A DNA stretch of 64,000 nt from Crocosphaera sp. UHCC 0190 (lineage in GTDB: Bacteria; Cyanobacteriota; Cyanobacteriia; Cyanobacteriales; Microcystaceae). The notes beneath the pieces are model-generated. The model was given only the letters and a program-made list of their open reading frames with translations, did no database searches and had not been told where the DNA came from. Position numbers and translations under genes: made by a program. Positions 1 to 64,000 of this stretch are shown in pieces (the stretch's first letter is position 1; every line of letters begins with the position of its first letter). Where the stretch lies: assembly GCF_034932065.1 (NCBI RefSeq), contig NZ_JAYGHP010000012.1, forward strand, positions 1 to 64,000. Direction: 5' to 3'.

Positions 1-99
1 TCTAGAAGTTTTCTTGTTTCTGTATTTAATTCTCTAATAAATCGCATAAACTTTCTGATTTTAAACTACAGTTTATAGTTTATATTATTTTGTTTGATC

Positions 100-119
100 T
101 GTGTAATTAATTTTGTGTG
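100..119. repeat. 20-bp dispersed repeat, copy 1
   Basis: These 20 bases recur exactly at 31063-31082, and ACTTA follows shortly after in both copies. The second copy is in a gene-free stretch before a DUF29 gene. This copy overlaps the GTG start of the next gene. It may be the end of a lost mobile element, which is inference. Confidence 0.6.
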
Positions 120-467
120 TCTACTTATGGTATTGTGGTTGCTAGTAGTCGAGGATTTAGAGTTGCTCATTTCTTTACTGGAGAAACCGTAAAGGCACAA
201 AATAGTCTCGTTGAAAAAGGGTTTGGATATATTCATGAAGTTCGTTATTCATTAGAATGGCTGGTTCAAGAACATTTACCCAAATCTATTCCTTATAGTG
301 ATGTTGAAGAGAGAATAAAAGCCTCCAGAAAAATCAATCGAAGAGTTTGGAATAAACTTAGTTATAATTGTGAACATTGGGCCAGAGAAATGTTTACAGG
401 TCAACCTGAATGTACACAACTTAAACAATGGAAAGAAGAAATAAGAAATAAGAAAAATAAACAGTAG
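117..467 (+). CDS. LRAT-like (NlpC/P60 superfamily) domain protein, probably only the C-terminal part
   Basis: The 116-residue product carries YNCEHWAREMFTG near residues 83-95. This resembles the NCEHF-containing cysteine motif of lecithin:retinol-acyltransferase-like proteins, in which that cysteine is the nucleophile. The N-terminal half of the family, with the catalytic histidine in a beta-rich segment, is not clearly present; only a VAHFF near residue 16 could stand in for it. A stop at 108-110 lies directly upstream in frame, so GTG at 117 is the only sensible start, and it sits inside a dispersed 20-bp repeat. This suggests that the gene was cut and re-fused to foreign leader sequence. 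No function is assigned; expression is doubtful. Confidence 0.5.
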   Translation: MSTYGIVVASSRGFRVAHFFTGETVKAQNSLVEKGFGYIHEVRYSLEWLVQEHLPKSIPYSDVEERIKASRKINRRVWNKLSYNCEHWAREMFTGQPECTQLKQWKEEIRNKKNKQ

Positions 468-508
468 GGTGTTCATTTTCCTCATAATTATAGTTTAGAG
501 TCTTGTAA

Positions 509-525
509 GGTGGGCAATGCCCACC
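509..525. repeat. Short palindrome, GGTGGGCA/TGCCCACC family
   Basis: The left arm GGTGGGCA pairs with TGCCCACC over 8 bp with one central base. The same palindrome occurs at 33671-33687 and 62874-62890, with worn copies at 14152 and 39167. Here it lies between the 3' ends of two convergent genes, just after clpB, where it could act as a transcription barrier, but there is no T-run. Confidence 0.75.
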
Positions 526-536
526 CTAGGATAAGT

Positions 537-3203
537 TTAAGGGGAAACTACCTCAACCTCTACCGTAGAAACATCTTCATCTTGCTTCTTATCAAACAAT
601 AAATTATTCTCTTTACAATCTATTAAAATGGTATCTCCAGCAGCAAAAGTCATCTCTAATATTTTGGTAGCGATAGGATTTTCTAATTTCCGTTGAATGG
701 CCCGTTTTAAAGGTCTGGCCCCATATACGGGATCATAACCAGAATTGACGATATAATCAAGGGCAGCATCAGTTAATTCTAAACTAATACTTTGTTCCTC
801 TAATAACCGTTCAATACGCTTAATTTGCAACGTAACAATGCGTCTTAACTGATCTTTCTTGAGGGTATGGAAGATAATTAAATCATCAATACGGTTCAAA
901 AATTCAGGACGGAAATGTTTACGCAATGCTTGTAAAACTTTCTTTTGCATTTCCTCATAATTATCGTCATCCCCTGCTAAATTTAAGATATATTCACTAC
1001 CAATATTACTGGTCATGACAATAATAGAATTACGAAAATCTACAACCCGACCTTGAGAGTCCGTAATACGCCCATCGTCAAGCACTTGTAATAAAATGTT
1101 AAAAACATCAATATGGGCCTTTTCTACCTCATCCAAGAGGATAACAGAATAGGGACGACGACGCACCGCTTCTGATAATTGTCCCCCTTGATCGTAACCC
1201 ACATAACCAGGAGGGGCCCCAATTAACCGCGAAACGGCATGTTTTTCCATGTATTCTGACATATCTATGCGAATCATGGCATCTGGTGAGTCAAAGAGGA
1301 ATGAAGCTAAGGCCCGCGCTAATTCTGTTTTTCCCACTCCTGTCGGCCCCATGAACAAAAAGGAACCAATGGGACGAGAGGGGTCTTTCATACCGGCCCT
1401 AGCGCGACGTATCGCAGCAGCAACCGCAGCAACCGCTTCTTCTTGACCAATAACTTGTTGATGTAAATGACCTTCTAATTCGAGGAGTTTTTGCCGTTCT
1501 GACCCTAATAATCGATTAATAGGAATACCAGACCATCCTGCTACAATTTCCGCAATATCTGACTCGGTTACTTGTTCTCTAAGGAGGGTTTGTCCTTGAG
1601 ATTGAATATCAATTAATTTGCTTTCTTTTGCTTCTAATTCCCTCTGTAATACTTCTAATTTACCATACTTTAATTGGGCCGCTTTATTAAGATCATAGGC
1701 CCGTTCTGCTTGTTCAATTTGTACCCTTAAATGTTCTTCTTCTTCTTTGAGGGAATTAATATCTTCTAGCATTTGCTTTTCAGCTTGCCATTGTGATCCT
1801 AAACTTTCATGAATAGCTTCTAATTCTTTGATTTCTTGGGCAATTTTTTCTAACCTTTCTTTAGAAGATTTATCTATCATTAAACCTTGTCTTTTTTCTT
1901 CCCCTTCTAAGGAAAGTTTTTCCATTTGTAGCTGCATCAAACGACGATCTACATCTTCTAATTCCACAGGTTTAGAAGTAATTTCCATCTTTAATTTGGC
2001 CGCAGCTTCATCAACAAGATCGATCGCCTTATCCGGTAAAAATCGATCAGTAATATAACGATCAGAAAGGTTAGCAGCAGCAACTAAAGCGGAGTCCGTA
2101 ATTTTCACCCCATGATGGACTTCATAACGTTCTTTCAGTCCCCTTAAAATAGAGATGGTATCTTCCACAGTAGGTTGCTTAACATATACCTGCTGAAAAC
2201 GCCGTTCTAGGGCAGGATCTTTCTCAATATGCTTGCGATACTCATCCAGGGTCGTTGCACCGATACAGCGCAATTCTCCCCGTGCTAACATAGGTTTTAA
2301 GAGGTTCCCCGCATCCATAGAACCCCCTTCCCGTGAACCGGCCCCAACAACGGTATGGACTTCATCGATAAAGAGGATGATATGACCTTCCGAGTTGGTC
2401 ACTTCCCGCATGACGGTTCGTAGACGTTCTTCAAATTCTCCCCGATATTTGGCCCCTGCGATCAAACTTCCCATGTCTAAGGAGATTAATTGCCGATTTT
2501 TCAGTGATTCTGGGACATCAGCATTTATAATACGTTGGGCCAACCCTTCGGCGATCGCAGTTTTACCGACCCCTGGTTCTCCAATTAATACAGGATTATT
2601 CTTAGAACGACGGGATAAAACCTGAATAACGCGACGTATCTCCTCATCACGCCCAATTACAGGATCTAGCTTACCTTGTTTTGCTGCTTCGGTGAGATCT
2701 CGGCCATACTTTTCTAAGGCTTCATAACGGTCTTCTTGATCGGGTTCCGTCACTTTTTGGGTTCCGCGAACCGCTTTAATTTCCTGTTCCAAGTCTTGGG
2801 GATCAAGGTTAAAGGTTCGTAAACAACGCCGTCCAAGGCGATCATCTTCAGCAAACCCGATCCAAAGATGTTCCACAGAGATATATTTATCGCCCCAACT
2901 TTCACGGGAAGCTTCAGCCCGATCCAGCATAACATCTAAACTACGGCCCAAATATAACTGATCAATACTAACAAATTTAGCTTGTCGATTGGTAAAGGCT
3001 TCTATTTGCTGTTGCAACCGAGGGATATCAATATTTGCCTTTTCTAAAATCCGCAAAGTTAAGCCTTTTTCTTGTTCAAGAAGGGCCAGCATGACGTGTT
3101 CTGCTTCTAGGGTTTGATTTTTGAAGCGACGGGCCACATCTTGAGATTTTACGATAGCATCCCAGGCTTGTTCGGTAAATTTATTAGAATCGGTTGGTTG
3201 CAT
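537..3203 (-). CDS. clpB: ATP-dependent disaggregase ClpB
   Basis: An 888-residue Hsp100 AAA+ chaperone that pulls polypeptides out of aggregates together with DnaK. The order is an N-terminal Clp repeat domain (about 1-145), NBD1 with Walker A GEPGVGKT at 208-215 and Walker [10 protein letters not shown], a long coiled-coil middle domain (about 400-530, rich in E/K/L/Q), and NBD2 with GPTGVGKT and [11 protein letters not shown]. The middle domain separates ClpB from ClpA/ClpC, and no ClpP-docking loop is evident. The length fits the family (about 860-890). The ATG start at 3203 is followed by a normal ClpB N-terminus. No CIRCE-type inverted repeat is visible upstream. Cyanobacteria often carry two clpB genes; which one this is cannot be told from the sequence alone. 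Confidence 0.97.
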
Positions 3204-3341
3204 TAGTGGCTAAATAAATCCCTCAATGTAATAGCAATTCCCAAGAATAGTATATCAATGTTACCAGTCACCAGTAAGCAGTAGGTTTTTTCCTTGAAAT
3301 TGGGAATCCTAAGTATAAGGAACACCCTCATACTGCTGTTT

Positions 3342-3425
3342 ATGACTAACTTCGACAAAAAAAGCCTCAGTGAACGGGATATCTGTCTGCTCGATTTAGC
3401 GGAAAATCACGCACCTTTATGCTAA
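3342..3425 (+). pseudogene. hsdR: N-terminal remnant of type I restriction subunit HsdR
   Basis: A 27-codon frame opens with ATG and reads MTNFDKKSLSERDIC. This matches the opening of type I restriction R subunits, which typically continue TKFITPA. After the cysteine the resemblance stops and a stop codon follows. Only about 45 bp of the original gene of about 2.5-3 kb survive. An hsdS start survives on the same strand at 7172, so this is probably the scar of a deleted restriction-modification locus. It is too short to be functional; the match is from memory of the family and needs a search. Confidence 0.6.
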
Positions 3426-5649
3426 CGAATTGGAAAAATTTAGGCGTTCTAACAAAGGTTGTAAAGTGTCTTCATAGCGTCGCCAACGTTCAACGGATCT
3501 TTTGTAGATGGGTTGTCTGACTTGAGTAACACTAGCAGTACGCACAAGACGTTCTGTTTTATGGAAATTTAAACAAGCATCATCCCACTCTAAACCAATA
3601 AACTCTAAAAGTCGTCGGGTTTGTCCCACTTGATCAGCCACAGTTTCCTCGTAGTCAATTTCTAACATGGGAATAGGCAGATTTTGCCGCCAATGCTCCA
3701 TAATACGCCCATATTCATTAATCCTTTCAGCAATATGGGTCAAATCAAATGCCCAACGCAAAACCTTAAACTGAGTTATCCAACAAGATACCGCCACATC
3801 ACGCACATCACGACGACAATGGATAATCTTAGCATTGGGGAAAATTGTTACCAACCAACCAAGAAGGCTATAGTTATCGGGCATTTTATCGACAATACGC
3901 TGATATTGAGAGCTATTAAGGCCCGCTTTTTCTGCTAAAGCTTGTAACTGGGCTAAATGCCAATCCGCTAAAGGATGAATTTCGGCGGTAGAAAGTTGAG
4001 AAAGACAGTCCCAAATGGAGGGAATGGTATTAGTTGCCATCATTGCAGGTAAATGATGAAAGAAAGCCTTGAGTTGCAAAGTTGCGTTCTCCTACACCAA
4101 AGACAAGGGGATGACTGGCTAAAATTTGCTCGGTTAAGGTTGTGCCACTGCGAGGCATTCCGACGACGAAAACAGGAACTTGAGAAGAATTGCCCATTTC
4201 TTGAGTGCGTTGGAAGAAATCCCGATTAAAATGGGCGATCATTTGATCAATATAATTGTGGTATTCTTGGGGGTCATAGTCCCAACCCCGTGCTTGTTTA
4301 TGGATAGTGTGTAGTTTATTCGCATTAATCGTATGATGTGCTGCTAAATCATAATTTTTACAGCCATCGTAGTAATGAGCAAGACCAAAATGCAGAGAAG
4401 CTTTAGCCCCGTCTTTTACCCATTTTGTTGTTAACAAATGCTCCATTTTTTGCCCGTCTTCTTCGGATAATTTGCCTCGTAAATTTTGGGCAAGATTGAC
4501 TAAGGCAGGAATACAATTAGGATTGATCTCAAGTGCTTCTCGGTTGACTTCATTGGCTGATTCCACGTCTCCAGCAGAAGCTAAAATATTACCTAATTGG
4601 GCAAGAATGCTGGTATCTTCGGGTTTAAGGGTGACTGCTTGCTGTGCAGATTCAATGGCTTCTTCTGCGTTGCCATCTTCCCAAAATGCTTGACTTAAAC
4701 CTAGATGAGCTTGGCAATGATCAGGATGTTGTTGGAGAAGGTCTTGATAGCGGATAATGGCAGTTGTAAAGTCGCCTAATTCCACTAAGGTACTCGCCAA
4801 GGCGCAAAGGGTGTCAATGTGTTTTGGTTCGAGGGCTAAAGCTTGTTCATACCACATTTTGGCTTGGGGAAAATCACTCACTTCTTGCCAAACTTGACCA
4901 ATTAGGGTACAAAGTTGCGCTGATTCGGGATTAAGCTCATAAGCTTTGTCATAGGCTTCCATTGCTTCTTCTAGTTGCTCTAAGGTGCGCCAGAGAGTCC
5001 CTAAGTTAATCCAGTTAATACTATTACTCGGAGCTTTTTCTGTTGCTTTTTGGCAATAGTCTAAAGCCTTTTCCGGTTGGCCAATCTGTAGTAGAGTTAC
5101 GCCATAATTCCCCATTGCATAGGGTAAATCAGGACTTAAGGTTAAGGCTTGTTCATAAGCTGCGATCGCTTGACGAATTTTCCCTAATTCTCGCAGTGCG
5201 TCGGCTTGGTAAGCGTAAAGTTGGGCATGGTTAGGAGCAATCGCTAAAGCTTGATTATAGGTGTCTAAGGCTTGATTATAGTCTTCTAGGGTAAAATAAG
5301 CACTTCCCAAGGTGATTAAAGCGTTGAGGTAGTCAGGGCGCAATTTTAAGGCTTTTTCACAGGCGGCGATCGCGTCTTTTGGGTTATGATTTTGTAGATA
5401 AGCTGCCCCTAAATTACAAAGATAAATGGGTTCTTTGCGATTGAGTTTTTTAGCCCTTATAAAGAGTTTAATGGCTTTTTCTGGTTCTCCCTGTTGCAAT
5501 GCGACCAATGCTGCCAAATTAATCGCCCCATCATGGTTAGGGTTAATCTTTAAGAGTTGATCAGCGATCTGATTGGCTTCTATCAGATAACCTGTGCGTA
5601 AATAATTAAAACCGTTTTCTAAGAGAAGATTAGGGGGAGGGGTAAGCAT
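3417..5649 (-). pseudogene. TPR-repeat sulfotransferase, frameshifted
   Basis: The first reading frame (5649 to 4030) encodes about 12 tetratricopeptide repeats and then the PAPS-binding loop VVGMPRSGTT and a GERNFAT motif. At about 4075-4087 it leaves the correct frame, reads a junk tail and stops at 4030. The +1 frame (4079 to 3417) picks up exactly where the sulfotransferase fold should continue, with IIHCRRDVRDVAVSCW (the second PAPS motif) and a C-terminal YKRSVERWRRYE segment. Joined, the product would be about 730 residues, the usual size of cyanobacterial TPR-sulfotransferases that modify tyrosines or glycans. A single-base indel explains the break. No slippery sequence is visible, so mutation or a sequencing error is likelier than programmed frameshifting. 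Confidence 0.85.
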
Positions 5650-5740
5650 GATAATAATTTTAATGACGGTTTGAATAAATCGAAACTCAAAAAAACGGCC
5701 CTCCGATATTTGTGGTGATTAGCAAAACTCATCTAAAAGA

Positions 5741-5759
5741 GGGCGAAAGCTTTTCGCCC
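5741..5759. repeat. Palindrome, GTAGGGG/CCCCTAC family, variant core
   Basis: GGGCGAAA pairs with TTTCGCCC around a GCT loop and is followed by CTAC, the right flank of the family seen at 56655. It lies in the gene-free stretch 5650-5948 together with a second member at 5790. The rest of that stretch shows no gene. Confidence 0.7.
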
Positions 5760-5785
5760 CTACAATTAATCACTTTTCACATAAT

Positions 5786-5808
5786 GTAGGGGTTAACGGC
5801 GTTAACCC
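5786..5808. repeat. Palindrome, GTAGGGG family, TTAAC core
   Basis: GTAGGGG is followed by TTAAC, a short GGC centre and GTTAACCC. It is the same kind of element as at 5741 but with a different, still self-complementary core. The right-hand TAC flank is lost. Confidence 0.7.
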
Positions 5809-5948
5809 AAAAGGTAACAGTATGAACATTTTACACCTTAATAAAGGAAGAACCCTTTAATCCTTAAAGGGTCATCCGTAATCAGCCAATTCTCTCTTTC
5901 TAATCCTTTTCTCACTGCATTGTGAAAAATATCTTTAGTTCAAGAAAA

Positions 5949-6861
5949 CTACTTTTGATCCCTGTTTTCTGCATTTTTACCCTTTCGTTTAGATAAACCG
6001 CCCAAAAGTAACAAACTTCCTAACCCTAACAGCGTGGAAGGTTCAGGGGTGCTTTGAGTTCCCACCGGCTCCCAGTTAACGATTTCACCTTGCTCAGTCG
6101 TAGAAAGTCCTGATAAAAGACTGGTACTCCCCAAAGTGCTAAGACTATCAAAAACCGCTTGTACTGATCCCATACCATAGCGCACAAAGGTTAAGATCGG
6201 ATCGGTTTCTGCTCCCTGATCCGAGCTAATAAACCAGCGATCTGCCTGTTGGAACACAGCATCCCCACTACTGGTGGCTTCAATAATAGTATTGCTGTCA
6301 GAACCTAATTCACCACCATACAACACCTCAACCCCTTGACTGCTACCAGTGGTATTGAGTGGTATTGGTAAAGGTTGCCAGTATGCGTGCAGTAGGACTC
6401 GATCCATCAAAGAAATAGTCAAGACTGGTATTAATGCCACCAATATCAACAGGGGCGATCGTATTGAGGAAAGTTCCTGTTCCAGTGGTTGTCTGATCCA
6501 CTTGGGCGTTGGGCTGGTTGAACAAAGTTCCATTGACACGAATCCCCGCAAAGCGATCAAAAGCATCTGTAAAACTGCCACCCCCAGTAATGAGGACAGC
6601 CTCACCAATTCCATAAGCAGGATCAATTGTCGTTGTGCCACCTGGAGCAACAACTAGGGAGGCCGAGGCGTTGTTAATTCCTTGGTAACTGGAGAAACTA
6701 CTACCTCACACAGCATTGCCAGTAGTCACAGCAAGGGGTAAACCGACGGTTGCCGCTTTAGCGGGGAGTGCTGCCATTCCTAAAGCCATCCCTGCACCAG
6801 CAACGGCAGCGACTACTTTGGGGGCGAGTCTTAGTTTCTGAAAAGCTTGGTTTTTGAGCAT
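5949..6861 (-). pseudogene. PEP-CTERM exported protein, broken by a stop and a 10-bp duplication
   Basis: The ATG at 6861 opens a signal peptide (MLKNQAFQKL, then a hydrophobic run ending AALPAKAA). An in-frame TGA at about 6706-6708 interrupts it. The same frame then continues with secreted-protein-like sequence (SSYQGINNASASLVV to FFDGSSPTARILATFTNTT) until a perfect 10-bp tandem duplication at 6348-6367 shifts it out of frame. Sense resumes in the next frame (GSSQGVEVLYGG) and ends with a sorting signal: TPEPSTLLGLG, a hydrophobic stretch and basic SKRKGK. Removing one 10-bp copy restores a continuous reading apart from the stop. PEP-CTERM tails are recognised by exosortase. With two independent lesions the gene is very probably dead. 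Confidence 0.85.
6348..6367. repeat. Perfect 10-bp tandem duplication causing a frameshift
   Basis: AGTGGTATTG occurs at 6348-6357 and again at 6358-6367. It lies inside the PEP-CTERM pseudogene exactly where the reading frame changes. It looks like replication slippage. Confidence 0.9.
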
Positions 6862-6945
6862 GATAATCCTTAAGTTTTTATTTTGAAGCAAGAATAACGA
6901 ATAAACAGTGTAATTCTACCCCCCCCCGTTGATTTTGTCAACATA

Positions 6946-7191
6946 TTGACGATTTTCGGCATAATCACTTATGAGAAGTCAATAGAGGAGTTTGAAACGG
7001 AAAAAGCTTGTACGTTTAACAAAAATATTATGGGAGGTACAGCTTGTATTCGAGGGATGAGAATACCTGTTTCTTTGGTAGTTAATTTGATAGCTAATGG
7101 CATGAGTTTTGAGGAAATTATTACAGAATATTCTGATTTGGAAGGGGAGGATATTCGTCAATCTCTACAATATGCTGCATACCTTTTTTAA
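6946..7191 (+). CDS. DUF433 antitoxin-like protein, uncertain N-terminus
   Basis: The core FNKNIMGGTACIRGMRIPVSLVVNLIANGMSFEEIITEYSDL is split by no gap and is a clear DUF433 domain, a small winged-helix-type fold often acting as the antitoxin of DUF433/DUF5615 pairs. The frame opens with TTG at 6946. No in-frame ATG occurs before the one inside the motif (residue 29), and the AGAGGAG at about 6984 that looks like a ribosome site does not precede an in-frame start. The gene ends at QYAAYLF, shorter than most relatives, and overlaps the hsdS remnant by 20 bp. No DUF5615 toxin is beside it. It may be a decaying part of the lost restriction locus. Confidence 0.6.
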   Translation: MTIFGIITYEKSIEEFETEKACTFNKNIMGGTACIRGMRIPVSLVVNLIANGMSFEEIITEYSDLEGEDIRQSLQYAAYLF

Positions 7192-7372
7192 TCACTTTGA
7201 GTTATTAGCAGATGCACCCAATGGAGTGCAGAAGTTAAGAGAGTTAATTTTACAGTTAGCGGTACAGGGTAAGTTAGTTCCCCAGGATGAAAATGATGAA
7301 CCTGCTGCTATTTTATTAGAGACAATTAAGACCGAGAAAAACTCACAGAAACCGCCATTCATCAACTATTAA
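7172..7372 (+). pseudogene. hsdS: N-terminal remnant of type I restriction specificity subunit HsdS
   Basis: From ATG at 7172 the frame reads MLHTFFNHFELLADAPNG and continues with RELILQLAVQGKLVPQD and DEPAAILLE. This is the conserved opening helix of HsdS specificity subunits, the part before the first target-recognition domain. After about 60 residues it ends (KPPFINY, stop), so both recognition domains are gone. Full HsdS proteins have about 400-600 residues. It overlaps the end of the DUF433 gene, and an hsdR opening survives on the same strand at 3342. Confidence 0.85.
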
Positions 7373-7400
7373 CAGCCTAAAATATTCAAACCTTGTTGCC

Positions 7401-7426
7401 TAGGGGTAAACGGCCGTTTACCCCTA
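7401..7426. repeat. Perfect 26-bp palindrome, GTAGGGG/CCCCTAC family
   Basis: The arms TAGGGG and CCCCTA enclose the self-complementary core TAAACGGCCGTTTA. It lies in the 256-bp spacer between the hsdS remnant and the LCP gene. The remainder of the spacer is AT-rich leader sequence with no further gene. Confidence 0.9.
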
Positions 7427-7628
7427 AACTTGCATTCCCCATCACCTCATGCCCCGATCCCCGTCTTTTCAAAAATAAGTTACAGTAAAGTTTAGTTAAG
7501 TTATCCCACTTATGGCATAATTTGCCGAATAGGGTTCATTGTCCGACCCCAAAGCCAGTTAAAGCCATAGTACCCTTAAGATAGCGTTTTCGGACGAGAT
7601 CCCCAGGGACAAAAACGACATTACAGGT

Positions 7629-9062
7629 GTGAGGAAAGCTGTGTCAGTTAAAAAAAGCCATCCTAAAAATCTCTCCCCCAAAAAATCCCCTACCAAAAAG
7701 AAGCCCAAGGGTGTCAGTTGGATGTTACTGGGTTTAGGGTTAACAAGCGTTTCTTTCGCTTCAGCAGCGACGGGCGCATTTTTGGCCGTTTCTTTGTCAG
7801 CAACCCCCCTTAAACAAGGTTCCCTGACAGCAGAGGAAGCAAAAGTCTTTAGTCAAGATGATGCGATCGCCTATAAAAGTTTACGTCTTCCTGAATTAAA
7901 TCGCCCCGTTAATGTATTAGTATTGGGGACAAAAGTTTTAACCTCAGATCTTGAAGAAAAAGTCACAGAAGATGTGGGTTATCATGCCTTAGTTAACTCC
8001 TTTAAAGGGTTATCTGATACCATGCTTCTCCTCAGATTTGATCCCCTTGACAAAAAGCTAACAGTATTATCAATTCCTAGGGATACTCAAGCTAAAATTA
8101 ATGAAAAAATCAAAAAAATTAATGAAGCTAACTATGACGGTGGCCCTGCATTAACAGCAGAAGTGGTTAGCGAATTATTAGAAGGAGTTCCCATTGATCG
8201 TTATGTTAGAGTCAATGTGCAAGGAGTTGAGAAAGTAATTGATGCTTTGGGAGGGGTCAAAGTTTATGTTCCCAAAGATATGAAATATAAGGATGATAGT
8301 CAACATCTTTATATTGATCTGAAGCAAGGGGAACAACATTTAGGCGGGACAAAAGCAGTTGAATTTTTACGTTTTCGTTACGATCAATATGGGGATATTG
8401 GACGAGTACAACGGCAACAAATGTTTATGAGAGCTTTAGTTGAACAGGCATTGAAACCCCAAACATTATTAAAAATGCCGGAAATTTTTTCGATTATTAG
8501 TGCTTATATTGACACCAATTTAAGCGTCGAGGAATTAGTCGCTTTATCGGGTTTTGCCTCTCAAACAAAACGATCTAATATGCAAATGTTGATGCTTCCC
8601 GGCCAATTTAGTGGAGATGGTAGACACGAAATTAGTTATTGGTTGCCTAACCATAATCAAATTCAAAATATGGTAGCTACCTATTTTGATCAAGGCCAAG
8701 CTAATCTAGAGCTTGAAGAAACGGATGCTACTCGTTTAAGAATTGCCATTCAAAACAGCACAGAAGATCCAGAAGTAGCTCGTAATATGGTTCGTTATTT
8801 ACGAGAGGCTGGTTATCGTCGGATATTTATTAGCGATCAATGGTCAGAACCTGTGCAAACTACCCGCATTTTAGCACAAAATGGTGATGATTTGGGTGCA
8901 GCAAATTTACGGGCCGATTTAGGTATGGGTGAAGTATTAGTAGAAAGTACCGGAAATTTAGCTTCTGATATTACTATTGTTTTAGGGAAAGACTGGCAGC
9001 AAAAATATCCTAGTTCTTCAGTTCCCTTTAAGGAAACTTCGACAAAGACTCGCTATCAATGA
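7629..9062 (+). CDS. LytR-CpsA-Psr (LCP) family glycan-ligating protein
   Basis: A 477-residue protein with a Lys/Pro-rich cytoplasmic tail, one transmembrane helix (about 31-57), an LCP catalytic domain (about 90-270) and a LytR_C domain near 370-455. Hallmarks are VNVLVLG, SDTMLLLRFDP, LSIPRDT, GGVKVYVP and FLRFR..DIGRVQRQQ, whose arginines and aspartates bind the pyrophosphate of lipid-linked glycans. The family moves polymers from undecaprenyl-pyrophosphate carriers onto peptidoglycan, outside the cytoplasmic membrane. GTG at 7629 gives the longest form; GTG at 7641 (MSVKKS) is an alternative. The gene converges on the coiled-coil gene with a 7-bp overlap of 3' ends. Confidence 0.9.
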   Translation: MRKAVSVKKSHPKNLSPKKSPTKKKPKGVSWMLLGLGLTSVSFASAATGAFLAVSLSATPLKQGSLTAEEAKVFSQDDAIAYKSLRLPELNRPVNVLVLGTKVLTSDLEEKVTEDVGYHALVNSFKGLSDTMLLLRFDPLDKKLTVLSIPRDTQAKINEKIKKINEANYDGGPALTAEVVSELLEGVPIDRYVRVNVQGVEKVIDALGGVKVYVPKDMKYKDDSQHLYIDLKQGEQHLGGTKAVEFLRFRYDQYGDIGRVQRQQMFMRALVEQALKPQTLLKMPEIFSIISAYIDTNLSVEELVALSGFASQTKRSNMQMLMLPGQFSGDGRHEISYWLPNHNQIQNMVATYFDQGQANLELEETDATRLRIAIQNSTEDPEVARNMVRYLREAGYRRIFISDQWSEPVQTTRILAQNGDDLGAANLRADLGMGEVLVESTGNLASDITIVLGKDWQQKYPSSSVPFKETSTKTRYQ

Positions 9063-9493
9063 GGAAAATTAGGAAAAAATAACTTAACGGCCCCTGTCCC
9101 AATAGCTAAAACAAAGCCCACAACAACCGAACGATTAATAAATTCTTGAGTGTCTAAGCGTTTGCCAATTCCCTCTACTTTAGCATCTAATGTTTTGACA
9201 TCCCCTGTTAAAGAAATTACGTCTTTTTGGAGGTGATCAACTTTCTCATCAAGTATTTCAAATTTTGCATCAAACTTCTCATCAAGCTTATCTAGTTTAG
9301 TTTCAAATTTGTTTTCAAGCTGCTCAAATTTAGTTTCAAATTTGTCATCAAGCTGCTCAAATTTTGCCTCAACTTTGTTTTCAAGCTGCTCAAATTTATC
9401 CTCAAATTTGTCATCAAGCTTATCTAATTTACTGTTAATTTGCCCTAAAATTTCTTCTAGAGAGTAAGTGACGGTTATCGGAGTTTGACTCAT
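9056..9493 (-). CDS. Hendecad-repeat coiled-coil protein with C-terminal membrane anchor
   Basis: The 145-residue product is built of consecutive 11-residue units from residue 22 onward: KLDKLDDKFED, KFEQLENKVEA, KFEQLDDKFET, KFEQLENKFET, KLDKLDEKFDA, KFEILDEKVDH, then two weaker units. An 11-residue period is typical of right-handed coiled coils. A hydrophobic helix (about 118-137) near the end should anchor it in a membrane. The 33-bp DNA unit is visible as repeats at about 9245-9430, so copy number may change by recombination. Similar short Lys/Glu-rich coiled-coil membrane proteins are common and unassigned in cyanobacteria. No function is proposed. Confidence 0.8.
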   Translation of the reverse strand: MSQTPITVTYSLEEILGQINSKLDKLDDKFEDKFEQLENKVEAKFEQLDDKFETKFEQLENKFETKLDKLDEKFDAKFEILDEKVDHLQKDVISLTGDVKTLDAKVEGIGKRLDTQEFINRSVVVGFVLAIGTGAVKLFFPNFPH

Positions 9494-9532
9494 GATATGA
9501 CATTCCTATTTAGGTATAAAATTTGTCTGATT

Positions 9533-10993
9533 TTAGGAACAAGCCTGATTATAAACTTTTTCATTAGCCTTGACTGATGTAAAAAAGTCTACAATTGGAC
9601 GGGGATAATTAACCCCAATAATTACATTATAGCGTTTTTGTTCTTCTGGGGATAGTTGCCAAGGTTCATGAATTTTATCTCCTGGAATGGCTTTTAATTC
9701 TGGCAACCAATGTTTTAAATAGTCACCTTTAGGATCATAATCTTTTGATTGTTTGGTAATATTAAAATAGCGAAATCCTCTGGCATCATTACCTACTCCT
9801 GCCGTATAATTCCAGTTACCATAATTACTACAAACATCATAATCAATTAATAATGACTCAAACCATTCTGCCCCCATTATCCAATTAATTCCTAAGTTTT
9901 TAGTCAAGAAACTAGCAACATTTTGTCTACCTCTGTTTGACATAAATCCTGTGGCGGATAATTCTCTCATATTGGCATCAACTAAAGGATAACCTGTCTT
10001 TCCTTCTTGCCATAATCTGAATCTTTCTGAGTCTTCTTTCCAAGGTATTTCTAATCCTTGTAACCCTGATGGATAAAATATTTTATTACCATGTTTGGCA
10101 CAAATAAACCGGAAATAATCACGCCAAAGTAATTCAAAAATGAGCCAATAAGTTGAATTATTTTTAACTCTTTCTTCTTCATATTTTTGTACTTCTTCGT
10201 AAATATAACGAGGGGACAGACAACCCTTTGCTAACCAAGGAGATAATTTAGAAGAATAGTCTGTCCCTAACATTCCATTTCTGGTTTCTTTGTAATTTTT
10301 AAGACAATTATTATCCCAAAAATAGTTATTTACCCGTTTAATACCTTCAGTTTCTCCTCCTTTAAAATTCAAGACACTTCTGGTATCAAAAATAGAATTT
10401 TGTAAGCCTAATTCTTCAATACTTGGAATTTTACCTAAATCTATTTCAGGTAATTTTGGTAATGTTTTAGGTGTGGGAAAGGTAGGATTTATAGTAGAAT
10501 TTTTTTCTACTTTTTTACGAAAATTGGTAAAGAGTTCAGGAATTTGATCAACTTTAAATGGTAAATTATCCCAATGATATAAGGTTGAACCCCAAAACCC
10601 TTGAAACTTAACCCCAAGACTTGATAAGTTTTGCTGCAAAGCTTTTTCTATGTTGATTTCTTCTGCGGTAACTTCTTGATGAAAATAAACAGTATCAATA
10701 GATAATTCTTTCACTAATTGCGGGATTATGTTTTCAGGATATCCTTTTCTAATAATTAAATCACTACCAGCTTTTTGTAGAGATTTTTTTAAATTGTCAA
10801 GACTTTCCAATAAAAATTTACCTCGAAAATTGCCTGTTTTTGGAAAGCCACAAGAAGTCGTTTGAAATTGTCTAGTATCAAAACAATAAAAAGGAATAAT
10901 TAGGGCTTTTTCTTGAATTGCTTGACCTAAGGCTTCATGATCGTGAATTCGTAAATCATTACGATACCAAATTAAAATAGTTTTGTTAGACAT
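9533..10993 (-). CDS. DASH-type cryptochrome/photolyase
   Basis: The 486-residue protein starts with ILIWYRNDLRIHDHEAL, the antenna (photolyase) domain. It ends with the FAD-binding helical domain carrying WNYTAGVGNDARGFRYFNITKQ and DYDPKGDYLKHWLPEL. The length and these motifs match cry-DASH of cyanobacteria and plants, flavoproteins that repair cyclobutane dimers mainly in single-stranded DNA and may have a signalling role. The start at 10993 (MSNKTIL) is the normal family start. It is transcribed divergently from the FAD monooxygenase gene; about 110 bp separate the likely starts and should hold both promoters. Confidence 0.93.
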   Translation of the reverse strand: MSNKTILIWYRNDLRIHDHEALGQAIQEKALIIPFYCFDTRQFQTTSCGFPKTGNFRGKFLLESLDNLKKSLQKAGSDLIIRKGYPENIIPQLVKELSIDTVYFHQEVTAEEINIEKALQQNLSSLGVKFQGFWGSTLYHWDNLPFKVDQIPELFTNFRKKVEKNSTINPTFPTPKTLPKLPEIDLGKIPSIEELGLQNSIFDTRSVLNFKGGETEGIKRVNNYFWDNNCLKNYKETRNGMLGTDYSSKLSPWLAKGCLSPRYIYEEVQKYEEERVKNNSTYWLIFELLWRDYFRFICAKHGNKIFYPSGLQGLEIPWKEDSERFRLWQEGKTGYPLVDANMRELSATGFMSNRGRQNVASFLTKNLGINWIMGAEWFESLLIDYDVCSNYGNWNYTAGVGNDARGFRYFNITKQSKDYDPKGDYLKHWLPELKAIPGDKIHEPWQLSPEEQKRYNVIIGVNYPRPIVDFFTSVKANEKVYNQACS

Positions 10994-11103
10994 AATAAAA
11001 GTTATAAGGTATTTTTTGCAATTTAGGATAACATTTGACAGTGTATAAAATCCATTATATAATATTATATCTAGTAATATTTGAAATATTTTTAAAAATA
11101 GCC

Positions 11104-12540
11104 ATGAATTATCAAGTAGAATCTAGTAAAAGTGAGCATATTTATGATGTTGTAATTGTTGGTGCTGGCCCGGTAGGTTTGGGGATAGCTTTAGGACTAA
11201 AAAAACGAGGTGTTGATAATATTTTAGTTATTGATCAAACCCGTGAATTTCGCCAAGTCGGACAAGTTATTGATCTGCTACCTAATGGGTTAAAAGCTAT
11301 TAAATATCTCGATCCTATTGCTTATGATAGAGTTAAAGAAGCGAGGTTTGATATCTCAGGATCTAAGCAAGAAAATCAGAAAGATAATTCAAGATTTTGG
11401 CATAATAGAAATCTACAAGGAGAGATTATACGTTCCATTCCTTTAAGGTTTGAAGACTGGTTTAAGCAATACGGTGAAGGTCGAATTTCTATTCGTTGGT
11501 ATGATTTACAAACAACCCTCAGAAAAATGTTACCAACAGAATCAGTTAAAGCTAATCATCGTTGTATTAGTATAGAGGAAAATGCTGATTTTATAACCGT
11601 TAATTGTGCTTCAGACACAAGCATTGAGAATAATCCCTTTGCTAATTGGAACCTAGAAAAATCAGCAAAAAAAAGCAATAATTCAGGGGATACTCAAGTA
11701 GAGAAAATCACACAAAATCAAAAAATTAAAGCAAAAATTATTATTGGATCTGATGGAATTAATTCAACAATTCGCAACCAAATTTACGCCCATACAGAAC
11801 TAGAAAAATGGTCAAAACCAGAATATTCTGGATGGACAGGAATTAGTTGTTTTTCTATTGACAATGTTCCTGATTCAATTATAAAAGAACTGGCAGAAAA
11901 ATATCTCAAAGACAATAAAATTGTTAGTATTATTAGCGATACCAAGAAAAGTAAAAGCACAGAAAATATAGAAGCTAGAATTATCTTAATACGTCATCAA
12001 TATAATTCTATGGGATTTTTATTTCATGGAACTCTAGATTTAAAATTAGTTCAAGAACAACCCAATGAATTTATTATTAAATATTTGGTTGAAATAGTAG
12101 AAAAATCAGATTATCCTGACAGTATTGCCCAGCTAATAAGATTAACTCCACTTGATAAAATTATTAATCGTCCCTATTATATTCATTCTGCAAATATTCC
12201 TGTTGAAAACCAAATTTTGTGGACGAAAGGACGTATTATATTAGTAGGAGATGCTGCCCACGGAATGCCACCTTTTGCTGCACAAGGAGCAAATCAAGGG
12301 TTTGAAGATGCTGCAATAGTTACTACTTTAATCAATAAAATTGTTAAAAATAATGATTTAGATAATCAAACAATAATCACCAAAGAATTTGCAAAATATG
12401 AAGAAATTCGCCGTCCTTTTATGGTTAAAATGCAAACAGCAACAATGAATAATCAAAAGTGGTCAAAACAGCAATGGGATGATTATCAAACAATGGTTTA
12501 TAGTCGTGATTTTGAAAATTTTTGTAATAGCATTTCTTAA
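11104..12540 (+). CDS. FAD-dependent monooxygenase (PHBH-like aromatic hydroxylase fold)
   Basis: With ATG at 11104 the protein has 478 residues. It opens with the dinucleotide-binding VVIVGAGPVGLGIALGL and carries the second FAD motif IILVGDAAHGMPPFAAQG near residue 380, followed by NQGFEDA. These define group A flavin monooxygenases, which hydroxylate aromatic or other small substrates with NAD(P)H and O2. The substrate is unknown. A longer form from 11035 would add 23 hydrophobic residues before the FAD domain; I prefer the shorter start because Rossmann motifs in this family begin near residue 10-20. A Ser/Asn/Lys-rich insert around residues 190-230 is unusual. The gene is AT-rich relative to argJ. 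Confidence 0.8.
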   Translation: MNYQVESSKSEHIYDVVIVGAGPVGLGIALGLKKRGVDNILVIDQTREFRQVGQVIDLLPNGLKAIKYLDPIAYDRVKEARFDISGSKQENQKDNSRFWHNRNLQGEIIRSIPLRFEDWFKQYGEGRISIRWYDLQTTLRKMLPTESVKANHRCISIEENADFITVNCASDTSIENNPFANWNLEKSAKKSNNSGDTQVEKITQNQKIKAKIIIGSDGINSTIRNQIYAHTELEKWSKPEYSGWTGISCFSIDNVPDSIIKELAEKYLKDNKIVSIISDTKKSKSTENIEARIILIRHQYNSMGFLFHGTLDLKLVQEQPNEFIIKYLVEIVEKSDYPDSIAQLIRLTPLDKIINRPYYIHSANIPVENQILWTKGRIILVGDAAHGMPPFAAQGANQGFEDAAIVTTLINKIVKNNDLDNQTIITKEFAKYEEIRRPFMVKMQTATMNNQKWSKQQWDDYQTMVYSRDFENFCNSIS

Positions 12541-12559
12541 GATTTTTTAGACCAGGACA

Positions 12560-12605
12560 ACCTCCCCCAAAAGCATGAAAATACTTTCATCTGTTATGGG
12601 GAGGT
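12560..12605 (+). promoter_or_regulatory. Two-storey hairpin with a Shine-Dalgarno-like right arm
   Basis: ACCTCCCC (12560-12567) pairs with GGGGAGGT (12598-12605), and inside it ATGAAA (12575) pairs with TTTCAT (12585). The right arm is followed by GA, giving an almost perfect anti-16S match, while the left arm is its complement. It lies 20 bp after the monooxygenase stop and 67 bp before the small ORF at 12672. It could be a terminator without U-tract or a leader structure. Confidence 0.5.
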
Positions 12606-12671
12606 GACAAATTAAATTCTCTTGTTTGAATAGAAATAGCTCGAATCTCGCCTAGTCTGAGGAGTGCTATT

Positions 12672-12824
12672 ATGCTTTATCGACCCCTAAAACTAACAAT
12701 TATTGCCGCTACAGTTTTTGTTTGGATGAGACTGCTTTTAGGAACAGCAGCCGTCATCAACGACCCTAATCAAAGCTTTATAGATCATCAAACCATTGCC
12801 AGCCAAACAACTCAAATTAGGTAG
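12672..12824 (+). CDS. 50-residue membrane/exported peptide
   Basis: ATG at 12672 is preceded by GAGGAGT seven bases upstream, a strong ribosome site. The frame encodes 50 residues: a basic start MLYRPLKL, a hydrophobic helix (about 8-28, TIIAATVFVWMRLLLGTAAV) and a polar tail ending SQTTQIR. The gene converges on argJ and shares 8 bp with its 3' end. The signal-anchor topology and the good ribosome site support it as real. No family is recognised. Confidence 0.55.
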   Translation: MLYRPLKLTIIAATVFVWMRLLLGTAAVINDPNQSFIDHQTIASQTTQIR

Positions 12825-14061
12825 TATATTCGGCGTTGATTTTAACATAATCGTAGCTTAAATCACAACCCCAAGCGATGCCAGTTCCCGAACCATTGCC
12901 AATACAAACTGATATCAATACGGTATCCTCTTTGAGGTAAGCACCGGCCGCCGCTTGTTTCATATAATTACTAGCAGCTTGACGATCAAAAGGTAGGGGT
13001 TGACCATTTTCCATCATAATAAAATCCCCCAATTTAATCTGGAGATCTTCTTGATGAAAGGTAACACCGGCCCGGCCCGCAGCACCCGCAATTCTTCCCC
13101 AGTTGGGATCACGACCAAAAATGGCTGATTTTACCAAAGATGACCCCGCGATAGTCTTAGCAATGCGTCGCGCGGCCTCATCATCAGGGGCCCCCGATAC
13201 TTGCACTTCCACTAAACAGGTGGCCCCTTCTCCATCTCTGGCGATCGCCTTAGCCAAATATTGACAAACCTCTGTTAACATGGCTTGTAATTTTTGAGCA
13301 TTTTTACTGCCCATTTCCGTAATAGCTGCGGTACGGGATTGACCATTAGCCAAAGCAATTAAACTATCATTGGTACTGGTATCCCCATCTACCGTAATTT
13401 GATTAAAACTTTGGTTAGCCGCTTGGGTTAACATTTGTTGCCACAACACGGTAGAAACCGCCGCATCACAGGTGACAAAGGATAACATAGTAGCCATATT
13501 AGGGTGAATCATCCCCGACCCCTTAGCAATGCCTCCAATGCGGACAGGACGGTCATCCATTATGGTTTCTAGGGCGATAGATTTGGGGACTAAATCTGTG
13601 GTTATAATCGCTTTAGCGGCCGCTGCGCCCCCATCTTCTGAGAGACGTTCTACTAACTGGGGAATACCGGCCTTTAACGCATCCATCTTGATCCGTTGCC
13701 CGATCACTCCTGTAGAGGCTAAAAGCACTGAGTCAGGGGATATATTGAGGGTTTGGGCCAAAAGTTCCGCACTTTCCACCGCATCCTTCCATCCTTGTTG
13801 CCCTGTGGCCGCATTTGCTTGACCGGCATTACAAAGGATCGCCCTCGCACTGGCTTTTTTTTGCAGACGTTGACGACAATAGTCCACACAAGCAGCCCTT
13901 ACCTGAGAAGTGGTAAACACCCCTGCGGCGATCGCGTCTATTTCTGAAACAATCAAGGCTAAATCCGGCGATCCTGATGGTTTTAATCCGGCCGCCATTC
14001 CTGCTGCTTTAAACCCCTTGGGGGCTGTAATACCGCCTGTAATCTCTTGCCAGTCCGTCAT
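12817..14061 (-). CDS. argJ: Glutamate N-acetyltransferase / amino-acid acetyltransferase ArgJ
   Basis: The 414-residue protein belongs to the ArgJ family of self-cleaving Ntn-type enzymes. It moves acetyl from N-acetylornithine to glutamate, and in bifunctional forms also uses acetyl-CoA, in the cyclic arginine pathway. The cleavage site MATML is at Ala190-Thr191; the new N-terminal threonine of the beta chain is the nucleophile. Other family motifs are KGSGMIHPNM just before it, DGDTSTNDS and FGRDPNWGRI. Length and start (MTDWQEITGGITAPKGF) are typical. It stands alone, as arg genes usually do in cyanobacteria. Whether it is mono- or bifunctional cannot be decided by eye. Confidence 0.96.
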   Translation of the reverse strand: MTDWQEITGGITAPKGFKAAGMAAGLKPSGSPDLALIVSEIDAIAAGVFTTSQVRAACVDYCRQRLQKKASARAILCNAGQANAATGQQGWKDAVESAELLAQTLNISPDSVLLASTGVIGQRIKMDALKAGIPQLVERLSEDGGAAAAKAIITTDLVPKSIALETIMDDRPVRIGGIAKGSGMIHPNMATMLSFVTCDAAVSTVLWQQMLTQAANQSFNQITVDGDTSTNDSLIALANGQSRTAAITEMGSKNAQKLQAMLTEVCQYLAKAIARDGEGATCLVEVQVSGAPDDEAARRIAKTIAGSSLVKSAIFGRDPNWGRIAGAAGRAGVTFHQEDLQIKLGDFIMMENGQPLPFDRQAASNYMKQAAAGAYLKEDTVLISVCIGNGSGTGIAWGCDLSYDYVKINAEYTT

Positions 14062-14151
14062 ACTTGTTACCTATGGGAGCAAATGCCATAATTGATTGTA
14101 TCAAGGGTTGACCCTTCCATATCTTAAGTGCCTAAACAAAATTAATTGCAC

Positions 14152-14167
14152 GGTGGGCATTTCCCAC
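14152..14167. repeat. Worn GGTGGGCA palindrome
   Basis: GGTGGGCA is followed by an imperfect right arm, TTTCCCAC, related to the exact copies at 509, 33671 and 62874. It lies between the 3' end of the DUF1963 gene and the argJ promoter region. Confidence 0.5.
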
Positions 14168-14188
14168 AATAACTTCTTATTACATTTT

Positions 14189-14989
14189 TTAGCAACAATC
14201 ATAATAATAAATAACCCGACTAAAATCTAACTTTTTTAGGGCAGAAGGTTGAATAAAAAAGTTACCAACTCCTGCATCTCCCCACATAATATCAGCCTCG
14301 TCATCCGACCTCATTTGGAATAATAATTCATAGGGTTCTGTATCTTCATCCAAGTCCATTCTAGGATCATCTTGAGTAAAAAAGGGATAACCTCCTAATT
14401 TATGTTCTTCTCCATCATAAAATTCTAAATATTCATCTGCTAAGTCACAAAAATCTAAGCCTTCTCTTGACTCATCAGCAAACTCTTCAATTAAATTTTC
14501 CAAGCGATAATCACAGCCACTTATGGGTTCATGTTTTTGTTCAAATATCAAGGAAAAACTGCCGATAAAAGGCAAAAATGTTTCCAAATCGTCGATGTTT
14601 GGTAAAAAGCTAAAGTCTGTAATTAACTTACTTTCATCAAACTCAATTTTATCAAAATAAAGTACCCGAAAATGAGCTTGATTAGTCATATCTTCATCAT
14701 CAAACCCATATAAATCATGATGACTATCAATATAAAATTGTAGGATTCCTTCTTTGGGAAATCCTTCTAAAAGTAAGGTATCAGAAAAATTTATTTGAGC
14801 TAATAAAACTAAGGGTTGTCCTTGAGGATTTTTAGGATAATCTAAGGTTTTGGGAAAATAGGGATATCCTCCAAATTTACTTTCCCATAGGGTTAAATCA
14901 TGACTAAAAGAAGGTTTGATTTTTAGATAAGATTTAACCGTTGCTTCAAGCTCTTTTCTCAGGGGTTCTAGTTGGTTAGGGAGTTTCAT
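14189..14989 (-). CDS. DUF1963 / YwqG family protein
   Basis: The 266-residue product shows the family features: SKFGGYPYFPKT near residue 38, then PLVLLAQINFSD and GILQFYIDS, and later HKLGGYPFFTQDDPR with ELLFQMRSDD and MWGDAGVGNFFI. The twice-used GGYP motif and the DPR turn define YwqG-like proteins of unknown biochemical role. It is acidic and lacks signal or membrane segments, so it should be cytosolic. It is a single-gene unit on the minus strand, upstream of argJ but with its own spacer. Confidence 0.85.
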   Translation of the reverse strand: MKLPNQLEPLRKELEATVKSYLKIKPSFSHDLTLWESKFGGYPYFPKTLDYPKNPQGQPLVLLAQINFSDTLLLEGFPKEGILQFYIDSHHDLYGFDDEDMTNQAHFRVLYFDKIEFDESKLITDFSFLPNIDDLETFLPFIGSFSLIFEQKHEPISGCDYRLENLIEEFADESREGLDFCDLADEYLEFYDGEEHKLGGYPFFTQDDPRMDLDEDTEPYELLFQMRSDDEADIMWGDAGVGNFFIQPSALKKLDFSRVIYYYDCC

Positions 14990-15180
14990 GATTGCTTAAG
15001 GAATAGAAAATATCTTAATCTTTAAGGTGACTGTTATGTTTATTATTTTACATCATGACTTCTTTTAGGGAATTTTTAAGGTTTAATTAACTTCTCGGTT
15101 TTATCTAACAATAAACCTAATTAAAAGCTACAGTTGTTAAAGAAAAATTGATTCTCGACTCTCCTTTTCCTGTTTAATTA

Positions 15181-17433
15181 TTACTTTGAGCCCACGGCTG
15201 AGGGTTGACTTATAGCGATGGGTAATGTAAACCAAAACTGACAACCCTTTCCTGGGGTACTATCAACCCCAATCTGGCCCCCATGAGCTTCAATAATCTG
15301 GCGACATTGGTAAGATCCTAACCCAATTCCTGTCCTGCGTCTATCATGTAAACTACGAAGATACAATTTAAACAATTGCTCACATTGTTGTTGTCCCATC
15401 CCAATGCCATTATCACTTAACCGACAGCAAATCATTCCTTGCTCAACCGTCGCTTCAATGGTTAACTGAATACCAGGAGGATTATGTTTCAAAGAATTGG
15501 CTAAAAGCTGATCGAATACTTGATGTAATTGTTCAGCATCGCCATAAATTTGGGGTAAATCATCAGAAATCATCGGCGTTAAAGTCGCTTTATTTTCTCC
15601 TAATAACGGCTCCCAATCTTGAGTCAGTTTATCAATAAAATCTTTTAAGGATAGGGGTTGACAATGTACCACTAATTGTCTTTGTTCTGAAAAATGATCT
15701 TCTGATAGGGCATTAATTAAAGCCAATTGGCGATCGCTACTATTAATCATCCGTTCCAAAATACAACGGGAGAGCATTAAACTCTCCCCAGGGCGATGTT
15801 GTAAATTTTTTAATAACATTAACAGTCCCATAATAGAAGTGCGTAAATCATGGGAAACCGCTTGTAAAAAAACGGCTTTCATCTCATGTAATTGCTGAAC
15901 TTCTTGCATTTTCTCTTGTAATTGACTTGTGCGTTCTTCTACTTGTTTTTCTAAGTTACAATTGAGTTGTTGCACTTGTTGATAAAGTTGTGCTTGACTC
16001 ATGGCAATCATCACTTGACCGGCCAATTGTTCTAACAATCTTACTTCTTGTTTCTGCCAATGACGTACTCCTGAACATTGATGGGCCACTAATAATCCTA
16101 GGGGTTTCCCTTCTAGATGTAAAGGCACTACCAAGGCCGCTTTAATCTGATAACGTTGGATATATTGTTCCACCCCTGATGATAAATTTAACTGAGTAAT
16201 ATCATCAGTAATAAAGGTTTGCGCCTGAGTAAATAAAGAAGGTAAATCTGTTAATAAATCATCCCTAGCACTGCCCCCCAATAAACTAGGGTAATCAGAA
16301 AATACTGATTCCGCCACCACTTCAATGCGTCCCCCATCTTGCCAAGAAGCGATAAACACCCGATCAGCGTGCATTAATTGACGGATTTCTTCGACTGTTG
16401 TTTGAAAAATCTGGTCTAAATCCAAAGATTGACGAATTCGCAAAGCCACTTCAGCTAAAAGGCGATCGCGTTCTAAAGTCACTCTTAACTGTTTTTCAAC
16501 CAGTTGCCGTTCTGCTACTGCCGCTGATAATAGTAAGGCCGTTGCACTGACAATAATAATAAACATTTGTAATAATAGCGTCGCCTGGGGCAAATTAGCC
16601 GTTTGCATCACAAAAGGGCCAACCCCTTGACTGGTTCCAGCGATCGCCAACAATGAGACAAAAAGACTGCCTAAAACCGCCCCCCAAGTTTGGAAACGAA
16701 TAGCAGCCCAAACCACGATAGGGAAGGGTAAATATTCCAAGTATTGAGCATTACTTAAGCCTCCATCTAAGAGATTAGCCGCTTTCCCGTGGTAGTCAAA
16801 CACCAGCCAACCTAACCCCAGTAAGAGACTACTACAAATGGCTACTTCTATAATGCGCTCTCGGTTGTGTTGACGGAATAAAGCCCCATGGGCCAGTTGT
16901 AGACGCAAGAGAAAAGGGGTGATGACCAAAATTCCGCTACAATCTCCGAGCCATAACATCCACCATTGTTGGCCAAGATTTTCCCAAGTCAAATACCCCA
17001 TCAACAACCGAGAGACTGCATCAAGAGTTCCGTTGAACAAAGAGGCTCCCACTCCTGCCAATAAGATTAAAGCAGTTACATCTTGAATTCTAGTGAGGCG
17101 GGGAGAAAACTTAAACCAGCGCAGTAACTTCAGCCCCATTAAGCCAGCAAGGGTACTCCCTGCGGCCGAACTGAGGGCTAGTCCGAAACTGGCTCCCAGA
17201 CTTAACATTAAAAGGGCATCGCCGAGAAAAATACCAAGCCAAATCTCCTCTCCATAGATTAATAGGGCGGTTAAGGCAATTCCGGCCGGAAGCCATAACG
17301 GAGACACTTCTGCTCCGAGTCCCATTCCCCACTGAGCTAAACCCCCCCCACACCAGTAAGCGAGGGTAACAAGAGCGAGGTTGACCCACTTGGACGAAAA
17401 TTGATGACGGTCTAAGGTCATAAGATTAAACAT
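15181..17433 (-). CDS. MASE1-GAF sensor histidine kinase
   Basis: The 750-residue kinase has an N-terminal MASE1 membrane sensor of about eight helices (about 15-310, with PLWLPAGIALTALL), a GAF domain (about 335-480), a coiled coil with Q-rich heptads, a dimerisation helix with the phosphate-accepting histidine in VSHDLRTSIMGL, and a HATPase with DNGIGMG and GIGLGSYQCRQIIEAHGG. MASE1 is a predicted integral membrane sensor. The HDLRT form instead of HELRT is common. It is divergent to a NarL-type regulator with 182 bp between them, so they are probably cognate. The first ATG (17433) or the ATG at 17421 (MTLDRHQF) could be used. Confidence 0.9.
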   Translation of the reverse strand: MFNLMTLDRHQFSSKWVNLALVTLAYWCGGGLAQWGMGLGAEVSPLWLPAGIALTALLIYGEEIWLGIFLGDALLMLSLGASFGLALSSAAGSTLAGLMGLKLLRWFKFSPRLTRIQDVTALILLAGVGASLFNGTLDAVSRLLMGYLTWENLGQQWWMLWLGDCSGILVITPFLLRLQLAHGALFRQHNRERIIEVAICSSLLLGLGWLVFDYHGKAANLLDGGLSNAQYLEYLPFPIVVWAAIRFQTWGAVLGSLFVSLLAIAGTSQGVGPFVMQTANLPQATLLLQMFIIIVSATALLLSAAVAERQLVEKQLRVTLERDRLLAEVALRIRQSLDLDQIFQTTVEEIRQLMHADRVFIASWQDGGRIEVVAESVFSDYPSLLGGSARDDLLTDLPSLFTQAQTFITDDITQLNLSSGVEQYIQRYQIKAALVVPLHLEGKPLGLLVAHQCSGVRHWQKQEVRLLEQLAGQVMIAMSQAQLYQQVQQLNCNLEKQVEERTSQLQEKMQEVQQLHEMKAVFLQAVSHDLRTSIMGLLMLLKNLQHRPGESLMLSRCILERMINSSDRQLALINALSEDHFSEQRQLVVHCQPLSLKDFIDKLTQDWEPLLGENKATLTPMISDDLPQIYGDAEQLHQVFDQLLANSLKHNPPGIQLTIEATVEQGMICCRLSDNGIGMGQQQCEQLFKLYLRSLHDRRRTGIGLGSYQCRQIIEAHGGQIGVDSTPGKGCQFWFTLPIAISQPSAVGSK

Positions 17434-17615
17434 CTCACTCTAACTAAAGAGTGCCTAACTTGAGAATTGTTTTACCTCCCCTAGATGGGTGAATTTAAGC
17501 ATAACTCAGAGATTCTCTGAAGATCTGCCCTCAAAAATTACTGATTTTTTTTAGTTTTTGGGACAGGATTACAGGAACAGGCTAAAGTAATAACATCAAT
17601 ACTCATTCAGGAACA

Positions 17616-18248
17616 ATGCGTATCTTAATTGTAGAAGACGATCCCTTGATGCAGTTAGGCTTAGAGCAAGCTCTGAGCGAATATCCTGACTTTGAAATCG
17701 TGGGACAAGCTGAAGACGGCTATACTGGGGTACAGAAGGCGTTGGAACTGAAACCAGATTTAGTGGTCATGGATATTGGTTTACCGCGCTTAGATGGCAT
17801 TGCGGCCACGAAACAAATTAAGGAAAAGTTGCCGAATACTCATGTGGTAATGTTAACCTCTCATACGTTACAAACGGAGGTAGTGGCAGCTTTATCTAGT
17901 GGGGCTGATGCTTATTGTATTAAGGGGGCCAGTTTAGAGCGGTTATTAGCGGCGATCGAAGCGGCCCAAGATGGGGCCACTTATCTTGATCCACAAATTG
18001 CTAGATTAGTATTAGATAATCTTAAACCGCCTACCCCAGAAGTTAATCAAAATATTAGTTTACTTTCTGAACGAGAGTTAGAGGTTTTAAAGTTAATTGT
18101 TGAAGGAAAAAGTAACAATGAAATTGCTGAACACTTATATCTTAGTACCAATACCATTAAAACCCATGTGAGAGGTATTATGAATAAATTGGCGGTTGAT
18201 GATCGAGTACAAGCTGCGGTTATTGCTTTGCGTTCTGGACTGGTATAG
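17616..18248 (+). CDS. NarL/FixJ-type response regulator
   Basis: The 210-residue protein has a receiver domain with the acidic pocket ED/D (residues 7-9), phospho-acceptor Asp53 in VVMDIGLPRLDG, Thr/Ser near 81 (VVMLTSH) and Lys near 103 (YCIKGAS). A C-terminal LuxR-type helix-turn-helix (about 145-205) follows, with LSERELEVLKLIVEGKSNNEIAEHL split around STNTIKTHVRGIM. It should bind DNA when phosphorylated, and its likely partner is the divergent MASE1 kinase. The target genes are unknown; autoregulation from the shared 182-bp spacer is plausible. Confidence 0.93.
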   Translation: MRILIVEDDPLMQLGLEQALSEYPDFEIVGQAEDGYTGVQKALELKPDLVVMDIGLPRLDGIAATKQIKEKLPNTHVVMLTSHTLQTEVVAALSSGADAYCIKGASLERLLAAIEAAQDGATYLDPQIARLVLDNLKPPTPEVNQNISLLSERELEVLKLIVEGKSNNEIAEHLYLSTNTIKTHVRGIMNKLAVDDRVQAAVIALRSGLV

Positions 18249-18342
18249 TCACCCTTCAATTAACTTAACAGCTAAATTCGCCCATAACCATCATTGAAAT
18301 AGATTAAAATATGTATAATATTAAGGAATTTTTGGTAAAATA

Positions 18343-19809
18343 ATGATGTTTGAAGACTTTTCTTTTCCCAAAAAAGGACAAGCCGAAGCGTTTTGGCTAT
18401 CACAGAAGATTTTAGGTGAAGTGAATTCAAGGTTCAACTACTACTTCAGTGAATTGATTTACAGAGTTAAATTTTCAGATTCTTTGAGTCCTAAAAAACA
18501 TATTTTAAGAAATCTTAATGGGGACATATTAATTAAGATCATTATATTTTTAATTAAGATAAAAACCCCAAAAAATATTACAGATAAATTTGATTTTGTC
18601 ATCAACCCATCATTTTGTACTTTTGCTCGTAAGCCAGAACAAGAATTACTCTGTAATCTTCTAGAACTACTCCTTCAGGAAGATTTTAAAATATGTGTAA
18701 TTTTTAGAGATGAGATAATACCCAGAACTATTAAAAAAAAGCTTATCAATACAAACATCCAAAACCTTTCATTTATTAATCCCGAAGATGACATTGAATC
18801 TCACAATAAGAAAATATTAAAATTTATCTCTAAAATAATAGCAAAGCTAGATTATAATTATATTGCTAATTTACTTGCTCAACATAAGATACATCTACAA
18901 CTTTCTTCTGATTTACTGCAAACTAAAATTTATACCATGTTGGCTTGGTTTTGGGTTGCTAGAAAAATTGAATTTGATATAGCAATTTTGCGAGTTGAGT
19001 GGGAAACTTATTCATTCCCAATTAAAGAAACAGCAAGATGGAGAGGTAAAAGAACTATAGCTTTCCAACATGGAGTTATTAGTCACACATTAGATGTTCC
19101 TGTTACTGTCAGCCGATTTCTTACATTTGGTGAACAGTCAGCTAAGTTTTTACAAGTATTGAATCAAGAGTTTTCTAGTATAACTGGACAGACCAATATT
19201 TGTAATGACTTCAGAGTTTGTGGAGCAATTATTGATGACATTAAAATTCAGACGAATAATTTTGAAAAACGGACTATTTTAATTCTTGATCAATCTGTGG
19301 ATAGAGCAGTTAAGTTTAACGGACTAAATTCTCAAATCAAAGCTCTTGAAATTCTACTTGAGAAGTTACTTATTCAGGCAGATATAGATAAAGTAATTAT
19401 TAGACCTCATCCAGAAGCTAAAATTTCTGATTTTTGGATTTGTTGTAAAAATAACTATCCAGAAAAATTGGAACTTTCACATTCTCAATTTAAACTTGAG
19501 ATGGATATTAATCGGAGTTCTGTAGCGATTGGTTTATTTAGCGGAGCTTTGGCCATTGCTGCTGCTAGTGGTTTGCCTAGTTATTGGCTTAGAACTCCCG
19601 ATTGTTACCATACCCCTGATTTAAGTTGCTTTGACGAGTTTGCTCTTTCCGAAAATCAAATTTTAGAAGATATTAAACAAATAATGTCCTCAGAAATGCT
19701 ATATTTGAAAAGGCAAGAAAGTACATTAAAAGTAAGTAAAGTATACTATAATGAAAACAAAAAAATAAGTTTAAATAGAAATTTTTTGAATCTTTTTTTA
19801 GAAAATTAA
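18343..19809 (+). CDS. Capsule-type glycosyltransferase-like protein
   Basis: The 488-residue protein has the C-terminal pattern of GT-B capsule/polysialyl-type transferases: FQHGVISH near residue 245, VIIRPHPEAK near 362, and FSGALAIAAASGLPSYW near 405, corresponding to the QHG, RPHP and S-x-AA-x-G-x-P elements that bind a nucleotide sugar. The N-terminal half is weakly conserved and rich in Lys/Ile. It heads the plus-strand glycan cluster, after a 94-bp spacer from the response regulator. Two adjacent ATGs (18343, 18346) could serve as start. Base composition is visibly more AT-rich than in flanking housekeeping genes, which suggests transfer. The family assignment is by motif only. Confidence 0.6.
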   Translation: MMFEDFSFPKKGQAEAFWLSQKILGEVNSRFNYYFSELIYRVKFSDSLSPKKHILRNLNGDILIKIIIFLIKIKTPKNITDKFDFVINPSFCTFARKPEQELLCNLLELLLQEDFKICVIFRDEIIPRTIKKKLINTNIQNLSFINPEDDIESHNKKILKFISKIIAKLDYNYIANLLAQHKIHLQLSSDLLQTKIYTMLAWFWVARKIEFDIAILRVEWETYSFPIKETARWRGKRTIAFQHGVISHTLDVPVTVSRFLTFGEQSAKFLQVLNQEFSSITGQTNICNDFRVCGAIIDDIKIQTNNFEKRTILILDQSVDRAVKFNGLNSQIKALEILLEKLLIQADIDKVIIRPHPEAKISDFWICCKNNYPEKLELSHSQFKLEMDINRSSVAIGLFSGALAIAAASGLPSYWLRTPDCYHTPDLSCFDEFALSENQILEDIKQIMSSEMLYLKRQESTLKVSKVYYNENKKISLNRNFLNLFLEN

Positions 19810-19890
19810 ATTCTGAATTTTCTGAGAAACATCTTCAAAAGCAAAAGTTACAATCTTAGTCAACTATTACTGAGTAATACCAAAATCACA

Positions 19891-20961
19891 ATGATTACTG
19901 TCTTAACCCTTTGTTCAGCCAATTATTTAGCACAAGCGAAAACTCTAGGGGATTCACTATTGTTTCATAATCCTAGCTATAAGTTTGTGATTGGATTAGT
20001 GGATAGAATTGATGATAAGCTAGATTCTTATTATTGGGAACCTTATGAGCTAATCGAGTTAGAGCAGATAGGAATTCCCGAACTTGATAAGATGAGCGAT
20101 AGGTATAATATTGTAGAACTTAATACAGCGGTCAAACCATTCTACATGGAATATCTTTATCAGCGTGATCCTAATATTGAATCGGTGATTTATTTAGATC
20201 CTGATATTTTTATTTACAATGATTTCAAAGATTTAGAAAATAAATTAAAGTCATACAATATCATCATAACACCCCATAGCTTTACGATGGATAATGCTGA
20301 TATCAATATTTACTATGAGAAAATAATGCTCAGAACAGGGTTATATAACTTGGGATTTATAGCAACAGCAAGAAGCGAAGAAACATTTAGATTGTTAAAC
20401 TGGTGGAAAAAAAGACTTGAAAAATATTGCTTTTATCAACCTGGTTCTGGATTATTTGTTGATCAAATTTGGGGAAACTTTATTCCTTTATATTTTGAGA
20501 AAGTTTACATTGAAAAGAACCCTGGTTATAATGTATGCTACTGGAATTTCTTTGAAAGAAGTCTTAGTTATTCAGACGATCAATATTGGGTTAATAGTGA
20601 AACAAAATTAACCTTTTTTCACTTTAGTGGATATAATCCATTAAAATCGGATAAAGTAGCAAGTAGAGGTTACTTAATACCAGAAAATTTTCAAGAAAAA
20701 GTTAAGCTTATCTATGAGAATTATAGACAAAAATTATTAGATAACAATTATGAAAACTTAATCAGACTAGAATGTTATTTCATCACAGAACAACAGAGGA
20801 GAAAGCTAGAGAAAACTAGACAGAAAGAAAATCAATTAAGTCAGGGAGAAAAATTTAATAAAAACCTCAAGGAAAACTTTAAACAACTTGTTTCTGGTCT
20901 TCCTAATCCCATGAAAAAAGTGTTAAAAAAAGTCAACACCCTAATTTTGGATAGTCTGTAA
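19891..20961 (+). CDS. Glycosyltransferase, GT-A fold with DPD motif
   Basis: The 356-residue protein starts ITVLTLCSANYLAQAKTL, the opening strand of GT8-like nucleotide-sugar transferases, and has VIYLDPDIFIYND near residue 108, a DxD metal/nucleotide-sugar motif. FFHFSGYNP near 246 is the usual C-terminal histidine motif. The last 80 residues are a basic, coiled-coil-like tail. It is a cytosolic enzyme probably acting at the membrane on glycan assembly; the sugar is unknown. It lies 81 bp after the capsule-type transferase gene and 22 bp before the next transferase gene, so the genes are probably co-transcribed. Confidence 0.75.
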   Translation: MITVLTLCSANYLAQAKTLGDSLLFHNPSYKFVIGLVDRIDDKLDSYYWEPYELIELEQIGIPELDKMSDRYNIVELNTAVKPFYMEYLYQRDPNIESVIYLDPDIFIYNDFKDLENKLKSYNIIITPHSFTMDNADINIYYEKIMLRTGLYNLGFIATARSEETFRLLNWWKKRLEKYCFYQPGSGLFVDQIWGNFIPLYFEKVYIEKNPGYNVCYWNFFERSLSYSDDQYWVNSETKLTFFHFSGYNPLKSDKVASRGYLIPENFQEKVKLIYENYRQKLLDNNYENLIRLECYFITEQQRRKLEKTRQKENQLSQGEKFNKNLKENFKQLVSGLPNPMKKVLKKVNTLILDSL

Positions 20962-20983
20962 TTGTCACTAAAACTTAATTATC

Positions 20984-21808
20984 ATGAATGAAAAACCATT
21001 AATTTCTGTGATCCTTTGTAACTATAATTATGGTAAGTTTATTGGAGAAGCGATTGATAGTGTATTAGCTCAAACTTATCCAAACTTTGAGCTAGTTATC
21101 GTCGATGATGGTTCAACAGATGATTCTAAAAAAGTAATTAACTCCTATAAAGATCATCGTATTCAGACAGTTTTTAAAGAAAATGGTGGACAAGCTTCTG
21201 CATTTAATGAGGGGTTTACTTTAGCGAAAGGGGAGATTATTTCTTTCCTAGATAGTGATGATTGGTGGAAACCAGAAAAACTAGAAATAATTGTTAAATG
21301 GCACAATTTTCTAGAAGGACGTTATGCAATACTTCAACATGGACTTGAGATCTGGTCAGATGGAAAAACAAAGCCATATAAGTTAGTTTTGCCAACAGGA
21401 GACTGCTTTGAAGAAATGAAAAGAACCAAAAATATTGATTTCTTTGTTCCGACATCAGGACTTTCTTTTCCTAAAAGTATCCTTGAAAAAATTTTTCCTC
21501 TACCAACAGAATTTCGGATTTGTGCAGACGCTTATATAATGAGAACAGCCTTTGTATTTGGTCTAGTTTACTCAATTCCTGATTACTTAAGTTTCTACCG
21601 AAAACATAACAACACAACTTTCAAAAATAAAAAATTTGACCATCAAGAATTCTTTAAAACCATTCTTTTTCCCAAACTTTATGAATTCTATAAGAATCAA
21701 GAACTTGATTATCCCCCTAATTTATTTGAAAAACAATTTAAACATCAGAAAAAAACCAGAAAAGTTGACCAATTACTTCAGAGAATAAAACTAATGTTGC
21801 AAGTTTAA
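20984..21808 (+). CDS. Family 2 glycosyltransferase
   Basis: The 274-residue protein has the GT2 signature: ISVILCNYNYGKFIGEAIDSVLAQT at the N-terminus (in two parts), VIVDDGSTDDS, AFNEGFTLAKGEIISFLDSDDWW with the metal-binding DSDD, and a C-terminal domain without membrane helices. It is an inverting transferase using a nucleotide-sugar donor. It follows the previous gene by 22 bp. GC content is low, like its upstream neighbours. Confidence 0.88.
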   Translation: MNEKPLISVILCNYNYGKFIGEAIDSVLAQTYPNFELVIVDDGSTDDSKKVINSYKDHRIQTVFKENGGQASAFNEGFTLAKGEIISFLDSDDWWKPEKLEIIVKWHNFLEGRYAILQHGLEIWSDGKTKPYKLVLPTGDCFEEMKRTKNIDFFVPTSGLSFPKSILEKIFPLPTEFRICADAYIMRTAFVFGLVYSIPDYLSFYRKHNNTTFKNKKFDHQEFFKTILFPKLYEFYKNQELDYPPNLFEKQFKHQKKTRKVDQLLQRIKLMLQV

Positions 21809-21891
21809 ATTAGCCCTTATCCAAAAATCTAGAAAAAATAGAGATAAATATGTTTCAATTGTAAAGTAAGATCAAAACAATAGAGGTTATC

Positions 21892-22725
21892 ATGCAATTT
21901 TCAGAGGAAACATTATTAGCGACCTATCCCTTTAAAAGTTCTAACCCTTTTTTAGTGGATGTAGGGGCGCATCAAGGGACTGTATCGACTCTTTTTGCCA
22001 AAAAAGGTTGGCAAGTGTTAGCCTTTGAACCAGAAGCCAAAAATAGGGCAGTATTTGAGCAAAAACTCAAAAGATTTGAACAAGTAACTTGTATTCCTAA
22101 AGCGGTTTCCAATATTGGGGGGGAGAAAGTTCCCTTCTATGTTAGTAATGAACACTACGGAATTCATTCTCTCAAACCTTGGCACGATACCCATCAATTA
22201 GCTTATGAAGTTGATACGGTAAGACTCGATGATGCTTTAGCAGAACAGCAAATTTCCTCGGTAACACTGCTTAAGATAGACATAGAAGGGGCTGATTTTT
22301 TTGCCCTAAAAGGGTTTGATTTTCAGAACTATTTTCCTGAACTGGTAATGACTGAGTTTATGGATGAGCGAACACAACCTAATTTTAGTTACACTCATCA
22401 TGATGTCGCTTTGTATATGAAAGAACGGGGCTACACTACGTTTATTTCTGAATGGCAAGCTATCAAAGAATATGGTCGAGAAGGGGTAAAAACTGACCCC
22501 CATGTTTGGATTCAATGTCTTCCTTATCCGCTTGATCATCAACCAGCATGGGGTAATCTAATATTTGTCCCCGATGGTGAGCAAGAAAAATTTCAAGTCA
22601 CTTTAGACACTTATTTAAAGGAACTACGCCAATTACAAAAAGCTCAGAAAATCACTCAACTGCGCCAAAATATCAAAAATATTCCTGGGGTTCAACGCTT
22701 ATATAATTTCATCAAAGGTCGTTAA
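21892..22725 (+). CDS. FkbM-family methyltransferase
   Basis: The 277-residue protein carries the SAM-binding motif DVGAHQGTVSTLFAK near residue 24, VLAFEPEAKN as motif II, and LLKIDIEGADFFALKG as the FkbM motif. FkbM proteins O-methylate sugars or other small hydroxyl groups. In a glycan cluster the likely substrate is a sugar residue of the surface polymer, where methylation often caps the chain. The ATG at 21892 is preceded by GAGGTTATC, a moderate ribosome site. Its composition is less AT-rich than that of the three genes before it. Confidence 0.88.
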   Translation: MQFSEETLLATYPFKSSNPFLVDVGAHQGTVSTLFAKKGWQVLAFEPEAKNRAVFEQKLKRFEQVTCIPKAVSNIGGEKVPFYVSNEHYGIHSLKPWHDTHQLAYEVDTVRLDDALAEQQISSVTLLKIDIEGADFFALKGFDFQNYFPELVMTEFMDERTQPNFSYTHHDVALYMKERGYTTFISEWQAIKEYGREGVKTDPHVWIQCLPYPLDHQPAWGNLIFVPDGEQEKFQVTLDTYLKELRQLQKAQKITQLRQNIKNIPGVQRLYNFIKGR

Positions 22726-22771
22726 CTGTCAAAATAGTAGAAACCGTGAGCATCCATTAAGGATTAAGAAA

Positions 22772-23743
22772 ATGTCTAAAGTATCTATCGTCATTCGCTG
22801 TTACAATGAAGAACAACATATTGGTCGATTACTTAGCGGTTTGATACAGCAAACAACCCAAGATTTAGAGATTATTGTGGTTGACTCTGGTTCCACAGAT
22901 AGCACTGTTTCAATTGCCTCTCGTTATCCCATCAAACTATTATCAATTAAGCCGGAAGATTTTTCTTTTGGACGGGCCCTTAATTTGGGGTGTCAAGCAG
23001 CAACAGGAGAATTTATTGTCATTGTCAGCGCGCACGTTTATCCTGAATATCAAGACTGGTTAGAAAAATTAATTGCCCCTTTTGATGATCCCGATATTGC
23101 CCTAACCTATGGAAAACAAAGAGGAAATGAAACCACAAAATATGCAGAACAACAAATTTTTATGACTTGGTTTCCTGATCATCAAACTATTGTTGATCAA
23201 ACTCATGCTTTTTGTAATAATGCTAATGCTGCTATTCGGCGATCGCTTTGGAAACAAATTCCCTATGATGAAAGTTTAACAGGATTGGAAGATTTAGATT
23301 GGGCTAAAAAAGCGATTTCTTTAGGATATCGTATTACTTATGTCCCCGAAGCAGAAATTATTCATGTTCATGATGAAACCCCTAAACGGATTTATAATCG
23401 TTACCGTCGAGAAGCGATCGCTCTTAAAAATATCTATCCCCAAGAACATTTTTATTTTCGGGATTTCTTGCGTTTATTTATCACAAACTTAATTAGTGAT
23501 TATTTTCATGCTTGGCATGATAGAGTATTGCTAGAAAATTTTTTTTCAATTCCCATCTTTCGGTTAATGCAATTTTGGGGAACTTATCAAGGGTTTACAC
23601 AACAAGGAAATATTAATATTAAACTTAAGGAAACTTTTTATTATCCTCGTCGTTTATCTCGTCAAAATAAGTCATCCCAATTGGATAATAACCGTCCAAC
23701 AATTGACTATTCTAATCAGTCAAAACCCCTAGAAAAAATTTAG
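22772..23743 (+). CDS. Family 2 glycosyltransferase, rhamnosyltransferase-like
   Basis: The 323-residue GT2 enzyme shows VSIVIRCYNEEQHIGRLL, IIVVDSGSTDST, GRALNLGCQAATGEFIVIVSAH (the DxD position is SAH, a known variant), NNANAAIRRSLW, LTGLEDLDWAKKA and a VHDE motif. The GLEDLDWAKK segment is the acceptor-binding part of many rhamnosyl- and related transferases. It is preceded by a 46-bp spacer and closely followed by the cyclase gene. Substrate unknown. Confidence 0.88.
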   Translation: MSKVSIVIRCYNEEQHIGRLLSGLIQQTTQDLEIIVVDSGSTDSTVSIASRYPIKLLSIKPEDFSFGRALNLGCQAATGEFIVIVSAHVYPEYQDWLEKLIAPFDDPDIALTYGKQRGNETTKYAEQQIFMTWFPDHQTIVDQTHAFCNNANAAIRRSLWKQIPYDESLTGLEDLDWAKKAISLGYRITYVPEAEIIHVHDETPKRIYNRYRREAIALKNIYPQEHFYFRDFLRLFITNLISDYFHAWHDRVLLENFFSIPIFRLMQFWGTYQGFTQQGNINIKLKETFYYPRRLSRQNKSSQLDNNRPTIDYSNQSKPLEKI

Positions 23744-23762
23744 TAATCTAAGGAGAATAATT

Positions 23763-24398
23763 TTGCCTAACTATATTGATGTTTCCGTGCCTGTTTCCCC
23801 TGAATTACCCAGTTGGCCAGGTAGTCCCCCTGTTAAGTTTAGCCGTGATTTAGATTTAGAAAAAGGGGATATTGCCAATGACACCAGTATTCAGTTTAGT
23901 GTCCATACAGGAACCCATATTGATGCTCCTTTACATTTTGTTAAAGGGGGAAATAGTGTCGATCAAGTATCTTTAGAGATATTAATTGGTAAAGTTTATG
24001 TGGCTGATTTATCTACCGTTGATGTGATTACAACGGAAACCCTTGAAGGGTTAGACTTACCCACGGGAATTGAGCGGTTATTATTGAAGACCAAAAACTC
24101 CCAATTATGGGAGAATAAAGTGAGAGAGTTTAACCGTGATTTTGTGGCAATTACCGCCGATGCAGCCCAATGGTTAGTGAATCAAGGCATTAAATTAGTT
24201 GGCATTGATTATCTGTCCATTCAACGCTTTTATGATGGGCCAGAAACTCACCAAATTTTATTACAATCATCTGTGGTTATTATCGAAGGACTAAACTTAA
24301 CTAATGTGTCTGCGGGAGTCTATGAATTAATCTGTTTACCCATTAAATTAGCCGGAGTAGAAGGTGCGCCAGCTAGAGTAATTTTACAAAAAATTTGA
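23763..24398 (+). CDS. Cyclase-family (kynurenine formamidase-like) metal hydrolase
   Basis: The 211-residue protein has the Cyclase-family signature HTGTHIDAPLHF near residue 50, whose His and Asp residues bind metal, plus VGIDYLSIQ and LTNVSAGVYELICLP. TTG at 23763 is the start: AAGGAG lies 8 bases upstream, and the protein then begins like its relatives (LPNYIDVSVPVSPELP). Members hydrolyse N-formylkynurenine or similar amides or lactones; the substrate here is not known. It may be part of the glycan operon (19 bp after the transferase) or simply adjacent. Its 3' end converges with the DUF115 gene, 15 bp apart. Confidence 0.85.
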   Translation: MPNYIDVSVPVSPELPSWPGSPPVKFSRDLDLEKGDIANDTSIQFSVHTGTHIDAPLHFVKGGNSVDQVSLEILIGKVYVADLSTVDVITTETLEGLDLPTGIERLLLKTKNSQLWENKVREFNRDFVAITADAAQWLVNQGIKLVGIDYLSIQRFYDGPETHQILLQSSVVIIEGLNLTNVSAGVYELICLPIKLAGVEGAPARVILQKI

Positions 24399-24413
24399 AT
24401 CACTATGGAGTCT

Positions 24414-25256
24414 TTATTTTTTATTACACATACTTAAGGCTTCTTCATAGGAAATCTTCGGAAAAATGTCTAATTTCCCGTCAACTGTGGCATCATAAAT
24501 AATGCGGCCAGAACGTTCATAATTAAATTTAGCGATTCGATAGGACAATTCCGAGCCTTCTAAATCAGGTAATTGCCATTCCTTATTAGCAAAATAATTA
24601 GGACTAAAATGATTCATATCATCCCCTTTTAATGTTTGCTTTTCATTGGGTTTTCCAACAGCTTTAAAATTATGATCTACCCCAATTAAAAAAACTTGCT
24701 TAAAGCCCATATAAAAAGCAATTTGCATTGCGACATAAGTCACTGTATAGCCTTCGTTAATTTTCTGGGCAATATTAGATGAAAAATGACAAGTTGATGA
24801 GGTGAGAACAAAATAAAGATTGTCGGGAATGTTTAAGGAATTTTCTTGCTTTTTGCGATATTCACAAAAGGATTTAAAAGAGAGAAATGAAGGACAAGAA
24901 AGGGCAGTAAAATTGTTAACACTTTGTTCAATCACTAAAGGATTAACAGACACATGATAACTTAAGTTTAAATTGACTTTTTCAAAGATTAAATAAATCT
25001 TATTAAGTCCAAAAGTATGAACCTCTTTTAAAGGATTAAGATCCATTTGATTGAGGGATGGGCCATTACCAATAATAAAACAACTTTCTCCTCGATGACA
25101 ATTTTTAAATTGTTGTAACCGTTTAGAGTGTTTTAGGTACCATTCATAATACTCTGCTCTTTCAATTCCATAATCGTAAACATCATGGCTATAATTAAGG
25201 GCTAATCTTACTCTCTCTTTGAGGGGTTCAAGGCTTTTGCTTAATATGGTATTCAT
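24414..25256 (-). CDS. DUF115 / MptE-like putative glycosyltransferase
   Basis: The 280-residue protein has ESCFIIGNGPSLNQMDL near residue 57, TFGLNKIYLIF, and VTYVAMQIAFYMGFKQVFLIGVDHNF near 170-195. These are hallmarks of DUF115 (6-hydroxymethylpterin pyrophosphokinase-like fold), which in bacteria is often found in glycan or flagellin glycosylation (Maf/Cst-like) loci and is related to sialyltransferase-type folds. With a CMP-sugar synthetase in the same operon, a CMP-sugar-using transferase is the attractive reading, but that is inference. It is the last gene of the four-gene minus-strand cassette, 38 bp after the SDR gene. Confidence 0.75.
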   Translation of the reverse strand: MNTILSKSLEPLKERVRLALNYSHDVYDYGIERAEYYEWYLKHSKRLQQFKNCHRGESCFIIGNGPSLNQMDLNPLKEVHTFGLNKIYLIFEKVNLNLSYHVSVNPLVIEQSVNNFTALSCPSFLSFKSFCEYRKKQENSLNIPDNLYFVLTSSTCHFSSNIAQKINEGYTVTYVAMQIAFYMGFKQVFLIGVDHNFKAVGKPNEKQTLKGDDMNHFSPNYFANKEWQLPDLEGSELSYRIAKFNYERSGRIIYDATVDGKLDIFPKISYEEALSMCNKK

Positions 25257-25294
25257 GGGTTAATCTTTGCTTGGTTGGTTAATAATAATAAACT

Positions 25295-26032
25295 TTATTC
25301 TGTACTTAATCTAATGGTTGCTCCTCCATCTACAACTAAAGTTTGACCTGTCATAAATGAAGACATTTCATGACTAATTAAAAAGAAGATTCCTTGAGCA
25401 ATTTCTGAGGGTTTCCCTACTCTACCAATCACCGTTTTAGCCGCTAATTGATTCATTAACTCATCCACATTATTGCCTGAAAGATGACCCCTTTCTAACC
25501 CAGATTTTAACATGGGAGTATCCACAGCCCCTGGTAAAATTGCATTGACGCGGATCTGATCTTTCGCCCATTCAATGGCTAAAGCACGGGTAAACGCCAC
25601 TAACCCCCCCTTACTCGCAGCATAGGCCGCAATATTGGCCGAGGTGGCGATCGCATGAACAGAACTCACATTGACCAAACTCCCCTGACTGGCTTTTAAT
25701 AAGGGATAGGCCGCTTTAGCGAATAAAAATGCTGACCGCAAATTCACCGTCATCACCTGATCCCATTCTGTCACATCCATCTCAACCAGAGGTTTACAAA
25801 TTTGCACGGCTGCATTATTGATTAACCCGTCTACTCTATCAAGTTTCTGCACCACTGACGCAATTTGAGTCTCATCAGAGACATCCGTTATTATATAATC
25901 ATCAATATCGGTCAATTGGACATTTTTTTGACGATCTACCCCAATTACTAACCATCCTTGATGGGTAAAATATTGGGCCGTTGCTTGGCCAATACCTCCC
26001 GCGACTCCGGTAATTAAAACAACAGGTTTCAT
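25295..26032 (-). CDS. Short-chain dehydrogenase/reductase
   Basis: The 245-residue SDR is complete: cofactor loop TGVAGGIGQATA (about 8-19), NNAA near 82, catalytic Ser in VSSVHA, YAASKGG with catalytic Tyr/Lys near 147-151, and a typical tail GQTLVVDGGAT. The Asp-like residue after strand 2 (GVDRQ) suggests NAD(H). It shares ATGA with the stop of the upstream hydroxyacid dehydrogenase gene, so the two are translationally coupled. In this cassette it probably oxidises or reduces a sugar or ulosonic-acid intermediate. Confidence 0.9.
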   Translation of the reverse strand: MKPVVLITGVAGGIGQATAQYFTHQGWLVIGVDRQKNVQLTDIDDYIITDVSDETQIASVVQKLDRVDGLINNAAVQICKPLVEMDVTEWDQVMTVNLRSAFLFAKAAYPLLKASQGSLVNVSSVHAIATSANIAAYAASKGGLVAFTRALAIEWAKDQIRVNAILPGAVDTPMLKSGLERGHLSGNNVDELMNQLAAKTVIGRVGKPSEIAQGIFFLISHEMSSFMTGQTLVVDGGATIRLSTE

Positions 26033-26988
26033 GAGTTTTCCTCAGCAGCGCGTTTTAAATCTCGCACTAAATTATCAATGGCAATTTGATTAACTCGTAG
26101 CACAGCTTCTCTGGTATTAGAACCGTTATGACTGCCCATAATTACCTGTTCATAGTTTACCAAAGGATTCTCGGTGGTCATGGGTTCCGACTCAAAAACA
26201 TCGAGGGCGGCTTTAGCTATTTTACCACTATCTAAGGCAGAGATGAGAGCTTTTTCATCTACAATGGGGCCGCGAGCAACATTCACTAACCATGTGCCAT
26301 CTTTCATCAGGTTAAATGCTTTTTCATTCAACAAATGATGGTTTTCTGGGGTTAAATTGCAGGCTAAAACAATACAGTCTGCTTCTTGAAATAATTCGTC
26401 TAAATCAACTTGTTTTAAGTTAATTTCTTGACATAATTTTTCATCAATTGGGCGCACATCATAACCTAATAAATTCATACCCATGACATGAAACCGACGA
26501 GCGATCGCCGCTCCAATACTACCCACCCCAATAATACCCGCAACCTTACCCCGTAAAGAAGTGCCTTGAATTTTTAGCCAGTTTCCTTGACGGACTGCTG
26601 CATCAATTTTATGTAATTGTCGTGCCAGTAATAGGGTATAACTAAGAGCGACATCGGCTACTTCATCCCCAAAAACATTGGGGGTATTTGAAGTATAAAT
26701 TCCTAAATTTTTAGCGGCTTTTAAATCAATAGCATCGACTCCAATACCCCATTTAGCTAAGACTTTTAATTTGCCTTTTTTACCGATTTCTAACACTTTC
26801 GCACTAAAGGGATCATCACCAGCAATCACACCATCAAAATCAGCAATAATTTGACAAAGTTCCTCTTCACTAAGTTGTTGAACAATGTTGGGAGTGACAA
26901 CTTCAAGATTTTCCAGTTTAAAGCGTTCTTGACAGCTATCAATCGAGGCCAACATGGGGGGACAAGTAATCAGAATTTTCCAAGTCAT
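26029..26988 (-). CDS. D-2-hydroxyacid (phosphoglycerate-type) dehydrogenase
   Basis: The 319-residue enzyme has the family order: catalytic-domain strands, then GKVAGIIGVGSIGAAIARR (NAD-binding), LLGYDVRP, VNVARGPIVDEKAL with the catalytic arginine, ALDVFESEP with glutamate, and GSHNGSNT, where the usual catalytic HxG(A) motif is SHNGS. It oxidises 2-hydroxyacids or reduces 2-ketoacids. Inside a glycan cassette the substrate may be a sugar acid, not 3-phosphoglycerate, and it lacks the C-terminal ACT/ASB domains of full SerA. It overlaps the SDR gene by 4 bp and follows the CMP-sugar synthetase gene by 37 bp. Confidence 0.88.
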   Translation of the reverse strand: MTWKILITCPPMLASIDSCQERFKLENLEVVTPNIVQQLSEEELCQIIADFDGVIAGDDPFSAKVLEIGKKGKLKVLAKWGIGVDAIDLKAAKNLGIYTSNTPNVFGDEVADVALSYTLLLARQLHKIDAAVRQGNWLKIQGTSLRGKVAGIIGVGSIGAAIARRFHVMGMNLLGYDVRPIDEKLCQEINLKQVDLDELFQEADCIVLACNLTPENHHLLNEKAFNLMKDGTWLVNVARGPIVDEKALISALDSGKIAKAALDVFESEPMTTENPLVNYEQVIMGSHNGSNTREAVLRVNQIAIDNLVRDLKRAAEENS

Positions 26989-27025
26989 CTGAGTTATAAT
27001 TGTTTAATTGGATTATTTTTTATTG

Positions 27026-27721
27026 TTAATCATTAGTGGCTTTTTGTCTAGTCTGATAGAGTAATTCCGCAATCCGAAAATCTACCTCTTCATCTATGTC
27101 CCAAGCTTCATCTCGTTCAATTTCAATCATGAGAGGTTTATAACCAATCCGATTTTTTCTCTCTTCTAAGATAGTTTTAGTAAAGATATAGAGATTAGAA
27201 TTCTCTTCATAAACTGGGGGTAGATCTTGGGTTCTTAGTAAAACATTTGGATCATGATTCATCGCTTTACCCTCTGCATCATATAAGCGGGTTTGTAAAC
27301 GAGTTACCCCAAATAAACTATCATAGTCAGGACTTTTAAAAAATAAATCAATTGCTTTAGAAATCGTTGTCGATTTTAATAAAGGGTTAGTGCTGTGGGT
27401 TTGTAAATAATAATCTGCGGGAACTTGCGCCACAGAATTCAGTAAAACATCATTCATGGGAGTCATTCCAGATCTTAAATGTTCGGGACGTAAAATAACT
27501 TTTACTGCAGGAAAATTTTGCTGAGCATCTTCAATTATATTTGGACTATCCGTATCAATACAAACTTGAGTAATCTGAGGACAGTTGAGTAAACTTTCAA
27601 CCACATAATGATAAAGGGGTTTTCCCGCAAAAAGACGGTAATTTTTGCCAATGACTCGCTCACTAGAGTGACGCATGGGAACAAAAGCGACAATCGTTGG
27701 TTGTGGTGAATTAGCAGCCAT
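27026..27721 (-). CDS. Acylneuraminate cytidylyltransferase-family CMP-sugar synthetase
   Basis: The 231-residue protein begins with IVAFVPMRHSSERVIGKNYR, the nucleotide-binding loop of CMP-sialic-acid/CMP-Kdo synthetases. It then has GKPLYHYVVESLL, VCIDTDSPNI, PADYYLQTHSTNPLLK and a DIDEEVDFRIAE metal site. The usual R-x-GSK-x-(L/I) loop is altered to HSSERVIGKN. It should activate an acidic nine- or eight-carbon sugar as a CMP derivative. It is the first gene of the minus-strand cassette. The Kdo pathway enzyme KdsB is a different subfamily; a true sialic acid is not implied. Confidence 0.85.
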   Translation of the reverse strand: MAANSPQPTIVAFVPMRHSSERVIGKNYRLFAGKPLYHYVVESLLNCPQITQVCIDTDSPNIIEDAQQNFPAVKVILRPEHLRSGMTPMNDVLLNSVAQVPADYYLQTHSTNPLLKSTTISKAIDLFFKSPDYDSLFGVTRLQTRLYDAEGKAMNHDPNVLLRTQDLPPVYEENSNLYIFTKTILEERKNRIGYKPLMIEIERDEAWDIDEEVDFRIAELLYQTRQKATND

Positions 27722-28017
27722 AATGAAAATTTAATGCTTATAATTAATTCCTTTAGCATACACCCTAGAGGTCTGCTTTGAACCAGATTAACTTTGAAAA
27801 GTCTCAAGGGTTTAGGGCTTTTTACCTAATTTCTCATGTTTTGTCTAACCAAACTTTAGAAGTGGTATGATTATAGTTAATAGCCAATATTGGTTCCTGA
27901 TAATCGAGAAAATCTTAATTTTTATTAAGAAAAATTAATTTACTTCACTAAAATTTTGCTTGATTTACAATCTGGGAAAATTAGTCAAATCGAAGGATAA
28001 GATAGAGGAATAAAATT

Positions 28018-28497
28018 ATGCCTAAACCCACCCAAGCCCATATTACTCGTTCTCTGAAGCGCAAACAATCAACCCTATTAAGAGAAAAAACAAAAAATCA
28101 AATAGAATATTACATGGGAGCTAAACTGATTGAAGTGGGAATAAATCCCAAATCAGCTATTTATCGATGGTCCTTGGAAATGGAAGGGGAGCAAGAAATT
28201 TGGACTTATAGTGCTTATTGGGGCCAGTCAAAAGAGCAAATGTTGTCGGGACAATTTCCCCTCACAGGTACTGATTTAATTAATTGTGCCAGAGCGAATG
28301 CTGAACAAGGTATTGAAACCACGGCCAAGCTCTGTGGTTACGGTGAGGATATTGAACAGTTAAAAATAGCTTTAAAACAAGCAGGAGAACAAATGGGAAT
28401 CACCCTCAACTCTCTGGGAGATTTATTAGAAGGACCTAAAAACCCCATGGGAAGACCGAGTATTGAAGTCGCACCTAATACCAATTCCTCTTTGTAA
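28018..28497 (+). CDS. Conserved-looking hypothetical protein upstream of PPK2
   Basis: The 159-residue product is not recognised. It starts at ATG 28018 behind GAGGAATA, a good ribosome site. It has a basic first 30 residues (SLKRKQSTLLREKTKN), a folded-looking middle with IEYYMGAKLIEVGI and WTYSAYWGQ, and a Pro-rich end. No signal peptide or membrane helix is visible. It lies only 15 bp before the PPK2 start codon, so the pair is probably translated from one message, and a role linked to polyphosphate or nucleotide metabolism is possible but unproven. The 296-bp spacer upstream (27722-28017) separates two divergent operons and shows no gene. Confidence 0.7.
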   Translation: MPKPTQAHITRSLKRKQSTLLREKTKNQIEYYMGAKLIEVGINPKSAIYRWSLEMEGEQEIWTYSAYWGQSKEQMLSGQFPLTGTDLINCARANAEQGIETTAKLCGYGEDIEQLKIALKQAGEQMGITLNSLGDLLEGPKNPMGRPSIEVAPNTNSSL

Positions 28498-28512
28498 TTG
28501 ATTCGGAAAATA

Positions 28513-30006
28513 ATGTTAGATACCCTTGATCTTAAATTAACCCTTGATAAAGAAACTTATCAGTCTCAAATAGAAGCATTGATGCGACAGTTGCGATCGC
28601 TACAAAAAGACTGTTGGGATAATAAGCTTCCTGTCGTCATTGTTTTAGAAGGTTGGGCCGCTGCGGGGAAGGGTAAGTTATTAGAGAAAACCATTGGTTA
28701 TATGGACCCCCGTGGGTTTGCGGTTCATCCCATTTTAGCCGCAACAGAACATGAGACAAAATATCCTTTTCTCTGGCGATTTTGGCATAAATTACCCCCA
28801 AAAGGTAGCATCGGTATTTTTTATCATAGTTGGTACACCCATGTTTTAGAAGATCGTTTATTTGAAAGGGTGACAGATGGGGGTGTTTCCCTGTTAATGC
28901 GCGATATTAATGCCTTTGAACGTCAGTTAGTAGATGACGGCGTTGCGATCGCTAAATTTTGGATTCATTTGAGTCGTAAAGAGATGAAAAAGCGACTGAA
29001 AAAATATGAGTCTGATGAATTAGAATCATGGCGAGTCCGTAAGGAAGATTGGCAACAGGCCAAACGGTATAATGAATATGCGGCTTTGGCTGAGGAAATG
29101 TTAACCTATACCAGTACGGGTCATGCTCCTTGGACGTTGGTAGAAGGGGACTGTCAATACTGGGCGAGAGTTAAAGTATTATCCCAGATAGTTGCTACCA
29201 TTACCCAAGCGTTAGACCGTCTAAAACTCCCGAAAACCGATATTCCGGCCCTACCCCCACAAACGGAATTACAACCCACAGAACCGGATTTTTTAGAGAA
29301 GGTAGACTTGAGTTTGCATCTCCCTAAAGAAGATTACAAACAACGGTTAGGGGAAGCGCAAATCAAACTGCGACAGTTGCAATTAAAGATTTTTAAAGAA
29401 AAGGTTCCCGTTTTAGTCTTATTTGAAGGTTGGGACGCAGCCGGTAAGGGAGGGGCAATTAAACGTCTTACTGATACTTTAGACCCCAGAAGTTATAAAG
29501 TCAATGCTTTTGCTGCTCCAACTTTTGAGGAGCAACAATATCATTATTTATGGCGATTTTGGCGACATATTCCGGGAGGGGGAACCATTGGCATTTTTGA
29601 TCGTAGTTGGTATGGACGGGTATTAGTTGAAAGAATTGAAGGGTTTGCGTCTGAGTTAGACTGGAGACAATCTTATAAGGAAATTAATGAGTTTGAGATC
29701 CAATTAACTAGCGCAGGATATGTATTAGTTAAATTTTGGTTACATATTAGTTATGAAGAACAATTAAGACGGTTTGAAGAGAGAAAAGATAGCCATTTTA
29801 AAGGTTATAAATTAACGGATGAAGATTGGCGAAATCGGGAAAAATGGCCTCTATATTATGTGGCAGTCAATCAAATGGTTGCTCGTACCAGTACCCCTTC
29901 TGCACCTTGGTCTATTGTACCCGGAAATGATAAATATTATGCCCGTGTTCATGTTTTAGAAACGGTCATTAATGCCATTGAAGCTGAGTTAAAACGACGC
30001 AATTAA
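28513..30006 (+). CDS. Two-domain polyphosphate kinase 2 (polyphosphate:AMP phosphotransferase type)
   Basis: The 497-residue product consists of two PPK2 domains in tandem. The first has Walker A EGWAAAGKGKLL and PPKGSIGIFYHSWYTHVL; the second has EGWDAAGKGGAI and GGGTIGIFDRSWYGRVLVE. The second keeps the DRSWY Walker B motif, while the first has YHSWY, so its catalytic aspartate is lost. In characterised two-domain enzymes of this class, which phosphorylate AMP to ADP with polyphosphate, the C-terminal domain is the active one. I take ATG at 28513; the TTG at 28498 would add five residues. It would recycle AMP and connect phosphate stores to the energy charge. Confidence 0.9.
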   Translation: MLDTLDLKLTLDKETYQSQIEALMRQLRSLQKDCWDNKLPVVIVLEGWAAAGKGKLLEKTIGYMDPRGFAVHPILAATEHETKYPFLWRFWHKLPPKGSIGIFYHSWYTHVLEDRLFERVTDGGVSLLMRDINAFERQLVDDGVAIAKFWIHLSRKEMKKRLKKYESDELESWRVRKEDWQQAKRYNEYAALAEEMLTYTSTGHAPWTLVEGDCQYWARVKVLSQIVATITQALDRLKLPKTDIPALPPQTELQPTEPDFLEKVDLSLHLPKEDYKQRLGEAQIKLRQLQLKIFKEKVPVLVLFEGWDAAGKGGAIKRLTDTLDPRSYKVNAFAAPTFEEQQYHYLWRFWRHIPGGGTIGIFDRSWYGRVLVERIEGFASELDWRQSYKEINEFEIQLTSAGYVLVKFWLHISYEEQLRRFEERKDSHFKGYKLTDEDWRNREKWPLYYVAVNQMVARTSTPSAPWSIVPGNDKYYARVHVLETVINAIEAELKRRN

Positions 30007-30012
30007 TTAGTC

Positions 30013-30040
30013 GTAGGGGCATAATATATTATGCCCCTAC
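30013..30040. repeat. Perfect 28-bp palindrome, GTAGGGG/CCCCTAC family
   Basis: The arms GTAGGGG and CCCCTAC enclose the self-complementary core CATAATATATTATG. It lies 6 bp after the PPK2 stop codon. The spacer 30007-30282 then holds promoter and operator sequence for the next gene. Confidence 0.9.
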
Positions 30041-30180
30041 TTGTTTCGAATGCTATCTTAACTTTAATTGCCCGTAAATTTACTGAGATCGAACTCAAGT
30101 TGTGTAGTCTTGCTCACCCGACTTCTTTGAAAAACAGACTCTCTTTAAGGATTTTTAACCATTAATTGTTCTAAATGACC

Positions 30181-30210
30181 TTGACTTTTCCGAAAATGTA
30201 AGCATAGTAT
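30181..30210 (+). promoter_or_regulatory. Sigma-70-like promoter for the PEP-CTERM gene
   Basis: TTGACT at 30181-30186 and TAGTAT at 30205-30210 are 18 bp apart. This gives a leader of about 65 nt that would contain the palindrome at 30224 near its 5' end. Another reading of the -10 (TATAAA at 30208) has poorer spacing. Confidence 0.5.
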
Positions 30211-30223
30211 AAACTATGTAATT

Positions 30224-30246
30224 TTACTGATGAACTTCATCAGTAA
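30224..30246. promoter_or_regulatory. Perfect 23-bp inverted repeat at the start of the leader (operator or 5' hairpin)
   Basis: TTACTGATGAA and its exact complement TTCATCAGTAA flank a single central C. It is 14 bp downstream of the likely -10 and 37 bp before the ATG. Either a dimeric regulator binding site or a 5'-terminal RNA hairpin fits. No similar element was seen elsewhere in the window. Confidence 0.65.
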
Positions 30247-30282
30247 TCTAAACAGTCGTTAACAATCATACATGAGGAGTCT

Positions 30283-30933
30283 ATGAACCTTACACTCAAA
30301 ACCCTGACAGCAGTAGCTTCTGGCTCCATTGCCGCCTCAACCATGGGCGGTATAGCTGAAGCTGCTCAACTGAACGCTAACATGGGCTTTACTGGATTTG
30401 GTACTGGTACCACCTTTGTGGGGCCCAACTTGGCAGCAGCTACCTCTATCGACTTTCCCGCACTAAATGTTGTTAACCTTAACACTCCCACCTACCAAGC
30501 ACCTGGTAGTTCAGTGCTACCTAACGACTTTTATGATGCTTCTAGTGGTGGTACTGCTGGAGCTTTCCAGGTTAATCTCGCTTCTATAGTGGTTATCAAT
30601 AACGATCCCTTAAACCTATCTGCTGCTTTACCTTTCTCAGTTGACTTTACCGCAGGGGGAAATCCTGCAACCTTCACAGCTAGCAGCTTCTTTCGTAGCT
30701 CTGCTAATAGCAACTCCCTTGATTTGTTCTTCTTAGGCACAATCACTGGTACAGGCTTTGATGATTCTAATGCTAGTCTTAGCTTTGCCTTCACCACTGT
30801 TGGCGGTATTGTAAACTACTCTGCAACTCTAGCTTCCCCTCCTGATATTGTTCCTACTCCTGAACCTACCACCATTGTTGGTTTATTAGCTGTGGGTGCT
30901 GCTAGTTTAGCGAGTCGTCGTCGTAAGTCCTAG
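30283..30933 (+). CDS. PEP-CTERM sorting-domain exported protein
   Basis: The 216-residue protein has a signal peptide (MNLTLKTLTAV to IAEAAQ, about 1-28), a Ser/Ala/Asn-rich secreted body without cysteines, and a C-terminal signal PTPEPTTIVGLLAVGAASL followed by SRRRKS. In the PEP-CTERM/exosortase system the PEP motif, transmembrane helix and basic end are cut and the product is displayed or released outside the inner membrane. The start ATG follows GAGGAGT at a good distance. The gene has its own promoter, operator-like palindrome and terminator, so it is a single-gene unit. No specific fold is recognised in the body. Confidence 0.9.
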   Translation: MNLTLKTLTAVASGSIAASTMGGIAEAAQLNANMGFTGFGTGTTFVGPNLAAATSIDFPALNVVNLNTPTYQAPGSSVLPNDFYDASSGGTAGAFQVNLASIVVINNDPLNLSAALPFSVDFTAGGNPATFTASSFFRSSANSNSLDLFFLGTITGTGFDDSNASLSFAFTTVGGIVNYSATLASPPDIVPTPEPTTIVGLLAVGAASLASRRRKS

Positions 30934-30980
30934 TTTTAGTTGCCTATAATTCTTTTGTTTATAATTAACATTAAGATAAT

Positions 30981-31014
30981 CCTAGAGTAGACAGTATGCA
31001 CTCTAGGGTTTTTG
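30981..31014 (+). terminator. Rho-independent terminator after the PEP-CTERM gene
   Basis: CCTAGAGT pairs with ACTCTAGG (31000-31007) across an 11-nt loop, followed by GTTTTT. It lies 48 bp after the stop codon. Confidence 0.85.
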
Positions 31015-31062
31015 CTTAAAAAAATGCTAAGTTTTTCATCTTAATGATCCACAATGGCGGTT

Positions 31063-31082
31063 TGTGTAATTAATTTTGTGTG
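31063..31082. repeat. 20-bp dispersed repeat, copy 2
   Basis: This is identical to 100-119 over 20 bases. It sits between the terminator at 31014 and the DUF29 start at 31134. Confidence 0.6.
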
Positions 31083-31133
31083 CTTACTTAAGAAAAAAAT
31101 AGTTTAAAATTTAAACAAATAGGGTTAAAAATT

Positions 31134-31559
31134 ATGGAAGAATTACTAGAACTCAAAGAGAAATTGTTAAAGGGAGATCTGCAAGGATCATTGCTTATTG
31201 TTGAAGAATTGGAAGAAATGAGCAAAGACGACAAAATTAGTAATATTATTAGTTATGCTGTTGTTTTGTTAATTCATTTAATAAAACAAACAGTTGAAAA
31301 GCGAACGACTCATTCTTGGGATGTTTCTATTCGTAATGCGGTGCGACAAATTAAACGAAAGAATAAACGCCGCAAAGCAGGAGGATATTATTTATCTTCA
31401 GAAGAGTTAAAATTAGCCTTAATTGAAGCTTATCCAGAAGCCATTGATGGGGCATCCTTAGAAGTAGAAAAAGGACGTTATCAACCTCAACAATTAGAAA
31501 AAATGATTGATCAAGAAACATTAATTAATCAAGGTATGTCTTTAATTTTATCTGATTAA
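31134..31559 (+). CDS. DUF29 family protein
   Basis: The 141-residue all-helical product matches the cyanobacterial DUF29 pattern: EELEEMSKDDKISNI, SYAVVLLIHLIKQ, EKRTTHSWDVSIRNAVRQI, KNKRRKAGGYYLSSEEL, AYPEAIDGASLEVEKGRYQP. The family is greatly expanded in cyanobacteria and is of unknown function; some members sit next to toxin-antitoxin genes. It precedes a convergent Uma2 gene. ATG at 31134 is the family start. No regulatory site beyond the AT-rich upstream sequence is evident. Confidence 0.9.
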   Translation: MEELLELKEKLLKGDLQGSLLIVEELEEMSKDDKISNIISYAVVLLIHLIKQTVEKRTTHSWDVSIRNAVRQIKRKNKRRKAGGYYLSSEELKLALIEAYPEAIDGASLEVEKGRYQPQQLEKMIDQETLINQGMSLILSD

Positions 31560-31600
31560 ACCCCTAGAGTTCAAATGAGGTTAACCTACCTACAAATGTT

Positions 31601-32161
31601 TTAATTATCCATTTTCAAATAATCAAAAACTTCTTCAACCGTTAAATTAACAGGAATATTATCTAATACAGGTAAAACCTGATCTCCCTTGAATAATTGG
31701 GGTTGTTGTTCAGGCAAAAAAATCAAAATACTATGATCATCAGGATCAATAAACCAACCTAATTTACAGCCTTTTTGTAAACAGTGAAGAATATTGCCAA
31801 TTACTTTGTTTGGACGTTGTTCAGGAGATAAGATTTCAATCGTCCAGTCAGGAGATAGATTAAAATTATCAGGAACTTCTCCCTGTTGATTAAAAGGAAT
31901 ATTTGACCAATAAAATACCGCAAGATCAGGAACAATGGAACGTCCCGCAAAACTACATCTTAATTCAGGGAAAGCATAAGCTATTTTTCCATCTTCTGTA
32001 ACTTGATTAATCACCGAGCAAAGCTTACCTTGTAGTCTACTATGTCTCCCTTTTGGCATCGGTTTATGAATAATTTCCCCATTAATATATTCCCTGGCCG
32101 GTTTTGTTTCAGGCAGTTGCAAAAATTCTTCTAAAGTAATTTGAGGAGAAGCAATAACCAT
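31601..32161 (-). CDS. Uma2-family putative PD-(D/E)XK endonuclease (DUF820)
   Basis: The 186-residue protein shows the Uma2 layout: TLEEFLQLPETKPAREYINGEI, PKGRHSRLQGKL, ELRCSFAGRSIVPDLAVF with the active-site aspartate, and PDWTIEILSPEQRPNKV (the E-x-x-S variant of the ExK motif), ending with EVFDYL. Cyanobacterial genomes carry dozens of such predicted nucleases without known targets. It is divergent to leuC with 99 bp between them. The family is well recognised; activity is unproven. Confidence 0.9.
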   Translation of the reverse strand: MVIASPQITLEEFLQLPETKPAREYINGEIIHKPMPKGRHSRLQGKLCSVINQVTEDGKIAYAFPELRCSFAGRSIVPDLAVFYWSNIPFNQQGEVPDNFNLSPDWTIEILSPEQRPNKVIGNILHCLQKGCKLGWFIDPDDHSILIFLPEQQPQLFKGDQVLPVLDNIPVNLTVEEVFDYLKMDN

Positions 32162-32260
32162 AATCGTAAATTAGTTAACCTAGCTTAATTTTCATTTTAA
32201 TCCTGAAAAAGCTACCATAAAGGCTATGTAAACAATTATCTCCACAAATACTTTACCTCC

Positions 32261-33664
32261 ATGAGCAAAGGAACCCTCTTCGATAAAGTCTGGAATGCCC
32301 ATACCGTCAAAATCTTACCATCAGGACAAACCCAGCTTTTTATTGGACTACATTTGATCCATGAAGTCACCAGTCCCCAAGCATTTGCCATGTTGCGAGA
32401 AAGAGGACTCAAAGTATTATATCCCGATCGCACTGTTGCTACAGTTGATCATATTGTCCCCACAGAAAACCAGGCCCGTCCTTTTGCTGATACCCTAGCA
32501 GAAGAGATGATGCAGTCCTTAGAAAATAGTGCCAAAGAATACGGCATTCGCTTCTATAACATTGGGTCAGGAAATCAAGGCATTGTCCATGTGATCGCCC
32601 CGGAACAAGGACTAACCCAACCAGGAATGACCATTGCTTGTGGAGACTCCCATACTTCGACTCATGGGGCCTTTGGAGCGATCGCCTTTGGTATTGGAAC
32701 CTCTCAAGTTAGAGATGTTTTAGCCTCCCAAACCCTAGCACTAGGGAAACTAAAAGTCCGTAAAATTGAGGTAAATGGGGCGTTACCCCCTGGAGTTTAT
32801 GCCAAAGATGTCGTCCTTCATATCATCCGTAAATTAGGGGTTAAAGGGGGCGTAGGATACGCTTACGAATACGCCGGAACCACCTTTGCAGCGATGTCTA
32901 TGGAAGAACGGATGACAGTTTGTAATATGTCCATTGAAGGGGGGGCCAGATGTGGCTATATTAACCCCGATGATGTTACCTTTGAATACTTGAAAGGACG
33001 GGACTTTGCCCCCCAAGGAGAAGACTGGGAGCAAGCGGTTACTTGGTGGCGTAGTATGGCTTCTGATGCGGATGCAGAATATGATGATATTGTCCGTTTT
33101 GATGCGTCTGAAATCGAACCGACCATCACCTGGGGTATCACTCCCGGCCAGGGTATTGGAGTGAGTGAAAGTATTCCGACTCCTGACAGTTTACCCGAAG
33201 GCGATCGCGCGATCGCCCAAGAAGCTTATGAATATATGCAGTTATCTCCAGGAACCCCCATAAAAGGAACCAAGGTGGATGTCTGCTTTATTGGCAGTTG
33301 TACCAATGGACGTATTAGCGACTTACGGGAAGCGGCCAAAGTTGTGCAAGGCCATCATGTGGCCCCAGGAGTCAAAGCTTTTGTGGTTCCTGGTTCAGAA
33401 CGAGTCAAAGTTCAAGCAGAAGCAGAAGGGTTAGATAAAATTTTTGAGGCCGCGGGGTTTGAATGGCGTGAGGCCGGATGTTCTATGTGTTTGGCCATGA
33501 ACCCGGATAAGTTACAGGGCGATCAAATCAGTGCCTCTTCTTCTAATCGTAACTTTAAAGGTCGTCAAGGGTCATCTACCGGACGGACTTTGTTAATGAG
33601 TCCGGCCATGGTAGTTGCTGCGGCAGTTAATGGCAAAGTCTCTGATATTCGTGAGTTAAACTAA
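32261..33664 (+). CDS. leuC: 3-isopropylmalate dehydratase large subunit
   Basis: The 467-residue aconitase-superfamily subunit starts [16 protein letters not shown] and carries [33 protein letters not shown] (first 4Fe-4S cysteine), and [13 protein letters not shown] (the remaining two cysteines), then RNFKGRQG. With LeuD it isomerises 2- to 3-isopropylmalate in leucine synthesis. leuD is not adjacent here, so the subunits are encoded apart. HIP1 sites occur inside the gene. The start is normal for the family. Confidence 0.97.
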
Positions 33665-33670
33665 CCTTAG

Positions 33671-33687
33671 GGTGGGCATTGCCCACC
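33671..33687. repeat. Short palindrome, GGTGGGCA/TGCCCACC family
   Basis: This exact palindrome follows the leuC stop codon by 7 bp. In RNA it would form an 8-bp stem with one unpaired base, with no U-run after it. Confidence 0.75.
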
Positions 33688-33696
33688 TTATATGGC

Positions 33697-33807
33697 TTAT
33701 ATTCTGACTTCTGCCTCAGTTATCACAAGGTACGACAATTTGTCGATCGCCTCTCTATCTTCTGTGGCGATCGCACGAAATAACCTTTTGAGAAGCTCTC
33801 CTTTCAT
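33697..33807 (-). CDS. 36-residue ORF resembling the leader segment of an AAA-type ATPase (doubtful)
   Basis: ATG at 33807 follows GAGAGG and encodes MKGELLKRLFRAIATEDRE and onward to VITEAEVRI, then stop. The helical LLKRLFRAIA pattern resembles the N-terminal helix of some cyanobacterial AAA-family ATPases. Nothing of the ATPase domain follows, so this would be a remnant. It lies in the 295-bp space between leuC and acsF, which otherwise holds only a palindrome, HIP1-like octamers and the acsF terminator. Confidence 0.3.
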   Translation of the reverse strand: MKGELLKRLFRAIATEDREAIDKLSYLVITEAEVRI

Positions 33808-33913
33808 TTTGCCTCTCAGTATCCGAATCTACAGTACAAGGACCTAATTAATACAAATGTATGGTATTGACTTGAGCATAGCATATTAGGGGTAAGTTCA
33901 ACAACGACAAATA

Positions 33914-33934
33914 AAAAACCCGCCGTAGCGGGTC
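33914..33934 (-). terminator. Rho-independent terminator of acsF
   Basis: On the minus strand ACCCGC pairs with GCGGGT across a TACG tetraloop and is followed by TTTTTT-ATT. It lies 26 bp after the acsF stop codon. Confidence 0.9.
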
Positions 33935-33959
33935 ATTAAAACGTAAACTAACTCAAAAC

Positions 33960-35036
33960 TTAACGGACAGTTCCAATTAACTGATCAACCCGAATCGGTT
34001 TCATGAAATACAGTTTTATAAATTGCACCCCATTGGAAACAAATGCAGGTAATTTCTGCAAGAATTTTAAGGGAGCAGGACTGTTAGAAGCGTCAACTTC
34101 CCGTAATTTTTCGTTATTTTTGATGCAGACTTCTAAGGTTTCGTAAAAGGCAGGATTTTCCACATCTAACATCACAGGAAAAACACGACCCGCCGTTTCA
34201 TTGGTCTTCTCAATGACATATTTATCATAATCACGGGCATCTAAGCCAATAGAGGCATAAAAATCAGACCGTTGAATATCATTAAGATACATCGTCGCAA
34301 AGACGGACAACAGGAAGAAACGACACCAGAGACGGGCTTTCCAATCATTTAAAATAGCAGGACTAGCCTTCATGATGGCATCAAAAAAGTCTCCATGACG
34401 GTTTTCATCCTGACACCAGTTTTCAAAGAAGTTGAAAATAGGATAGAGTGTGTTTTCAGGATGTTGTTCTAAATGACGGTAAATGGTGATATAACGCCAG
34501 TAACCAATCTTTTCTGATAAATAGGTCGCGTAGAAGATAAACTTAGGCTGGAAGAAGGTATATTTGCGACTCTTGGTTAAAAAGCCTAGGTCTAAAGAGA
34601 GGTTAAAATCCGATAAAGCTTTGTTGAGGAAACCAGCATGACGAGCCTCATCACGGGACATCAGGTTAAAACACTCAGCTAAGACAGGACTTCTGTCTTT
34701 TAAGCGTCTTCCCATTTCTTTGTAAAGCAGAAACCCAGAAAACTCGGCAGTACAAGACCTTTCTAAAAATTCCACAAACAAGCGACGGGTATCCCCATCA
34801 ATATGATCCCATGACTGGGCAAATTCCTCAGAACGGACAAAATGATGACGGTTATAGTCAGTGCGAAATTCTTCGAGAATGGCAAGTAATTCCTCTTCGT
34901 TGACTGAAATATCCATTTTTGCCATCGCTTCAAAGTCGGTGGTGTAGAAGCGAGGGGTGAGGATGGTTTCTTTGGCAGGAACTTTAATACCTGGACGTAG
35001 TTCCTCAAATTCAGGTTTTTGAAGGGTATTGACCAT
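33960..35036 (-). CDS. acsF: Aerobic Mg-protoporphyrin IX monomethyl ester cyclase
   Basis: The 358-residue diiron oxygenase forms the isocyclic ring of chlorophyll, turning Mg-protoporphyrin monomethyl ester into divinyl-protochlorophyllide with O2. The diiron ligands are visible in [27 protein letters not shown] and [14 protein letters not shown]. The ORF is open from a TTG at 35099, but ATG at 35036 gives [18 protein letters not shown], the usual family start and the usual length of 358. The gene is single with its own terminator. Cyanobacteria may have a second, low-oxygen copy; this sequence alone does not say which paralogue this is. Confidence 0.96.
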
Positions 35037-35358
35037 AGCTTGTTTTAAAGAGATTTTTTTTGAATCAATCGATGACTCGTGCAACTCACTGGGTAACAAA
35101 CTGTTACCGTTTTCAGCAGGGATCTACGAGGCTTGAATCACAGTCTACCAGGCTCTATGTCATTAGTGATCCCCCTTTTTATTAAGAGTTACAACATATT
35201 GTCAATTTATGTTAAAAAAGTTGTCAATTAATAAGTTAATAATGTATGTGTTAGCTGATTCATTGGAAAAATGACGGGAATTTTAGGCCCATTTGGGTCA
35301 AGATCTTGATATCCTAAAGATCAGTTCGATGGAATTAACCGCGTCCTGCGGAAGTTTT

Positions 35359-36210
35359 ATGTCTACCATCTGCGATCGCTTTGAGATAAAATTTTGGGGA
35401 GTTCGAGGCAGTATCCCCTGTCCAGGGACAGAAACCGTTCGTTATGGGGGCAATACCTCCTGTGTGGAAATGCGGGTTGGCCGAGAAAGGTTAATTTTTG
35501 ATGGGGGAACGGGACTACGGCTTTTAGGGAAGTCTATGTTGTCGGAAATGCCTATTACTGGTCATTTATTTTTTACCCATTCTCATTGGGATCATATTCA
35601 AGGTTTCCCCTTTTTTGCCCCTGCTTTTATCCCTGGTAATAAGTTTCATATTTATGGTTTACCAGCACCAAATGGGGCAACGATTAAACAGCGTCTACAT
35701 GATCAAATGTTACACCCTAATTTTCCCGTTCCTTTGCAAATTATGCAAGCGAATTTAGAATTTTATGATATCGAAGCCAGGGAAAATATTAAAATTGGCA
35801 ATGTGACGGTAGAAACGGGAAAATTAAATCATCCTGGGGAAGCTTTAGGCTATCGTGTAAGTTGTCAAAATTTAACGGCAGTTTATATGACAGATACGGA
35901 ACATTTTCCCGATCATTTGGATGAAAATGTGATCTATTTAGCCAGAAATGCTGATGTCTTGATTATTGATACAACTTACACAGATGAAGAATATTATGAT
36001 CCGAAATTTAGTAAAGTAGGATGGGGTCATTCTACTTGGCAAGAAGCGGTTAAAGTGGCTAAAGCTGCTCAGGTCAAAAAATTAGTTTTATTTCATCATG
36101 ATCCTGCCCATAATGATGATTTTTTAGATGATATAAAAAAACAAGTTAAAGGAGTGTTTACCAAGGCGATTTTAGCGAAAGAAGGGGCTGTAATTGATTT
36201 AAAAAGCTAA
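35359..36210 (+). CDS. MBL-fold metallo-hydrolase
   Basis: From ATG at 35359 the product has 283 residues and opens FEIKFWGVRGSIPCPG, typical of RNase Z/PhnP-like beta-lactamase-fold proteins. The metal motif is THSHWDHIQGFPFF, and later ligands are in LNHPGEALGYR, MTDTEHF and LFHHDPAHND. Upstream in-frame starts (TTG 35293, ATG 35329) would add non-conserved residues. The substrate is unknown; phosphodiester or phosphonate-type compounds are possible. It precedes the CCB gene by 38 bp and may form an operon with it. Confidence 0.85.
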   Translation: MSTICDRFEIKFWGVRGSIPCPGTETVRYGGNTSCVEMRVGRERLIFDGGTGLRLLGKSMLSEMPITGHLFFTHSHWDHIQGFPFFAPAFIPGNKFHIYGLPAPNGATIKQRLHDQMLHPNFPVPLQIMQANLEFYDIEARENIKIGNVTVETGKLNHPGEALGYRVSCQNLTAVYMTDTEHFPDHLDENVIYLARNADVLIIDTTYTDEEYYDPKFSKVGWGHSTWQEAVKVAKAAQVKKLVLFHHDPAHNDDFLDDIKKQVKGVFTKAILAKEGAVIDLKS

Positions 36211-36248
36211 AAATTAGATAGACTATCAGAAACTGTTCCCGAATTAAA

Positions 36249-36890
36249 ATGAAATCAGATCCTAATCGAATCTTAAAATTAATTCCCCTTTTTGCTGGCA
36301 GTTTAGGCGGCATTTTATTACTCATTAACCGCTTCACAACCTTACAATTAACTGAGTCTCAAGCCAGATCTGACGTATTAGGAGTAATCTTAAGTGGGGT
36401 GTTAATATTAGTAGGATTAATTTGGCAACAAATCCAACCGCGATCGCCTGATGCTGTTACCCTAATGGGAGAGGAAGGGATAGAATTTGACCCCAACCTA
36501 TCTGATGTTATCAAAACCGAACTCGCTTGGGCCTCCCATCTGGTATTAACTAATACCGTTACTCAAGCTTTTGTCCTGTATTATGAGGATAAAGTGTTAC
36601 TTCGTCGGGGCATTTTAGGGAAAAACCCTCAAGTCACTCCTGGCAAAATTTTGCAACGGGTTTTGGAAACCCAAAAGCCTGTTTATCTGGTTAATTTAAC
36701 TCTTTATCCAGGCAAAATAGAGTTTGATTACTTACCCGAAAATACTCAAGGGGTTATCTGTCAACCATTGGGAAAAAATGGGGTAATGATTTTAGGGGCC
36801 AATGTTCCCCGCAGTTATACCAAACAAGATGAAAACTGGATCGAAGGAATTGCTGATAAACTGGCCTTAACCTTAGAAACTTTCAGTTAG
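36249..36890 (+). CDS. Cofactor assembly of complex C subunit B (CCB2/CCB4-like)
   Basis: The 213-residue protein has two N-terminal transmembrane helices (about 10-27 and 43-60, separated by TTLQLTESQARSD) and a GAF-like soluble domain with SHLVLTNTVTQAFVLYYED and VICQPLGKNGVMILGA. This layout fits CCB2/CCB4-like proteins, which in chloroplasts help attach the c-type heme ci of cytochrome b6. A role in b6f maturation at the thylakoid membrane follows by homology. The assignment is by overall pattern and less certain than for motif-rich enzymes. It probably shares a message with the MBL gene upstream. Confidence 0.75.
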   Translation: MKSDPNRILKLIPLFAGSLGGILLLINRFTTLQLTESQARSDVLGVILSGVLILVGLIWQQIQPRSPDAVTLMGEEGIEFDPNLSDVIKTELAWASHLVLTNTVTQAFVLYYEDKVLLRRGILGKNPQVTPGKILQRVLETQKPVYLVNLTLYPGKIEFDYLPENTQGVICQPLGKNGVMILGANVPRSYTKQDENWIEGIADKLALTLETFS

Positions 36891-36962
36891 ATTGTAACAA
36901 TAACTCCCATTACGGGAACGTTAAACTCAGAGCTGTCTCTTGATGCTTATCCCAAAAAAACC

Positions 36963-37577
36963 ATGAGTCAAACCCCGAATTCCCCGACTTTTATTGCCAC
37001 TGATTCAGGCAAAGCAATCACTTCCTCTCATCATCAAGGCAGTCATTGGCAACCCCAGGAAACCTCAGAATCCTCATTTTATTATTTTGCCTATGGTTCC
37101 TGTATGTGTCCTGTAGACCTAAAGCGGACATTTGGGGAGAATACCCATGATTATGTCATAGGAACGGGAATTTTACCAGGGTATCGCTTGGGGTTTTATC
37201 GTCGTTCCCTACGGCGTAACTGTGGGGCGTTAGATGTGGTTCCTGATGTTAATGCTAAGGTAGAAGGGGTATTGTATCAGCTTCCTTGGCGGTTTAGCAC
37301 AGGCTTGGACGAACGGGAAGAAGTCCCCCATAATGGTTATCGTCGTGAGATGGTCACAATTTATAGTCAGGGTAAAGTTTATCAAGATGTGAGGACTTAT
37401 GTGGTCATTGATAAATTACCTCAAGAGTTAGCTCCCAATGATTGGTATTTTAATGTCGTGTTAAGGGGAGCTATTACCTGCGGACTTTCTGAAGAATATT
37501 GTTGGAATTTATTTAATCATATGTATCAATTACAATTACAACAAAATCAGATGATTTCTTTGGATAAGTCTGCTTAA
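36963..37577 (+). CDS. Gamma-glutamylcyclotransferase-family protein
   Basis: The 204-residue protein has a 40-residue polar N-terminal extension and then YYFAYGSCMCPVDL, the substrate-binding YGS loop. LPGYRLGFYRRS, VEGVLYQLPW and LDEREEVPHNGYRR follow, the last with the expected catalytic glutamate region. GGCT proteins make 5-oxoproline from gamma-glutamyl amino acids or glutathione, but many bacterial members are uncharacterised. The Cys pair in SCMC is unusual for the loop. It lies 14 bp before the truncated SDR gene. Confidence 0.8.
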   Translation: MSQTPNSPTFIATDSGKAITSSHHQGSHWQPQETSESSFYYFAYGSCMCPVDLKRTFGENTHDYVIGTGILPGYRLGFYRRSLRRNCGALDVVPDVNAKVEGVLYQLPWRFSTGLDEREEVPHNGYRREMVTIYSQGKVYQDVRTYVVIDKLPQELAPNDWYFNVVLRGAITCGLSEEYCWNLFNHMYQLQLQQNQMISLDKSA

Positions 37578-37591
37578 GTTTAAGGTAAATA

Positions 37592-38206
37592 ATGGCAGCA
37601 AATTCAGGACAAAAAGTCGTATTAATTACTGGGGCATCCAGTGGCATTGGAGAAGCGATCACCCGTCGTTTAGCCAAGGAAAAATATCGCCTCGTGATTT
37701 GCGCCCGTCGTCAAGAAAAGTTAGATAAATTAAGTACAGAACTACAAGAAATAGGCGGTGAAGTATTAGCAAAGCGGGTCGATTTACGTCAAGAAGCTGA
37801 TATTATTAACTTGTTTGAAGCCATCCGTCAGCAATGGGGTGGGGTTGATATTTTAATTAATAACGCAGGTTTGGGTCATCGAGAAACTTTAATGACAGGC
37901 AAGACAGAAGCGTGGCGAGAGATGCTAGATATAAATGTTTTAGCCTTATGTATTTGTACTCGTGAAGCGATTAAAGATATGAGTGATCGCAATAGTAATG
38001 GTCATATTATTCATATTAATTCAATGTCGGGTCATCGAGTACCTTTATTCAGTGGGGTTTATGCAGCGAGTAAATATGCGGTCACGGCCTTAACTGAAGG
38101 GTTGAGACAAGAGTTAAGAGAAGCGAATAAAAACATAAGGATTTCTTCAATTAGTCCTGGGGGCTCTCCCGTACTTGTGGTGATAAGTAAAGCTTATAAT
38201 TCGTAG
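37592..38206 (+). pseudogene. SDR oxidoreductase, C-terminus lost to a MITE-like insertion
   Basis: The first 190 residues are a good classical SDR: TGASSGIGEAITRRLA, NNAGLGH, catalytic Ser in INSMSGH, YAASKYAVTAL with Tyr/Lys, and ISSISPG. Directly after the PG motif the frame enters an inverted-repeat element (38162-38326), reads GSPVLVVISKAYNS and stops. Relatives are about 245-250 residues long, so about 55 residues, including the substrate-binding lid, are missing. No matching C-terminal coding sequence is found after the element, so the 3' end was deleted as well. The Rossmann core may still fold, but normal activity is unlikely. Confidence 0.75.
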
Positions 38207-38326
38207 GGTGGGTTAGACGCGGCTATGATTTTGATGAAAAACTAATAAGTTTTAATCCGCGTCGTAACCCACCATCTTAAGTATTGTAGCTGATTATACA
38301 TTTTATACCAAGATGTCGGGAGAGCC
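38162..38326. mobile_element. 165-bp MITE-like element with terminal inverted repeats
   Basis: GGCTCTCCCG at the left end and CGGGAGAGCC at the right end are exact inverted repeats; similarity continues loosely for about 10 more bases (ending in TTGGT-type sequence). Inside is a long imperfect hairpin: GGTGGGTTAGACGCGG (38207) pairs with CCGCGTCGTAACCCACC (38257), with a further AAAACT/AGTTTT stem. It has no coding capacity. No clear target duplication is seen. It supplies the stop codon of the SDR gene. Confidence 0.65.
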
Positions 38327-38333
38327 GTTTTTT

Positions 38334-38359
38334 AGGAGCGAACGGCTGTTCGCCCCTAC
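38334..38359. repeat. Worn GTAGGGG-family palindrome
   Basis: GGAGCGAACGGCTGTTCGCCCC followed by TAC differs from the copy at 56655 by substitutions that break two pairs. It lies next to the MITE-like element. The rest of the gap up to 38562 shows AT-rich leader sequence with no gene. Confidence 0.6.
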
Positions 38360-38562
38360 TTATATTTAAGAAACTTGTTAAAATGTTAACAAAGATTAAT
38401 AATAGACTCAGGTTAGTTCGTTTAACTCTAAGTCATTAGTCTTGTAAAGTCTTACTAAGCAAGGAATCCAGCCGATTAACGACTTTTCCTTTTCTGAGAG
38501 ACTATATACAGAGCTTAATTAAGTTTTGTAAAATGAGTTACATTTTTTTACATCTTGTCATC

Positions 38563-39114
38563 ATGAATACCCAATTACGTTCAAATCTTTTGACCCTTTT
38601 GTTGAAACCCAATGTCAACCCTAATTTTGCCTCTCAAACTGCCTGGGCGATTTTGCGGGCAGTGGTAGGCTTAATTATGATCCATAATGGATTAGATAAA
38701 CTGGGAAACATTGAAAGTTTTGCTGAAGCTTATGTGTCCTATATTGGACTACCCTTTCCCATTTTCTTTAGTTACGTTGCCGCCTATACTGAGTTAATTG
38801 GTGCGCCTTTGGTTGCCCTCGGTTTATTCACCCGTCCGGCTGCTTTTGGGTTATTATCAACCATGATGGTGGCCATGTATCATCATATTTTAGTAGCGGG
38901 TTTTAGCATTCCTTACTTAGAACTTTCTGCCATTTATGCCGCTTGTTTTCTGTTCTTTTGCGTTAATGGGGCTGGCTTATTTTCAACCGATGCCTTAATT
39001 TTAAATTGGTTGGATAGTAATGCCTTAACTCAGAAAGCAAAACAAATTATGTTGTTAGAAAAATCCTATCAACAGACAACAGTGAAGGAAGACAAAGCAA
39101 AACAACTTAAGTAA
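38563..39114 (+). CDS. DoxX-family membrane protein
   Basis: From ATG at 38563 the product has 183 residues and four transmembrane helices with DoxX features: ILRAVVGLIMIHNGLDKLGN, YIGLPFPIFFSYVAAYTELIGAPLVALGLFTRPAA (in sections), MYHHILVAGF and a C-terminal helix. DoxX-like proteins are small inner-membrane proteins, some linked to quinone or thiol oxidation. No cysteine pair is evident here. ATG at 38533 would add ten residues. It ends before a perfect hairpin at 39129. Confidence 0.85.
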   Translation: MNTQLRSNLLTLLLKPNVNPNFASQTAWAILRAVVGLIMIHNGLDKLGNIESFAEAYVSYIGLPFPIFFSYVAAYTELIGAPLVALGLFTRPAAFGLLSTMMVAMYHHILVAGFSIPYLELSAIYAACFLFFCVNGAGLFSTDALILNWLDSNALTQKAKQIMLLEKSYQQTTVKEDKAKQLK

Positions 39115-39128
39115 GTATTAAGGAAGTC

Positions 39129-39158
39129 GGTAGAGATATCTAATTAAATATCTCTACC
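39129..39158. terminator. Hairpin after doxX-like gene, no T-run
   Basis: GGTAGAGATAT and ATATCTCTACC form an 11-bp perfect stem with an 8-nt loop, 15 bp after the stop codon. There is no U-tract, so it may stabilise the 3' end or be a mobile palindrome. A worn GGTGGGCA palindrome follows at 39167. Confidence 0.5.
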
Positions 39159-39166
39159 ATCTAGTC

Positions 39167-39184
39167 GGGTGGACATTTCCCACC
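39167..39184. repeat. Worn GGTGGGCA palindrome
   Basis: GGGTGGACATTTCCCACC is an imperfect copy of the palindrome seen exactly at 509, 33671 and 62874. Confidence 0.5.
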
Positions 39185-39363
39185 AAAATGCGACAAATAG
39201 GCACTTATTACATATTGAACCTTAACCTTAAATAACCTTAAGGATGTCTAAAGATTTAATCAAGAAAAATAAAGACTTTACGTTTTACTGCTAAGGGTGC
39301 AACACTTGAGAAAGTTAACAGTAAAATGAGAAATAGTAGACTCATCACAAACGATCTCCACCT

Positions 39364-42207
39364 GTGACTCCATCCTATTCTTCCCATACCCTGCCCCGAC
39401 AGCAACAAGCTTGGCATACTTATTCTCCCCAAAAAACCCTAGAATTGTTAGAAACCACTCTTCAAACAGGGTTAAATGCGGAAACAGTTAGCCAACGTCA
39501 ACAACATTATGGCCCCAACGAAATAGAAGAAACAGCAGGCCGTAGTAATTGGGAAATTCTCCTCGATCAGTTTACTAACATCATGTTAATTATGCTGATC
39601 GTGGTAGCAATTATTTCCGGTATTTTAGATGTAGTGGAATTGCAGAAAAATGGCATAACTGAAGGGGTAATACCCTTTAAAGATACTATTGCTATTTTTT
39701 TAATTGTGATTTTAAATGGACTTTTAGGCTATTTACAAGAAACTCGCGCCGAAAAAGCTTTAGCCGCTTTAAAACGTTTATCCTCTCCCAAAGTTCAAGT
39801 CATTCGAGACGGAAAACGCCTCGAAGTCGATGCTCCTCAATTAGTTCCTGGGGATATTATTTTAGTAGAAGCAGGGGATCAACTTTGTGCGGATGGCCAA
39901 ATTTTAGAAGCCTCTAACCTGCAAATTCGAGAGTCGGCCTTAACGGGAGAGGCCCAGTCCGTCAATAAATATCCCTTGACAGAAGCATTAGAAGAAGATA
40001 CCCCCATTGGCGATCGCCGTAACATGGTGTTTACAGGAACAGAAGTGATCCAAGGTAGGGGTAGAGTGGTCGTTACCAACACAGGAATGACCACAGAACT
40101 GGGCAAAATAGCCGAAATGTTACAGTCCGTAGAAAGTGAACCCACCCCTCTACAGCGACGCATGAGTCACTTAGGGAATGTTTTAGTTAGTGGTTCCCTG
40201 ATTTTTGTGGCCTTAGTAGTGGTTGGAGGGGTAATTAAGGGAGGATGGGGACTTTTACAAGATTTAGTCGAAATTTCCCTGAGTATGGCCGTAGCGGTAG
40301 TTCCTGAAGGTTTACCTGCGGTGATCACTGTTACCTTAGCGTTGGGAACCCAACGCATGGTAAAACGCCACGCTTTGATCCGCAAACTGCCCGCAGTAGA
40401 AACTTTGGGGTCAGTAAATGTGATCTGTTCTGATAAAACCGGAACCCTCACCCAAAATAAAATGGTGGTGCAAGAGGTAGAAACCCTTGAGGGGAATTGT
40501 CGCGTCACAGGGACAGGATATGAACCCCTAGGGGACTTTATTAAGGGGGATAATCAGACTGTTAAAATTAACAATTATGGCGAGTTACAAGCCTTATTAT
40601 TCACGGGTGTGCTATGTAATGATGCCCATTTGTCCCAAAAAGAAGGGGACTGGGCCATTATGGGTGATCCAACGGAAGGGGCCTTATTAGCATTATCAGG
40701 AAAAGCAGGGTTACAACAATCAACTTTAGAAAATCAATATGAAAGGGTAGCAGAGTTTCCCTTTTCCTCAGAACGAAAGCGCATGAGTACCATTTGTGAG
40801 TGGTCAGAAACAGGTAATCACTGGCCAAGTTGGCAACTACGTCAAAATCATGCTTATGCGATGTTTACCAAGGGTTCCCCTGAATTAATTTTAGAAAGAT
40901 GTCAGTCCTATCAATTAGGAGAACAAATATATCCCCTCACCGAAGAACAGAGAAAGCAGGTATTGGACGGGAATAATGCCATGGCCAAACGGGCCTTACG
41001 GGTGTTAGGGTTCGCCTATAAACCCCTAGAACACATTCCCGACACAGATGCAGAAACCAGCGAACAGGGGTTAATTTGGTTAGGATTAGTGGGCATGATG
41101 GATGCACCCAGGCCAGAAGTCCGCGCGGCCGTGGCGAAATGTCGGGCCGCGGGTATTCGTCCCATTGTGATCACGGGAGATCATCAGTTAACGGCCCAGG
41201 CGATCGCACAACAGTTAGGTATTGTCGAAGAAGGGGATCATTTTCTCACAGGACGGGAGTTAGAACGAATGTCCCAACCGGAGTTAGAACAAGAAGTTGA
41301 AAGGGTTAGTGTTTATGCTCGTGTCTCTCCTGAACATAAATTACGCATTGTCAGGGCCTTACAAAAACAGGGCAAATTCGTCGCTATGACGGGAGATGGG
41401 GTCAATGATGCTCCGGCCCTGAAACAAGCGGATATTGGCATTGCGATGGGTATTACTGGGACGGATGTGAGTAAGGAGGCCAGTGATATGGTATTGCTGG
41501 ATGATAATTTTGCCACCATTGTCGCTGCAACGGAGGAGGGACGGGTGGTTTATAGCAATATTCGTCACTTTATTAAGTATATTTTGGGCAGTAATGTGGG
41601 GGAAGTTATTACGATTGCAGCGGCCCCAATTATGGGACTTTCTGGAATTCCTTTAATTCCCTTACAAATTCTGTGGATGAATTTAGTAACGGATGGTTTA
41701 CCTGCTTTAGCGTTAGCGGTTGAACCTGCTGATCCTCATATTATGGAACGTCCCCCTTTTAATCCTGATGAAAGCATTTTTGCACGAGGTTTAGGGTCTT
41801 ATATTGTGCGTATTGGCATCATTTTTGCCATTATTACAATTACTTTAATGGCCTGGGCCTTTAATGATTCTCAAAAGCCTGGCCATGACCCTGAAAGTTG
41901 GAAAACGATGGTTTTTACGACTTTATGTATTGCTCAAATGGGCCATGCGATCGCGGCTCGTTCAACAACCCGTTTAGCCATTGAGATGAACCCTTTTTCT
42001 AATATTTATCTTTGGGGAGCAGTCATTGTTACGACCATTCTACAATTGATGTTAGTTTATGTTGCACCCTTACGGGATTTCTTTAATACAACGGTGTTGA
42101 CAAGAGAACAATTAGTTATCTGTTTATTATTTAGTAGTTTGATGTTTGTTTGGGTAGAATTTGAAAAAATTCTCTTACGTCTCTATCGTAAATTTGTTCA
42201 AAAATAA
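39364..42207 (+). CDS. pacL: P-type Ca2+-transporting ATPase (PacL/SERCA-like)
   Basis: The 947-residue IIA-type P-ATPase has the cation ATPase N-terminal domain (about 10-85), the actuator motif [13 protein letters not shown] (the TGE loop), membrane segment [15 protein letters not shown] with calcium-site residues, the phosphorylation site [12 protein letters not shown] (Asp357), KGSPE in the nucleotide domain, and [22 protein letters not shown]. Helix 6 shows [19 protein letters not shown], where N and D match the SERCA calcium ligands. The GTG start at 39364 gives a normal N-terminus. It probably exports Ca2+ from the cytoplasm; other cations are possible. It is followed by rsmG 24 bp later. 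Confidence 0.92.
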
Positions 42208-42231
42208 GTCGGGAAAATAATCAGTAAATTA

Positions 42232-42960
42232 ATGCAGTTACCAACATTTCAGGAAATTTGGCAAGATAGTTTACAATGGCAACCAACTCAAACACAATTA
42301 GACCAATGGGAGCAGTTATATCAAGAAATAATCTTAATTAATCGTCAAATTAATTTAACTCGTATTACGGAACCTCAAGACTTTTGGGAAAAACACCTTT
42401 GGGACTCTTTAGCTGGAGTTATCGGGCTAGATTTTTTGCGATATAAAGATTCATTAAAAGTGATTGACATTGGTACAGGAGGTGGTTTTCCTGGTCTTCC
42501 TATTGCCATTAGTTTTCCTCATTGGCAGTTTACATTACTTGATTCTACTCGCAAAAAAATCAATGTAATTAACTTATTTTTAGAAGCCTTAAAATTAAAA
42601 AATTGTACCACATTTATCGGCCGAGCAGAAGATGTTGGACATTTACCAGAGCATAGAGAAATGTATGATTTAGCCTTAATTCGTGCAGTGGGGGAACCCT
42701 CTGTTTGTGCTGAATATGTATTACCCTTTCTCAAACTAGGAGGAATAGGAGTATTATATCGGGGAAATTGGCAAACGGAAGAAGAATTAAACTTAAAAGC
42801 AGCCTTGAAACAATTAGGGGGAAAATTTATCTTAGTTAAACAGTTTAACACTCCTTTAACTCAAAGTATACGTCACTTTATTTATGTTAAAAAAGTAGCA
42901 GAAACCCCTTATCAATTTCCTCGTCCCGTTGGTATTCCAAAACAACAACCTTTAGGCTAA
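42232..42960 (+). CDS. rsmG: 16S rRNA (guanine527-N7)-methyltransferase RsmG
   Basis: The 242-residue enzyme (GidB) has INLTRITEPQDFWEKHLWDSL near residue 40 and the SAM site DIGTGGGFPGLPIAI, then TLLDSTRKKINVI, GRAEDVGH and RAVGEPSVCAEY. It methylates G527 of 16S rRNA with SAM; its loss gives low-level streptomycin resistance in other bacteria. The C-terminal RPVGIPKQQPLG is as in the family. It lies 24 bp after pacL and is probably read through from it. Confidence 0.95.
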   Translation: MQLPTFQEIWQDSLQWQPTQTQLDQWEQLYQEIILINRQINLTRITEPQDFWEKHLWDSLAGVIGLDFLRYKDSLKVIDIGTGGGFPGLPIAISFPHWQFTLLDSTRKKINVINLFLEALKLKNCTTFIGRAEDVGHLPEHREMYDLALIRAVGEPSVCAEYVLPFLKLGGIGVLYRGNWQTEEELNLKAALKQLGGKFILVKQFNTPLTQSIRHFIYVKKVAETPYQFPRPVGIPKQQPLG

Positions 42961-42992
42961 AGAAGCGATCAATCTTATTTTTATAGATCCCA

Positions 42993-43595
42993 CTACCAAA
43001 CTTTTGGTTGAAACTCAGCACTGTTAAGAATAGCGACATTTTCTCCCGCTTGTGCCAACACAAATAAACCTTGACGATAAGCATATTTATCTGCACCTTC
43101 TTCTATTTCTATCCCTGCCACCGCCCCATATACTTGCTTGTCGTTATACTCAGGGAAGAATTGTCGAAATTCTCTTAAATCATCGATCAATTCTTTAACA
43201 TCATCCACACCTAAACTACTTTTAACTTCCACTACTAAAACATGGTTTTCATTGGTTACTAAGACATCAATTTCTAAACTTTTACCATCCAGACGTTTTT
43301 TGACTCGTTGACTAACTTGATGAACGGGAATACCTCTATTTAAAAATAAGGTTTCACAAGCAGGAGCCACCATATTTTCCACAAAACGACCCCATTTACC
43401 ACCTAAAGCCCCTATTTGTTTACTAACTTTTTTAACTTCCTTGCTAGTCTCTTGAATTTGGCGATCAGTTTCTTGAATTTGGCGATCAGTTTCTTGAAAG
43501 CGTCTTTCTGTTTTTTGAAAGCGTCGCTCTGTTTCTTTTTGGGCTGTTGCTAATTCAGCTAATAATTGCCATACATCATCTGCGGTGGTTGACAT
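42993..43595 (-). CDS. Coiled-coil plus PD-(D/E)XK nuclease-fold protein (DUF3782-like)
   Basis: The 200-residue protein begins with heptad repeats (ERRFQKT, ERRFQET, DRQIQET, DRQIQET, then SKEVKKV; about residues 23-60) encoded by 21-bp DNA repeats. A nuclease-fold domain follows with GRFVENMVAPA, LEIDVLVTNENHVLVVEVKSSLG (the D and ExK motif), and YGAVAGIEIEEGADKYAYRQGL. This layout is common in cyanobacteria and unassigned; it may be a DNA-binding or defunct nuclease. The minus-strand gene converges with rsmG over a 32-bp gap. Confidence 0.8.
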   Translation of the reverse strand: MSTTADDVWQLLAELATAQKETERRFQKTERRFQETDRQIQETDRQIQETSKEVKKVSKQIGALGGKWGRFVENMVAPACETLFLNRGIPVHQVSQRVKKRLDGKSLEIDVLVTNENHVLVVEVKSSLGVDDVKELIDDLREFRQFFPEYNDKQVYGAVAGIEIEEGADKYAYRQGLFVLAQAGENVAILNSAEFQPKVW

Positions 43596-43665
43596 AATTT
43601 TTCTTGTTGCAAGCTTTTTAGTTCATTCATTATATCTGGTTTATGTTTCAGACCGCGCGGTTTAA

Positions 43666-43780
43666 GTTTCTAGTTCAACACCTAACAGTTGATCTATATT
43701 AAACCCGCGTAGGCGGGTTTTGTCTGTATAGCTTAACCCTTAAGGGTTGAAGCGGGGTCAACGGCCGTTGACCCCTAGGA
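43666..43780. repeat. Composite palindromic repeat block
   Basis: The gap 43596-43981 (386 bp) has no gene but holds several palindromes. AAACCCGC/GCGGGTTT with a GTAG loop (43701-43720) is followed by TGTCT and may terminate transcription. CCCTTAAGGG lies near 43738. A perfect 22-bp palindrome with arms GGGG/CCCC and core TCAACGGCCGTTGA is at 43754-43775, a member of the GTAGGGG family. Confidence 0.7.
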
Positions 43781-43940
43781 AAACCTATTTTTAAAATGAG
43801 TCCCGAAAATTCATAAGTTTTGCTAAACTTGCCATGAGATTTTCCTCAAAAAAATAATGATAAACCTCTTAAATATAAAGGATATGTCTAATTATGTCTA
43901 ACTGACAACAAGGGGGGAAAATGTTATTTCTTATAGTTTT

Positions 43941-43963
43941 GGACGCAAGCATTGCGCCCCTAC
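43941..43963. repeat. Worn GTAGGGG-family palindrome
   Basis: GGACGCAAGC and ATTGCGCCCC, then TAC, form an imperfect hairpin with a CGCAA/TTGCG core, 19 bp after the racemase stop codon. Confidence 0.55.
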
Positions 43964-43981
43964 GAAAACGTATTTTAAAGC

Positions 43982-45067
43982 TTAAACGGCCACGGGACTA
44001 TTAGAATGTATGAATTGCTTTTTAATAAAAGGAGAAGTCATCGCTGCGAGAAGGCTACCGTAATCCATGTTAAAATTCACTTCATCTCCTACTTGTAAAT
44101 TTTGGTTTTTGCTGTCGAGAATAAGATGATCGCTACTAGAGCCTAATATTTCTAGTTTATTATGAGATTGCAAACCAGATACTAGAATATCCTGCCTTCC
44201 CAAAGCAATAATCGCTCTTTGGCGAATTCCTCGATCTGCGAAACTAGGAATATTTCCAAAAGCATCTTGACAGATATCTCCAAATGGTAGAGATGGCTTG
44301 ATCTTGGACTCAATAACTTCGGCAATGAGTTGGAAAGCATGGGTATGTAAACCGGGAATGGCTTTTCTATTAACAGTTTCGCAACCCAAAAAAATTGATT
44401 CACCCAAACGAAGATTATTAATCTTACCCACATCTTGAGTCGATTTATACCAGTCATAATTTGCCGAATTTCCACCAGAAATTATGTCTAAACTAATCTG
44501 AAACTCTTTTTCAATCATCTCAACCAATTCAGATAGTTTATTCATATTGGCATTATCTGGTTTGACTCCACCATAACAAGCTAAATTGCAGCCAATACCA
44601 ACAATTTTTATATGGGATAAAGAAAGGGTTTCCCTCATAAATTGAGAAAGATCTCCAGGAAGTATTCCTTCACGCAAATCACCCAATTCCACCATCAAAA
44701 TTACCTGATGATATTTATTATATGCCCTTGCATAATAGGAAAGTTCCTTAAGAGTTTCTATCTCAGTATTGAGGCTAATATCTACAGTTTTAACAATAGA
44801 TTCAGCCCGACTTAAAGGAGTACGTAGCAGAACAAACTTAGTTAATATCCCCGCATTTTTCATTTTTTGAATGTTTTCAATACGAGAATCTGCAATAAAT
44901 TTCACTCCCCCTTGAATCATTGCCTTAACAATAGAAGGCTCTCCTAATACTGCTTTAGAAACTCCCATTAAAGAAATCCCTTTTTGCCCATAAAGTTTTG
45001 ATAATATTCGAGCATTATCCTGTATTTGGGATAGGGCAATTTCTATCCTTGGCATGAACGATTTCAT
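43982..45067 (-). CDS. Alanine/ornithine-racemase-family PLP enzyme (fold III)
   Basis: The 361-residue protein has RIEIALSQIQDNARIL and then GVSKAVLGEP, with Lys38 as the PLP Schiff-base lysine. VILMVELGDLREG, VGIGCNLACYGGVKPD (in the family the residues around the phosphate/substrate pocket), ISGGNSANYDW and LRLGESIFLG follow. These match the Orr/YhfX branch and not the classical Alr enzymes. The C-terminal beta domain is present. The substrate is not predictable by eye. It lies 23 bp after the DUF1611 gene, so the two form an operon. ATG at 45055 (MPRIEIAL) is an equally good start. Confidence 0.85.
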   Translation of the reverse strand: MKSFMPRIEIALSQIQDNARILSKLYGQKGISLMGVSKAVLGEPSIVKAMIQGGVKFIADSRIENIQKMKNAGILTKFVLLRTPLSRAESIVKTVDISLNTEIETLKELSYYARAYNKYHQVILMVELGDLREGILPGDLSQFMRETLSLSHIKIVGIGCNLACYGGVKPDNANMNKLSELVEMIEKEFQISLDIISGGNSANYDWYKSTQDVGKINNLRLGESIFLGCETVNRKAIPGLHTHAFQLIAEVIESKIKPSLPFGDICQDAFGNIPSFADRGIRQRAIIALGRQDILVSGLQSHNKLEILGSSSDHLILDSKNQNLQVGDEVNFNMDYGSLLAAMTSPFIKKQFIHSNSPVAV

Positions 45068-45090
45068 TGATTTTTTCTAGACAATTATGT

Positions 45091-46212
45091 CTACCTCTTG
45101 GCCAAGACAGGAAGTTTTTCTACATTTTCCTGCTTGATTTTTTGACTAAGTTTCGGAAAATGATGGGCTAAAGTTTGAACAAGTTTTTGACATCCATGAC
45201 TCAACACATCGGTTGTTGGTAACTTAAACTGCTTTTCATAATCTTCTATGATGGTCAAAATTTCTTCGTTTGCGAGGTTTTCATGGCTTAAGGTAATCGC
45301 CATTACACTAGATTGAGAAATCGCTTCAATCAGTTGAATTTCACTCTCAACAGTAGGCATGATTAAATGCGGAAAATCACACCGAAATTCTCTCCCAGGT
45401 GGGTGCTGAAGAATAATTCCATCAGGCATACTTCCTTTTAAGATACCCAGAGAACTCATAAAAGCGGGATGACTAACAGCACTTTGTCCCTCAACTAAAA
45501 TGATGTCAGGACTTTCTTTCTCAAACGCTTGAATAACAGAGTTTTCGATTTCACCAATCACAAACTGGGAAATAAGCGCATCGATAGAAACACCATATCT
45601 TGCTCCTTGCATCAAGCTAGTTTGACCTGTTGCTACTAGAATTGACTTTATGCCAAGATTATTTAAAGCCTTATTAAGTTCTATCGCGGTGGTCATTTTT
45701 CCGCAAGCACAATCGGTACCAAGTATGGCGATGACAGGAATATTTACCTTAGATATTTGACCCGTAAAGACGTGCAAATCTTCTAATTTGGGCGGTTTTC
45801 TAATGTCTTTAATTTCGATATTATGCTTGTCAGCCATATTGACAAACTCTTGATCTTCGGAGAAAAACTCATGAAGACCATTAATGATATCCATGCCTTT
45901 TTCCATAGCTTCTAAGATGAGAAACCTCTCTTCTGGGGATAGACAAGCTTCTAAGGGAGCCTTTCCATAAATATAACAGTTTGGCATCTCTGAAAGTTTA
46001 GCCAAAGCCTCATCTAAATTGGCAAAAATAGGAATACCATTCTTTTTTCCTCCTAATTCTTTCCCTGCATCTTTGCCAGCTAAGGAACTATCGATCACCC
46101 CAACAATTGTATAAATTTCAGAGTGACGAATCAAGCCTGCGGCAGTTTTTCCGTCTACTAAACCAAATTGATTTTCACAGTAAACTAAAGCTGTTTTTTT
46201 GAAAATTGTCAT
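45091..46212 (-). CDS. DUF1611 P-loop protein, DgcN-like (candidate D-amino-acid N-acetyltransferase)
   Basis: The 373-residue protein has a Rossmann-like N-terminal part (KTAAGLIRHSE, VGVIDSSLAGKDAG) and a P-loop C-terminal part with ILGTDCACGKMTTAIEL near residue 165, VATGQTSLMQGARYGV, ILVEGQSAVSHPAFMSS and ILQHPPGREFRCDFP. This is DUF1611. In marine bacteria a member called DgcN N-acetylates D-glutamate, and a partner epimerase DgcA inverts it. Here the partner is a PLP racemase-family protein. It is the first gene of a two-gene minus-strand operon with an AT-rich 284-bp promoter region divergent to the DUF1517 gene. Confidence 0.82.
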   Translation of the reverse strand: MTIFKKTALVYCENQFGLVDGKTAAGLIRHSEIYTIVGVIDSSLAGKDAGKELGGKKNGIPIFANLDEALAKLSEMPNCYIYGKAPLEACLSPEERFLILEAMEKGMDIINGLHEFFSEDQEFVNMADKHNIEIKDIRKPPKLEDLHVFTGQISKVNIPVIAILGTDCACGKMTTAIELNKALNNLGIKSILVATGQTSLMQGARYGVSIDALISQFVIGEIENSVIQAFEKESPDIILVEGQSAVSHPAFMSSLGILKGSMPDGIILQHPPGREFRCDFPHLIMPTVESEIQLIEAISQSSVMAITLSHENLANEEILTIIEDYEKQFKLPTTDVLSHGCQKLVQTLAHHFPKLSQKIKQENVEKLPVLAKR

Positions 46213-46447
46213 TCAGTGAATTTCCTATAATTTATTCTCAAAGATTAAATTTGTATTTATTTGCTGTAATTGTAACTTACCTTACACTGAAATAAAACTG
46301 AATGTTCTCAAAACTTAACTGTGCAAAATCTTAAACTAAGGATTCAATATTTTGTAAAATTTTTCAGACTCCATGAGACTATCAAATAGGATTTTCAATG
46401 GCTATAAAAATGGGTTTATTTAATAAAAAACAACGCAATGGATTATT

Positions 46448-46474
46448 TTGACTTGTTTTGGGTTACATTATAAT
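46448..46474 (+). promoter_or_regulatory. Promoter of the DUF1517 gene
   Basis: TATAAT at 46469-46474 is a consensus -10 box 22 bp before the ATG. TTGACT at 46448 gives a 15-bp spacer, and TTTTGA at 46446 gives 17 bp. The leader would be very short. Confidence 0.55.
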
Positions 46475-46496
46475 GAGAGCTTTTCAAGCATAAATT

Positions 46497-47096
46497 ATGA
46501 GTTCTTGGCGCGATCGCATTAACAAATTCACCGGAAAAACTCGTTTTGTGGTCTGTCGTATTTTCCTACACCTTGCAGGAGATGAGATTGCTCCCGTCTT
46601 AGGAGTCTTAAACCATGCAGCGCGAGAAGCTATCGATGCAGAAGGAGATTTGCAGGTACTCGGAGAGGGTTTAGTTGAAATTTGTCAAAATCTTCTACAA
46701 ATGAGCCTTTACTGGCAATCTGCCGCCAATGAGGGGGATGTTTTTTGGGAGGAGGGAGAAGCAGGAGACTATGTTACTGAACTGTTTACCGACTCGGCCC
46801 AACGTTACCTCAGTGCAGTTATTACTGAAGATGAGGAGGACAACACCCCTTTATCTTTCCCTGTTACCCGTAATTTAGTGGTGATGATCACCGTTGCTGT
46901 AACCGGAGAAGTACCAGAATTAGAAACAAACTTGGCCGATAGAAACGCCTTAGAAGACGGTTTAAAAGCCTTAATTAACCTGCATTATCAAAACCGTTTA
47001 CAAGGGATTCAAGTTCATTATTCCCCGGCGCAATTTGGGGATGAACTAACCAACGATCAATTATTACTCAATTTTTCAGAACTGATTCCTTTATAA
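46497..47096 (+). CDS. DUF1517-like protein
   Basis: The 199-residue protein is rich in acidic residues and has NLVVMITVAVTGEVPELE near 127-145 and LQGIQVHYSPAQFGDELTNDQLL near the end. The strand-plus-tail pattern VMxTVAxxG and the final P-x-x-xxD-x-L resemble the DUF1517 family of cyanobacteria and chloroplasts. No signal peptide or membrane helix is evident. It is followed by a lipoprotein gene 12 bp later. Function unknown. Confidence 0.65.
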   Translation: MSSWRDRINKFTGKTRFVVCRIFLHLAGDEIAPVLGVLNHAAREAIDAEGDLQVLGEGLVEICQNLLQMSLYWQSAANEGDVFWEEGEAGDYVTELFTDSAQRYLSAVITEDEEDNTPLSFPVTRNLVVMITVAVTGEVPELETNLADRNALEDGLKALINLHYQNRLQGIQVHYSPAQFGDELTNDQLLLNFSELIPL

Positions 47097-47108
47097 CTCA
47101 TTAAGCCT

Positions 47109-47966
47109 ATGATTCGCAAATTGATTGCTATTTTCTTATCCCTAGCACTCTGCTGGACTACCGTGGCCTGTAGTTCTCCCACCTCAACCCAGTCTCAATC
47201 TTCTAATAATACTAGCGCGAGTGTTACTCCCCCAAATCAAGTCAAAGAGGGCCGTTACCCTGTTCAACAAGCGGAATATGATGATACAGAGGGAACTTAT
47301 ACCCTAATGTTGCTCAATACTCCCCCAGGAAAACCCCCCACTTACCGCACCCAGAATTTACAAATGGCCAGACTGACTGAGGAACAGGTAAAAAATGGGG
47401 AAAGCACCTATTTAGAGGTGACGGGAGAGCAAGCAGTCATGCACCTGACAGAAGACTTCAAAATAGAATATGTTCATAATGTCACAGAAACCCAAACTAA
47501 CCCCCAAACCGGACAACCTCAAACCGTTGTCGTGCGTCGGGAGTCTAATTTTTGGGCCCCCTTTGCGGGTGCATTAGCGGGTCAAGCATTGGGGAGTTTA
47601 TTATTTACCCCACAATACTATTTTCCTCCCATGTATCAACCAGGGGGAATAATGAGAGGTTATGGAGGTTATGGGAATACCTATACCCAAGCGAGTCAAA
47701 GCTATCAAAGTAAATATAACGCGCCTCCCCCAGCCGTGAAAAATAAGCAAACCTTACGGACAACGGGAAATCTTAACCGCTCTTCTTCAAGTTCCGCAAC
47801 CTCTCGTCAAAAATCATCTCCCAACGCCCCTAAGTCTAGTGGTTCTGGGTTTGGTAGTAGTAATTTGAAAAATTCAGGAACCTCTCGCTCTAATGTTCAA
47901 AGAAATTCAGGGTTTGGTAGTAGTAAGGGTTCCAGTTCTCGTTCTCGCAGTTCTCGAAGACGTTAA
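47109..47966 (+). CDS. Putative lipoprotein with Ser/Arg-rich tail
   Basis: The 285-residue protein starts MIRKLIAIFLSLALCW with TTVACSS, a type II signal peptide with the lipidated cysteine near residue 21. The -3 residue is Thr, not Leu, so the lipobox is slightly irregular. The body has YPVQQAEYDDTEGTYTLMLL and a Gly/Tyr-rich segment (QPGGIMRGYGGYG). The last 70 residues are almost only Ser, Arg, Gly and Asn (GSSKGSSSRSRSSRRR), a low-complexity tail. It is likely in the outer or cytoplasmic membrane leaflet facing the periplasm. Translational coupling to the DUF1517 gene is probable. Confidence 0.75.
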   Translation: MIRKLIAIFLSLALCWTTVACSSPTSTQSQSSNNTSASVTPPNQVKEGRYPVQQAEYDDTEGTYTLMLLNTPPGKPPTYRTQNLQMARLTEEQVKNGESTYLEVTGEQAVMHLTEDFKIEYVHNVTETQTNPQTGQPQTVVVRRESNFWAPFAGALAGQALGSLLFTPQYYFPPMYQPGGIMRGYGGYGNTYTQASQSYQSKYNAPPPAVKNKQTLRTTGNLNRSSSSSATSRQKSSPNAPKSSGSGFGSSNLKNSGTSRSNVQRNSGFGSSKGSSSRSRSSRRR

Positions 47967-47988
47967 ACAAAAATCATCAAAATAACCG

Positions 47989-48015
47989 AATGGCGCAATC
48001 ATGCGCCATTTTTTT
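47989..48015 (+). terminator. Rho-independent terminator after the lipoprotein gene
   Basis: AATGGCGC (47989-47996) pairs with GCGCCATT (48003-48010) across a 6-nt loop, followed by a run of seven T. The left arm region is also A-rich upstream, so weak bidirectional action for the convergent msrP gene is possible. Confidence 0.92.
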
Positions 48016-48023
48016 GAGGATAT

Positions 48024-49007
48024 CTAACCGTACAAATTCGCAACATAGTCTCCGTAGCCATTGTAAGGTAGGGTTTCCTTAATGTCCCAAGAGAGGCCTG
48101 GCCCTTGACTAATAAACTTTTCAGTCGCTTGTGACCAACGGGGGTGAGGTTTATCCGGGTTAACATTGGCCTCAAAATCATACTCATTCGGATCAATGGT
48201 ATTCCAATAAGTTGCTGGTTTTTCCGCCATAAATTCAATTTTAACCAGGGATTTGGCCCCTTTAAACCCATATTTCCAAGGAATTACCATCCGTAACGGT
48301 GCGCCATGTTGTTTCGGTAAATCATGGCCATAGATTCCTAGAGCAAAAAAAGCTAACTCATTAGCCATTTCTTCAATGCGTAACCCTTCTTGATAGGGCC
48401 AAGGTAAAGTTCCCAGATGAAAACCAGGGCCAGTGGTAATTTCTGGATCATAAAAAGACGTAAATCTGACAAATTTGGCTTGACTGGTAGGTTCAACCGC
48501 TTGCATTAGGGCCTTCATGGGGAACCCAACCCAAGGTAATACCATTGACCAAGCTTCGACACAACGAAAGCGATAAATTCTTTCTTCTAGGGGAAATTTC
48601 CGTTTAAGATCGTCTAAATCATAGGTTTGAGGATTTTTGACTAATCCCATCACTTCAACTTTCCAATTCTCTATGGGTAATTTTTGAGCTTTCAGCCAAA
48701 TATTTTTCGTGCCACCAAACTCATAAAAATTGTTATATTGTCCAGCTAAAATCTCTTTAGTGATGGGACGATCAACTTGATTAAAAACGGGAGAGGGTTG
48801 AATCTTTGAAAGTTTGGGAAGTTGGAGACTATTTTCTAAAGCTGTTTGAGAGGAGGATTTTTGACAACCACTTAAGGGAATTAAACTGGCTGCAATTCCT
48901 GTCCCAATTAAACTTTTTAGAAAGCGACGACGGTTATAATAAACCGTCTCAGGAGTGCTTTGGTTTTCACTAATTTTCCAAGACGGAGGAACACGAATTA
49001 AAGTCAT
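48024..49007 (-). CDS. msrP: Protein-methionine-sulfoxide reductase catalytic subunit MsrP
   Basis: The 327-residue molybdenum protein (YedY) has a twin-arginine signal NRRRFLKSLIGTG at 25-37 followed by a hydrophobic segment and SGC. The molybdopterin domain contains IYRFRCVEAWSMVLPWVG, where Cys149 is the molybdenum ligand. GIYGHDLPKQHGAPLRMVIPWKYGFK and HPRWSQATEK are the family C-terminal motifs. It repairs oxidised methionines in periplasmic proteins. The membrane partner MsrQ is not adjacent; the small membrane protein next to it is much too short to replace it. Confidence 0.93.
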   Translation of the reverse strand: MTLIRVPPSWKISENQSTPETVYYNRRRFLKSLIGTGIAASLIPLSGCQKSSSQTALENSLQLPKLSKIQPSPVFNQVDRPITKEILAGQYNNFYEFGGTKNIWLKAQKLPIENWKVEVMGLVKNPQTYDLDDLKRKFPLEERIYRFRCVEAWSMVLPWVGFPMKALMQAVEPTSQAKFVRFTSFYDPEITTGPGFHLGTLPWPYQEGLRIEEMANELAFFALGIYGHDLPKQHGAPLRMVIPWKYGFKGAKSLVKIEFMAEKPATYWNTIDPNEYDFEANVNPDKPHPRWSQATEKFISQGPGLSWDIKETLPYNGYGDYVANLYG

Positions 49008-49089
49008 TGCCCAAAAATCGACTTAAGCCAGATAAAATCATTGATACGCTTTGGATCTTAACAAATTCCTGGCAGAAAATCCCTATGGC

Positions 49090-49341
49090 CTAGGGATTAG
49101 TTTCTATAACCGTATTGGTTGCAGGAGGAGGGGACAAAATGGGTTGACTAGATAGACTCATGAGGTTATTGAAAGAATAAATCCAAAATAAGAGAGATAA
49201 AGGAACGCCGAAAACAATGGTTAGAAAGGTAGTCATCCCTTGAGAGGTTATCTCTTTAGGAAAGTTAATCTTAATGAGAGAAAGCGAGATTTTGTAAGTT
49301 TTCGGTGGGCTGACTTGGTGACTATCTATAATGTTTTTCAT
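49090..49341 (-). CDS. Small membrane protein, unknown
   Basis: The 83-residue product has a polar N-terminus, one hydrophobic helix (about 37-62, TTFLTIVFGVPLSLLFWIYSF) and a Pro/Thr-rich end. ATG at 49341 is the only start. It lies 82 bp upstream of msrP on the same strand and could be co-transcribed. No family recognised. Upstream is a gene-free stretch. Confidence 0.55.
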   Translation of the reverse strand: MKNIIDSHQVSPPKTYKISLSLIKINFPKEITSQGMTTFLTIVFGVPLSLLFWIYSFNNLMSLSSQPILSPPPATNTVIETNP

Positions 49342-49934
49342 CGATTTATATGATTAAATTATACAAGAAAAATAAATATGGTTTCTGGTTAAGTTAAAAC
49401 GCATTTAAAATGGTTTTTAGTCAGTTAAAAAACGAAGATGGACTGGAATACATCTTTTTTATTGGGTTTTATCAATAGTCATTTTAAAAACACAACAGTT
49501 TATTAATTGCGATAAATAGACAATTATTAAAATAAATCACAAAGGTAAAAACCTGGTAAATTGATAATGTCCTTCTTAAAGGGGAGGGGCTTTTTCATTC
49601 ACCGACTCGACTGGCTGATGCAAAATTGCTCAAATTGTTCAGTTTCGTTCTATGGTGAAGTTCCGCCTTGCACCACCAATCAAAGATTAAATTATGCTCT
49701 CTTGGCCTAATGAAATCAAGGTAACATACAATATTAAGACTGTGAGCTATTAGGTAATCATCAAAAATAAACAAGAGAGACGGACAGCTTTTTTGTAGGA
49801 TAGAGGTTAAGGAGAAATCACAACTCACCTTAGTACAGAACTCACCGTTTCGCCCGTGATGATTAGCCCCAAGATGCTCGTCAGATGGGCAGTAAACATC
49901 GATTTTGCCAGGAGATCTCGGAAAAAAATCATTG
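49342..49934. other. 593-bp gene-free stretch with a long leader of the DICT kinase gene
   Basis: The first 200 bp are AT-rich and probably promoters for the small membrane gene. From about 49560 the composition becomes balanced and stays so up to the kinase start; a conserved long 5' leader or small RNA is possible. I see no promoter consensus, tRNA or known riboswitch. A minus-strand ORF across it is rejected below. Confidence 0.5.
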
Positions 49935-52010
49935 ATGAGTAGATCAAAATCGGTTTTAACACAACTGTTGCAACTGCTTCCCCATTGGCGGCCGCAAATG
50001 TACTTTAAGGCTTCTTTGACAGCATTGTCCCATGCCATGGAAGATCAGGTACTCGCCGGCTCTGATGAGCCATTAGTGATTGCCAGTTTTCAACGGGAAC
50101 GGTTTTATCGTCAAGAAGCCCAGCGATATCGACGAATTGCCCAAAAAAGCGAGCAAGTTTATGTTTTAGCGGCACCAGAAACCAACTTTAAAAATTGTTC
50201 TGATGTCTATGAAACCATCGCCTTTGAGCCAACCGATAGCCTAACTCAAGAATGGCATTTAATCGTCATCGGCCTCAATTATGCTAGCTGTTTAATTTGT
50301 CAAGAGCGAACCGCGGCCGCTAAAGAAGAAACCAGTTCAGCAATGGATAATAGTCGCCGTTTTGAAGGAATTTGGACTTTTGATCGCCAGGTAAGCCAAC
50401 AGGCCGCTAATATTGTACTAGAACGGATTCAAGACTATCGTCCTGAACTTAAGTCAAAAATTCAACAAGCGCGTCAAATCTATCTCCCCTCAGAAGTCTT
50501 GGCCCAAAACGTGCAGCAACTTCAGTCTGAAGAGGCAGATAACCGTAATTGGGATACCTCTAATAACAATCCTGATCCCTTTGTACAACGTTTAGTTACC
50601 TATCTTCAGGCGGGTCAATATAAACTGATCAAAGCTAACCATTCTCTTGCTATCAAAGAACATAAAGAACGGTTAATTAATTCGGTGACAACGGCCATCC
50701 GACGTTCCCTTAATCCTGATGAAATTTTACAAGTTGCGGTGCAGAAATTGGGGGAAGGATTAGAGGTATGTCGTTGTTTGGTCTATCGTTGTCAAGAAAC
50801 CGATGCAACCGCTATCATTCAACACGAATTTATTAATGCGGGTATTTCCTCAATTCAGGGACAAACTTGGCCATTAAAAAATAATCCTCTGTTTAAGGAA
50901 GTAGTCGCTTTACGGGATGCTTTAACCATTGATAATGCTATTAGCGATCCGCGAATTACTAAACTATTAGAGCAACAAAATCAACCCGAAGACGTTTTAC
51001 AAACCCTCGTCAAAAGTTGTTCAATTTTGTCTTGGATGTTGGTTCCTATTCTCTATCAAGGTAGATTGATGGGAATGTTGGAATTACACCATTGTGGTCC
51101 AGATCCCATGCTCTGGAAAGAAGAAGATGTGGCCTTAGTTAATGCGATCGCCACCCAAATTGGAGTCGCTCTGATTCAAGCAGAAGCTTACGCTAATCTT
51201 CAAGATCTTAACGAACAATTAGAAGCACTTGATCGCACTCGCTCGAATTTAGTGGCGATTACAGGTCATGAATTACGCACTCCTTTGTCTACTATTCAAG
51301 TCTGTTTAGAAAGTTTGGCTACCGAACCGGATATGTCCCCTGAGTTACGTCAAGTGATGCTGAGTGCCGCCCTACAAGATGCGGAACGAATGCGAAAATT
51401 GGTCCAAGATTTCTTGACCCTTTCTCAATTAGAAAGTGGACGGGTGCAATGGAATGTGGAACCCTTAAATCTTCAAGAATGTGTGGAATTATCTTTAAGC
51501 AATGTTCGGGCCCGTCATAAAGACAACCCCTTGCCCCAAATTGAAAACCTCGTTACAGATGAATTGCCTCTCATTCAAGCAGATGGAGAATGGTTAGTAG
51601 AAGTGTTGGCCAAATTATTAGACAATGCTTGTAAATTTACCAGTCAAGAGGGCAAAGTGACTATTCAAGTTAGTCGCAATAGTCCTGAACATTTAGAAGT
51701 CACCGTGGCTGATACAGGCAGAGGGATTGAACCAAAACGCTTGGAAACGGTCTTTGATCGCTTTTATCAAGAAGAAGGGGCCTTACGTCGCAGTGCGGGG
51801 GGAACGGGTCTAGGGTTAGCGATTTCTCGTCAAATTGTTCATGGTTGGGGCGGACAAATTTGGGCAGAATCTTTAGGGAAAGATCATGGAAGTCAGTTTC
51901 ATTTTACAGTGCCAATTTATCTTGATCAAATTCCTCGTCAAAAAGAGAGACAAAAGCCATCTTCTCCCTCTTTATCCCCAAAAAAAAGTCGCCCAAAACG
52001 GTCAAATTAA
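49935..52010 (+). CDS. DICT-GAF sensor histidine kinase
   Basis: From ATG at 49935 (MSRSKSVLTQLL) the product has 691 residues without membrane segments. The N-terminal 230 residues fit the DICT sensory domain (QMYFKASLTALSHAMEDQ, VIASFQRERFYRQEA, VYVLAAPE). A GAF domain (about 260-420) follows, then HisKA with the phospho-histidine in TGHELRTPLSTIQ, and a HATPase with NACKFTSQ, DTGRGIEP and GGTGLGLAISRQIV. DICT occurs almost only in cyanobacterial signalling proteins and may sense light or redox together with GAF. A start 10 residues upstream (49905) is less conserved-looking. No regulator gene is adjacent. Confidence 0.9.
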   Translation: MSRSKSVLTQLLQLLPHWRPQMYFKASLTALSHAMEDQVLAGSDEPLVIASFQRERFYRQEAQRYRRIAQKSEQVYVLAAPETNFKNCSDVYETIAFEPTDSLTQEWHLIVIGLNYASCLICQERTAAAKEETSSAMDNSRRFEGIWTFDRQVSQQAANIVLERIQDYRPELKSKIQQARQIYLPSEVLAQNVQQLQSEEADNRNWDTSNNNPDPFVQRLVTYLQAGQYKLIKANHSLAIKEHKERLINSVTTAIRRSLNPDEILQVAVQKLGEGLEVCRCLVYRCQETDATAIIQHEFINAGISSIQGQTWPLKNNPLFKEVVALRDALTIDNAISDPRITKLLEQQNQPEDVLQTLVKSCSILSWMLVPILYQGRLMGMLELHHCGPDPMLWKEEDVALVNAIATQIGVALIQAEAYANLQDLNEQLEALDRTRSNLVAITGHELRTPLSTIQVCLESLATEPDMSPELRQVMLSAALQDAERMRKLVQDFLTLSQLESGRVQWNVEPLNLQECVELSLSNVRARHKDNPLPQIENLVTDELPLIQADGEWLVEVLAKLLDNACKFTSQEGKVTIQVSRNSPEHLEVTVADTGRGIEPKRLETVFDRFYQEEGALRRSAGGTGLGLAISRQIVHGWGGQIWAESLGKDHGSQFHFTVPIYLDQIPRQKERQKPSSPSLSPKKSRPKRSN

Positions 52011-52029
52011 TCCTAAGTTACATTCATTG

Positions 52030-52097
52030 TGGACGCAGGTTCCTTGCTCCCCTACAGTGAGATAAATTCCGTTTTTGTAGGGGCGCATGGCATACGC
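52030..52097. repeat. Two worn GTAGGGG-family palindromes
   Basis: GGACGCAGG and its poor partner CCTTGCTCCCCTAC are at 52031-52055. GTAGGGGCGCATGG and CATACGCCCT are at 52077-52100. Both keep one family arm. They fill the 149-bp space before hisD. Confidence 0.5.
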
Positions 52098-52159
52098 CCT
52101 TTATTCTCCGTCCGAATACAATAGAAAAAAGCACCGACCGACCTATCAGGAGAGAAATA

Positions 52160-53464
52160 GTGGTCAGAATTCTCAAACTTGCTCAAATGACATCAAGGGA
52201 TCTCGCCACCTTAAAGCGACGGGCCGAATTGGATATCGATCAAGTCCTTCCCATTGCTCAAGAAGTGATTACGGCGATCGCTAAAAGCGGTGATGAAGGG
52301 GTGGTTCACTATGCCCGTAAATTTGATTATGAGGGAGCAACGGCCCAGAATATCAAAGTCACTGCGGCAGAATTTGCTCAAGCGCAACACCTCATTGAAC
52401 CTGATGTTAAATTAGCAGTAGAACAGGCTTTCCGTAACATTAAAGAAGTCCATCAACGGCAAATGCCAGAAGAAATGAACCTGGCGGAAATTGATACAGG
52501 GATTTTTGCTGGCGAAAAAATCACCCCTATTCCTCGTGTGGGGTTATATGTTCCCAGAGGAAAAGGGGCCTTTCCTTCCATGATGTTAATGTTAACCATT
52601 CCTGCGATGGTGGCCGGGGTGGAAAAAATTGTGGTTTGTACCCCATCGGATAAACAAGGAAACGTCGAACCTGTTTCTCTAGTGGTGGCCCAAATGGCCG
52701 GGGTGACGGAGGTTTATAAATTAGGGGGTGTTCAAGCTTTGGCGGCCATGGCTTTAGGAACGCAAACTGTACCAAAAGTAGATAAATTAACGGGCCCTTG
52801 TAGTATTTATGGGGCAGCGGCCAAGCGTATTTTATTTGGGACGGTGGATGTGGGTTTACCTGCGGGTCCCAGTGAGTCAATCATCTTAGCAGATGAAACC
52901 ACCAACCCCCAGTTAGCGGCCCTAGATTTATTGATTGAAGCTGAACATGGGCCAGACTCTGCGGCTTTATTAGTTACCCATAGTGAAACCGTGGCGCAAA
53001 AAGCTAGTCAATATGCCTCGGATTATTTACAAAAACTTCCTCAATGGCGACGGGAATTTTGTGAGGCAGGGTTAGGAGCTTATGGGGGAATTATTCTTAC
53101 GTCCAGTTTACAGGAATCCCTGGATTTTATTAATGAATATGCCCCTGAACATTTAGAAATTTTGGTGGAAGATCCCTTACGATTAGTGGGTAAGGTGAAA
53201 AATGCCGGGGAAATTTTACTCGGAAAATATACCCCTTCTTCAGCAGCGACTTATGCGATCGGCGTTAATGCTGTTTTACCGACGGGAGGGTTTGCTCGTT
53301 CCTATTCCGCAGTTTCTGTTTATGATTTTCTCAAACGTTCTACTGTCGCTTATTTAACATCAGAAGGGTTTGATCGTGTTAAACAAACGACCCAAATCTT
53401 AGCCAATTATGAAGAGTTTCCCGCTCATGGCATGGCCATAGAAGAACGAGAACAGTTATTGTAA
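52160..53464 (+). CDS. hisD: Histidinol dehydrogenase
   Basis: The 434-residue Zn enzyme makes histidine from histidinol in two NAD-dependent oxidations. Family motifs are GLYVPRGKGAFPS, VVCTPSDKQG, KLTGPCSIYGAAAKR, GPSESIILADE, IEAEHGPDSAALLVTHS, APEHLEILVEDP and GFARSYSAVSVYDFLKR. The GTG at 52160 is the start, with AGGAGAG 8 bases upstream. It is a single gene as usual in cyanobacteria, where his genes are scattered. Confidence 0.96.
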   Translation: MVRILKLAQMTSRDLATLKRRAELDIDQVLPIAQEVITAIAKSGDEGVVHYARKFDYEGATAQNIKVTAAEFAQAQHLIEPDVKLAVEQAFRNIKEVHQRQMPEEMNLAEIDTGIFAGEKITPIPRVGLYVPRGKGAFPSMMLMLTIPAMVAGVEKIVVCTPSDKQGNVEPVSLVVAQMAGVTEVYKLGGVQALAAMALGTQTVPKVDKLTGPCSIYGAAAKRILFGTVDVGLPAGPSESIILADETTNPQLAALDLLIEAEHGPDSAALLVTHSETVAQKASQYASDYLQKLPQWRREFCEAGLGAYGGIILTSSLQESLDFINEYAPEHLEILVEDPLRLVGKVKNAGEILLGKYTPSSAATYAIGVNAVLPTGGFARSYSAVSVYDFLKRSTVAYLTSEGFDRVKQTTQILANYEEFPAHGMAIEEREQLL

Positions 53465-53540
53465 CTTGGGTGAATTCTTGATTCAGAAGAGAAAAAGTCA
53501 AATTAGGAGTCAAAAAAACTTGTAACTGAACGACTCCTAA

Positions 53541-55352
<1,812 letters not shown>

Positions 55353-56561
55353 TTAAGGTTCAACCCAGCGGCCATCCGCTTTAATTAATTCAATTAATTC
55401 TTGAACCCCTTGGTCTTCAGGTACTTTTTTAATTTCTTCCCGTCCCCGATACAAGGAAATATAACCCGCTTGCTTACCTACATAACCATAGTCAGCATCG
55501 GCCATTTCTCCAGGGCCATTAACAATACATCCCATAACAGCAATATCTAACCCTGTGAGATGTTTCGTCGCTTCTCGTACCTTATGTAATACTTCTTCCA
55601 AATTAAACAAAGTACGACCACAAGAAGGACAGGCTACATATTCCACCATGGTTTTACGCAGTCCCAGAGCCTGAAGAATACTATAACAAACCGGGATTTC
55701 TTTTTCCGGGGCCTCCGTTAAAGAAACGCGAATTGTATCCCCAATTCCTTCCGCTAAAAGGGTTCCAATTCCTGCCGTAGACTTAATTCGGCCATATTCT
55801 CCGTCTCCTGCTTCTGTTACCCCTAAATGTAGGGGATAATCCATGCCTAACTCATCCATCCGTTTGACCATGAGGCGGTAGGCCGCTAACATGACAGGAA
55901 CACGGGATGCTTTCATGGAGATCACAATATTATAAAAATTGAGAGATTCACAAATGCGGATGAATTCTAAGGCAGATTCTACCATCCCTTCGGGGGTATC
56001 TCCATAAGTAAATAACATCCTTTCTGCCAAAGAACCATGATTAACCCCAATTCTCATGGCTTTTCCTTGATCTCGCAGGGAAATAACCAAAGGTTCTAGG
56101 GTTTCGCGGATTTTATCACCAATTTCTTTAAATTCTGCCTGGGTGTATTCGCTACGGGTAGGACTGGGTTTCTCAAAGACATATAATCCTGGGTTAATGC
56201 GGACTTTATCGACGTGCTTGGCCACTTCTAGGGCAATTTTTAGGCCATTATGATGCACATCCGCCACGAGGGGAACGGGTTGATAAACTTGGGCTAATTT
56301 TGCTTTAATTTCTGCTAAGGCTTTAGCATGGGCCATACTGGGAACTGTTACCCGCACAATTTCGCAACCAATTTCATGTAAGCGACGAATGGCGGCCACT
56401 GACCCATCAATATCTAGGGTATCCTCATTAATCATGGATTGTACCACCACGGGATGACCTCCCCCAATGGTGACATCTGCCACTTTGACGGGACGGGTTT
56501 GGCGACGGTGAATGGTGGTATCAAATTCAGGGGTGGTTTTGGGGGTTTCCAGGGTTTGCAT
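55353..56561 (-). CDS. ispG: 4-hydroxy-3-methylbut-2-enyl diphosphate synthase (ferredoxin)
   Basis: The 402-residue 4Fe-4S enzyme (GcpE) converts MEcPP to HMBPP in the MEP isoprenoid pathway, the source of carotenoid, phytol and quinone chains. It has [19 protein letters not shown] at the start of the TIM barrel and the cluster ligands in [17 protein letters not shown] and [18 protein letters not shown]. The ORF opens at 56603, but ATG at 56561 gives [20 protein letters not shown], closer to the family length and start. Electrons come from ferredoxin in cyanobacteria. Confidence 0.96.
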
Positions 56562-56654
56562 GGTGGACTGATAGTAAGATGATTGGGTAGCAAATTTATC
56601 CAAGTTTTATTTTAAGGGACTTTGTGAGTATTATTAGGGAAAATGGATGTTTAC

Positions 56655-56682
56655 GTAGGGGCGAACGGCCGTTCGCCCCTAC
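56655..56682. repeat. Perfect 28-bp palindrome, GTAGGGG/CCCCTAC family (type copy)
   Basis: The arms GTAGGGG and CCCCTAC enclose the core CGAACGGCCGTTCG without a mismatch. It sits between the divergent starts of ispG and the PepSY-TM gene, so here it is not a terminator. Confidence 0.92.
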
Positions 56683-56717
56683 AAGGGATTTAAAAAATAC
56701 AATATTTGTCGGATTCA

Positions 56718-56990
56718 ATGATTAATAAAAGACGCTTACGCCATCTTCATTATACCCTTGCTCCTTTGATGATCTTTCCTTTACTATTAACTGCGATTAC
56801 CGGGTCATTATTTCAAGTAGCAGAATTGACAGGGAATGCTCGAAAATTTTCCTGGTTATTAGCTCTTCATCGGGGTAAATTTGGGATAATTGATTTACAA
56901 ATAATTTATCCTTTTTTAAATGCTTTCGGGATTTTGATGTTGGGGGTTACAGGTATTTTTATGTGGTTACAAGTTAGACGAAAAACATAA
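56718..56990 (+). CDS. Small PepSY-associated-TM-like membrane protein
   Basis: From ATG at 56718 the product has 90 residues: basic INKRRLRHLHYTLAP, a helix (PLMIFPLLLTAITGSLFQVA), LHRGKFG near the middle, and a second helix (LNAFGILMLGVTGIFMWLQ), ending RRKT. The RxHxxLG-like start and the LHRG motif occur in PepSY-associated membrane proteins related to ferric reductase accessory domains. It is single-gene and short compared with PepSY transporters. TTG at 56706 would add four residues. Function unknown. Confidence 0.7.
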   Translation: MINKRRLRHLHYTLAPLMIFPLLLTAITGSLFQVAELTGNARKFSWLLALHRGKFGIIDLQIIYPFLNAFGILMLGVTGIFMWLQVRRKT

Positions 56991-57031
56991 ACCAAAGGGA
57001 CATAAAGTCCCTTTAACCCTAACAGTTTTGT

Positions 57032-58114
57032 TTAAGCAATGGTAATTTGAGAAGAAAGATAAACATCTTGAATTAGATGGAAAAGTTTCACCCCTTCTTC
57101 TAAAGGACGCTGGAAGGTTTTTCTACCAGAAATTAAGCCACAACCTCCGGCCCGTTTATTAATAACTGCCGTGCGAACTGCTTCAGCAAAATCGTTTTTA
57201 CCCGATGCACCACCGGAGTTAATTAATCCACTTCTTCCTGCATAACAATTTAACACTTGATAGCGGGTTAAATCAATAGGATGATCGCTACTTAATTCTG
57301 TGTAAACTTTCTCATCGGTTCTCCCATATTTTTGATTACTCGCTTTAGCAACTGCTTCATATCCATGATTACATTCAGGTAGTTTTTGCTTAATAATATC
57401 TGCTTCTATTGTTACCCCTAAATGGTTCGCTTGTCCCGTTAAATCAGCAGCTAAATGATAGTCCTTATCTTGTTTAAATATATCATTCCGCAGATAACAC
57501 CATAATACCGTAGCCATACCCAATTCATGGGCCCGCGCAAAGGCTTTACTGACTTCTTGAATTTGACGATTTGATTCTGATGATCCAAAGTAAATGGTAG
57601 CACCGACTGCTACTGCACCAAGGTTCCAAGCTTGCTCTACACTGGCAAACATAATTTGGTCGGCGGTGTTAGGATAAGTGAGTAATTCACTATGGTTTAA
57701 TTTGACTAAAAATGGGATACGATGGGCATATTTTCGGGACATCATTCCTAATACCCCTAATGTAGTTGCTAGTGCATTACATCCTCCTTCTATGGCTAAT
57801 TTAATGATGTTTTCTGGGTCAAAATAAATGGGGTTAGGAGCAAAAGAAGCAGCCGCAGAATGTTCAATTCCTTGGTCAACGGGTAGAATAGAAATGTATC
57901 CCGTATTGGCTAATCTTCCCGTTGAATAGATTTGCTGAAGACTCCGTAAAACTTGAGCGTTGCGATCGCTTTGTGCAAAAATACGATCAATAAAGTCATT
58001 TCCTGGTAAATGTACCAAAGATTGGGGAACTTTGGCTTTGTAGGTGAGCAGATTTTCTGCTTCTTCTCCTAGGTAAGATTCTATGCTTCCTGGTTTAAAA
58101 AGTGTAGCAGTCAT
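57032..58114 (-). CDS. Class I fructose-bisphosphate aldolase (FbaB/DhnA type)
   Basis: The 360-residue protein has [24 protein letters not shown] near residue 72, [40 protein letters not shown] and [20 protein letters not shown]. These match the archaeal-type class I aldolases of the FbaB/DhnA family, not the class II enzyme that carries most flux in the Calvin cycle. It splits or forms fructose 1,6-bisphosphate through a Schiff base; a secondary role in sugar stress is likely. The first ATG (MTATLFKPG) is used. It is a single-gene unit. Confidence 0.9.
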
Positions 58115-58340
58115 AAGAGTATTCTAAGATTGAGTTCTTAACTGTTATTATATCATTGTGCTTTTTTAAAATGGTTAATTTTTCTTTCTATAGATTGATT
58201 TAAGAAAGTAATTTGAGTATTAATTTTAGGTCAATTTTTATTATCTGTTTATCTTCTCAATACCCATGATTTCGACTTTATCCCCCATGTTTAAAAATTT
58301 ATCCCATTCTGACTCTGGAATTCTTGTATTCACACTAAAT

Positions 58341-58361
58341 GGGCTTAATAATATTAAGCCC
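58341..58361. terminator. Hairpin after the secreted MBL gene
   Basis: GGGCTTAAT and ATTAAGCCC form a 9-bp stem with a 3-nt loop, 19 bp after the minus-strand stop at 58381. The U-tract is weak (ATTTAGT). The remaining gap 58115-58340 is AT-rich without a gene. Confidence 0.55.
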
Positions 58362-58380
58362 TTACTATATTATTCCTATG

Positions 58381-59337
58381 CTAATTTCCCAAAGTAATTT
58401 GTTGATAAGCGGCCTTCAAATTACTCCCATAAAGGGCTTGAAATTTATAATCTTTGTAAGCATCAGGAATTTTTGAAGCACTATTAATCGCCTGTTCTTC
58501 TGGTATTTTCTTCTCCTTCCAAGTCATTGCTAAGGTTTCTAATTTGTCTAGATAAGTTTTAAGGCTATCTAATCCACGACTATCAGTAATCGGCCCATGA
58601 CCAGGGACGAATTTAACATCATTATAATCCTTTTTTAAGGTAATTAATGTTTTTTGCCATTGTCGAATATTGCCATCAGTAATATAGGGAAACCTTTTAT
58701 TAAATAAAATATCTCCGGTAAACATTACTTTAGCATCAGGAATATAAGCAAGTAAATCTGTTCCCATTGTATGGCCTTCGGCCGTTTCTAGAATTACCTG
58801 GCGATTGCCTAACCAAATTGACCCATTTTCGTTCATAATGATACTTGGTAGTTGCGGATTAGGATCATATTCTAGATTTTTTTCTAACATAAATTGACGA
58901 ATCGGCCCCCGTCCAATAATGGGAATTCCTTGAGCAACTGCCGCAGAATTCCCCCCTGTATGATCAAAATGAAAGTGAGTATTTAGAACATAGCGAATTG
59001 GTTTATCTGTAAGGGTTTTAACTGTATTTAAAAGTAAATCTCCTAACCCTTTGGTTTGAAAAGGATCAATTACTAAAACTCCATCATCTCCAATAATAAT
59101 ACCTCCATTACACACGGCTGCATTCGGTTGATCATTAGGAAAATCTGTATCAGCAACTAAAGCATAAATTCCTGTCCCCACTTCTGCTAGGGTTAATTGA
59201 GAAGTGGATAGAGTTACAGCAGGTTGAGAGGGAGAAGATTGAGCCATACCTTGGGTTTGCCATCCAATCAGACAAACACCTGTAATCAAGGTTAGCATAG
59301 CCAAAATGAGCCATTGCTTGATTTTGTATCTTTTCAT
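58381..59337 (-). CDS. Exported MBL-fold metallo-hydrolase
   Basis: The 318-residue protein starts with a basic, hydrophobic signal segment (MKRYKIKQWLILAMLTLITG to AQSS). The metallo-beta-lactamase domain has VLVIDPFQTKG, THFHFDHTGGN (the HxHxDH motif), ETAEGHTMGTDL, VMFTGDILFN and FVPGHGPITD, giving a complete two-zinc site. It resembles quinoprotein-relay-type and other secreted hydrolases; the substrate is not known and true beta-lactamase activity cannot be inferred. It is divergent to the ABC permease gene by 112 bp. Confidence 0.85.
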   Translation of the reverse strand: MKRYKIKQWLILAMLTLITGVCLIGWQTQGMAQSSPSQPAVTLSTSQLTLAEVGTGIYALVADTDFPNDQPNAAVCNGGIIIGDDGVLVIDPFQTKGLGDLLLNTVKTLTDKPIRYVLNTHFHFDHTGGNSAAVAQGIPIIGRGPIRQFMLEKNLEYDPNPQLPSIIMNENGSIWLGNRQVILETAEGHTMGTDLLAYIPDAKVMFTGDILFNKRFPYITDGNIRQWQKTLITLKKDYNDVKFVPGHGPITDSRGLDSLKTYLDKLETLAMTWKEKKIPEEQAINSASKIPDAYKDYKFQALYGSNLKAAYQQITLGN

Positions 59338-59449
59338 AACAATTTAAGCAGAGATTTTGCAAATTTCTTGTACGATTATGATATCAGAAAGCCTCCTCTG
59401 GGGAATAATAAGAAAGTAAACCTTAGTTACTCAAGAGAATCATAGTAAG

Positions 59450-60223
59450 ATGAACTTAGTCAGAATCTGGGTAATTGCGACTAATGGATTTCGAGAAGTA
59501 ATCCGTGATCGCATCCTCTATGTTATTGGTTTTTTTGGAGTTGTTTTAGCCTTGTCTTTACGCTTACTGCCAGAAATTTCTGTCGGGGCAGATGGTAAAA
59601 TTTTTCTCGATGTAGGATTAGGAATGACTGCTTTTTTAGGAGCCATTGTCGCCATTTTTGTGGGAACGGGATTAATTAATAAAGAGATTGAAAAAAGAAC
59701 CGTTTTAGTGTTAATTCCTAAACCCATTAGTCGCAGTGAATTAATCCTTGGTAAACATTTGGGTTTATGCGCGGTACTTGCTGTGATGATTGCCATCATG
59801 ACATTGCTTTATTTTGGTTTATTGAGTTGGTCAAAAATCACATTTTCCCCCCTTAGCTTATTAATTTCTCAATTATATTTATTGTTAGAATTGGCATTGT
59901 TGACGGCTGTTTCTATTACCTTTGGTACTTTTACTAGCTCAATTTTGGCCACTCTTTTGAGTTTCGGAATCTATTTCATTGGACATCTAAGTAGTGATTT
60001 ACTAAAGTTGGCTATGATTAGCAAAAATCCCAGTATTACTGCTCTGACAGAAAGTATTTATTTAATCGTTCCCAACCTAGAAAGATTGAATCTTAGAAAT
60101 ACAGCAGTCTATGGAATTCTCCCCAACAGTTTAGAGTTAGCAATGAATGCTCTCTATGGGATAGTTTATATTATCCTTCTTCTAGCAATTTCTAGTTTCA
60201 TTTTTTCCCGCCGACAATTTTAA
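59450..60223 (+). CDS. ABC-2-type transporter permease
   Basis: The 257-residue protein has six hydrophobic helices and GLINKEIEKRTVLVLIPKPISRSELILGKHLG, the cytosolic loop typical of ABC-2 permeases (the E..K/R..L..PI-R..-GK pattern). The ATPase is not adjacent, unlike in most ABC-2 systems, so it may work with a distant subunit. It may export a lipid or glycan or act in copper/membrane homeostasis; this cannot be told here. ATG at 59450 is the start. Confidence 0.82.
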   Translation: MNLVRIWVIATNGFREVIRDRILYVIGFFGVVLALSLRLLPEISVGADGKIFLDVGLGMTAFLGAIVAIFVGTGLINKEIEKRTVLVLIPKPISRSELILGKHLGLCAVLAVMIAIMTLLYFGLLSWSKITFSPLSLLISQLYLLLELALLTAVSITFGTFTSSILATLLSFGIYFIGHLSSDLLKLAMISKNPSITALTESIYLIVPNLERLNLRNTAVYGILPNSLELAMNALYGIVYIILLLAISSFIFSRRQF

Positions 60224-60329
60224 ATGTTGCTTTTTATGACCTTTTTTCAGAAATAAATTCCTCTAGAGGAATTTACCTGTATACTGAGTCAATGGGGGCA
60301 TTAGTGGATTAACCAGGACAAAAAAGCTC

Positions 60330-61655
60330 GTGGGAACCTTAGCAAGTCAATATTCAGGCATCTTTAAACAACAGAGAAAGCTGTCTCATCAAACGGGTAA
60401 CTATGATGGACAGAAAGAATTCCTAGGCTCAATTTATCATCTTTTAAATTCTGGGGCAAATCCCCAGGAAGTCATGGCCAAAATTTTAGCCATCATTGGC
60501 CAAAAATACAGCATAGATAATGCAATTTTATTACGCATTGAATCATCTCTATGCCACATTTATCAGGCTTGGGCAGTGACAGAAAAGAGTTTGCTTGAAA
60601 GGTTACTCCATAATGAATGGCTACAGTTATTCCATTGTGCCGCCCAACAGCAAGTTTACCAGTTTTGTCAAGCCGATGCTATTACTACTCAATCTTTAGA
60701 GCTTACCCCATTAACAATTTTTGAGGAGGAAGATAATTTTCATTGTTGTATTTTAAGTGTTCCCGTGTATTTGAGTGAACAATTATTTGGGTATTTAATA
60801 TTAGTAACTCAAGAAGCAACTCGTACGTTTACTTTAGAAGAAATTGAAACCTTAGAAATTGTGACAGATCAAATAGCGATCGTCATCCAAAACCGTCAAT
60901 TACAAGAGCGTTTAAAGCAGTTAGAATTAGAAAATCAAAGACTACAATCTATTCATCAAGATAAAAAAGATTATCTCTCTCACATGAGTCATGAGTTACG
61001 CACACCTTTAGCGGGTATTTTAGGCTTTTCTAAGATGCTTAAAGAAGAACTTTATGGCCCCTTAAATGACAAGCAAAAACAGTATGTTCATGGAATTAGG
61101 GTATCAGGCGAACATTTATTGTCCCTTGTTAATGACTTTTTAGATCTCTCTAAAATTGAAGCGGAAAAAGAAGAAATATTTTTAGAAACTGTGGCGGTTG
61201 AAGATATTTGTTTGGCAGCAATTTCTATGGTTCAAGCCAAAGCAAATGAACAAGCACTTGACCTAATTATTGATATAGCGGATAACATTGATTTTTGTAC
61301 CGTTGATCAAAGAAGAATTAAACAAATTCTGCTTAATTTACTTTCTAATGCCATTAAATTTACAGAAAAAGGTTCGGTGACATTACAAGTCAAACGAACT
61401 CAAAATAATCTGATTTTTTGTGTAATTGATACAGGAATTGGACTAAAAGAGGCAGATCAACAAAAACTATTTCAACCCTTTCAACAAATTCATAATCACC
61501 TCAGTCGCAAACATAAAGGAACAGGGTTAGGATTAGCATTATCTCGCAAATTAGCACAATTACATGGGGGAGATCTCACCTTAACCTCTGAATTTGGCAA
61601 GGGGAGTTGTTTCACCCTTGAATTACCCATTCAAGTTGATAGTCAGATCAGTTAA
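60330..61655 (+). CDS. GAF-domain sensor histidine kinase
   Basis: The 441-residue soluble kinase has a GAF domain (about 25-190), a coiled-coil linker, HisKA with the phospho-histidine in LSHMSHELRTPLAGILGF, and HATPase motifs LLSNAIKFTEKG, DTGIGLKEAD and GTGLGLALSRKLAQLHGG. The GTG at 60330 is the start; no ATG gives a better N-terminus. No adjacent response regulator. The ligand of the GAF is not predictable; the canonical bilin-binding cysteine pattern is not evident. Confidence 0.88.
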   Translation: MGTLASQYSGIFKQQRKLSHQTGNYDGQKEFLGSIYHLLNSGANPQEVMAKILAIIGQKYSIDNAILLRIESSLCHIYQAWAVTEKSLLERLLHNEWLQLFHCAAQQQVYQFCQADAITTQSLELTPLTIFEEEDNFHCCILSVPVYLSEQLFGYLILVTQEATRTFTLEEIETLEIVTDQIAIVIQNRQLQERLKQLELENQRLQSIHQDKKDYLSHMSHELRTPLAGILGFSKMLKEELYGPLNDKQKQYVHGIRVSGEHLLSLVNDFLDLSKIEAEKEEIFLETVAVEDICLAAISMVQAKANEQALDLIIDIADNIDFCTVDQRRIKQILLNLLSNAIKFTEKGSVTLQVKRTQNNLIFCVIDTGIGLKEADQQKLFQPFQQIHNHLSRKHKGTGLGLALSRKLAQLHGGDLTLTSEFGKGSCFTLELPIQVDSQIS

Positions 61656-61705
61656 GGGTTTGTTAAAATAGAAATAAATCCTTAAAATTTGAGCTTGACA
61701 ATAAA

Positions 61706-62530
61706 ATGCTTACGGAAAAACTCAGCCAATTAAAAGCAATTTTTCAACCAATGGAACAGGTATTAATTGCCTATTCTGGGGGTATCGATAGCACTTTAGT
61801 CGCCAAAATTGCTTATGATGTTTTAGGCGATCGCGCGTTAGCAATTACGGCTGTGTCCCCGTCATTATTACCCGAAGAATTAGAAGAAGCCAAAATTCAA
61901 GCCGCCACCATTGGCATTCTCCATGAGTTAGTCCATACTCGTGAAATGGATAACCCCAGCTACACCGCAAACCCTGTTAACCGTTGTTATTTTTGCAAAA
62001 GTGAACTCCATGACACCCTGAAACCCCTCGCCTTAAAACGAGGCTATCCCTATGTGGTAGATGGGGTTAACGCTGATGACTTACAAGACTATCGCCCCGG
62101 TATACAAGCGGCTAAGGAAAGAGGGGCGCGATCGCCGTTAGCAGAAGTCGGTATCACAAAATCCGAAGTTCGTCAACTCTCCCAAGCTTTGGGTTTACCT
62201 TGGTGGGATAAACCAGCCCAACCCTGTTTAAGTTCCCGTTTTCCCTATGGTGAAGAAATTACGGTGGCGAAACTGCAAAGGGTAGGACGAGCCGAAATTT
62301 ATCTGCGTAACCTAGGTTATCACAATTTAAGGGTGCGTTCTCAGGGAGACACAGCCAAAATTGAATTACCCCCAGAGGTAATCAAAGATTTTGTTATTAC
62401 GGCTAATTTACCCCAATTGGTGACCAAGTTTCAAAAATTAGGCTTTATTTATGTCACCCTTGATTTAGAAGGGTATCGTAGTGGTAAATTAAATCAAGAA
62501 ATTTTGGGGAAAGATAGAGCCAATGTTTAG
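61706..62530 (+). CDS. larE: LarE-type sulfur transferase, three-cysteine form
   Basis: The 274-residue ATP pyrophosphatase-family enzyme has the PP-loop AYSGGIDST at 22-30, TAVSPSLLPEELEEA, and GVNADDLQDYRPGIQAA. LarE inserts sulfur into the pyridinium precursor of the nickel-pincer nucleotide cofactor of lactate racemase. Cys94 and Cys97 (NRCYFCKSEL) and Cys174 (QPCLSSRFPYG) are all present. In well-studied LarE the single cysteine at the last site is sacrificed; forms with three cysteines can hold a 4Fe-4S cluster and turn over. larA, larB and larC are not in the window. It follows the GAF kinase gene by 50 bp. Confidence 0.9.
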   Translation: MLTEKLSQLKAIFQPMEQVLIAYSGGIDSTLVAKIAYDVLGDRALAITAVSPSLLPEELEEAKIQAATIGILHELVHTREMDNPSYTANPVNRCYFCKSELHDTLKPLALKRGYPYVVDGVNADDLQDYRPGIQAAKERGARSPLAEVGITKSEVRQLSQALGLPWWDKPAQPCLSSRFPYGEEITVAKLQRVGRAEIYLRNLGYHNLRVRSQGDTAKIELPPEVIKDFVITANLPQLVTKFQKLGFIYVTLDLEGYRSGKLNQEILGKDRANV

Positions 62531-62605
62531 ACGAAAAAGTTAGCTATAACATCTTAAAGATTCTAAGCGATATACTCCTTATGCTAATTTTAGGGGATAG
62601 ATTAA

Positions 62606-62843
62606 TTATAGGCGATCGCACTGAGATAAATATTCAGTAATAATATGCTCTAAGTCCTTAGCATAAGATTCAATAGCATATAAAACAAGTAAACTTTTCG
62701 TCTAGGATTACCATTTTTAGACCAATATTTTGACGTGAAAAGCCATATTTTCATCTATCAGGATAATATTCTCCACTGGCTAGAGTAATCCAGTTATGAC
62801 CTTCTGATTTATAATCAGAAAAATAGGTATTAAAATTTGACAT
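62606..62843 (-). pseudogene. Decayed small gene of unknown family
   Basis: From ATG at 62843 the minus strand reads MSNFNTYFSDYKSEGHNW and on to GEYYPDR, then a stop. Coherent sequence resumes in other frames: KYWSKNGNPRRKVYLFY, then YAIESYAKDLEHIITEYL ending SQCDRL, stop at 62606. At least two frameshifts separate the pieces. A whole product would have about 75 residues. The pieces are protein-like and I could not name the family. It fills most of the gap 62531-62901. Confidence 0.5.
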
Positions 62844-62873
62844 CTTTATTTGATTAAAAATTGAGCTTGAAAA

Positions 62874-62890
62874 GGTGGGCATTGCCCACC
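62874..62890. repeat. Short palindrome, GGTGGGCA/TGCCCACC family
   Basis: This exact copy, one base from the leuC copy in orientation and centre, follows the acnB stop by 11 bp on the minus strand, with TTTTC after it. Confidence 0.75.
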
Positions 62891-62901
62891 CTACCATCTT
62901 C

Positions 62902-64000
62902 TTAACTCAAAACTCCCACAGGAATGCCTAAAATATCCTCAATCTTGGGCATTTCATCTAAGGGAATAACCCGTCCTTCATCTTCAAATCCTTCAATTTC
63001 ATTGAAGTTGAGATAACGGTATAATTCACCTGCAAAGGGATCAATTTTTTGGGTGACAATCTCCATGTATTCCTCAACAGTGGGGATTTTTCCTAATAAG
63101 GCACAAACGGCAGCTAATTCCGCAGAACCGAGGTAAACTCTGGCCCCTTTACCCATACGATTATTAAAGTTACGGGTAGAGGTAGAAAATACGGTCGCAT
63201 TGTCTTCTACACGCGCTTGGTTGCCCATACATAGGGAACATCCAGGCATTTCTGTTCGCGCACCAGATGCGGCAAAAGTACCATAAACCCCTTCTTCTCG
63301 TAGCTGTTTTTCATCCATTCGGGTTGGGGGACATATCCATAAAACAGATTTAATGCGTCCGGCCCCTTCTAAGATTTTAGCAGCAGCACGATAATGTCCA
63401 ATATTCGTCATACAGGAACCTATGAACACTTCATCAACTTTGTCCCCGGCACATTCGGACATCAATTTAACATTATCAGGGTCATTTGGTGCAGCAACAA
63501 TCGGTTCTTTAATCTCACTTAAATTGACTTCGATGATGTCTGCATATTCTGCGGTTTCATCCCCTTCCATTAATACGGGATTTTTTAACCATTGTTCCAT
63601 TTTTGCTGCACGACGCATCAAAGTCCGAGAATCTTTATATCCTCGTGCAACCATATTTTTGATTAGGGCAATATTGGATTGCAAATATTCCGCAATAGTC
63701 TCTTTTCCTAACTTAATTGTTGACCCTGCACAAGACCTTTCTGCCGTTGCATCGGTTAATTCAAAAGCTTGTTCAACTTTTAAATTAGGTAAACCTTCCA
63801 TTTCCATAATACGGCCATTGAAAACATTAATTTTGTTCTCTTTGGCAACAGTTAATTTACCTTCTTGCATAGCAACCCAAGGAATAGCATTAACAATATC
63901 CCGTAATGTCACCCCTGGTTGTAATTCTCCAGTAAACTTAACTAATACTGATTCTGGCATATCTAAGGGCATAACCCCTAATGCTGCGGCAAATGCGACT
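62902..64000 (-). CDS. acnB: Aconitate hydratase B, C-terminal part (runs off the window)
   Basis: About 366 codons are visible; the frame is open to the window end, so the ATG at 63972 is internal and the real start is outside. It shows [20 protein letters not shown], the substrate-binding part [31 protein letters not shown] (first 4Fe-4S cysteine), [15 protein letters not shown] (the other two), [13 protein letters not shown] and a C-terminal [15 protein letters not shown]. This is AcnB, the TCA-cycle isomerase of citrate and isocitrate, in the cytosol. Full AcnB has about 860 residues, so about 500 lie beyond the end. Confidence 0.95.

Follow-up and report, generated by a model that had tools for sequence, protein, structure and literature searches.

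A DUF1611 protein and an ornithine racemase-family enzyme form a conserved gene pair in cyanobacteria and other prokaryotes

Introduction

The genes for a DUF1611 protein and a PLP-dependent racemase of the ornithine racemase (Orr) family are linked, a conclusion we regard as virtually certain. The pairing is far beyond chance, being found in 75 of 80 loci (the best 80 of at least 578 relatives of the racemase) and in all 13 cyanobacterial genomes in which the racemase was detected. As to its function, we tentatively propose, as a possibility rather than a probability, that the pair is a self-contained module in which the racemase would supply a D-amino acid, possibly of the basic class, for the DUF1611 protein to build into an amide.

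The function of DUF1611 proteins is known for one branch of the family only, that of DgcN, while the second branch described here has a constant partner of a different enzyme class. To our knowledge, D-amino acids outside the cell wall have hardly been studied in cyanobacteria or nitrite oxidizers, and the proposed module, if correct, would add a D-amino acid product to organisms such as these. The pairing also yields a sharp prediction about two proteins. DgcN is already described as a D-glutamate N-acetyltransferase with DgcA as its partner (PMC12363236, PMC10845958), and dgcN as the key gene of a route by which acidic D-amino acids and their amides are irreversibly racemized (PMC12363236). 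No publication on a pair of DUF1611 and a PLP racemase was found in the open-licence literature, nor, by title, among open-licence work on D-ornithine in cyanobacteria; given that scope, the absence weighs little.

Results

The window, that is the whole stretch of 64,000 nucleotides from Crocosphaera sp. UHCC 0190 that was analysed, holds the pair as follows.

43982..45067, minus strand: PLP-dependent racemase of the Orr family, 361 aa, second gene of the pair (ORF, PF01168)
45068..45090, minus strand: 23-bp intergenic gap between the two genes (junction read in the sequence)
45091..46212, minus strand: DUF1611 protein, 373 aa, first gene of the pair (ORF, PF17396 and PF07755)
46213..46496, no strand: intergenic stretch up to the divergent DUF1517 gene, which would contain the promoter of the pair (ORF positions)

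The original prediction of two genes on one strand, 23 bp apart, agrees with both the ORFs and the junction. The racemase may start a few codons further in, at a second Met at residue 5. That nothing else belongs to the unit is right for the window, where the next family-matching ORF downstream on the same strand (42993-43595, DUF3782/NERD) ends 386 bp from the pair and the gene upstream (46497-47096, DUF1517) runs divergently, but it does not carry over to other lineages, in some of which a VanX-like third gene joins the pair. By the ORF list and Pfam, ornithine-degradation genes were absent among the window neighbours between 42232 and 49007, and the unit itself has no transporter, dehydrogenase, deaminase or oxidase. 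No M15 peptidase adjoins the window pair, whether downstream or fused, and no ligase gene neighbours it; a distant VanX-like homologue is encoded elsewhere in the genome, on contig C14 (E 9.6e-8). A scan for promoter consensus sequences gave 11 matches in total, no more than shuffled sequences (mean 10.0), and none of the 11 lies in 46213..46496.

The DUF1611 protein joins a Rossmann-like N-terminal part (PF17396, E 4.1e-21, 75.6 bits against a gathering score of 22.6) to a P-loop C-terminal part (PF07755, E 1.5e-67, 227.3 bits against 25), and the racemase matches PF01168 (E 1.6e-20). RefSeq annotation of the plasmids discussed below names the two products 'DUF1611 domain-containing' and 'alanine/ornithine racemase family'. 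With the more specific NCBIfam models, the window DUF1611 protein reaches 155.8 bits for DgcN (NF041892) and the racemase 404.7 bits (E 3.2e-121) for Orr (NF040742), each under a cut-off of 480, which the positive controls exceeded (493.4 bits for DgcN of Pseudoalteromonas CF6-2, L129; 549.6 bits for Orr of a full ornithine cluster, L111). Since neither cut-off is reached, neither activity is transferable as such to the window proteins, and similarity alone should not name these genes 'DgcN' or 'ornithine racemase'.

The predicted model of the DUF1611 protein (pLDDT 90) matches 2obn (Z 40.8), 2g0t (Z 38.0) and DgcN 7xrj (Z 32.9, rmsd 3.8, 322 residues aligned) over nearly its full length. Taken alone, its P-loop half matches CTP synthetase, BioD, MinD, HypB and cyclic diphosphoglycerate synthetase at Z of about 13-14.5; these matches to ATPases and GTPases are those of a shared fold only. 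For the racemase, the model (pLDDT 94) shows the complete alanine racemase fold (fold type III), with an N-terminal barrel domain and a C-terminal beta domain, and its residues 1-358 align with alanine racemases (Z 29.9, rmsd 3.3, 331 aligned).

In cyanobacteria the racemase is rare and scattered, yet the DUF1611 gene is present wherever the racemase is found. An even draw of 291 genomes from the phylum gave the racemase in 7, with a window-like DUF1611 directly beside it in the same 7, and among 50 genomes of the window's family the racemase and an adjoining DUF1611 were both found in the same 8. The two sets overlap by 2 genomes, leaving 13 distinct ones, all with DUF1611 beside the racemase; this count includes imperfect cases, namely G272 and G312, in which DUF1611 and the racemase, respectively, are each split over two matches, and G174, in which DUF1611 was matched in its C-terminal part only. 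The expectation that the pair is co-inherited in related genomes was thus borne out wherever the racemase occurs, although most relatives lack the pair altogether (284 of 291 phylum genomes and 42 of 50 family genomes).

A second DUF1611 of ordinary type, at about 30% identity, was encoded in 12 of the 13 genomes (G209 has none at threshold), so the pair is not a duplicate of a DgcA/DgcN-like set. In the window genome the second copy, 29% identical to the first, lies on contig C10, on the same strand as an enolase-type (MR_MLE) dipeptide-epimerase-like gene and 948 bp after it; one genome therefore holds both kinds of DUF1611 set. The cyanobacterial loci examined have no constant third gene, and neither a VanX-like peptidase nor an amidohydrolase takes that place in them; the flanks differ at each of six other cyanobacterial loci. 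Recurrent neighbours occur at few loci each: DUF3134 (cluster 7) at 5, and a P-II-like protein (cluster 17) at 3, with one more in G070. GspS, SPFH or DUF neighbours likewise recur at only a few. VanX was considered as a hidden partner in cyanobacteria, but the query matched 120 of the 291 genomes, with or without the pair and at weak E-values, and is uninformative on linkage.

A scan with an alignment of the racemase, using one genome per species, gave at least 578 relatives, the best 80 of which were taken as loci; beyond these, linkage is known from plasmid loci only. In 75 of these best 80 of at least 578, a DUF1611 gene precedes the racemase gene on its strand, within 150 bp in 74, the exception (L032) having 1556 bp and another ORF between DUF1611 and the racemase. 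By record, the 75 linked loci among the best 80 fall into 18 named phyla, with 3 records naming none, and 70 are bacterial, 3 archaeal and 2 unassigned. The pathway had been suggested to belong to a phototroph; a pair that spans 18 named phyla is not specific to phototrophs. Among the matches listed, some carriers are autotrophs by record title, Nitrospina, Nitrosomonas and cyanobacteria being examples. In many relatives the two genes overlap where the window has its 23-bp gap; judged by the longest ORFs, the overlap is exactly 4 bases in 18 of the 75 linked loci (from the best 80 of at least 578), and the same 4-base overlap is found in the RefSeq annotation of Vibrio and Phaeobacter plasmids. 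Such overlaps suggest that translation of the two genes may be coupled.

Plasmids were searched by tblastn with the racemase as query, giving 21 records, 16 loci of which were examined. DUF1611 is present in 7 of the 16 (four from Vibrio and those from Phaeobacter, Ruegeria and Aliiroseovarius), all 7 on the linked racemase branch described below. One further locus (L123) has a truncated racemase and no DUF1611, and 8 of the 16 had no DUF1611 within the fetched flanks, these being the Orr of the ornithine cluster, the Orr of Ilyobacter, and rhizobial, Salmonella and other racemases. The unlinked rhizobial racemase is fused to an arginase domain and neighbours a 5-guanidino-2-oxopentanoate decarboxylase and a D-amino acid dehydrogenase, from which we infer D-ornithine or D-arginine to be the compound in that cluster.

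Phylogenies were drawn as quick, midpoint-rooted trees whose long branches were flagged by a tool warning, and the support values are to be read with that limit. In the tree of racemases, a 93-row branch (support 100) unites the linked rows, the rows of the four loci with a ligase-like gene (see below) and G174; the eight DUF1611-less plasmid racemases lie outside it, true ornithine racemase among them. Given this topology, linkage to DUF1611 follows descent and is not a property of the Orr family at large. Clustering of the racemase with unlinked catabolic enzymes, which the original prediction took as a sign against an operon, did not occur. In the DUF1611 tree (73 rows), all 62 racemase-linked proteins lie on a 65-row branch (support 99, under the same limit), outside of which are DgcN, the second copy of the window genome, and haloarchaeal, Streptomyces and Bosea proteins. 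Distances between the partner proteins correlate (r 0.899 over 60 loci), with none of 2000 permutations as high, a correlation that can be expected from shared inheritance alone. Three rows on the DUF1611 branch are not racemase-linked, namely L131 of Vibrio coralliilyticus, from which the racemase is gone, the long-branched L127 of Vibrio nigripulchritudo, and a second copy in L096; these exceptions count against the proposed module.

Common to the linked DUF1611 proteins and eight others, DgcN included, are 29 positions, among them the P-loop GTD...GK, TGQ, EGQ, H248 and R274, while 16 positions kept in the linked proteins are absent from all eight others; D20, Y34, Q202, Y206, E221, Q269, D279, H310 and E311 are among these 16. 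The comparison with DgcN that had been suggested therefore came out on both sides, with the P-loop shared and the branch-specific positions not. From these alignments we read the core as the same and the periphery as changed, which we take to mean an unchanged kind of chemistry acting on a different substrate, and the acidic residues gained, such as D20, E221, D279 and E311, would suit a basic side chain. In the racemase, K38, located directly behind the first strand, is conserved throughout the 93-member branch (at a level of at least 95%) and in 7 of 7 outsiders compared; by analogy, it may be the PLP lysine.

Third genes were found in part of the linked loci. A VanX-like M15 peptidase accompanies the pair in 14 of the 75 linked loci (best 80 of at least 578), directly downstream in 12 and fused to the C-terminus of the racemase in 2, and a hydrolase of this kind is missing from the other 61. 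One free and one fused example matched the Pfam M15 family at 36.8 and 29.5 bits against 27, and the proteins fall under the NCBIfam cut-offs for VanX and DdpX types. The motifs SMH(S/A)TGGA(V/I)D and EYWHF are visible in seven aligned examples and presumably correspond to SxHxxGxAxD and ExWH, which we take to be the metal-binding and catalytic motifs of VanX-like peptidases. At L098 a D-aminoacylase-type amidohydrolase overlaps the end of the racemase, and a similar enzyme lies beside a haloarchaeal DUF1611 that is accompanied by two dipeptide epimerases.

Five of the best 80 loci (of at least 578 relatives) are without DUF1611. One (L084) begins at a contig end, and the other four (L080, L090, L091 and L102) hold an ATP-grasp enzyme in its place. 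Two of these enzymes were tested and have the C-terminal domain of D-Ala-D-Ala ligase (Dala_Dala_lig_C, 95.7 and 97.3 bits against 24 in Pfam); one was run against NCBIfam and is under every ligase cut-off shown. None of the 4 ligase loci has a VanX-like gene. A ligase-like enzyme in place of DUF1611 and amide hydrolases in third place are both in keeping with a D-amino acid amide being the compound concerned.

Discussion

The pair belongs to the DUF1611-plus-isomerase kind of gene set as a further variant and is not DgcN-DgcA itself. Like DgcN-DgcA of Pseudoalteromonas, it has the DUF1611 protein first and the isomerase second in one operon, and the DUF1611 proteins share the overall fold (Z 32.9 to 7xrj) and the 29 conserved positions including the P-loop, at 33% identity over 276 columns. 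Unlike DgcA, which is of the enolase type, the second enzyme of the window is PLP-dependent (PF01168), and its DUF1611 partner scores 155.8 bits against the cut-off of 480, lies on a separate branch and has no DgcR adjoining. A PLP racemase thus holds, in a conserved unit, the place beside DUF1611 that DgcA holds beside DgcN, as had been predicted. The further claim of a different pathway has to allow for the DgcA/DgcN-like pair that this genome carries elsewhere. That set, on C10, resembles the pair in having a DUF1611 protein and an isomerase on one strand and differs in its MR_MLE epimerase, the 948 bp between its genes and the 29% identity of the DUF1611 proteins.

Two further known systems are instructive. 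Orr of Acetoanaerobium (formerly Clostridium sticklandii) is of the same family as the window racemase, 44% identical over the whole length, with K38 and the GDLREG stretch in common. Its cluster, verified by model matches, comprises ord, ortA, ortB, oraE, a GlmL-related gene and orr, whereas the partner in the window is DUF1611 and the window racemase is under the Orr cut-off and on a separate branch. VanC-type vancomycin-resistance sets consist of a racemase, a ligase and a D,D-dipeptidase. Units of other lineages in which a VanX-like peptidase accompanies the racemase and the presumed amide-former are similar in composition, but the window has neither a VanX-like neighbour nor a ligase, DUF1611 is unrelated to ATP-grasp ligases, and there is no tie to glycopeptides.

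Under the module that we tentatively favour, the Orr-family enzyme would, judging by its family and fold, convert a free amino acid between its L and D forms, a substrate of the basic class (of ornithine, lysine or arginine type) being likelier than glutamate. The basic substrate is the weaker guess, made by analogy with Orr, the closest characterised relative (44%), and with the arginase-fused rhizobial relative. The DUF1611 protein would then use the D form to build an amide, an N-acyl-D-amino acid made from an acyl-CoA being the likeliest product; its homology to DgcN suggests this role, as do the enzymes found in its place or next in the unit. Formation of the amide would pull racemization towards the D form, and where lineages have a VanX-like or D-aminoacylase-type hydrolase, this enzyme would split the amide again. 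PLP racemases form a Schiff base with the free amino group of the substrate; since a free alpha-amino group is needed, racemization would precede acylation if the amide is on that group. This order is the reverse of that in DgcN-DgcA, where acetylation comes first and is followed by enolase-type epimerization of the N-acetyl compound, DgcN reportedly being the D-glutamate N-acetyltransferase and DgcA the partner N-acetyl-D-glutamate racemase.

Synthesis is favoured over salvage given the lack of a transporter or oxidase in the window unit and the autotrophs among the carriers by name. Salvage is nonetheless a serious rival, if on balance an unlikely one: VanX-like or D-aminoacylase-type enzymes would free D-amino acids from peptides, the racemase would turn them to the L form, and DUF1611 would acetylate a D-amino acid as DgcN does D-glutamate. 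The third genes are indeed those of amide hydrolases, and both DgcN and true Orr serve degradation; moreover, a hydrolase beside an amide-former would undo its product and so fits salvage as well as synthesis. Against salvage, 61 of the 75 linked loci (best 80 of at least 578) are without such a hydrolase, and only 2 of the 139 scanned neighbour proteins matched amino acid permease families, in keeping with the window unit. In addition, a racemase alone would suffice for salvage, and acylation of the amino acid would block the PLP enzyme. The donor used by DUF1611 may also be ATP plus a carboxylic acid in place of an acyl-CoA, because the P-loop half resembles the ATP-using CTP synthetase and BioD (Z about 14). 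It appears improbable, however, that DUF1611 is an ATP-dependent ligase and no acetyltransferase, making with the racemase a D-residue dipeptide cleaved by VanX-like enzymes, by the logic of VanC. Such a ligase would account for the Dala_Dala_lig_C enzyme in the place of DUF1611 in 4 of the best 80 loci, for the VanX-like enzyme that is free or fused in 14 of 75 linked loci and for the kept Rossmann-plus-P-loop core, but numerous ATPases and GTPases that share the fold and are otherwise unrelated also reach a Z near 14, the sole named activity in the family is N-acetyltransfer (the title of 7xrj and the NCBIfam DgcN model), and the ligase loci and the VanX-like genes do not coincide (0 of 4).

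Simpler assignments of either protein fit less well. It is very unlikely that the racemase is a plain ornithine racemase for ornithine breakdown with DUF1611 as a passenger: the 44% identity to Orr of a complete ord-ortA-ortB-oraE-GlmL-related-orr cluster is set against a score of 404.7 bits where the cut-off is 480 and true Orr reaches 549.6, a separate branch, and a window pair flanked by no ornithine-cluster gene, and a passenger would not persist in 75 of the best 80 loci. A D-glutamate route as in DgcN-DgcA, with the PLP enzyme replacing DgcA on N-acetyl-D-glutamate, is hardly credible. The same family does occupy the first place of the operon, at the 33% identity to DgcN noted above, yet a PLP racemase requires a free amino group, the window genome already has a DgcA/DgcN-like pair, and the 16 positions kept in the linked proteins are absent from DgcN and the other DUF1611 proteins compared (8 in all).

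On a wider view, which we consider doubtful, the pair would represent an old and mobile D-amino acid pathway, present in no fewer than 18 phyla across bacteria and archaea, autotrophs included, with an amide of a D-amino acid (N-acyl or a D-residue dipeptide) as a stress or storage compound and with DUF1611 as a P-loop amide-former able to replace ATP-grasp ligases. At loci L070 and up, 139 of 150 neighbour proteins were scanned, 11 short or uncertain ORFs being left out, and no common metabolic theme was found among the 139; the commonest Pfam families are a short AraC type (6), Band_7 (4) and phage integrase (4), and the SPFH model matched 7 proteins in 5 loci, as a raw count without background. 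On three plasmids, of which about 40 kb was read each, the pair is near chaperonin genes in Phaeobacter and Vibrio europaeus, the latter also with two Hsp20 genes, and near HflK, HflC and NhaA in Vibrio parahaemolyticus. HflK/HflC are also near the Ruegeria and Vibrio coralliilyticus loci. Read from few plasmids and without a background count, these surroundings hint at stress islands.

Other DUF1611 genes and variant surroundings of the pair

The genome to which the window belongs encodes a second DUF1611 protein together with an MR_MLE epimerase on contig C10, and both fall under the DgcN and DgcA cut-offs. For the DUF1611 protein of the window (45091-46212), the clostridial family TIGR04066 ('peptide maturation system') gives a weak match (35.3/200 bits). 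The second set and variants in other fetched loci (L-numbers, with coordinates within each locus) are as follows.

L025:7291-8364 and 9313-10344, the two genes on contig C10 of the window's genome (second DUF1611, MR_MLE epimerase; coordinates in locus order)
L073:5421-7199 and L074:5998-7737, racemase with a VanX-like M15 peptidase fused at its C-terminus
L113:5992-7779 and L124:5992-7779, Orr-family racemase of rhizobial type with an arginase domain in the same protein (fusion)
L022:7644-8501, L059:6390-7232, L103:8539-9414, L118 and L120, SPFH/Band 7 protein near the pair

The arginase-fused racemases adjoin genes for 5-guanidino-2-oxopentanoate decarboxylase, D-amino acid dehydrogenase and RidA, a set that looks like an arginine route via D-arginine. 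Elsewhere, a D-Ala-D-Ala-ligase-like ATP-grasp gene takes the place of DUF1611 beside the racemase (L080, L090, L091 and L102), and upstream in L090 lie an opine-dehydrogenase-family gene and a gene for a 662-aa protein without a Pfam match.

On the marine plasmids L134, L135, L136 and L118 the pair lies near GroES/GroEL, Hsp20, HflK/HflC or NhaA genes, and the same kind of surroundings accompany a DUF1611 gene without racemase on L131; these regions, including that of the lone DUF1611 gene, are possibly stress islands. The SPFH/Band 7 proteins come from five loci of distant lineages, a raw count without a background rate. In loci of Pleurocapsa type and of Microcystis, a small DUF3134 protein adjoins the pair (L059:2687-2926, and the clusters in L061, L064, L065 and L066).
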